This document shows, piece by piece, positions 1 to 24,896 of a DNA stretch of 24,896 bases. The notes beneath the pieces were generated by a model, which saw only the letters and a list, made by a program, of their open reading frames with translations, ran no database searches and was not told the DNA's origin. The stretch covers positions 1-24,896 of IMG/VR virus record IMGVR_UViG_3300037041_000102; one strand, 5' to 3'. The stretch comes from a virus. The position numbers were made by a program, and so were the translations under genes. How positions within the stretch are numbered: position 1 is the stretch's first letter; each line of letters opens with the position of its first letter.

Positions 1-62
1 TCTTCACCATCTGAGTACTCAGGATCTATAGTAATTTTATAGATTGGAATATCTTTAGTCAT
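1..62 (-). CDS. Partial gene: possible head maturation protease (XkdF-like), N-terminus only
   Basis: An ATG at 62-60 on the minus strand opens a frame that runs off the left edge after about 20 codons and starts MTKDIPIYKITIDPEYSDG. The short start 'PIYKxxID' followed by acidic residues resembles the N-termini of XkdF-like putative serine protease proteins in Bacteroidota phages, which are thought to process the prohead. That link is from memory of the family and rests on very few residues. Support for a real gene is good: the start codon is preceded by the same upstream motif seen before the genes starting at 1775 and 11261. It is divergent from the plus-strand gene at 107. Confidence 0.5.
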   Translation of the reverse strand, partial: MTKDIPIYKITIDPEYSDGE

Positions 63-93
63 AACTATATTATATTTTTTTTATATTTGTTCA
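63..93 (-). promoter_or_regulatory. Recurring upstream motif, copy 1
   Basis: On the minus strand the motif reads TGAACAAA (93-86), 11 bases, then TATAATATAGTT (74-63) directly followed by the ATG of the left-edge gene. Near-identical copies precede the starts at 1775 and 11261. This copy lies between divergent genes, so the TGAACAAA half is not there because of coding. It may be a phage promoter, which would give an almost leaderless transcript if TATAAT acts as a -10 box, or an extended translation start signal. Confidence 0.55.
82..89 (+). promoter_or_regulatory. Candidate Bacteroidota-type -7 box for the plus-strand gene pair
   Basis: TATATTTG fits the TAnnTTTG consensus of the primary sigma factor of Bacteroidota and lies 17 bases before the ATG at 107. 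No clear TTTG is found 19-21 bases upstream, so this is a half match only. It overlaps the minus-strand motif at 63-93, which would make the spacer a compact divergent control region. Confidence 0.35.
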
Positions 94-106
94 AAAATTA
101 GAAATT

Positions 107-685
107 ATGATAAACATTTTCGGTAAAGAAATCCCATCTAAGATGGATGAATTAACATTGGAGCAGTTCCAAAAGATATCTGCTATCCATAACAGTGATG
201 AGTATGATACTCTTGAAAAACATTGTAAAGTCTTTGAGTATCTAGGAGTCACTGAGGAGGAGATGGATGTAGACTTTGATTTGTTCTTAGAGAATGTAAA
301 GTTGTTTAATAAGGATAACTATACTAAAAAAGATACAGTTGAAGAGATAGAGTTAGAGGGCTATACTTATAAGGCTGAGATGAAGCTATCAGTAAAAGAT
401 TCTCGGATTGTTGAAAAGATTGTTAAAAAAGATAATAAAGAATATATCTCAGATATCATGGCTCTAATGTTCAAGCGAACTGATTTGACCAACAATGAGC
501 ATTATGATCCTGCACATCTAAAACATAAAGCTAAATTATTTAGTAAACTAAAAGCAGATATATCTATCCCTTACCTTACCTTTGTAACATACAAAATCAC
601 TAACCATGCAGAATCTCAAGTTACCAAAGAATTGGAATCAGATATCAGTGGAGCAGTTCCTGGAGATCAGGAGTCTGAGCAGTGA
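107..685 (+). CDS. Tail assembly chaperone-like protein, copy A
   Basis: This is a 192-residue acidic, soluble protein with no signal peptide or membrane segment. Its architecture parallels the next gene: an N-terminal 'IPSKMDELTLEQFQKIS' block (residues 9-25), an acidic middle, then 'DIMALMFKRTD' near residue 120 and a Lys-rich end. The next gene has 'LPKNWNQISVEQFLEI' and 'HILALLYRRTS' in the same places. I recall such proteins in Bacteroidota phages near the tape measure gene, where tail assembly chaperones normally sit, so that role is an inference. The start is 17 bases after a TATATTTG box. The last 80 bases overlap the next gene in a different frame. The pair lies opposite in strand to every other gene here. 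Confidence 0.6.
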   Translation: MINIFGKEIPSKMDELTLEQFQKISAIHNSDEYDTLEKHCKVFEYLGVTEEEMDVDFDLFLENVKLFNKDNYTKKDTVEEIELEGYTYKAEMKLSVKDSRIVEKIVKKDNKEYISDIMALMFKRTDLTNNEHYDPAHLKHKAKLFSKLKADISIPYLTFVTYKITNHAESQVTKELESDISGAVPGDQESEQ

Positions 686-1337
686 AGATGGAATGTTCAA
701 CTATCAAATTGATGTACTTTCTGCTTTAACAGATAGCGATATATCAGAATTTGAGGAGTTAGATATAGATGAGCTAAGTGAATTGACTAGTCAGATAAAA
801 TGGATACAGTCTGATCCATCTAGGAGGTATAAGAATAAGCTAGATAAGTATGTACTCAAGCCATTCAGTAAGCTCACTCTAGGAGAGTTTATAGACTTAG
901 AGTATTACTTCTCTAATAACTACCTAGATAATTTCTGCCATATCTTAGCATTACTCTACAGGAGAACATCTAAAAACGTTTATGGTGATGATATTATAGA
1001 GCCTTATGATTATAGTCCTAGAGATAGACTAGATTGGTATTTAAGCTATCCCATTACTGATGTTTATGGATTGATACCTGAGTATTTAAAGTATAGAGAG
1101 AATTTTACTAATACCTATACTAATCTATTGGTAGATGTAGTACCTGATGATGAGGTTTTAGAGGATGCTGAAGAGATTAAAGAACAAAAGAGAGAACAGG
1201 AGAAGCAGAAATTTGCATGGGAATCTACTATTATGGCTCTATGTAATGATGATCTAAGTAAGTTCAATGACATCCTTAATATGTCAGTGGTGTTAGTCTT
1301 TAATATCTTAGGAATGAAAAAGACCTTAGACAGTTAA
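606..1337 (+). CDS. Tail assembly chaperone-like protein, copy B
   Basis: This is a 243-residue protein related to the preceding gene: 'LPKNWNQISVEQFLEI' at residues 6-21, an acidic segment, 'PFSKLTLGEFIDLEYYF' around 87-103, 'HILALLYRRTS' around 117, and a C-terminus with 'KFAWESTIMAL' and 'NILGMKKTL'. The C-terminal block matches my memory of tape-measure-associated chaperone-like proteins in Bacteroidota phages. Its ATG lies inside gene A, 80 bases before A stops and in the +1 (equivalently -2) frame. That could mean coupled re-initiation or, less likely, a programmed frameshift as in lambda G/GT or Mu; I see no obvious slippery sequence. Its 3' end overlaps the convergent gene at 1326 by 12 bases, with no terminator between them. 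Confidence 0.6.
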   Translation: MQNLKLPKNWNQISVEQFLEIRSLSSEDGMFNYQIDVLSALTDSDISEFEELDIDELSELTSQIKWIQSDPSRRYKNKLDKYVLKPFSKLTLGEFIDLEYYFSNNYLDNFCHILALLYRRTSKNVYGDDIIEPYDYSPRDRLDWYLSYPITDVYGLIPEYLKYRENFTNTYTNLLVDVVPDDEVLEDAEEIKEQKREQEKQKFAWESTIMALCNDDLSKFNDILNMSVVLVFNILGMKKTLDS

Positions 1338-1775
1338 TGGATAGTTAGGAGTAAATCCTGCAGGAGGATCTAGTGCATAGAATGTATAAGTCAATTTCTG
1401 ATCACTTTCTAATATATCAGCTACCTCTAAGATAGGATAGTTCTGAGAAATCCATTCAATATATTGAGCATAGATTTCATTAGTAATACCTGCAGCTGCT
1501 AACTCTCTTGTAAAAGTAGCTACATAATCTCTAGGAGTAATTACTCCACCATTCCATAAGAAAGCTCCGTTATTTAAAAAGATAAAATAATACATGGCTA
1601 CTATCTCAATCTCTAAGCTACCGAATCCTGTGACCTTAGCATTAATCCTAATAGACTCTACTAGTGTACCATTGTTCTCTACAATATCATTCCTTAAGAT
1701 TCTCTTTAAGATGTTAGCCATTCTCCTACGAGTAGGATACTTTACATTAAACTCACCTGTATTCTTATAAGCCAT
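1326..1775 (-). CDS. Putative tail completion / head-tail joining protein
   Basis: This is a 149-residue protein with a basic N-terminus ('KYPTRRRMANILKRILRND'), then 'VESIRINAKVTG' and a hydrophobic 'MYYFIFLNNGA' block near residues 62-72. A basic helix, an 'R.NA.V' strand and an aromatic block ending in NGA weakly recall HK97 gp10-type joining proteins, but I cannot prove homology. It is the last gene of the minus-strand tail block before the convergent plus-strand pair. It does not overlap the upstream gene; instead a 19-base gap carries copy 2 of the recurring upstream motif, so it may have its own transcript or start signal. Confidence 0.5.
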   Translation of the reverse strand: MAYKNTGEFNVKYPTRRRMANILKRILRNDIVENNGTLVESIRINAKVTGFGSLEIEIVAMYYFIFLNNGAFLWNGGVITPRDYVATFTRELAAAGITNEIYAQYIEWISQNYPILEVADILESDQKLTYTFYALDPPAGFTPNYPLTV

Positions 1776-1807
1776 AACTATATTATATCAGATTCTAATT
1801 TTGTTCA
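1776..1807 (-). promoter_or_regulatory. Recurring upstream motif, copy 2
   Basis: TGAACAAA (1807-1800), 12 bases, then TATAATATAGTT (1787-1776) directly before the ATG at 1775. The first half also encodes the last residues (EQN-stop) of the upstream gene. The second half is noncoding and identical in 12 of 12 positions to copy 1. Confidence 0.55.
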
Positions 1808-2235
1808 GGAACTTGGCAGTTGGTCCATGAGTTTATTACTACTGATAAATTCATTTGCCATCCTGCAGCATAATCTAATAGATCATTATTCAATGGGATG
1901 AATGTAGGCTGTCCATCAATATCAAAGTCATAGTCATCTGAGAATGTAAACTCTAAGTAAAGATCCTGGAGTATCTGCTGAGTATCACTTAGAATAGTAG
2001 TGATGTTAGCTCTATCCATTTGTATAATATCAAAGCAATAAATCTCTAATGTAAAGGTAGTAGTATTCTCATAAGGAGTTACTCCTGTAGGAACTATATA
2101 GACTAGTGGATACTTCTCATCTATAGTTGCAAAGTTACCCATTTGCTCTTTAAAGTCTGAGCCTACTTTTTTAACCTGTAGATGATTGTTATAGAAAGTA
2201 GTAATCTTATCTACTATGGATTGATAGCTTATCAT
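1795..2235 (-). CDS. Putative tail terminator / minor tail protein
   Basis: This is a 146-residue acidic protein without membrane segments. It has 'YPLVYIVPTGVTPYENTTTF' near residues 42-61 and a beta-rich second half. Size, position beside the tape measure gene and the 'P..y..p......t..f.l.i..fd' pattern resemble tail terminator or tail completion proteins of Bacteroidota phages; this is inference from context rather than a motif-based call. It starts with an ATGA overlap with the stop of the tape measure gene (2232-2235), which implies translational coupling. Confidence 0.5.
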   Translation of the reverse strand: MISYQSIVDKITTFYNNHLQVKKVGSDFKEQMGNFATIDEKYPLVYIVPTGVTPYENTTTFTLEIYCFDIIQMDRANITTILSDTQQILQDLYLEFTFSDDYDFDIDGQPTFIPLNNDLLDYAAGWQMNLSVVINSWTNCQVPEQN

Positions 2236-4241
2236 AATACTGAATTTTGTTGAATGTTATTTATAAAGTGCTGAGTAGCTGTCATCTCAGTTTCTGATAC
2301 TACAGCTGTTACTGTTATGTTTTGATTAGAGTTACCTCCTGCATTTATTTGACTTCCTGTATTAGCTTGACCAAATAGACTAGGACCTGATGCAGGTGCT
2401 ACTGCTGTTGTAGCTGTTTCTCCTCCACCTCCTCCACCTGCACCTGTGTCAGATGGTGCAGATACACTACCTCCACCTAATGCAGATAATCCTTTAGCTG
2501 TAGCTCCTATTACTGCACCTATGCTAGTAGCCATTTTAACATATAATAGTGCAGATGTACCTAATCCTAGCACTCCTTTTGTAGCTACTTCTTTAGATCC
2601 TCCTACATTTGTATTATTTATAATCTCAGCTATAGATAAAGCTGCATTAGCTAATAGAGCAGCCTTTTGTATTTTCTTATTTTTTTCTGCTAGTCCTGCA
2701 AATAATGTTACTAGACCTTTAGCTGCATCTATCTCTGCAGCTCTTATATTTTTTTTAGCTTCAAATGCTACTTTAGCTGCATTACTATCTATAGCATTTA
2801 TCTTATCTTGAAATTCTTTCCTTAATAATAAGAATAGCTCATCATCTTCTTTTAGCTTAGCAGTCTTCTCATCAAATTCCTGCTGCAATTTTAATTTATC
2901 AGCCTCATCCTGACCATCTCTTAATCTTACAAGCTCTAAATATTTAGCATCTTCAAAAGCTATAGCATCTATTATAGCCTTAGCATCAGCTTCTTTTTTC
3001 TTAGCTATTTTATCATCCTCAATAGCCTTAGTTGCATCTGCATATTTTTTAACAATAGCTGCCTCCTGAATCTTTTGAGCATCTAATAATGCAGTAGTAT
3101 CATTGTTATATTTAACAGCTTCAGCTATCTTAATAGTATAGGCTGCCTTTAAATCATCTAGCTCTATTTGTTGAGCAGACTTTTTACTATCAGCTACTAC
3201 CTTAGCAGCTGCAGCAATATCAACCTCTGATGCTTTATCTGCGGCTATTCTTTTTTCTCTTGCTACCTTAGCTTTATCACTAGCCTCTTTCTCTTTTTTA
3301 TCAGCCTCATCAGATTCTTTTTTATCAGCAGAATTTTTAGCTACAATTTTCTCACTATAGCCTTGCTTTATTATTTCATTTTCTTTAGCTACTTGCTTTT
3401 TTAAATCTTCAATTTTCTTAAGATCAGCATCATCCCCTAATTTCTTTTGAGCATCTAGTGCCTCCTTAGCAGATTGTTTTCTTTTATTAGCCTCTTTTAT
3501 TTTAGTGTTACTTAACTCCTCCTCTAGCTTAGTAGTATCTTCACCTGCTGCCTTAGCCTCAGCAATCTCTCTACCTAAGTCTCCTGTAACTCTAGCAGTT
3601 CTTTCCTCAGATGATTTAGTTACTTTCTCATTAGCTGCTGCAGTTCTCTCTGCATTCTCTTCAGCTGCATAGGCTGTCAGTCCTAGCCAATCGGTCATAG
3701 ATTTAAAGCCTGCTATCAGTGCATTAATGGGTGCCATTAGTGCTTTGATAACATCATCTAATAATCCAAATGATTTAAGTACTAGAGCTATAGCAGCTAC
3801 AATAGCAGCAATAATAATAGGAATGTAGAATATAGGATTAATTAATATCTGAGCTCCTAGTTTTAGGAATGCTTTACCTAAAGTCCCTGCAGTCTCAGTC
3901 ATTCCTTTTAATGACTTACTAATATCCTCTTTATTCAATGCACCCAAAGCTGTAGCAAAAGTCTTAGACTTCTCTGCTGCCTCTTCAAAGTCCAATGACA
4001 TTAACGAGTCTTTAATCCCTCCAAGTCCATTGCTTACCTGCTCAAACTTAGAGCCTGATGCAAAGACAGCTACTGCCTCATTAGCATCCTTAATCCTATC
4101 ACTGAGTACACCTGCCTGTTGAGCAAGTGCAGTCATTTGTGCAGGATCAGTAGCACTGGCTATAGATCCTTTTAATTCTCTTAACTCAGCTTTCATCTGA
4201 GCTATGCCTTGTATCTTAAGGGGGATTACTACTTCATTCAT
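2232..4241 (-). CDS. Tail tape measure protein
   Basis: This 669-residue protein sets tail length and is threaded through the tail tube. Visible layout: an N-terminal helical region; a long hydrophobic segment at about 132-160 ('NPIFYIPIIIAAIVAAIALV' and on); a very Lys/Glu/Ala-rich coiled-coil region from about 190 to 510; a second hydrophobic part near 555-590; then a Gly-rich, low-complexity stretch and a polar C-terminus. This is the classic composition of tape measures. At roughly 0.15 nm per residue the tail would be on the order of 100 nm. Its start overlaps the stop of the upstream gene by 8 bases. Positions 1731-3241, covering its C-terminal half, contain no CpG dinucleotide at all. 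Confidence 0.88.
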   Translation of the reverse strand: MNEVVIPLKIQGIAQMKAELRELKGSIASATDPAQMTALAQQAGVLSDRIKDANEAVAVFASGSKFEQVSNGLGGIKDSLMSLDFEEAAEKSKTFATALGALNKEDISKSLKGMTETAGTLGKAFLKLGAQILINPIFYIPIIIAAIVAAIALVLKSFGLLDDVIKALMAPINALIAGFKSMTDWLGLTAYAAEENAERTAAANEKVTKSSEERTARVTGDLGREIAEAKAAGEDTTKLEEELSNTKIKEANKRKQSAKEALDAQKKLGDDADLKKIEDLKKQVAKENEIIKQGYSEKIVAKNSADKKESDEADKKEKEASDKAKVAREKRIAADKASEVDIAAAAKVVADSKKSAQQIELDDLKAAYTIKIAEAVKYNNDTTALLDAQKIQEAAIVKKYADATKAIEDDKIAKKKEADAKAIIDAIAFEDAKYLELVRLRDGQDEADKLKLQQEFDEKTAKLKEDDELFLLLRKEFQDKINAIDSNAAKVAFEAKKNIRAAEIDAAKGLVTLFAGLAEKNKKIQKAALLANAALSIAEIINNTNVGGSKEVATKGVLGLGTSALLYVKMATSIGAVIGATAKGLSALGGGSVSAPSDTGAGGGGGGETATTAVAPASGPSLFGQANTGSQINAGGNSNQNITVTAVVSETEMTATQHFINNIQQNSVL

Positions 4242-7149
4242 ATACTCTGATTTCTAGTGTGTTTTTAATTAAATGCTCGCCTATATAAACTGCAGTAGGG
4301 CTATGTAAATTGGTAACTTCTATCTTAATAGTATTGACAGTATTTCTATATACTAATGCTATACTATTAGTAGCTACTTGACTAAGTGTACTATAAGTTT
4401 TATCTAAAGTAAAAGCTCCTGCTAGTGTACCCTCATATCTTCCTACAGCAGTTCTAGTCCATACTATAGGTCCTATACTATTCTCAAGCTCTATGACTGT
4501 AGGTGCTGAGACACCAACTTGACTTATCAAAGCTACATATTTAGTGTAGGTAGGTAGCATCTCACTAACAGCTCTACCATTTATGTTATCTGTTACTGTT
4601 AGATTAGTAGTTACTACTCCATCTTGATCTACATTGTGACCATTGCCTACTACTAAGGTCTTAAGTCCATCACCTACTGTGTTACCTGATCCTATTATTA
4701 TAGCATTCTTATTGTCAGTAGTTACATTAGTCTCATCATTATAACCATCTAAGATGCTTACAGTCTGATCACCTTTACCTGGTCCTACAGGTAGAATAGT
4801 GCCACTAAAAAAAGCAGGCAAATCTATTTCAGTCTCTAGGCTGATTAGCTCTACCTTAGTAGGTTGTAAATAGTTAGCATTGTAATCTATTACTTTATTA
4901 ATACTCCACCATGAATTGTCTATCCTTATCTTATCATTCAGCTCCATTAGTTGAATGTCTACCTCATTAAGTAGAAAATATGCAGTCAATAGCTTACCAC
5001 CATTTATCTGAGCTACTGTTCTCCTCCAATATGAATTGTAAAGATTGTTATTAGTGTTCTGAGCTACCTGATAATAGTAGTATTGACATGGTGCAAAGTT
5101 TATATCAAATTCAGGATTAAATGGGCTAGCTCCTCCAAAGTGAGAGAGGTATGGATAAGCTCCATTTGTATCTGTTGTATCACCATATCCATGATTAATT
5201 ACTACATTCTGAGCAACCACCTCACCATTATCATATAAGATTCTGATATTACTCTTAGGAGATGCTCCATTAAGTAATGGTAGGAATGCACCAAATACTG
5301 TAGGCTGTACAGGAGTAGGTGAGAAGATAAGCTCTTTGACATCTATGCCTTTTACATATTCATTTTCAAAAGTTACCTCTGCCTGACCATACACCTCTTT
5401 AGTTACATCTGTATAAACTGTATTCGGTGAATCAGTATCTGCCTTGTATGTTAGTCTTAGCTTTTTATTATTAAGCTCAGGGATAAAGATAATAGACTGC
5501 TCCTTATCTTTCATTAGCTTGTTGGTCCAATCTACTGCTTTACCTGAATCATAATACTCATCTCTGTGTATTAGGATTAAATTAGTTTCACTTTGAGGAT
5601 CAGATGTAGCATAAAGATTGTACATCATAAAGATGCTCTTAATGAAATCTGATTGCTTAATCTTCTCAGGGATAAAGCTGTTCATAGTAGTGATACCACT
5701 GTTCAATGGGATATTGTCAGATGGTCGGATTGTTAGGTTGATGGATGTAATGTCTAGGATAACTTCAGGAGCTGCAAAGGGGATAGTACTAAACTCATCC
5801 ACCCACATTCTATACTGACCGGCACCTAATAATATCCTAGCTTGTGCTATTTGTACATCATTATAATCTATTGATCCTGTACCATCTGATGTAGCACTAA
5901 AAGTAAATACCTCAGTAAAACTACCTAAGCTAGTAACACCTGCAGGTAGAGCAGTATTATAATAATCTGCATAAATTTCTCTACCAATACAGCTAACATT
6001 TTGATGACCATCAATAGATACATTTAAAGCTAATTTAAAACTATTGCTGTGAGGAAATTGAGGTAATATAATTGGTCCTAGTGAAAAACATGATTTACTT
6101 GCATCAAGTGATAATGTATAGCTTACAGTCATCTCCCATGTATAAGACTGCCCTGCATTTACACCTGTCCATTGAGGAGTACTATACTCACCATTTGATG
6201 GATCAAATAAGTTGCTAGGATCTAATGTCTCAGTCCATCCTGTAGTAATAGGGTATCTTACAGGAGTTGTCATCTGTGATACAGTTGCATTATTTGAAGG
6301 AGTGGTCCATGTTTGACTCCATCCACTATTCTCTGCCTCCACCTTAGCATCACTCCAATCAATTATATTCTGATCACCATTGTAAGGAATCAGTAGCTTA
6401 TCAAATCTAGCCTCTTGTAAATCTGCCCAATCATAAGAATATCCTGCATCAGTAAAGATTCTATCAAAGTATACCTTAGCATAGATAGCAGGCTTAAACC
6501 AATTTAATTGATACTGATCATTTATATTGAATGGCATCACATACTTATAGCTATCTGCTACTGTATTGTCAAAAGTTGATATAACTATAGGAGCTGTTAC
6601 CTCATGATCTAAGTCTGAGAAGTCTATATCAGTCAAATACTTATTAGAGATGTCAGTAAAGAATGTACCTCTGTTCTCTTTCACTAGTACCTCATACTCT
6701 ACTATCTGCTCATAGGCAGATGTAAGCTGTGACTTTTTGATGCTAATAAGCTGAAGAGTTGCATTGATCATCACAGGGATTCCATCCTGGATCACATCAC
6801 AGCTAGTGAGCTGATTAATATCAAAAGTGCCTGCTTGTATGTTTACATCATAGTAATGATTAAGTAGGTTATTATTATTGCTATTGCCTACTAAAGTAAT
6901 GGTCTTAGAGAATGATCCTGTTCTCTTAGATATATCTCTAATATCTCCTATGCTAAAGTTCAAAGGGAATGCTGTAGAATCTTTGACATCTAAATAGCCT
7001 CCTGTAACTCCATTAATCCCTAAAGATTTTAAAATACTAGTACAGCAATCAAATGCCTCAAATACACCGCCATCATTAACTACTCTATTTTGGAAAGCAT
7101 TGACTAGAACAACAGCATCATCAGTAAATTTAAGTTGTATCCTAACCAT
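4234..7149 (-). CDS. Large distal tail / baseplate-like protein
   Basis: This is a 971-residue structural protein, the largest in the window. Near residues 69-103 it has 'IRDISKRTGSFSKTITLVG' followed by an Asn run and 'YYDVNI', a pattern I associate with tail proteins of Bacteroidota phages located next to the tape measure. The middle is beta-rich, with many Tyr, Asn and Ser. Around residues 812-853 a short repeat-like segment ('IIIGSGNTVGDG', then 'LVVGNGHNVD') resembles the stacked turns of trimeric adhesin head domains. By position after the tape measure it would sit at the tail tip; distal tail protein or receptor-contact hub are both possible. It overlaps its neighbours by 8 bases at each end. 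Confidence 0.65.
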   Translation of the reverse strand: MVRIQLKFTDDAVVLVNAFQNRVVNDGGVFEAFDCCTSILKSLGINGVTGGYLDVKDSTAFPLNFSIGDIRDISKRTGSFSKTITLVGNSNNNNLLNHYYDVNIQAGTFDINQLTSCDVIQDGIPVMINATLQLISIKKSQLTSAYEQIVEYEVLVKENRGTFFTDISNKYLTDIDFSDLDHEVTAPIVISTFDNTVADSYKYVMPFNINDQYQLNWFKPAIYAKVYFDRIFTDAGYSYDWADLQEARFDKLLIPYNGDQNIIDWSDAKVEAENSGWSQTWTTPSNNATVSQMTTPVRYPITTGWTETLDPSNLFDPSNGEYSTPQWTGVNAGQSYTWEMTVSYTLSLDASKSCFSLGPIILPQFPHSNSFKLALNVSIDGHQNVSCIGREIYADYYNTALPAGVTSLGSFTEVFTFSATSDGTGSIDYNDVQIAQARILLGAGQYRMWVDEFSTIPFAAPEVILDITSINLTIRPSDNIPLNSGITTMNSFIPEKIKQSDFIKSIFMMYNLYATSDPQSETNLILIHRDEYYDSGKAVDWTNKLMKDKEQSIIFIPELNNKKLRLTYKADTDSPNTVYTDVTKEVYGQAEVTFENEYVKGIDVKELIFSPTPVQPTVFGAFLPLLNGASPKSNIRILYDNGEVVAQNVVINHGYGDTTDTNGAYPYLSHFGGASPFNPEFDINFAPCQYYYYQVAQNTNNNLYNSYWRRTVAQINGGKLLTAYFLLNEVDIQLMELNDKIRIDNSWWSINKVIDYNANYLQPTKVELISLETEIDLPAFFSGTILPVGPGKGDQTVSILDGYNDETNVTTDNKNAIIIGSGNTVGDGLKTLVVGNGHNVDQDGVVTTNLTVTDNINGRAVSEMLPTYTKYVALISQVGVSAPTVIELENSIGPIVWTRTAVGRYEGTLAGAFTLDKTYSTLSQVATNSIALVYRNTVNTIKIEVTNLHSPTAVYIGEHLIKNTLEIRVYE

Positions 7150-8530
7150 TGATTGGAGAATTGAGGGCTAGCTTAATACTTACTGATTGCTTTATTAGAT
7201 TCTTATTACGCTGTCTAAAATTCTCAAATCCTGTAGCATCTACTGTACAAGCACAATCTATGCCTGTAGCAGAATAGAATACTTGAGGAGATGTCAGTAG
7301 CTCTTGGAATCTAGTTGCATTGTATTGGTCCATCCAATTAGTATTAAGATCAAAGCTCATCATTACATTAGGATTATAACTTCTATTGCCCATTGCATAC
7401 TCTCCCTGCTGCCATTTAGTAGATACCACTGTACCATCTACATGCTGATTATACATCTCTCTAGTTATCTGACCTTTCTCATAGGTCTTTAGTTGGAATG
7501 CAAAGGATTGCCATGATCCCATCCTATCTAGGTAGTATAGCACATCATCATTGATTGCACATCTATTGTCATAGGCAAAGTAATAAGGACCGAATACAGG
7601 CTCAGCTCCAAAGTTACATATTATCTCTACATAGAAATCCTCAGTAATAGAATGATCTGTAGTGTTTATTTCAAAGTTATAAAGACCATTTTTACAGACA
7701 TGATTTGTAGTGCCTAAAGCATTGCCATCAATATCATAATAGATTAGATCATAACTCCCTATATATACTCTAGCTAATAAGTAGAAGATTTGATCAGGTG
7801 TCATTAAAGCTCTAGCTGTAGAATCATTGGGAGTAAGAGTAGTAAGAGCAATTTGTGGGCTAGTTACCCCTAGATAACTATTTACAGGAAAGACTCCTCC
7901 GGTGTTAAATATAAGATTGTTATAAGCTCCATTAAATACCTCTCTATCTTGAATGATAACATCATTAGGTGTTATGGTCTTTCTGAAATCTGCATAGGTT
8001 ACCTCACCATCTATAGCTGCATTAGTTACATCAGCCCATAAAGCATTTATGGTAAAATTATTAGCAGTAGCAGATAGTACTGTATGCAATCCCTCTACTC
8101 CTGGATTAGCTACTCCTCCATCAGATTGCACAATTAGGATTTGATCATTAGCTACAAAGCCATGAGCTGTGTATGTGATTCTTACATTGCCACTATTATT
8201 TTGTAGTGAGCTAAAATAGTTTATATTTGAGATATACTCAAAGCCTAAACTTATATCATATTGATACCATGATATATTAGATGGTCCTAGCTCAAAATTC
8301 CATGTCACTAATGCCTGCATCAGCTTACTTATATCCATCTCCCCATATCCTGTACTATATACAGGGAGAGTTTTATAGGTAGCTATAGCAGTAGCTACAT
8401 TAGCAGGATTTATAGTAAAGATATATCTGAAGCCTGGCTCATTCTTATTAGTATTATTAATGATATACTTAATAGGATTGTAAGCAGGCATTAACTGAGC
8501 AGGCTGTGCTATGATAGTAGTACTAGGCAT
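7142..8530 (-). CDS. Tail structural protein with inserted E1-FCCH-like domain
   Basis: This is a 462-residue protein with no signal peptide, beta-rich and aromatic. A block at about 114-180 ('VRITYTAHGFVANDQILIV', a Gly/Asn loop, then 'VLSATANNFTI') looks like a module inserted into the host fold. Similar 'aHGf..gD.i.i......v..v....fti' modules (related to the FCCH domain of E1 enzymes) recur in phage tail proteins. The flanking sequence 'YISNINYFSS' to 'YADFRKTITPND' would read on without it. The gene lies between the large distal tail protein and the fibre genes, which suggests a tail-tip or fibre-attachment role. It starts 9 bases after the 103-residue gene stops. Confidence 0.6.
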   Translation of the reverse strand: MPSTTIIAQPAQLMPAYNPIKYIINNTNKNEPGFRYIFTINPANVATAIATYKTLPVYSTGYGEMDISKLMQALVTWNFELGPSNISWYQYDISLGFEYISNINYFSSLQNNSGNVRITYTAHGFVANDQILIVQSDGGVANPGVEGLHTVLSATANNFTINALWADVTNAAIDGEVTYADFRKTITPNDVIIQDREVFNGAYNNLIFNTGGVFPVNSYLGVTSPQIALTTLTPNDSTARALMTPDQIFYLLARVYIGSYDLIYYDIDGNALGTTNHVCKNGLYNFEINTTDHSITEDFYVEIICNFGAEPVFGPYYFAYDNRCAINDDVLYYLDRMGSWQSFAFQLKTYEKGQITREMYNQHVDGTVVSTKWQQGEYAMGNRSYNPNVMMSFDLNTNWMDQYNATRFQELLTSPQVFYSATGIDCACTVDATGFENFRQRNKNLIKQSVSIKLALNSPING

Positions 8531-8539
8531 ATTACTTAT

Positions 8540-8851
8540 TTATTTATTATATCCTGCAAATTCATGCTTAGGATTATTAACTTCAATTTCTGCTTTACCA
8601 AAACTAATAGACTGCTCACTCATTACATCAAAATGATGTCCATCTAAATAAGTTGCCTCAGTTATAACTTGCATATCTTCTATTACAGGAGGTGTTAAAA
8701 CTATCTGACCTATCTCAACTACTGCGTGTATGCCTGTGCCGTATGTTAGAGATGTAACCTCATTGAAAGTAGTCTCTACATATACACCCTTTTTTAGTAG
8801 GTCTTTCATTGCAGTTTCTTTGTTCTTGTATTTTAGTTTATATATGTTCAT
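8540..8851 (-). CDS. Small conserved phage protein near tail fibres
   Basis: This is a 103-residue soluble protein starting MNIYKLKYKNKETAMKDLL, with 'GIHAVVEIGQIVL' in the middle and 'YLDGHHFDVM' near residues 68-77. I do not recognise a domain. Similar small proteins occur next to tail-fibre genes in Bacteroidota phages as I recall them, and a fibre chaperone or connector role is conceivable but not shown. It sits 1 base after the fibre-like gene and 9 bases before the next tail gene, so it is part of the same transcript. Confidence 0.6.
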   Translation of the reverse strand: MNIYKLKYKNKETAMKDLLKKGVYVETTFNEVTSLTYGTGIHAVVEIGQIVLTPPVIEDMQVITEATYLDGHHFDVMSEQSISFGKAEIEVNNPKHEFAGYNK

Positions 8852-8852
8852 C

Positions 8853-10019
8853 TTATAAAGTTGTTAGTGAGATACATTCTGCGTTTGTTAGTTTAGTTGG
8901 GAATAGCGTAATTATATTATGCTTAATTGAACCATCATAAGGAGCAGATAAAATTGGAGGTAAAATAATATCATCAAAACTACCACTAAATGTTCCACTT
9001 GTTATTGAAGATAATAAAGTTCCATCTCTATATAATTGAAAATCATTTTGACCATAAACAAATGCTAATTTATATCTTTGACCATAAGTAGCACTTCCAG
9101 GTGAATAGTCAAAAAGTAAAGTAGTTCCATTTCCATAAAATTGAACTCCATTTTCTCTAAACCAAAAAAACTTACCATTGTTTCCAATAACTTGCATAAG
9201 TACAACATCACTTGCATTGTTGTTCCAAATGTAATCTAAAAACACAGTCCCCTCTGTCTGCCCTATCAAAGAACTTATCCCTGTCTTACTAATTTGGTCA
9301 GCATTTCGTGTTACTGCTGCTGAAGTTGTGGGGATGTAGGAGGTTGGGTATGAGCCTACTTCTGTTTGAGCTCCCCAAAGGTAAATAGTTTTCCCTGTTG
9401 TACCCGTAACTCCAAAAGCAATATAAGGAACTAAAGTACCCGTGAAAGTTGCTGTACAACGATGCCAACCGCTACCAAAACTTTTTATTGTACCCGTAAC
9501 ACTTCCACTTGTTGTAAAAGTTCCTGCACTTAAATTAACATCAACATTACCTACTCCCGCTATTTCAATTATAGACACACTTGATGTTCCCGCTTTCATA
9601 AATATTGAAACGGTATATGTTCCCGTAAGAGGAGAAAGAAGGAAAATACTCCCGCCCGTTCCCGTAGTTACAGTTACAGTATCTGCTGTTGTGTTTCCAT
9701 CAGGAGAAACTACTGAATTTGCTGTTAAAGAAGTTTGATATTTACCCCAATAAGCATTTTCAAACTGCTCTGAATATAAAAGTATATTAGTCCTCTGCGG
9801 CTCTACCAACAAACTTGGACAAGTACCGTTTGAGTAGTCTAAGCGAGGGACTTTGTTAGCCACCGACTCAATAAGCCCTGCACTATTTACCCTTGTAGCT
9901 GTTGTTAAACGATCAACAGACATATCTCCTGCACCTGATGTAGGCTTGATACTATACAAAACACTTACCTGATAACCATTAGGTGTTACTACTAAACTCG
10001 CATCATCAAATAAAGCCAT
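8853..10019 (-). CDS. Tail fibre-like protein with lectin-type (LamG/ConA-like) C-terminal domain
   Basis: This is a 388-residue secreted-looking structural protein without a signal peptide. Residues 70-91 carry 'LLVEPQRTNILLYSEQFENA', a widespread signature at the start of carbohydrate-binding-like modules of phage fibres. A jelly-roll-like domain follows to about 240 ('GWHRCTATFTG', 'YLWGAQTEVGSYPTSYIPT'). A LamG/concanavalin-like domain fills 247-388 ('GTVFLDYIWNNN', 'YKLAFVYGQNDFQLYRDGT'). The likely role is binding host surface glycans. Base use is mosaic: 18 CpG between 9301 and 9990 but none from about 8910 to 9305, so the N-terminal two thirds look recently acquired. It could be a capsid decoration rather than a fibre. 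Confidence 0.72.
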   Translation of the reverse strand: MALFDDASLVVTPNGYQVSVLYSIKPTSGAGDMSVDRLTTATRVNSAGLIESVANKVPRLDYSNGTCPSLLVEPQRTNILLYSEQFENAYWGKYQTSLTANSVVSPDGNTTADTVTVTTGTGGSIFLLSPLTGTYTVSIFMKAGTSSVSIIEIAGVGNVDVNLSAGTFTTSGSVTGTIKSFGSGWHRCTATFTGTLVPYIAFGVTGTTGKTIYLWGAQTEVGSYPTSYIPTTSAAVTRNADQISKTGISSLIGQTEGTVFLDYIWNNNASDVVLMQVIGNNGKFFWFRENGVQFYGNGTTLLFDYSPGSATYGQRYKLAFVYGQNDFQLYRDGTLLSSITSGTFSGSFDDIILPPILSAPYDGSIKHNIITLFPTKLTNAECISLTTL

Positions 10020-10022
10020 ATC

Positions 10023-11261
10023 TTATAGAGCTGTTATGTAAGTATTCCACGCTGCTACAAAAGCAGTATTCTCAGCTACCATACTAGCACCTGTAGCATA
10101 AGCTGCTACAGTGTGGTCTGCATAATCGTTAGTATCTCTTAATATGAATATCTTAGCTGTACTTAATGCAGTAGATAAAGCTGTTCTACTTGCTGAGGTA
10201 GTACCATTGAATAGGGTAACATCAGTAGCACTTGTTCTATGTATAGACTTTGGCTCTACTGTAGTAGTATATTCAAAGGTAGATGATAATGGTACTGTAC
10301 CACTTTGATTAATCTTATGGCTTGTGCTATCATTTAGTAGCATTTTATTTCTACTACCTCCACCACCTTGAATAGAGCCATCCATAGGTCCTTCACCAAT
10401 AAAATCATAAGGAAAAAAATACCTAGATGCGTTGTTTTGAGTATAGTTAGTTCCTGCATTTGCAACAAAACCTGTATCAATATATGCAGGGATAGAAGCA
10501 TCTCCTATAAATCCTTGAGTAGTATCAAAACCACAATCAATGTTAGTAACTGTAGTTAATCTTTTCCAATCTACTAAGGCTGATAAATCACCACTACCTC
10601 TAAACACACAAAGCACATCTAATTTAGCCCATACTCCTGCAGCTTTAATAGCTAACATAAATTGATTTTGTAGGATAGATTCAGCAGCAGCAGTATCTTG
10701 CTCAATGTAATATACTTGACCATAGTCATAGTCATAAATATATATAGCATCACTAGGCTCAGTAGCACTGCCTCCTGTATTGATAGCTGTTACTTCACAA
10801 CTTACATATGTATCTGCATCAGCAGCATCTAATGTATACTCATTAAGAGTTTCTCCACTTATAGGAGTTGCATCTCTATACCATTGGTAAGTAAATGATG
10901 TAGGGCTGTTATCCCAAGTACCATTATCTGTAGTTACAAGTTCTCCCTCATATCTTAAAGTAAAACTTAAAACAGGAGCTACAGTATTAACAGGTGGCGA
11001 AGCAGGTACAGCTGTGATAGCTTCCCATGCTTCCATCCAATTACCATTAATAGTTACTGTGCCTCCTAACTCTAAAACTATATCCTGGAGATAGTCAGTA
11101 GATGTAGCAGGATTTCCACCTACTTCAGTAAGTATATCAGCCATCAGGTCTTTAGATGTAGTTATATCTACTCCATAGTAATCAGCTATGCCACTAAGAT
11201 AGTTACCATTGATTGTAGTGACTCCTAGATTATCTGCTATTTGTTTTAATGTATCACTCAT
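10023..11261 (-). CDS. Tail fibre / decoration protein with Ig-like domain
   Basis: This is a 412-residue structural protein. Residues 1-85 contain short repeated units ('GNYLSGIADYYGVD', 'STDYLQDIVLELGGTVTING'). An Ig-like domain follows at about 90-175 ('NTVAPVLSFTLRYEGEL', 'FTYQWYRDATPISGETL', 'DADTYVSCEVTAINTGGSA'), a type common on phage surfaces for weak glycan binding. The C-terminal part has 'AIKAAGVWAKLDVLCVF' and 'NYTQNNASRYFF', which I have seen in tail fibre C-termini. It is the first gene after the terminase and is preceded by copy 3 of the recurring upstream motif, so it probably opens the structural transcription unit. Confidence 0.7.
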   Translation of the reverse strand: MSDTLKQIADNLGVTTINGNYLSGIADYYGVDITTSKDLMADILTEVGGNPATSTDYLQDIVLELGGTVTINGNWMEAWEAITAVPASPPVNTVAPVLSFTLRYEGELVTTDNGTWDNSPTSFTYQWYRDATPISGETLNEYTLDAADADTYVSCEVTAINTGGSATEPSDAIYIYDYDYGQVYYIEQDTAAAESILQNQFMLAIKAAGVWAKLDVLCVFRGSGDLSALVDWKRLTTVTNIDCGFDTTQGFIGDASIPAYIDTGFVANAGTNYTQNNASRYFFPYDFIGEGPMDGSIQGGGGSRNKMLLNDSTSHKINQSGTVPLSSTFEYTTTVEPKSIHRTSATDVTLFNGTTSASRTALSTALSTAKIFILRDTNDYADHTVAAYATGASMVAENTAFVAAWNTYITAL

Positions 11262-11293
11262 AACTATATTACATTAGGATTCATTTTTGTTTA
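11262..11293 (-). promoter_or_regulatory. Recurring upstream motif, copy 3
   Basis: TAAACAAA (11293-11286), 12 bases, then TGTAATATAGTT (11273-11262) directly before the ATG at 11261. The spacing equals that of copy 2. The first T-A-A is also the terminase stop codon. It differs from copies 1 and 2 by one base in each half. Confidence 0.55.
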
Positions 11294-12442
11294 GAACGAA
11301 TAGTAAGAATCATCAGTGTAATACTCCTGCCTTATGTAAGTGGTGGCATATCGGATTGCATCCATAGCATCATCATATAATTTAACAGGCTCATCCATAA
11401 TCTGATCACCTATTTTCTTCCACTTATAATTCTCATACTCTTTCATTATCTGCTTATCCTCCTGACAAAATACTCCAAAGGTCTTAATGTTATCTATGCC
11501 TTTCTTTACTACCTTGTTAGCATTATGCACATCATAGCCTGCAGTATTCATCTCGGCAATTATCTCAGGTCTTGAGTAATCTGCCATGATCTCTATTGTC
11601 TTATCTACATTCAGTATGTCCATCTTCTCTATCAGCTGAGTAGTGGTGAGGTAGCTCTCATAGATAATCTTCTCAATGAAGATGTCATTGTCACAGTAAT
11701 AGACTCTGACTAGAGCTGTAGGGTGATTATATCCAAAGTCTAAGCCATAAACATACTTAACGAATTTAGTTGGTCTGTGAGCTATGAATGTCCAATTAGA
11801 GTAGATGTTACTCTTAGAGATAGCTTTCTCCCCTAGAGCATAGATTTGATACATTGCCTCATCAGTTCTCTTTAAGTCCTCTATCTGCTTCTTAATGCTA
11901 TCAGGTAGGAATGGATTGTCTCTATAGGTAGACTTAATCAGGATGCTCTCCTCAGTAGGTAGATCATAGAGCCAGGAGGATGACTCAGATGGATTATAGT
12001 CAAAGATTAGCTTATCTTCAGTTCTCATATTAAGCTGAGTGAAATCATCATAGAATAACTCATTAGCCTCATTACACCAAGCCACATCTCTCTTCCTACC
12101 TCTTATCTTCTGCTCATCATCTACACTAAAAAACTCTACTATAGATCCATTAGGGAATGAGTAGATATGCTCTGACTTATTATGATTGGTCACCTCATAG
12201 ATATCCATGTCTTTCATGATCTCTAAAAAGTCCCTCATCACTGTAGCTCTCAGTGCAGGGAATGTCTTTCTGATGATTGACACTACCTTATTCTTATTTT
12301 GATAGCAGTAGACTATTAGCATCTGACAAAGAGAATAGGTCTTACTACTCCTAGATCCTCCCTCATTGATAATGAATCTTAGTGCAGGATCAGTGAGAGC
12401 TGCATAGTTTTTCTCAAATATGACTGTACTATTTATCTCCAC
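11291..12442 (-). CDS. terL: Terminase large subunit (PBSX/Terminase_3-type)
   Basis: This 383-residue ATP-driven packaging motor and nuclease translocates DNA into the prohead and cuts it. Walker A is GGSRSSKT at residues 28-35. A Walker B-type strand ends in the catalytic Glu at 125 ('RDVAWCNEAN'), and a coupling motif 'FDYNPS' lies at 147-152. The nuclease domain shows Asp 235 in 'GLDFGY', Asp 288 in 'MADYS' and the acidic cluster 357-361 ('DDAMDAIRYA'). The length is short but normal for this subgroup. It overlaps the small subunit by 14 bases. Tail genes follow rather than portal and capsid genes, which is unusual. Confidence 0.94.
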   Translation of the reverse strand: MEINSTVIFEKNYAALTDPALRFIINEGGSRSSKTYSLCQMLIVYCYQNKNKVVSIIRKTFPALRATVMRDFLEIMKDMDIYEVTNHNKSEHIYSFPNGSIVEFFSVDDEQKIRGRKRDVAWCNEANELFYDDFTQLNMRTEDKLIFDYNPSESSSWLYDLPTEESILIKSTYRDNPFLPDSIKKQIEDLKRTDEAMYQIYALGEKAISKSNIYSNWTFIAHRPTKFVKYVYGLDFGYNHPTALVRVYYCDNDIFIEKIIYESYLTTTQLIEKMDILNVDKTIEIMADYSRPEIIAEMNTAGYDVHNANKVVKKGIDNIKTFGVFCQEDKQIMKEYENYKWKKIGDQIMDEPVKLYDDAMDAIRYATTYIRQEYYTDDSYYSF

Positions 12443-12854
12443 TCTTAATGATGTTCACTTTGATCTCAGAGATAGCTTGACCATTTGTAGTGATGTCTGA
12501 TTTCTCAGTTAAGTTGTTTAATCGTTGAGTAATGGATGGATTGTATTGACCAACCATACCTCCACTGATTTGATCGTTTCTAATTTCTCTCTTTATGTAC
12601 GAACAGATAGTCCTATACTCAGAATATCTATTATCAGTGTTATCAAAATAATGATGACAATCTGAGTAATTTTTATAGCAGAATATCTCAAATCCCTCAT
12701 TAGTCAAAGGCACTCTCAAAGGCTCTGCTACCATCTCTGCAGTCTTTTGTGATAATACCCATTTATGTCTAGGATTAGCTAGAGTATAAGCTCTATATTC
12801 CTCAAATATCTCCATTAGTTTCTCAGGAGTTTCTATTAATTTAGTTCTACCCAT
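12429..12854 (-). CDS. terS: Terminase small subunit (gp3-like DNA-packaging protein)
   Basis: This 141-residue protein sits immediately before the large terminase. The N-terminus 'LIETPEKLMEIFEEY' and the C-terminal 'MVGQYNPSITQRLNNLTEK' match the pattern of gp3-type small terminases of Bacteroidota phages and prophages. These recognise the phage DNA and load the motor. There is a central Cys/His/Tyr-rich part ('FCYKNYSDCHHYF'). It overlaps the large subunit by 14 bases and the tiny basic gene upstream by 8, so translation of the three is probably coupled. Confidence 0.85.
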   Translation of the reverse strand: MGRTKLIETPEKLMEIFEEYRAYTLANPRHKWVLSQKTAEMVAEPLRVPLTNEGFEIFCYKNYSDCHHYFDNTDNRYSEYRTICSYIKREIRNDQISGGMVGQYNPSITQRLNNLTEKSDITTNGQAISEIKVNIIKSGDK

Positions 12855-12987
12855 GTCCTTGTCTATTATATCTCTTATTATAATTCTTACTTGATTTCAG
12901 CTTAGAGCTTTTACTCTTAGCATGAACACCTGGTCTCTTTACCTTAGGCTTTCTAGCGAATGATATGCTACTCTGCTTCTGTGCCAT
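12847..12987 (-). CDS. Small basic protein, 46 residues, upstream of terminase
   Basis: The frame from ATG 12987-12985 to TAG 12849-12847 encodes a very basic peptide: MAQKQSSISFARKPKVKR, then a Lys/Ser-rich run and 'NYNKRYNRQGHG'. It has about 15 Lys/Arg and almost no acidic residues, so DNA or RNA binding is likely. I recall near-identical short proteins beside terminase genes in flavobacterial phages, which supports it being real. It overlaps the upstream gene by 20 bases and the small terminase by 8, fitting the packed layout. Confidence 0.72.
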   Translation of the reverse strand: MAQKQSSISFARKPKVKRPGVHAKSKSSKLKSSKNYNKRYNRQGHG

Positions 12988-13192
12988 CTTCTTCAGTTAT
13001 TTCAGTCTCAGGCTCAGGGATAGGAGGCTTGATTGCCTTGTATTTTATTACCTTAGGCTCAGATACTGTTGGCTCTTCAAACATATAGCCTAGACCTATA
13101 GACTCACAAAAAGTATAATTCTCAGTTGACACATTTACATTATTACCTTTGTGAGATACTTTTACTCCAATAAATTCATCTTTAATTTTCAT
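12968..13192 (-). CDS. Hypothetical protein, acidic Pro-rich tail
   Basis: This is a 74-residue protein. The first half ('FIGVKVSHKGNNVNVS', 'CESIGLGYMFEEP') looks like a small beta fold. The second half is Pro/Glu-rich ('KPPIPEPETEITEEDGTEAE') and probably disordered. I do not recognise the family; the N-terminus resembles small 'head fibre/decoration-like' proteins of these phages only in length. It overlaps the sigma-like gene by 11 bases and the tiny basic gene by 20. Confidence 0.55.
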   Translation of the reverse strand: MKIKDEFIGVKVSHKGNNVNVSTENYTFCESIGLGYMFEEPTVSEPKVIKYKAIKPPIPEPETEITEEDGTEAE

Positions 13193-13709
13193 CTCTTAAG
13201 TTTTTTAAATCGTTTTTAATCTCTTGTATCCAATAGTGAGCAGATGTAACAGGGATTTTAAAATACTCTGCCATTGCTCTAGCTGTACTGTATCCTTTGT
13301 CAAAATAACATTGGAACACTATCAGCTTAATTCTATCTGTTATCCTCCCTCTATAAGTCTCTATCACTGCCATGTTATCCTGATACTGCATATCCTCTCT
13401 AATCTTATCCCATAGATCAGTATCATCATCCATTACTATAGGCATCTTACTATCTGTAGCTGTTACTCTCTCCTGTCTATTAGTTAGTGATGTAGACCAT
13501 AGGATCTGCATCTTAATAGTGTTGAGTAGATATGCTTTTACCTTACCTACATCAGTAACCTCTATATCTATATTACATAAATAAAGAAAAGAGTTATTTA
13601 TTACTGCATCGGCAGATATAGTAGACTTCATTCTTACTAGAAAATAGTTAGTGTATTTCCTTATCTCTTTGTAGTGAGCTGATATGTATTGATCAAGTAT
13701 AGGTCTCAT
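13182..13709 (-). CDS. Sigma-70-like (ECF-type) putative transcription factor
   Basis: This 175-residue protein has the layout of a small sigma factor. The N-terminal helical half contains 'DAVINNSFLYLCNID' and 'VKAYLLNTIKMQILWSTS' (about 34-74), which resembles sigma region 2. A linker with an acidic patch follows, then a region-4-like helix-turn-helix at about 138-168 ('KGYSTARAMAEYFKIPVTSA'). Such proteins recur just before terminase genes in Bacteroidota phages and may direct host RNA polymerase to late genes. Function is inferred from fold pattern and position. The recurring motif before structural genes would be a natural target. It overlaps genes on both sides. Confidence 0.6.
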   Translation of the reverse strand: MRPILDQYISAHYKEIRKYTNYFLVRMKSTISADAVINNSFLYLCNIDIEVTDVGKVKAYLLNTIKMQILWSTSLTNRQERVTATDSKMPIVMDDDTDLWDKIREDMQYQDNMAVIETYRGRITDRIKLIVFQCYFDKGYSTARAMAEYFKIPVTSAHYWIQEIKNDLKNLRDEN

Positions 13710-13896
13710 ACCATTGTCTAAAATCCTTATACCAAATCTTTCTCCTCACACTACTACAAAAGCATTCTTTCTCATAAATGCCTGTCACTCTTAACTTTAT
13801 TGCCTTGAGTTTTACTAGATGAATCTTATAGGATTGCTCTTTCTCAGGTAGACTAGCTACCTCTTCTATTATTACTTGCTCAGCTTCAGTAAACAT
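13693..13896 (-). CDS. Small conserved phage protein with 'CSSVRRKIWYKDF' motif
   Basis: This 67-residue protein has a Glu/Lys-rich helical N-terminus and a C-terminus carrying two Cys and 'RRKIWYKDFRQWYE' (residues 51-64). I recall the Cys-Cys-Ser-Ser-x-Arg-Arg-Lys-x-Trp pattern in small uncharacterised proteins of Bacteroidota phages near terminase and sigma-like genes. The function is unknown; the basic and aromatic end could bind nucleic acid. The start is preceded by 'ACAGGA', one of the few Shine-Dalgarno-like sites here. The gene overlaps both neighbours. Confidence 0.6.
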   Translation of the reverse strand: MFTEAEQVIIEEVASLPEKEQSYKIHLVKLKAIKLRVTGIYEKECFCSSVRRKIWYKDFRQWYETYT

Positions 13897-14150
13897 TCCT
13901 GTAATATAAACGATAGTAAGGCTACAATAGTTGCTTCAATAAATGACCAGGTGCAGATTAATGTTAGCCAAAAAGATACGCATTTCATACAGGTAGCAGA
14001 TGAATGCAGATACATTGCTAGAATGCTAGGCTTGAATTTGCTATAGATTGAGTCTATTAGCAGCTGTAATGGCTCAAAGTTTACTAGAAACCATGACACA
14101 GCGATATATGTTATTATTGTCATGGGTGTAAAAATAACAAAGGCAGCCAT
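13872..14150 (-). CDS. Small membrane protein with Cys-x-x-Cys
   Basis: This 92-residue protein has two hydrophobic stretches, near residues 4-24 ('FVIFTPMTIITYIAVSWFLV') and about 60-86 ('FWLTLICTWSF', 'ATIVALLSFIL'). Between them lies 'SATCMKCVSFW'. The CxKC followed by Ser-Phe-Trp recalls DUF1360-like small membrane proteins ('CxxCxSFW'), but the match is partial. The inner membrane location is inferred. An alternative start is Met10 (14123), which would give 'MTIITYIAV'. It overlaps the next gene by 25 bases. Confidence 0.55.
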   Translation of the reverse strand: MAAFVIFTPMTIITYIAVSWFLVNFEPLQLLIDSIYSKFKPSILAMYLHSSATCMKCVSFWLTLICTWSFIEATIVALLSFILQECLLKLSK

Positions 14151-14168
14151 AAGACTGCCATAAAGTTA

Positions 14169-14390
14169 TTAGTTTTTAAGATAATTTTTCCACCATTTGA
14201 GATAAAACTGCTCATTTACAGCCTTACCATTGGTGAATCTCCAAATGGAGCAGTAAGAGACTCCTATATCCTCAGCATAATGGCTGAGCTTATATCTGTT
14301 GGTGAGCTTAGACTTAGTCTCTTCAATCATAAAGTCTTTTAAGCTCTGCCCTTTAGAAAGGGAGATCATCACCAGGTTGATCAGGTACAT
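14169..14390 (-). CDS. Small helix-turn-helix protein
   Basis: This protein has up to 73 residues. Residues 34-62 ('KLSHYAEDIGVSYCSIWRF') read as a helix-turn-helix followed by 'WWKNYLKN', suggesting a small DNA-binding regulator. The start is uncertain: Met1 (14390) overlaps the SSB-like gene by 38 bases, Met8 (14369) by 17, and Met21 (14330) would begin 22 bases after that gene stops. Family membership is not clear. Position next to replication and recombination genes fits an early regulator. Confidence 0.55.
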   Translation of the reverse strand: MYLINLVMISLSKGQSLKDFMIEETKSKLTNRYKLSHYAEDIGVSYCSIWRFTNGKAVNEQFYLKWWKNYLKN

Positions 14391-14682
14391 GAGCAGGAGC
14401 TACTGCAGCTGCAGTTAATACTTCTATTTTCCATAGCTCTAAAGAGTTAAAGTGCTTATCCTGCCACTCTCTACCTCTCAGATTGAATGATGCTTCTACC
14501 TCATCACCTACTTTACAGGCATCTAGTATGTATGTTCTCTCTCCTGTAGCTTGCAAGCTAATGTATTGAGGGAATTTACCATCCTCTACTGTTATTACTA
14601 ACTCTCTCTTAGAGAATTTCTCAGTAACTTGTACTGTCTCGCCTATCACTTTGATAAGTCCTTTTACTTTGTAATCATTCAT
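14353..14682 (-). CDS. DUF3127-like OB-fold protein, candidate single-strand DNA-binding protein
   Basis: This 109-residue protein shows a beta-rich OB-type pattern: 'VKGLIKVIGETVQVTEKFSKRE' region, 'LVITVEDGKFPQYISL', 'KVGDEVEASFNLRGREW', then 'SLELWKIEVL'. This fits DUF3127, a group thought to be SSB-like in Bacteroidota and their phages. The strongest clue is the very end, 'DDLPF', which copies the C-terminal acidic tip with Pro-Phe of bacterial SSBs, used to recruit partner proteins. An Ala/Pro linker precedes it. It lies downstream of the exonuclease and annealing genes in the same operon and overlaps the upstream membrane peptide gene by ATGA. Confidence 0.75.
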   Translation of the reverse strand: MNDYKVKGLIKVIGETVQVTEKFSKRELVITVEDGKFPQYISLQATGERTYILDACKVGDEVEASFNLRGREWQDKHFNSLELWKIEVLTAAAVAPAHVPDQPGDDLPF

Positions 14683-14771
14683 ATTATTGTTGTTATTAAA
14701 TTATACATACCTATTATTATCAATCCATACACTACTAGTGCCAAGATTATTGCTAATGTTTTTTCGTTCAT
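14679..14771 (-). CDS. 30-residue membrane peptide between coupled genes
   Basis: ATG 14771-14769 to TGA 14681-14679 encodes MNEKTLAIILALVVYGLIII, then ten more residues. It is essentially one transmembrane helix with a charged N-terminus. Both ends are ATGA overlaps: with the stop of the 56-residue gene upstream and with the start of the SSB-like gene downstream. That double coupling is the main support for its being translated. The function is unknown. Confidence 0.5.
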   Translation of the reverse strand: MNEKTLAIILALVVYGLIIIGMYNLITTII

Positions 14772-14938
14772 ACTACTTTGTCAGGGAACGGATTAGAAAC
14801 ACCATACTCTAGTATAGTTAGCTCAGTAGCATACTCTACAGCTTTCTTAGCTGCATATTTAGCACTGATGCCAGGATTGTTATGTATTAGTGCTTGCATG
14901 GCTGCAATCAGAGCAGCTTCATAGAATTGTACTCTCAT
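14768..14938 (-). CDS. Small helical phage protein, 56 residues
   Basis: ATG 14938-14936 to TGA 14770-14768 encodes MRVQFYEAALIAAMQALIHN and continues to 'GVSNPFPDKVV'. It looks like a compact helical protein without a membrane segment. I recall similar short proteins ('A...A..AMQALI') in Bacteroidota phages. It starts 1 base after the exonuclease stops and ends with an ATGA overlap, which fits the operon. The function is unknown. Confidence 0.65.
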   Translation of the reverse strand: MRVQFYEAALIAAMQALIHNNPGISAKYAAKKAVEYATELTILEYGVSNPFPDKVV

Positions 14939-14939
14939 G

Positions 14940-15560
14940 TTATTTATTATTTAATTGATTAATATACTTCACATAATACTCAGTGCAGTAATGCAGTCTG
15001 ACCTTTATCTCCTCCTCAAGCTCCAGGTCTCTCTCAAATGATAGAGTAGTGATTCTCTTAGATGCATCTATGTGATCTACCTGATGCAATGATAAGTTCT
15101 CCCACTCATTTAATAGTGATGGATGAGTAGTGACCATGCAATACACTAGACTAGCATATTGTTTATCATATAAAAAAAGGTAAGCACGAAGCTGCCACTC
15201 ATAATCTTTATTCACAGCCTCCTCTAAGGTAGCAGGGAACGTTTCTAAGGACCATGATGTCTTTACATCTATAATTCGGTCATCTAGTACTATATCAGCT
15301 TCACCTGTGAGCCATTCGTTATTGAGTCTCTCAGTGTTCTTAGAGTAGTTAGTAAAGTTTACAGTGTTGAGTAGAGCAATGGAATCATTCTCTTGCATTA
15401 TACCCTTATTGATATACTTATTATTCAGCTCTACATTGTAGCCATAAAAGTCCTGCTTAGCTACAGCTCTAATATAGCTCTTAGTAGTTTCAGATAGCAC
15501 CTCAGACTTAGTCCGAGATGCTGTCATTAGTTTCCCTAGTGATGATGGATGCCATTTCAT
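14940..15560 (-). CDS. PD-(D/E)XK exonuclease (YqaJ/RecB-like)
   Basis: This 206-residue nuclease probably resects double-stranded ends for recombination with the annealing protein encoded two genes upstream. The motifs are clear: 'NKGIMQE' at 51-57 (Gly-x-x-x-Glu type), 'GEADIVLDDRIIDVKTS' at 86-102 with Asp89, Asp98 and Lys100 as the metal and catalytic residues, and 'EWQLRAYLFLY' at 121-131 (motif with Gln). The size matches lambda-exonuclease-type enzymes. It starts with an ATGA overlap with the small gene upstream. An alternative reading as a Cas4-like nuclease is unlikely since no Cys cluster is present. Confidence 0.85.
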   Translation of the reverse strand: MKWHPSSLGKLMTASRTKSEVLSETTKSYIRAVAKQDFYGYNVELNNKYINKGIMQENDSIALLNTVNFTNYSKNTERLNNEWLTGEADIVLDDRIIDVKTSWSLETFPATLEEAVNKDYEWQLRAYLFLYDKQYASLVYCMVTTHPSLLNEWENLSLHQVDHIDASKRITTLSFERDLELEEEIKVRLHYCTEYYVKYINQLNNK

Positions 15561-15736
15561 AGTAAATGTATTTCATAACCGTTATCAATATACCATTGTA
15601 AAGTATCTAGTTCGCTTTCATCTTGATAATCAAATCCAACCTGTCTGAGATATCCTTTCTTATCTTCAAAATAATAACCCCAAAAGCCACCATCAGGCTC
15701 TACTGTATCTATATACCAAATTTTGTAGACTTTCAT
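15557..15736 (-). CDS. Small hypothetical protein, 59 residues, between ERF and exonuclease
   Basis: ATG 15736-15734 to TGA 15559-15557 encodes MKVYKIWYIDTVEPDGGFWG and ends 'YIDNGYEIHLL'. It is acidic and aromatic with no membrane segment. It is coupled by ATGA overlaps to the annealing protein gene upstream and the exonuclease gene downstream, and it fills the only gap between them. It may be a partner of the recombination pair, but nothing in the sequence proves this. Confidence 0.68.
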   Translation of the reverse strand: MKVYKIWYIDTVEPDGGFWGYYFEDKKGYLRQVGFDYQDESELDTLQWYIDNGYEIHLL

Positions 15737-16272
15737 AACAGTAGTAGTGCTTTAGTTTGCAAATCAGTTAGCTCAAATGCCTCCTTAAGTTGAGGGATAG
15801 TATACTTACCATTCTGAATAGCTAGTAATGCCTCATCAAATCTTTCTTTAGTGATTGCAGGCTTAGTTGCCTTAACAGGTACACTAGCTAGATTAGCATC
15901 ATCATCTACTGATTGTAAGCATAAGATACTGCTTAGAGTATATCTTCTAAAGTAAGTCACAGCAGATCCGACTTGCTGAGGATTAAGTCCAGCAGGTAAT
16001 TCCATACATGACTCAATAGACTCATTAGAATCTATACAGATAATTTGAGTGCATACACTATTGCCTTGAATAGGCTGTAGTAATAATAGACCATTCTCTA
16101 ATAAGATAGGCTCTACTGCCTCAGTGATGGCATTGATGTCAGAATATGACTTTTTAAAGTGGGGATTGGTAGCATTCTTAGCTACTTTGCCGATTAACTG
16201 CTTAGCTTTGTGGAGCTTTTGGTGCAGAGTTAGTACAGGTGCTGATACTACAGCTTTTGTTTTTGTTTCCAT
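15733..16272 (-). CDS. ERF-family single-strand annealing protein
   Basis: This 179-residue recombinase-like protein anneals complementary single strands during phage recombination and genome repair. The family signature is present: 'NPHFKKSYSDINAI' at 36-49, 'PILLENGLLLLQP' at 55-67, and 'AVTYFRRYTLSSILCLQSVD' at 104-123 with 'DDDANLA' after it. This is the P22 Erf/ERF superfamily pattern. It lies in one operon with a VRR-NUC nuclease upstream and a PD-(D/E)XK exonuclease and SSB-like protein downstream, a typical two-component recombination arrangement. A C-terminal extension of about 40 residues looks helical. Confidence 0.88.
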   Translation of the reverse strand: METKTKAVVSAPVLTLHQKLHKAKQLIGKVAKNATNPHFKKSYSDINAITEAVEPILLENGLLLLQPIQGNSVCTQIICIDSNESIESCMELPAGLNPQQVGSAVTYFRRYTLSSILCLQSVDDDANLASVPVKATKPAITKERFDEALLAIQNGKYTIPQLKEAFELTDLQTKALLLL

Positions 16273-16305
16273 AATAAAGTTTTAAATTTCAGTAAAGATA
16301 ATCAA

Positions 16306-16770
16306 TTATTTTATATCTGCAATAAAATTATAATAAAATATCATAAATTCATCAAAATTTCTAGCAATAAAGTAAGTACCTCCTGCAGCTTCTACTGATT
16401 CCTGATACCTCTTCTGCACCTCAGACTGCTTATCCTTACCATACTTCACCTCTATTTTAACAGATCTACCTCTAATAGTAGCAGATATATCAGCTGAGCC
16501 TTTTGTTCCTGTGCTAGGAGTATAAGTGCCTTTCAGTTGTCTAGTATTCTCACCTACCTGTATCTTCTTACCCTCTCTATAGACTCCCATTGTATTAATT
16601 CTCTCAGCTTGAAAGCCTGAGTAGGTTAGAAAGTGAATGATACATTTAGTCAGAGCATTAGCAGAGTTATCATTCCAATCAGATGCTGTAATGTATGGCA
16701 TGGTGGGGTGCTTAAGTGTAAGGTAGTTAATCTCTAAGGCTTTTAGTAGTTGCTTGTTTTCTTTGTTCAT
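16306..16770 (-). CDS. VRR-NUC domain nuclease
   Basis: This 154-residue protein has the PD-(D/E)XK variant typical of VRR-NUC: 'GTKGSADISATIRG' (Asp94), 'VKIEVKYGKDKQSEVQKRYQ' at 105-122 (Glu107, Lys109, Gln115, Gln119) and 'GGTYFIARNFDEF' at 130-142. Phage members probably cut branched DNA such as Holliday junctions or flaps. The N-terminal 85 residues are extra and helical, with 'ALTKCIIHFLTYSGF' at 39-53. It starts 1 base after the primase-helicase gene ends, suggesting work on replication intermediates. Confidence 0.8.
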   Translation of the reverse strand: MNKENKQLLKALEINYLTLKHPTMPYITASDWNDNSANALTKCIIHFLTYSGFQAERINTMGVYREGKKIQVGENTRQLKGTYTPSTGTKGSADISATIRGRSVKIEVKYGKDKQSEVQKRYQESVEAAGGTYFIARNFDEFMIFYYNFIADIK

Positions 16771-16771
16771 A

Positions 16772-19132
16772 TCAATTATAGTTTACTGTATCCCATATAT
16801 CAGGATCTCTTTGTGATTTAATCTCAAACCATCTAGCACCATTGCTAGATCCATCTACATACTCCTTACCATTGTATTCTGCATATTTCTTACACCATTT
16901 GTTGAATGTTCTGTTTGTCAGGTGCTTCTTTTGGTCAGTGTATTCTGCAGTAAAGTTCTCAAACATTGATACCTTATTCAATCTCTGATCAAATCCTAGA
17001 TTCTTATTATCTACCCACTCAATAAAATCTTGAGATGTCTCATTGATAAACTTTCTCAGCTCTAAATTCTTAGCCTCAGATTCTACTAGACCATTCTCTA
17101 AGTAATAATTTAAGCAGTTAATCATGTAATGGTCAAACCTTGCCCATTCCTGCTCATCCCAATCCTCAAACAGCATAGAGCCAAATTGATCGTATGGAGT
17201 ATGATGTGTACCAAAGTAACTACTCAACTCCACCTCAAACATCCTCCTCTTAAATGATCCTCCATCTGCTTTGATAGTGTAGTTAGTAGAGATTAATACT
17301 TTAGGTGAGTCTTTTACAGGTAGTTTAATTGCATCTCTACCTTTGTATTCAATAGTTAAGCCCTCAGTAATTATACTAAATAAGCTCTCAAAATTAAAGT
17401 TCTTTCTTACATCATCAAATGCCAGCACTTGACAATCAGAAGAGACAGTCTGATAGGGGAATGATTTATTTGAGTCAAAGGTCTTACCATCTATAGTAGA
17501 TACTTTTTTCATGTAACCAATAGCATTTATTAGAATCCCCTTACCACTACCTCCATTAGGATTGTCTGAGATAGTTTCATCATTGAGAATGATTGCTTTA
17601 TTATTAGCTGAGGTCTTATAAGAATGTAGCATATAACCTATTACACTCTTCATAGTATCATATCTCTCTACCTCCTGCCCTGAGATAAACCAAATGAAAG
17701 ACCTAAACATTGACTCATGGTGATCAGCATCTATTAAATCTCTATCTATTATCTGATTATTCCAAACATACCCTTTTAGCTCTGAGTATTCATATATCTC
17801 ATGGTGCTTAGCAAATACTTTAACAGCTGAATTTTTATAGTAAATCATACCATAGTCAATACCATCCCTCTCCATCTCTACATTAGCAGTATCTATCATA
17901 CTGAGGTATTGAGGAGTAAATAGTTTAGACTTCTCAGCTACAGCATCAAAGACAGGAATGCGATTTGATTGGACCAGGTACTCCATCACTCTATCCTTAA
18001 TCTGAAATTCAGAGACATGATTAATAAAGTTCTCATTCTTAGTAATGAATACAAAAGTCTTAGTATTAGCTACAGGATAATACTTATAGTACTGTAGATT
18101 TTCTAAAAATAGCTTAAATCGATATGGTATTATTAATACATCACCTTTAAAATCATATTTCCAAAACTCATCTACCTTTATTACCTCTTTAATAGTCTGA
18201 ATCTCTGACTCAATATTCTCTTTATTGTACTCTTTAAATTCCTCAAGTATTACAGCATCAGACTTACCACTCAGCACAAAATTAATCAGCTTATCTTTTT
18301 TCTCCTTATCCTCAAATTGCTTAGTATTAAAGTTAGCAGTCTTTTTATAAGCAGAATTTATCAGAGCTAGTATCTCTACAGATCCAAAATCTTTCTGCTC
18401 AAATCCTATTAAATAATTCTGACAGGTCATTTTATCTACTCCAAAATCATTAAAGGCTGCTGCTAATTTGTAAAGTGAGGAGTTTCTATTTTGTGAATTA
18501 TACTTCTTTTTAAACCAAGTCATCAGCTTATTAGCTATCTCATCAGTATCTAGGACCTTAATGTTAGTAATGCTACCCACCTCATTAGTCTCAAATGGGA
18601 TAACATCATAGTCAATTATAAAATTCTCAGCATCTAAATTAACATAGATATCAGGATCATAAGATTCAAAGCAAGCTCTAGCAATATCCTTACCTGATTC
18701 ATCTACTCCATTGAATACTGCAGATATCTGCTTAAAATATTCTTTGTATTCTTTATCATCCTGTACTATTGGTATTTTAACTAGAGCTTTTACTCCATTG
18801 CCTGATGGTGATGTCCAACAGGCAAAGATAGATTTGTGAGCTTTCAGTTCTACAATCAGAGCAGGGATATCCTGCACCTCATCAAAATCTAAAGTTAGTA
18901 ATCCTGATGCCTTTCTTAGAGATGCATTATTTCTCTTACTGAAATCACCTCCAAAGGTAACAACAGGCAGCTGCATCTTAATAGATTTTCTTTCCTCTTT
19001 ATCAGTAGAGAATCTTAGGTCCTTACATAACTGCTCAGACTTACCATTCTTAATCCGATCTAAGTAGAATCCTACATCCTTATTCTGATAAGGTGCTACA
19101 TCCTTAATTGATTTGTAAAAAGTTACTTTCAT
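16772..19132 (-). CDS. Primase-helicase (BT4734/VirE-N primase domain plus SF3-type helicase)
   Basis: This 786-residue replication protein has two functional halves. The N-terminal primase-like part carries 'GLLTLDFDEV' at 77-86 (metal-binding Asp pair), 'CWTSPSGNGVKALVKI' at 105-120 and 'ARACFESYDPDIYVN' at 151-165, as in BT4734-like/VirE N-terminal domains of Bacteroidota. The C-terminal helicase part has Walker A 'NPNGGSGKG' with Lys531, a Walker B-type 'LAFDDV' with Asp573-574, and the downstream 'VLISTNYTI' typical of D5/SF3-like helicases. After the invariant Lys the residue is Gly instead of Ser/Thr, which is tolerated in this group. It is transcribed away from the gene-free region at 19133-19552, the candidate origin. 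Confidence 0.86.
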   Translation of the reverse strand: MKVTFYKSIKDVAPYQNKDVGFYLDRIKNGKSEQLCKDLRFSTDKEERKSIKMQLPVVTFGGDFSKRNNASLRKASGLLTLDFDEVQDIPALIVELKAHKSIFACWTSPSGNGVKALVKIPIVQDDKEYKEYFKQISAVFNGVDESGKDIARACFESYDPDIYVNLDAENFIIDYDVIPFETNEVGSITNIKVLDTDEIANKLMTWFKKKYNSQNRNSSLYKLAAAFNDFGVDKMTCQNYLIGFEQKDFGSVEILALINSAYKKTANFNTKQFEDKEKKDKLINFVLSGKSDAVILEEFKEYNKENIESEIQTIKEVIKVDEFWKYDFKGDVLIIPYRFKLFLENLQYYKYYPVANTKTFVFITKNENFINHVSEFQIKDRVMEYLVQSNRIPVFDAVAEKSKLFTPQYLSMIDTANVEMERDGIDYGMIYYKNSAVKVFAKHHEIYEYSELKGYVWNNQIIDRDLIDADHHESMFRSFIWFISGQEVERYDTMKSVIGYMLHSYKTSANNKAIILNDETISDNPNGGSGKGILINAIGYMKKVSTIDGKTFDSNKSFPYQTVSSDCQVLAFDDVRKNFNFESLFSIITEGLTIEYKGRDAIKLPVKDSPKVLISTNYTIKADGGSFKRRMFEVELSSYFGTHHTPYDQFGSMLFEDWDEQEWARFDHYMINCLNYYLENGLVESEAKNLELRKFINETSQDFIEWVDNKNLGFDQRLNKVSMFENFTAEYTDQKKHLTNRTFNKWCKKYAEYNGKEYVDGSSNGARWFEIKSQRDPDIWDTVNYN

Positions 19133-19153
19133 AGTATAAATAAAAAGTGAGAG

Positions 19154-19191
19154 TCCCTGCTTAACACAACCGCCAGGTGGAATTGCAGGGA
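19154..19191 (-). promoter_or_regulatory. Hairpin in the primase-helicase leader
   Basis: TCCCTGC (19154-19160) pairs perfectly with GCAGGGA (19185-19191) across a 24-base loop that is itself C/G-rich by local standards ('CCGCCAGGTGG'). The structure ends 21 bases before the primase start codon at 19132 and has no following T-run, so it is not a standard terminator. It could control translation or be part of the origin. Confidence 0.45.
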
Positions 19192-19236
19192 TTTATACTC
19201 TCTAATGTTTTTTATCATGGCGATTATGTTATGGGA

Positions 19237-19244
19237 CAAATGTA
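19237..19244 (-). promoter_or_regulatory. Weak candidate promoter -7 box for the primase operon
   Basis: On the minus strand this reads TACATTTG, matching TAnnTTTG. A matching TTG at 19-21 bases upstream is not evident. It would give a leader of about 100 bases containing the hairpin at 19154-19191. Confidence 0.3.
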
Positions 19245-19287
19245 ATAATAAAATTAATATATGATACTAAAGTGCAAAAATAAATTA

Positions 19288-19318
19288 TTTGTGCTGTTTT
19301 GTGCTATTATTTGTGCTG
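19288..19318 (+). repeat. Three iteron-like direct repeats TTTGTGCTG/A
   Basis: TTTGTGCTG (19288-19296), TTTGTGCTA (19298-19306) and TTTGTGCTG (19310-19318) start 10 and 12 bases apart, about one helical turn. A fourth copy in inverted orientation is at 19528-19536, although that one overlaps the T-run of a terminator. Clustered, phased repeats next to an A/T block and replication genes suggest protein binding at an origin. Confidence 0.6.
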
Positions 19319-19343
19319 TCTAAACTCCTATTGTTATTGGGCT

Positions 19344-19501
19344 GTAGAAGATTAGAACGAAAAAACACTTTTTTTTTGTAAAAACTGTTCACCCCCCAAA
19401 ATGAAAATAAATTTTTTTTTTATTAAAAATATATTGTAAATAAAAATATATAATATATAGAGTATAGGGGTTGAAATTGTACTTTCGTTCTAATTCTCTA
19501 C
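19344..19501. repeat. 19-base inverted repeat flanking an almost pure A/T block
   Basis: The left arm 19344-19362 reads GTAGAAGATTAGAACGAAA. The right arm 19483-19501 is its reverse complement except for two adjacent positions. The 120 bases between include 19404-19459, where 55 of 56 bases are A or T. This looks like an unwinding element bounded by binding sites. Confidence 0.6.
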
Positions 19502-19533
19502 AAGTCAATATCAGTAAGGGAATTATACAGCAC

Positions 19534-19554
19534 AAAAAAAGCTCCGAAGAGCTT
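19534..19554 (-). terminator. Rho-independent terminator with UUCG loop
   Basis: On the minus strand AAGCTC, TTCG, GAGCTT forms a 6-base stem with the very stable UUCG tetraloop, followed by a run of T to 19534. It begins within the stop codon of the DnaA-like gene and closes the small-gene operon that starts at 22363. Confidence 0.9.
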
Positions 19555-19960
19555 AAATTATTTCTGCTAATTCTTTAGCTGTCATATATTCTTTAAATTT
19601 ATGGACCTTATGATAATCCCAAGGCATCTGAATCTTTACATTGATGTAGTTAAAATTCTCTACTGCTGAGACTTTGTACTTATCCTCATAATTATCCTGA
19701 ATAGCAGTTTGTACTAATGGCTCTATCTCATGCAGATATACTTTATCCTGCTGCCTGGACCATCTCCTGTGCATTTTAATCCCATGTATAACAGTAGCAT
19801 GATGTCTATTCATCAGCCTACCGATTTCACTAAGTGAGAGCTTGCACTTGTTAAGCCTGTACATTACATAGTATCTCTTATAGACATACGATCTATTTCT
19901 AGAGTTGGTAGCTAGTTGATACTTTGTGATTTGTTCTTTTAAAAATTTTAGTTCTGTCAT
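19553..19960 (-). CDS. DnaA domain IV-like DNA-binding protein
   Basis: This is a 135-residue protein with the chosen start ATG at 19960, 1 base after the upstream stop; an upstream in-frame ATG at 20035 would overlap the previous gene by 74 bases. Residues 41-62 contain 'LSEIGRLMNRHHATVIHG', which matches the helix-turn-helix signature of DnaA domain IV (canonical 'G..f.R.HSTV.HA'). The AAA+ part of DnaA is absent, so this is a stand-alone binding domain with an N-terminal helical segment and an aromatic C-terminal extension. Such proteins occur in Bacteroidota phages. It may bind the adjacent repeats as a replication initiator or act as a regulator. It is the last gene of its operon. Confidence 0.72.
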   Translation of the reverse strand: MTELKFLKEQITKYQLATNSRNRSYVYKRYYVMYRLNKCKLSLSEIGRLMNRHHATVIHGIKMHRRWSRQQDKVYLHEIEPLVQTAIQDNYEDKYKVSAVENFNYINVKIQMPWDYHKVHKFKEYMTAKELAEII

Positions 19961-19961
19961 G

Positions 19962-20180
19962 TTATTCTCTATTATAGTTATCAATCCAATAATTGTATAA
20001 TTCTTCGTCTTTTTTGTGACCTTGTGAGTGTGCATAATAACCTACTTGAATAAAATATCTCATCTGCTCCTTCTCCATTCCTTTGGCTTGTTTGATTTTT
20101 AAATCAATATATGAAGTATAAGCATTTTCTTCAATGTAATTTAATTCTTTTTCTAACCATTCTACTGCTGTCTTTTTCAT
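19962..20180 (-). CDS. KTAVEWL-family small protein, copy 1
   Basis: This is a 72-residue protein with start ATG at 20180, 1 base after the previous stop; an earlier ATG at 20216 would overlap. It begins MKKTAVEWLEKEL and has 'QAKGMEKEQMRYF' in the middle, with a Tyr/Asn-rich end. The two genes upstream share 'MK.TAV..L' and 'EKEQ[MI]'. This small family is very common in Bacteroidota phages and has no known function that I can name. It is probably a soluble helical protein. Confidence 0.75.
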   Translation of the reverse strand: MKKTAVEWLEKELNYIEENAYTSYIDLKIKQAKGMEKEQMRYFIQVGYYAHSQGHKKDEELYNYWIDNYNRE

Positions 20181-20181
20181 C

Positions 20182-20400
20182 TTATTCTGATTTAAAGGTT
20201 TCATTGTAGTATTCATCTGCTGAATTATAATCGCCTTTAGTTAATGAGTTTATCCAAGCATCTTTTATCTGCTCTTTCTCCACTGCCAAATACTTATGAA
20301 AGTGGTTAATAAATTCCTTACCTTCGGTTGTGTAAACATTAAATAATTGTGGATGCAATTTTTCTAAATCGCTAAATAATTCTTGTACTGCTGTTTTCAT
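20182..20400 (-). CDS. KTAVEWL-family small protein, copy 2
   Basis: This is a 72-residue diverged member of the same family: MKTAVQELFSDLEKL at the start and 'YLAVEKEQIKDAW' in the middle, ending 'SADEYYNETFKSE'. It lacks the Trp after TAV that copies 1 and 3 have. ATGA overlap with copy 3 upstream and a 1-base gap to copy 1 downstream indicate a tandem array translated together. The function is unknown. Confidence 0.75.
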   Translation of the reverse strand: MKTAVQELFSDLEKLHPQLFNVYTTEGKEFINHFHKYLAVEKEQIKDAWINSLTKGDYNSADEYYNETFKSE

Positions 20401-20600
20401 TTTTCTATTTGTTTAGTTAATCCATCTCTCCACCCTCGCATATATTCAGAGTGCATCTGCTCCTTCTCCATTGCTTTTGCTTGGTCAAGTATATCACTTG
20501 TTATTTTATCAAATAATAATTTGCCATTACTATCTTTTTTCCAATTTAGTTGTTCAGAGCATCCTTGCACAAATAACCATACTACTGCTGTTTGTTTCAT
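20397..20600 (-). CDS. KTAVEWL-family small protein, copy 3
   Basis: This is a 67-residue member: MKQTAVVWLFVQGCSEQLNW at the start, 'DQAKAMEKEQMHSEYMRGW' at about 38-56 and a basic end. The 'QAKxMEKEQM' block is nearly identical to copy 1, so the two are paralogues rather than chance. ATGA overlaps on both sides. The function is unknown. Confidence 0.75.
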   Translation of the reverse strand: MKQTAVVWLFVQGCSEQLNWKKDSNGKLLFDKITSDILDQAKAMEKEQMHSEYMRGWRDGLTKQIEK

Positions 20601-20839
20601 AATAATTTGTTTTGTGTTACTGACTTAAATAGATCCGATTGAGATTCCATTACACCGGTAGCATTAATGAAATCAATTTCTACTTTAGCAGATTGAATAA
20701 GAGTACCTGCAAGCTGAGAGATAGCCTTAGCTTTATCTACTTCTACATTGACCTGGTCTGTTGTTAATGTTTCATCGCTCAATCTTTCGAGAGCCATAAA
20801 TAGGTGATCTCTTAAATCACTTAGTTTGTTGTGTGCCAT
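20597..20839 (-). CDS. Conserved small phage protein (AKAISQLAGTLIQSAKVE type)
   Basis: This 80-residue helical protein begins MAHNKLSDLRDHLFMALERL and carries 'DKAKAISQLAGTLIQSAKVE' at about 35-54, followed by 'IDFINATG'. I recognise this as a family common in Bacteroidota phages and prophages, where it usually sits beside an HNH-type protein, as here. Its role is unknown. It overlaps the HNH-type gene by 23 bases and the next gene by ATGA. Confidence 0.75.
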   Translation of the reverse strand: MAHNKLSDLRDHLFMALERLSDETLTTDQVNVEVDKAKAISQLAGTLIQSAKVEIDFINATGVMESQSDLFKSVTQNKLL

Positions 20840-21428
20840 TGTTATTTATTTTTTTTATTAGTTTACATTTTAATCTCATCACTTGTTGTAATTCTTTAGG
20901 CAATCTTTGTATGGTATTTCTAGCCATATTCTCTTTTTTAGTTAGTAACATAAGATTGTCAATATCATTATTTAGATAATTACCATCTTTATATACTACT
21001 ATTAATCCCTTAGGTATTGGTCCATGATACTGCTCCCAAGTATATCTATTGAGGAGCTGCCACTTTGAATCTGCTATCTTAATATACTGATAGATCTTAC
21101 CTGATTTATCTTTCCTTTGATTGATAGTGCCAAATGGCTTAGTATTATGAGGTCTAGAGCCTTTCTTAAACATAGTGTGAGCCACTTTCTGATACACATC
21201 TTTGGACATTTTTTGTCCTTTGTTGGGAGGTACTTGACCTTTCTGAAATTGAGTAGCTTTACCACCTAGATATCCTGGAGGGAATTGAGTAGACCTAAGA
21301 TATTCAGGATCTTTTTTAATACCCATAGTACTAGCTCTATCATATACTGATTTAACTGTTACACCTAGATCATCTGCTATCTTTTTAGTAGGCTCAAATG
21401 GATACCTTTCTCTGATGATGTCATTCAT
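20817..21428 (-). CDS. HTH plus degenerate HNH-fold protein
   Basis: This is a 203-residue protein. Residues 1-40 form a helix-turn-helix ('PTKKIADDLGVTVKSVYDRA'). A linker 'FQKGQVPPNKGQKMSK' is typical of this family. Residues 120-170 are an HNH_3-like module ('WQLLNRYTWEQYHGPIPKG', 'VYKDGNYLNNDIDNLMLL'). The usual first His ('HR..WE') is Asn127 and the usual second position is Tyr146, while the Asn-Asn and Asn158 positions remain, so the nuclease may be inactive and the protein a DNA-binding regulator. It lies in a regular operon, not inserted in a gene, so a homing role is less likely. ATGA overlap with the gene upstream. Confidence 0.75.
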   Translation of the reverse strand: MNDIIRERYPFEPTKKIADDLGVTVKSVYDRASTMGIKKDPEYLRSTQFPPGYLGGKATQFQKGQVPPNKGQKMSKDVYQKVAHTMFKKGSRPHNTKPFGTINQRKDKSGKIYQYIKIADSKWQLLNRYTWEQYHGPIPKGLIVVYKDGNYLNNDIDNLMLLTKKENMARNTIQRLPKELQQVMRLKCKLIKKINNNGTQQTK

Positions 21429-21577
21429 ACCTCCTCAATTAATATAATTAAATCATCATTCTTTTGTATGAGCTGCTTAACATGATCAGCATCATAAGCC
21501 TCCACTATCCTAGTGACTAACTTTACAGGACCTCCCCAATAGTCAAAGGTCTTGAATACTACTTTATATATCTTCAT
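21425..21577 (-). CDS. Small hypothetical protein, 50 residues
   Basis: ATG 21577-21575 to TGA 21427-21425 encodes MKIYKVVFKTFDYWGGPVKL and ends 'DDLIILIEEV'. It looks like a small alpha/beta protein. It overlaps the upstream gene by 14 bases and the HNH-fold gene by ATGA, filling what would otherwise be the largest gap in the operon. The function is unknown. Confidence 0.65.
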   Translation of the reverse strand: MKIYKVVFKTFDYWGGPVKLVTRIVEAYDADHVKQLIQKNDDLIILIEEV

Positions 21578-21773
21578 TGTCATCATTTTTAATTGGCACA
21601 TCTAAGCCATACATTAAATCAAACATCTTAAAATCTCTGTTAGCATTCCTTTTGCTACCCTCATAATTCTTGAAGTACCACTCTCTGAATTTCAGGTATT
21701 TTTGGTGAGTGTAATCACCATTAGCTATGGCAGTTTGTACCTCTATAGCTAGCTGTGTAAATTCATTTATCAT
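21564..21773 (-). CDS. Hypothetical protein, 69 residues
   Basis: This soluble protein has 'AIEVQTAIANGDYTHQKYLK' near the start, the aromatic 'FREWYFKNYEGSKRNANRDF' at about 29-48 and an acidic end. I do not recognise the family. It starts inside the stop region of the 37-residue gene and overlaps the 50-residue gene, consistent with coupled translation. Confidence 0.6.
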   Translation of the reverse strand: MINEFTQLAIEVQTAIANGDYTHQKYLKFREWYFKNYEGSKRNANRDFKMFDLMYGLDVPIKNDDNEDI

Positions 21774-21876
21774 CTCTAAGTAGTTTAGCTCTGCAAATCT
21801 GCATATAAAGCTCTAGGTTAAAACTTCCTCTATCTTGTCTCTGCCACCAATCTAATTGTTGAAAGAGAGTCATCAT
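21763..21876 (-). CDS. Very small hypothetical protein, 37 residues
   Basis: ATG 21876-21874, 1 base after the upstream stop, to TGA 21765-21763 encodes MMTLFQQLDWWQRQDRGSFN and a helical end 'MQICRAKLLRDDK'. An in-frame ATG at 21888 would add four residues. The regular 1-base gap upstream and the 11-base overlap with the next gene support translation, but the size leaves doubt. The function is unknown. Confidence 0.48.
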   Translation of the reverse strand: MMTLFQQLDWWQRQDRGSFNLELYMQICRAKLLRDDK

Positions 21877-21877
21877 G

Positions 21878-22078
21878 TTATTTGTCATATAGCTTAGATT
21901 TAAGTAGGTTAAGATTTGCATCACTTAAAGGAAATAGAGATAAGTATCCCTCATCAGTCTCTGATGCATTATAAGTAAATGGCTCAATAGTACCTGCTAT
22001 GTATACATCACTATCGTATTTAGTTTTCCAATTTGACCAATAAGTATTGTCTCTTTTGTATAGGTCTATAAAGTTCAT
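21878..22078 (-). CDS. Hypothetical protein, 66 residues
   Basis: This acidic, aromatic protein starts MNFIDLYKRDNTYWSNWKTK and has 'ASETDEGYLSLFPLSDANL' in its second half. No membrane segment or known motif is visible. It is linked by ATGA to the membrane peptide gene upstream and by a 1-base gap to the 37-residue gene downstream. The function is unknown. Confidence 0.6.
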   Translation of the reverse strand: MNFIDLYKRDNTYWSNWKTKYDSDVYIAGTIEPFTYNASETDEGYLSLFPLSDANLNLLKSKLYDK

Positions 22079-22206
22079 AATACAAGCTCTAAAAAAGTGA
22101 ATAAAAATAAGATTGATAATATTACAGTTGTAACAGTAAGCATAGTTATAGCAAATGCTATCTGTTCAGCTCCTACAGGAGTAAAGTATTTAATTAGCTT
22201 TTTCAT
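22075..22206 (-). CDS. Small membrane protein, 43 residues
   Basis: ATG 22206-22204 to TGA 22077-22075 encodes MKKLIKYFTPVGAEQIAFAI and then a strongly hydrophobic run to the end ('TMLTVTTVILSILFLFTFLE'). The basic N-terminus and one transmembrane helix suggest an inner membrane peptide. It overlaps the upstream gene by 17 bases and the downstream gene by ATGA. Early phage membrane peptides sometimes inhibit host functions, but nothing specific is shown here. Confidence 0.6.
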   Translation of the reverse strand: MKKLIKYFTPVGAEQIAFAITMLTVTTVILSILFLFTFLELVL

Positions 22207-22363
22207 TGATCTTAGTTATTAGGTTAGAAATAGTATTCCATCTGCACATTGCTCTATCAGTAGCTTCATGCTCACTGCCTAGATGCTCTGCAAAATCTTG
22301 AGCTACAGCCCAAAGCTGCTGCTCTTCTAGTAAAATAATCTCCATTAGTTCTTTTTTGTCCAT
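22190..22363 (-). CDS. Small helical protein, first gene of the early operon
   Basis: This is a 57-residue protein, MDKKELMEIILLEEQQLWAV, with 'EHEATDRAMCRWNTISNLIT' later. A longer reading from a TTG at 22399 is rejected because that TTG is part of the promoter box TATCTTTG. The chosen ATG leaves a leader of about 30 bases. It is probably a helical, soluble early protein. It opens the operon of twelve genes that ends at the terminator at 19534. The function is unknown. Confidence 0.62.
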   Translation of the reverse strand: MDKKELMEIILLEEQQLWAVAQDFAEHLGSEHEATDRAMCRWNTISNLITKINEKAN

Positions 22364-22396
22364 GTGTATAAGTTTTAATTGTTGATAACTATACGC

Positions 22397-22427
22397 CAAA
22401 GATAATAGAAAGTTTTATAACTGCAAT
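22397..22427 (-). promoter_or_regulatory. Bacteroidota-type promoter for the small-gene operon
   Basis: On the minus strand TTG (22426-22424, in the context ATTGC), 19 bases, then TATCTTTG (22404-22397). This fits the -33 and TAnnTTTG -7 elements of the Bacteroidota primary sigma factor with ideal spacing. Transcription would begin near 22390 and read the genes from 22363 to 19553. Confidence 0.8.
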
Positions 22428-22464
22428 AAAAAAGTGTAATTTATATTCATTCTAAATAAGGATA

Positions 22465-22501
22465 GGTACAATTTGTACCCATCCATAAGGGCAATTTGTA
22501 C
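22465..22501. promoter_or_regulatory. Operator-like palindrome and partial second copy
   Basis: GGTACAATTTGTACC (22465-22479) is a perfect palindrome around a central base. CAATTTGTAC recurs 23 bases on, at 22492-22501, as a half-matching second site. Both lie about 40-75 bases upstream of the -33 box of the early promoter. A tandem CACTTAA pair (22501-22507, 22509-22515) follows. These look like binding sites for a dimeric regulator. Confidence 0.5.
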
Positions 22502-22547
22502 ACTTAAACACTTAACGAGGGTGATTTTTACTTAATAGTGAGGTCAC

Positions 22548-22589
22548 AAAAAAAAAGCAGCTGCGTGCTGGGGAGCTTACAACTGCTTT
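22548..22589 (-). terminator. Rho-independent terminator after the exonuclease gene
   Basis: On the minus strand AAAGCAGTTG (22589-22580) pairs with CAGCTGCTTT (22563-22554) with one G-T pair, a 16-base loop and a run of T to 22548. It lies 25 bases after the exonuclease stop codon and separates the lysis/exonuclease unit from the early operon. Confidence 0.82.
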
Positions 22590-22614
22590 CTACACATTAT
22601 GGAACGGTGCTAAG

Positions 22615-23379
22615 TTAGTGTTTATATTTGAATTTCAAAAATTCTGTGTAAGTTTTATTATTTATTTTATAATGTTTTATGCAATCCTTACATTTCATCC
22701 AATGATGGATAGTACCTCCTGCAGTTACTACCTGTTTATTATAATAGATATTATAGTTACTACATTCAGGACAGCAATACTTCTCATCTCCATCCATTAC
22801 AGCATAATGAGTAGATGGAGTAGTGTAGGAATTGAGTTTATTGAATACAGCTTCTAGTACAGTGACATCCATTTTACAATAGTCTACCATCTTATTCATA
22901 GCCTGCTGATCTTTCTTAAAAACTATATCTTTCCACAGGTCTAACCCTCCTGTATCCATTTTCTGACCTACTCCAAGATATTTTGCTATGTAATCTAATT
23001 TATTTGAATTGAAATTAAAGTATCTTTTAGCCCATTTAAGCGTGTCTATAGTCTTAGGTGAGGGCATTACATCAAGTCCATGTAATACAGCTCTTGTACG
23101 CAACCATTTGAGATCAAATCTATCCCCATTATGAGCCACAATTTCATCAGCTTGAGCCATAACTTTAAGGAATGCTTTAATCATTGCCTTATCTGATTGC
23201 TTTTTATCCCAAGTAAGGAACTGTACATCATCCTCTGACTCCCATTTATAGCAGATGCAGATAATAGCTCTCTCATGAATGATGTCACCTGGATTGATTG
23301 TAAGATTATATCCTGATCGCCAAAATATACCAACATTGAATGATGTCTCAATGTCAAAAAACAGTCTTTTTCTTACCAT
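22615..23379 (-). CDS. DEDDy 3'-5' exonuclease (DnaQ-like) with C-terminal zinc ribbon
   Basis: The chosen start at 23379 gives 254 residues and places the first motif near the N-terminus as is usual; an ATG at 23418 would overlap the previous gene by 26 bases. Motifs: 'LFFDIETS' with Asp9 and Glu11 (ExoI), 'VAHNGDRFDLKWL' with Asp89 (ExoII), and 'YCKMD' with Tyr167 and Asp171 (ExoIII, DEDDy type). It probably trims DNA or RNA 3' ends in replication or nucleotide recycling. The C-terminus adds Cys203-x-x-Cys206 and Cys230-x-x-Cys233, a zinc ribbon. This architecture is frequent in Bacteroidota phages. A strong terminator follows. Confidence 0.86.
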   Translation of the reverse strand: MVRKRLFFDIETSFNVGIFWRSGYNLTINPGDIIHERAIICICYKWESEDDVQFLTWDKKQSDKAMIKAFLKVMAQADEIVAHNGDRFDLKWLRTRAVLHGLDVMPSPKTIDTLKWAKRYFNFNSNKLDYIAKYLGVGQKMDTGGLDLWKDIVFKKDQQAMNKMVDYCKMDVTVLEAVFNKLNSYTTPSTHYAVMDGDEKYCCPECSNYNIYYNKQVVTAGGTIHHWMKCKDCIKHYKINNKTYTEFLKFKYKH

Positions 23380-23392
23380 AAGTGGTGTAAAC

Positions 23393-23812
23393 TTAGAACA
23401 AATATTTCTCTCTCGCAAATTTAAAGAGATATGATAGCAATAAGCCGATGCCTACTCCTACAAATAATAGACTAAGATTGCCATTAGCTCTAGGTCTAGT
23501 AGCCTTAGCTTGAGCTTTCTCTACTATCCTATCTTTGTAGATAGTTTTAACTTTTAGTCTATATTCTATTTTTTTATCTAGTCTAGTCTTAGGCACATAG
23601 ACAGTATTATACTTTATGATAGTATCTTTAGTAGTGATAAACTTCTCCCATATTATATCATTATTAATAATAACAGGGATAGAATCTAAAGTAGTGATCC
23701 TGATAGTATCTCCTGTCTCTTCACAAGTATATCCTTTCTTAATTGCCTTATTGAGATGGTATTGTGCAGAGCAGGAACTAAGTAGTAAGATTATGGCTAA
23801 ATATCTCATCAT
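23393..23812 (-). CDS. Lipoprotein with C-terminal membrane helix: candidate unimolecular spanin
   Basis: This is a 139-residue protein. The N-terminus [17 protein letters not shown] is a lipoprotein signal with lipobox LSSC, Cys14 being the likely lipidated residue. The middle (20-110) is a charged, beta-strand and helix-forming periplasmic part. Residues 113-130 ('[18 protein letters not shown]') form a transmembrane helix followed by the basic 'KFAREKYLF'. An outer-membrane lipid anchor at one end and an inner-membrane anchor at the other is the layout of u-spanins such as T1 gp11, which fuse the two membranes in the last step of lysis. The position right after endolysin and holin (ATGA overlap) fits. 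It could also be another envelope protein. Confidence 0.65.
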
Positions 23813-24273
23813 TCTTTTATTTCAAAGTGCATCCAATCATAGTTTTTCTCTACTCCCAAAGATATAAAGCCATTCTTATAAAAAATATCTATCATCTTCT
23901 GATACTCAGGTCTTGCAAATCTTGCTGTCTTTGATGATTCTTTGAGTAGATTTCTAGCAGGATCTAAGTCTATTGCAATCCCCCATGAGTGCATGGATAG
24001 TGCTGTACCTCCCCTCATTTTTCTATAGTTAAAGCATCCACCGAATAAATCAATCCCTAACTCCTTTATCTTATCATATCCATAGGTAGCTAAAAGCTCA
24101 TTGAATACAGCTGTAAAATTATCAGCTACTAGCTTATGGCACATCATAGTATTGACTGAGCTGTCTAAGTCCCAAGCTATTCGCATTGGATAAGGTAGCT
24201 TAATCTTTACTAAGTAGCCTGCACCTGTTACATTAGCAGTACCATATTTAGATGTAAGTTCCCATCTAGTCAT
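23809..24273 (-). CDS. Endolysin, peptidase M15 family
   Basis: This 154-residue zinc peptidase probably cleaves peptidoglycan cross-links or stem peptides. The motifs are '[17 protein letters not shown]' at 89-105 with His95 and Asp102 as zinc ligands and 'DWMHFEI' at 146-152 with His149. A Gly-Gly-Cys-Phe-Asn-Tyr-Arg substrate-pocket stretch precedes them. There is no signal peptide, so release depends on the holin. ATGA overlaps with the holin gene upstream and the spanin-like gene downstream define a lysis cassette. Confidence 0.9.
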
Positions 24274-24731
24274 TTCAATTTGTTTAGGTCCTCTTTAACT
24301 TCCTTAGCTCTAGCAAATAATAGCTTCATTGACTGCCATAGGTCCAAATGGTAGATTTGCTTGTATGACTCATTGATTGACATCACCTCAATACTAGATA
24401 GGACCAATGCTACAATTTTAGTGAGCATAAATGGTACACTAAAAAAAGTAAGAATGATATCATTTAGTATGAATTTGTCTATTAAAAAGAACATAATCAC
24501 AGTAATCTCATAAAGTGCTAGCTTGCTAATTATAGATGAGAGCTTTCTGCTAGTTATTTTATCTCCTAATTTATTAGCTTTCCAAATGCCAGTGATAGTA
24601 TCAATAGATATTAATACTCCAATCATTATTAGAATGCCTGAGATAGGTAAAAAGAATGCAAAGCATATAGATATAAGAGTCAAAAGTTTTGATTGTATAG
24701 ATAGTATTAATAAAGATAGTTGTGCTTTCAT
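24270..24731 (-). CDS. Holin, phage_holin_4-like
   Basis: This is a 153-residue inner membrane protein. Hydrophobic segments lie at about 15-48 (probably two helices, including '[20 protein letters not shown]'), 71-89 and 92-118. '[20 protein letters not shown]' at 44-63 matches the conserved 'D..tGi.kA.k....tS.k' loop of this holin family. The C-terminal tail is charged and helical. It makes the membrane holes that release the endolysin encoded by the next gene. ATGA overlap with the small membrane protein gene upstream. Confidence 0.82.
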
Positions 24732-24889
24732 TGTTTAGATTCTATTTCAGATACTAATAAAAAAGTAAAATAAGATATTGCTAAACATCCTGCAAATTTA
24801 AGATACAAAGCAGGCTCAAATACTAATGCTATCCCTGTTAAGTATCCACAGCCAAAGACTAAGAATGATAAGACTCCTGAGTGCTTCAT
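24728..24889 (-). CDS. Small two-helix membrane protein upstream of holin
   Basis: ATG 24889-24887 to TGA 24730-24728 encodes 53 residues: MKHSGVLSFLVFGCGYLTGI, 'ALVFEPALYL', a second hydrophobic segment 'FAGCLAISYFTFLLVSEIES' and 'KQ'. Two transmembrane helices in so short a protein and an ATGA overlap with the holin gene suggest a holin partner, antiholin or second holin. The start is 7 bases from the window edge, so an earlier start cannot be excluded. Confidence 0.62.
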   Translation of the reverse strand: MKHSGVLSFLVFGCGYLTGIALVFEPALYLKFAGCLAISYFTFLLVSEIESKQ

Positions 24890-24896
24890 ATTATTA

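Follow-up and report, generated by a model that had tools for sequence, protein, structure and literature searches.

Several phages direct late transcription through sigma factors of their own. In Salmonella phage 7-11, the late promoters (GTAAtg-(16)-aCTA) have been mapped experimentally and are read by the phage sigma factor SaPh711_gp47, with transcription starting 6-9 bp from the promoter element (PMC8948821). The locus described here resembles that system in a phage-encoded sigma-like protein and in putative bipartite late promoters with a 16-nt spacing, present in several copies before late operons. However, the box sequences and the presumed host phylum are different, the genome is near 30 kb, and the promoter abuts the ATG, which predicts leaderless messages. 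The gp36 middle and late promoters of phage phiEco32 read tAATGTAtA (PMC8948821). Here too, a sigma-like phage protein is paired with an AT-rich -10-like box before structural operons. The phiEco32 promoters consist of a single element, whereas the motif described here also conserves a -35-like half, and its proposed reader includes a region-4-like domain.

In phages of Firmicutes, late genes are controlled by the ArpU/RinA regulators and, likewise, by Xpf of PBSX; the genes of RinA/ArpU regulators lie beside the terminase genes. The present locus shares with these the regulator gene near the terminase, with a proposed role in late gene control, but shows no match to the families and belongs to a different host group. 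To our knowledge, none of the ArpU, RinA or Xpf promoters abuts a start codon. On the host side, sigma-A promoters of Bacteroidota carry TTTG or TAnnTTTG (PMC6847099, PMC9723704), a consensus present here before a divergent gene but not fitted by the late motif. Most leaders in Flavobacterium johnsoniae are longer than 10 nt (PMC6847099) and leaderless mRNAs make up 5.5% in F. psychrophilum (PMC9723704), so late leaderless messages would be unusual for such hosts. Late sigma factors of phages that use bipartite promoters have precedents; a group-wide late promoter abutting the start codon is new. Literature searches returned phage late sigma precedents and no report of this motif.

Three motif copies in the window

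The window, a 24,896-base phage fragment from IMG/VR, contains the features collected in Table 1. The late genes lie on one strand in the order TerS, TerL, structural and tail genes, XkdF-like prohead protease (PF14550), portal, holin, and peptidase lysin, and their run is broken up by a divergent pair. The PF14550 protease family was found for the corresponding gene in a relative (G008). The two divergent genes, neither of which has a family match, overlap by 80 nt within the late region and have separate starts and similar N-termini. The possibility of a frameshift linking them was dropped, since the second ORF, in the +1 frame, has a largely conserved start of its own and resembles the first at the N-terminus.

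Table 1. Features of the 24,896-base window that bear on the motif
Feature	Position	Strand	Remarks
MTKDIPIYK... gene, 5' end, cut by window end	1-62	-	Prohead protease family; XkdF-like in relatives
Putative late promoter, copy 1	63-93	-	TGAACAAA 86-93, N11 spacer 75-85, box TATAATATAGTT 63-74, ATG 62-60
TATATTTG, -7 box of Bacteroidota sigma-A type (TAnnTTTG)	82-89	+	For the divergent gene at 107
Two overlapping divergent genes	107-1337	+	107-685 and 606-1337; without late motif
149-aa late gene, MAYKNTGEF...	1326-1775	-	Probable head-tail or tail protein, without a match to any family
Putative late promoter, copy 2	1776-1807	-	TGAACAAA 1800-1807, N12 spacer 1788-1799, box TATAATATAGTT 1776-1787, ATG 1775
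412-aa late gene	10023-11261	-	Matches PHROGs including a virion structural protein family
Putative late promoter, copy 3	11262-11293	-	TAAACAAA 11286-11293, N12 spacer 11274-11285, box TGTAATATAGTT 11262-11273, ATG 11261
Terminase large subunit (TerL)	11291-12442	-	Landmark
Probable terminase small subunit (TerS)	12429-12854	-	gp3-like packaging protein, under curated cut-off
Sigma-like protein, 175 aa	13182-13709	-	Proposed reader of the motif; shortly upstream of terminase genes

The motif TRAACAAA-N11/12-TRTAATATAGTT occurs exactly three times in the window, each time directly against the ATG of a late gene, and all three copies that a preliminary description had placed before the starts at 62, 1775 and 11261 are found there, on the minus strand. 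The exact bipartite pattern has two matches, against none in 100 dinucleotide shuffles, and the degenerate pattern has three, on one strand only, with none for the pattern reversed. By itself, the half-box TATAATATAG is not significant in the window (10 matches against 12.6 expected). Since the half-box alone is not enriched and the pair is far above chance, the signal consists of the two boxes at their fixed distance. When both strands of the window are scanned with a two-block weight matrix, these three sites alone score at least 14, in line with the earlier remark that the other starts examined lack the motif. The coding contexts also turned out as described: copy 1 is noncoding, the first half of copy 2 falls within the final codons of the ORF 1795-2235 upstream of it, and the first half of copy 3 begins on the TAA stop of the terminase gene, overlapping it. 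With different genes and different coding contexts, common protein ancestry does not explain the motif. The earlier observation is confirmed, and it was understated.

The motif in relatives and its variation by clade

The terminase of the window shares 33% identity with terminases of Flavobacterium siphophages. IMG/VR contains many close relatives, which make up a large, uncultured, freshwater phage group whose hosts are presumed to be Bacteroidota from the TerL relatives and the conserved TAnnTTTG box. Twenty long relatives, of 28-37 kb, were read from end to end, and 21 genomes were scanned. The sigma-like ORF lies near the terminase genes in 21 of the 21, although, as homology served to gather all of these genomes, its co-occurrence with the motif does not count as independent evidence. 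Searches of the phage collection and of GTDB genomes gave no homologue of the sigma-like protein, and so neither a cultured host nor a prophage, and a TerL scan of genomes gave a single find, a pond MAG contig of 29.6 kb (L430, JAIXRY010000011.1).

For the relatives, 38 non-redundant sites were chosen solely for having AATATAG[GT]T no more than 2 nt from an ATG, and 37 of them were profiled. Nearly all of these 37 have an AACA core upstream, recovered independently of the selection, and the spacer measures 11 in 25 of them and mostly 10-13 in the rest. At a weight-matrix score of at least 20, the 21 genomes yield 74 matches, every one on the late-gene strand, with a matrix trained on sites taken partly from the same scanned genomes; dinucleotide shuffles yield 0.02 matches per genome. 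The offset to the start codon is 0 in 54 of the matches, 1 in five, 2 in ten, and 11 in three, which puts 69 of the 74 within 0-2 nt of a start. The search over the genome and its relatives that the preliminary description had proposed thus finds the motif almost only at late gene starts, and the many matches off gene starts that it had named as damaging to its reading are absent (two of the 74 strong matches are not at any start). A few sites stand at 4 or 11 nt from the ATG. Among the strong matches the box never overlaps the ATG, and this sharp lower bound at 0 is what would be expected if the start codon must be within the transcript.

Three units carry the element in the window, as had been counted, but in relatives the number rises to 4-5 late transcription units per genome: those of the gene following TerL, of a mid-tail gene, of the prohead protease, and of the portal operon. 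A shared motif stands before several late operons and is nearly absent elsewhere, the pattern expected of a late promoter class. In the four genomes that were folded, the portal-operon promoter lies directly downstream of an intrinsic terminator (4/4). Copy 2 keeps both boxes across 33 distinct close relatives, with a more variable spacer. The TerL-related cultured Flavobacterium phage filifjonk9-1 has no site scoring above 15.3. Some clades have an additional marked small gene, with the promoter inside the 3' end of the sigma-like ORF. In L356 (at about 11173) and at the equivalent places in L358, L362 and L354, this in-gene promoter precedes a gene for a hydrophobic protein of 54-58 aa.

The -10 box takes clade-specific forms, namely TATAATATAGTT, TAATATAGGT, TACAATATAGGT, TTAATATATA and GCAATATAAGT. 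Boxes of different promoters within a clade differ at 1.85 of 12 positions, while those of the same promoter in different clades differ at 3.24 of 12; when clade labels were shuffled within each promoter class, none of 20,000 trials did as well (permutation p=5e-5). Such drift, common to unlinked sites, is as expected from one reader acting in trans, and it points to a reader linked to the phage. Contig L430, found after the analysis and used as a held-out test, has 43% GC, a TerL 75% identical and a sigma-like protein 48% identical to those of the window, and four sites, three with ACAATATAAGT against an ATG and one with ACAATATAAAC before a GTG. This contig, the concerted variation, the shuffles and the recovery of AACA are independent of the matrix training and of the collection by homology.

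The sigma-like protein as candidate reader

The protein encoded shortly upstream of the terminase genes was modelled with AlphaFold2. The model consists of sigma2-like helices (2-73), a flexible or disordered linker (76-97), and sigma4-like helices (98-174), that is, the ECF architecture, in which a flexible linker connects region 2 to region 4 and region 3 is missing. Sigma factors, chiefly of the ECF type, account for almost all of the top PDB matches to the full model, and these matches cover both domains. Their Foldseek E-values are not significant (0.012 at best, and 1.2 for a sigma factor with region 2 alone), and the VIA Z of up to 8 is middling for helical folds. Region 2 by itself (pLDDT 90.5) has sigma2 or sigma2-like domains as all of its best seven VIA matches, at Z 5.5-7.6 over 68-75 residues and 2.7-3.6 A.

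Sequence comparison gives less. The protein falls far below the curated cut-off of the sigma family TIGR02985 (16 bits against 126), with E=0.008 in the library scan and E=1.7e-4 in a six-frame search of the window, where it is the sole match. Pfam gave no match, and profile searches of Pfam, PHROGs and PDB sequences nothing convincing. Alignments by hhalign with RpoE and FecI of Escherichia coli were not significant, the one with FecI being in register over region 2. Because of this weak sequence support, the protein is called sigma-like from its model and is not filed as a member of the sigma family.

Proposed mechanism and alternatives

The best explanation, and one that we consider probable, is that these are ECF-like late promoters of the phage, read by its sigma-like protein and giving rise to leaderless or near-leaderless late mRNAs. 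The motif would be the late promoter class of the phage group, with a -35-like half (AACA core) and a -10-like half (TATAATATAG). The reading of the preliminary description, a phage-specific promoter that the sigma-like ORF could recognize and that would give leaderless messages, came through all the computational tests applied to it, but its plain TATAAT is to be replaced by a core of AACA, about 16 nt, and TAATATAG, a spacing like that of ECF sigma factors. We infer that the phage protein is a sigma factor and that it reads the motif: host RNA polymerase carrying this two-domain protein would recognize the promoter at what is presumably a late stage of infection. With only 2 nt between the end of the -10 box and the start codon, the predicted transcription start is at the ATG or no more than about 2 nt away from it, and each late operon would yield a leaderless or near-leaderless mRNA. 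Applied to AACA-(16)-TAAT, the start distance of phage 7-11 gives -1 to +3 of the ATG; taking TAATAT instead of TATAAT as the -10 hexamer would place the start within the ATG. The divergent pair, and probably the early genes too, would use host sigma-A promoters of the TAnnTTTG type.

In 20 of 20 genomes, TAnnTTTG is kept before the divergent gene, 11-17 nt ahead of its ATG and with variable nn. Bases 86-89 of TATATTTG are common to the -35-like half (AACAAA) of copy 1, which suggests that divergent promoters for host sigma-A and for the phage sigma factor overlap there. The late sites themselves do not have the sigma-A consensus of Bacteroidota: they read TAATATAG, and the TAnnTTTG at copy 1 is on the opposite strand. 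This bears on the idea that the ORF encodes a RinA/ArpU-like activator, which would bind the upstream half and bring host sigma-A polymerase to the downstream half. Its C-terminal half is a helix-turn-helix domain in the model and it adjoins the terminase genes, as the genes of those regulators do; yet the downstream half does not fit the -7 box of sigma-A promoters (PMC6847099), the model shows a sigma2-like domain in the N-terminal half, and neither NCBIfam, Pfam nor PHROGs gives an ArpU or RinA match, all of which makes such an activator improbable. A host ECF sigma factor as the reader, with some other role for the phage protein, appears to us just as doubtful. Flavobacteria do possess several ECF sigma factors, seven of them in F. 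psychrophilum (PMC9723704), and AACA-16-TAAT resembles ECF promoter spacing. Nevertheless, the -10 box of the ECF motif known from flavobacteria is CGT (PMC9723704) and so differs from TAATATAG. Moreover, the phage box shows concerted drift from clade to clade, and each genome of the group has its own sigma-like ORF.

The fixed distance to the start codon could also indicate an mRNA element acting in translation instead of a promoter. Against this stand the conserved AACA about 27-31 nt before the ATG, at a constant spacing and partly inside the coding ends of other genes, and the terminators directly before one of the promoters. The start-codon context speaks the same way: the A at -3 that the host favours, and that goes with leadered translation, is seen in 14% of motif genes against 50% of other genes, and motif genes have G instead. 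Shine-Dalgarno-like sequence precedes none of 65 motif genes, compared with 9% of other genes, leaving the motif genes with no signal for leadered translation before their start codons. Altogether, a translational element is very improbable. Chance, or common ancestry of neighbouring sequence, could appeal to the short box that is not enriched by itself in the window, but the shuffle, strand and reversed-pattern controls, the different genes and contexts, and the held-out genome all speak against it; this possibility was already excluded by those controls and retains a negligible probability.

A stronger form of the phage-sigma reading holds that the sigma factor sets its starts on the AUG itself, that the whole late programme is leaderless, and that two forms of the polymerase compete at the head-operon junction. 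It is put forward tentatively, at somewhat less than an even chance. The motif makes late transcription units readable from sequence alone in abundant uncultured freshwater phages, and provides a ready -35/-10 consensus together with a candidate reader. The clade-by-clade drift of the box, alongside a sigma-like protein that drifts as well, forms a natural data set for sigma-promoter specificity. If the proposal is true, these phages would express late genes from leaderless mRNAs in a phylum without Shine-Dalgarno use where such mRNAs are rare, through a translation route seldom used by their leader-using hosts, and Flavobacterium ribosomes could be tested for leaderless initiation.

Outside the late region, the window holds an HNH endonuclease gene (PF13392) at 20817-21428. 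The ORF at 19553-20035 weakly matches DnaA in its C-terminal portion and adjoins a long AT-rich noncoding stretch (19133-19552), which together suggest a possible replication origin.

Follow-up and report, generated by a model that had tools for sequence, protein, structure and literature searches.

Where does replication of this phage begin, and which of two neighbouring proteins would recognize the site? The question is posed by positions 19133-19552, where annotated ORFs lie farthest apart in the window (the whole stretch of DNA analysed, a 24.9-kb viral record that encodes terminase subunits, an Erf-type protein, an HNH endonuclease and a DNA polymerase exonuclease subunit). The gap is 420 b long and 71% A/T, and both genes bordering it lie on the minus strand. 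On its left is a gene for a primase (BT4734-like_N, 1.9e-18) joined to a helicase; on its right, as the initial annotation had read it, is a gene for a protein with a DnaA-type domain (Bac_DnaA_C).

The interval, its repeats and the adjoining helicase

The elements of the candidate origin and its flanking genes are as follows.

16772-19132, minus strand: primase with SF3/D5-type helicase and C-terminal winged helix (715-775), the proposed initiator (BT4734-like_N, structure model, fold match)
19288-19295, plus strand: iteron 1, TTTGTGCT (repeat count against shuffles; conservation of the iteron block 0.998)
19298-19305, plus strand: iteron 2, TTTGTGCT (repeat count against shuffles; conservation)
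19310-19317, plus strand: iteron 3, TTTGTGCT (repeat count against shuffles; conservation)
19342-19362: left arm of the inverted repeat (core identical in 40/40; 20 of 21 columns invariant)
19404-19459: A/T block, putative site of melting (a single G/C in 56 nt, the window's longest such run; mean conservation 0.973)
19483-19503: right arm of the inverted repeat, with the degenerate iteron AGAACGAA (AGCACAA in some relatives; 10 variants)
19529-19536, minus strand: fourth iteron TTTGTGCT, in inverted orientation beyond the A/T block (T-run plus iteron, 13 of 14 columns invariant in 41 sequences)
19539-19554, minus strand: intrinsic terminator of the DnaA-like gene (the scan gave 2 terminators where 0.2 were expected; conserved)
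19553-19960, minus strand: DnaA-like gene, 135 aa, DnaA domain IV helix-turn-helix only, no AAA+ motor (PF08299, 3.7e-11)

The three phased repeats, the inverted fourth copy and the A/T stretch of the initial annotation all exceed chance. The direct iterons are spaced by 10 and 12, and the four copies fall within 250 b; elsewhere in the 24.9 kb the 8-mer occurs just once, at 18273, and none of 1000 dinucleotide shuffles of the region reached four copies (maximum three). The A/T run was likewise matched by 0 of 1000 region shuffles. Two iteron sets flank this block beside the gene, the far set consisting in the window of one clear and one degenerate copy.

We gathered 155 loci by scans with the two proteins that flank the interval, and compared 40 distinct relatives (41 sequences) of what we call class A, whose primases are 96-98% identical. 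The whole interval is nearly unchanged in these 40, in which identity of the DnaA-like protein falls as low as 77%, and in two of them as low as 44%. Averaged over columns, conservation is 0.998 for the three direct iterons, 0.997 for the T-run with the inverted iteron, 0.992 and 0.961 for the left and right arms of the inverted repeat, and 1.0 for the promoter element and hairpin stems described below. Conservation of the repeats in relatives, which the initial annotation had named as a check, is thus borne out by iterons that are almost invariant. The fourth copy overlaps the T-run of the DnaA-like gene's terminator, yet it too is conserved. The annotated inverted repeat is present (18 of 21 positions matched, arms 120 b apart; 0 of 60 shuffles reach 18), but it does not behave as a base-paired element: none of the 10 right-arm variants is compensated in the left arm, whose core is invariant in 40, which led us to discard a cruciform or RNA role. 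Since the right arm varies in this way and gains an extra AGCACAA copy in 5 of 41 sequences, the arms are best read as degenerate iterons.

A structure model of the 786-aa primase-helicase (pLDDT 81.9) found its best fold match in the SaPI5 primase-helicase 7ola (Z 20.1, rmsd 5.1, 378 residues, model 321-766), an initiator that works with iterons, and the alignment extends over the greater part of the C-terminal winged helix. Poxvirus D5/E5 (Z about 18) and ASFV PrimPol and NrS-1 (Z 13.9) came next, and PriRep1 with dsDNA (7pds, Z 10.1) was also among the matches. Fold comparison alone gave these; a PDB sequence search with the helicase profile returned no match. The primase-SF3/D5 helicase fusion is further supported by BT4734-like_N and, in relatives, by DUF5906 and PriCT_1. 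Origins of phage-inducible islands (PICIs) consist of two iteron sets flanking an A/T-rich region, and their pri-rep-ori module drives plasmid replication (PMC6092414). Given this precedent and the SaPI5-like fold, the primase-helicase is probably the initiator and 19133-19552 probably its origin, a P4/PICI-like pri-rep-ori replicon placed 5' of the initiator gene. The candidate origin of the initial annotation is strengthened in that every element is conserved, the adjacent helicase has an initiator-type fold, and the layout recurs with other iterons in other groups, as set out next.

Exchange of iterons together with the primase-helicase

Each relative has one or the other of two cassettes, which differ both in their iterons (TTTGTGCT in class A, TTTGTGCAA in class B) and in their primase-helicase. 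In the class B intergenic region, TTTGTGCAA(AGTT) iterons lie in both orientations around an A-rich block. The class B primase-helicase differs in having a Prim-Pol N-terminus; the nuclease, ERF and HNH neighbours are the same, and so is the DnaA-like protein (79-89%). Between the classes, helicase identity is 58% in the SF3 core and 21% in the winged helix, the diverged part, which is co-inherited with the iterons. No third cassette type occurred among 84 distinct loci of the group (54 A and 30 B). Iteron type agreed with primase-helicase type in 67 of 67 distinct loci in which both were readable, including two in which the intervening leader belongs to the other class. On the tree of DnaA-like genes the A/B label needs 14 changes, random labels 14.0, and at least 11 changes are forced by well-supported branches; on the downstream nuclease tree it needs 22, against 24.7 when shuffled. 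With the label scattered over both flanking genes' trees and the pairing complete, origin and primase-helicase move as a unit, and the genes on either side do not follow.

Because the origin is exchanged as a unit with the primase-helicase, the pattern suggests that this enzyme, rather than the DnaA-like protein, recognizes the iterons. Crossovers within the cassettes are hindered by the low identity there, and linkage by itself could therefore hold iterons and helicase together; the leader recombinants, few in number, are the only evidence against mere linkage. Two matched iteron/helicase alleles, with at least 11 label changes on a neighbour gene's tree, amount to a natural experiment on origin-initiator matching.

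The initial annotation had implied that the 135-residue DnaA-like protein binds the repeats. We found no support for this: the iterons change type with the primase-helicase and show no linkage to the DnaA-like gene, and on account of the cassette exchange the protein probably does not set iteron identity. A form of this idea would have the domain IV protein bind the core TTTGTGC/GCACA, which resembles the NCACA half of a DnaA box, and hand the origin to a primase-helicase of low specificity. TTTGTGC is indeed common to the A and B iterons, and a DnaA_C match is present in 28 of 28 phage records of the three groups with this helicase family, and in MW202828, whereas seven other phages of Bacteroidota type gave a single weak match. 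We nevertheless consider this reading unlikely, as both iteron types are found with the same kind of DnaA-like protein, in some cases an identical one (3 of 41 distinct proteins), and in three class A contigs the iterons are unchanged beside a protein that is 44% identical and altered in its recognition helix, albeit in one clade of few contigs.

The DnaA-like protein is evidently tied to the primase-helicase replicon, and its target may be the common core TTTGTGC, DnaA boxes of the host or something different. Why a DnaA DNA-binding domain without a motor is kept in every sampled phage with this helicase family is a testable question. Its structure model (pLDDT 57.7) was too poor for a fold search. 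The rare 44% allele is carried by loci L086, L133, L154 and L235, with origin and primase unchanged in three of them. Small ORFs just upstream of the DnaA-like gene (19962-20600, minus strand) are poorly conserved: relatives that are 80-98% identical in their other genes either lack them or match them at 44-75%.

A profile scan brought in a third group, 60-kb phages (80 loci) with a related primase-helicase. Upstream of it the order is terminator, CGACA/TGTCG repeats, a TATATA or A/T block, more CGACAT repeats, then the gene. Repeat density there is 9.2 per kb against 1.3 elsewhere, with the upstream 300 b forming the strict CGACA maximum in just 43 of 72 loci. Bacterial MAG contigs have further repeats, e.g. 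ATGACGG and GCAACAC, upstream of helicase relatives. Helicase lineages thus tend to come with repeats of their own immediately 5' of the gene. In the 60-kb group a Mantel test comparing the winged helix with upstream k-mers was weakly positive, but was set aside as uninformative, the N-terminal domain correlating equally. Seven loci of this group (L244, L246, L262, L275, L286, L296 and L315) have two separate DnaA_C matches per record.

Promoter and leader of the primase gene

The size and place of the 420-base region beside the primase-helicase gene were annotated correctly. It is not strictly gene-free, because 19133-19247, the 115 bases nearest the primase, hold a promoter of the Bacteroidota type and a leader that has a covarying pseudoknot and a short ORF.

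19129-19218, minus strand: 29-codon leader ORF whose TGA overlaps the primase ATG (kept in 24/27 leader variants)
19149-19202, minus strand: leader hairpin GAGAGU-AUAAAU-CCCUGC ... GCAGGG-ACUCUC, with its loop (19163-19175) as the 3' strand of pseudoknot stem S1 (covariation; fold z -2.8)
19218-19230, minus strand: 5' strand of S1, AACAUAAUCGCCA, pairing with 19163-19175 (score against shuffled and cross-class pairs)
19237-19244, minus strand: TACATTTG, probable -7 element (TAnnTTTG) of the primase promoter (invariant in class A, kept in class B)
19275-19282, minus strand: TATTTTTG, second possible Bacteroidota -7 element, abutting the iterons (TAnnTTTG match; conserved)

The window contains 40 TAnnTTTG elements against 27 expected, which, together with relatives among Bacteroidota phages, suggests a Bacteroidota host. 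The leader hairpin changes in a compensatory manner between classes, from CCCTGC/GCAGGG in A to CCCCCTA/TAGGGGG in B. Its loop is predicted to pair with a distal leader strand, AACAUAAUCGCCA with UGGCGGUUGUGUU in class A and GAACAGCCAA with UUGGCUGUUC in class B, the upstream strand lying at the presumed 5' end. S1 pairs have a mean cognate score of 14.9, compared with 7.0 (sd 1.3) for shuffled and 6.7 and 8.0 for cross-class pairs, and a compensatory change was also seen inside class A (L163). The ORF, of 28-29 codons, starts at the end of the S1 5' strand and is maintained through compensating indels; its chance occurrence is about 5% per leader type, for three types that are not fully independent. 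An Rfam search of the leader gave nothing near threshold, and the structured leader was found in classes A and B only. A relaxed leader pattern picked up 18 further loci, which we rejected as apparent chance matches, mostly within coding sequence.

These elements also allow the region to be regarded as purely regulatory, its repeats being operators for a repressor or initiator acting on the primase promoter while replication starts elsewhere. The iterons abut TAnnTTTG elements, the structured leader follows, and no GC-skew change, proposed earlier as a mark of the origin, was seen at the interval; the skew tracks gene strand and is a weak test here because nearly all genes lie on one strand. 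We regard this as quite improbable, more so than binding by the DnaA-like protein, since an operator would have no use for a distal repeat set and an A/T block, the two sets surround the window's longest A/T run beside a self-loading, initiator-type helicase, and several groups share the layout with different repeats. The missing skew inflection does count against an origin bound by the primase-helicase, as do the core TTTGTGC of both iteron types, a sequence that the shared DnaA-like protein could read, and the location of PICI origins 3' of the gene. A host-type origin, at which host DnaA would bind DnaA boxes as it does in many replicons, is very improbable indeed, for the interval lacks canonical boxes (TTATNCACA) and the four in the window are within chance (12 of 100 shuffles).

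Proposed initiation and its relation to known replicons

In the origin that we favour, the primase-helicase would use its C-terminal winged helix to bind the two iteron sets, which lie in opposite orientations on either side of the A/T block. Assembled as SF3 hexamers, it would open this block and begin primed synthesis. Its promoter abuts the iterons and could be subject to autorepression, and the pseudoknot leader with its coupled ORF would control translation of the initiator. A more elaborate version is a hybrid, in which a self-loading SF3 primase-helicase with exchangeable cognate iterons works with a free-standing DnaA domain IV protein that reads TTTGTGC, initiator supply is set by the pseudoknot leader and coupled peptide, and frequent cassette exchange keeps two replicon alleles in one phage population. 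We offer this version as a tentative possibility. The principle is already known; the novelty lies in the combination and the two-allele exchange, and we found no paper on this combination in the open-access literature.

In phage P4 the alpha protein is primase, helicase and iteron-dependent origin binder in one, the role proposed for the enzyme here. Alpha and its cognate ori are covered in PMC6092414; the likeness is by description only, as the P4 primase is of a different type and P4 ori and crr are separate. PICI/SaPI replicons (SaPI5 PriRep, EcCICFT073) share the fused primase and self-loading helicase with a C-terminal winged helix, and the arrangement of short iterons, next to the gene, as two sets on either side of an A/T-rich block (PMC6092414). 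They differ in that the PICI origin is immediately 3' of the gene and the phage origin 5' (at its 3' end the phage gene is separated from the next by 1 base), and in that the phage has a DnaA domain IV companion and a pseudoknot leader. Unlike a PICI, this is no satellite that relies on a helper phage for packaging: it is a tailed phage and encodes both terminase subunits, large and small, as well as many late genes. A satellite-type self-loading helicase replicon would so be extended to aquatic phages, here a freshwater one, probably of Bacteroidota.

SCCmec Cch2 is likewise a D5-like helicase, and the intergenic region next to it, a putative origin, has one inverted repeat and three short direct repeats; its C-terminal domain binds these iterons beside its gene, a precedent for the phage enzyme, and the winged helix binds origins in Cch2/SaPI helicases (PMC7581432). 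Cch2 has no fused primase, however, its repeats are downstream and read AAGTG, and SCC replication has not been shown in vivo. From a DnaA/oriC-type origin the interval differs in having no TTATNCACA cluster and a neighbour of 135 aa with domain IV only and no AAA+ module. PLE RepA was rejected as a model, being a RepA_N protein with no predicted primase or helicase (PMC7145576).

The leader has its own parallel. In the IncI and IncB plasmids, typified by ColIb-P9 RepY/RepZ, the initiator leader forms a pseudoknot (UUGGCG/CGCCAA) and carries a short coupled ORF. The phage leader, as read from sequence alone, resembles it in a predicted loop-to-distal-strand pseudoknot (UGGCG/CGCCA), and its short ORF, which overlaps the initiator start, may likewise be coupled; it differs in that the complementary strand is upstream of the hairpin, and the initiators are unrelated. 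Papers on pseudoknot switches are among those cited in PMC10724649. Elsewhere in the window, the second largest intergenic gap (22400-22614) is a possible operator region: it contains a near-palindrome around GTACAATTTGTACC, GGGCAATTTGTAC recurs 23 b further on, and there is a terminator-like hairpin.
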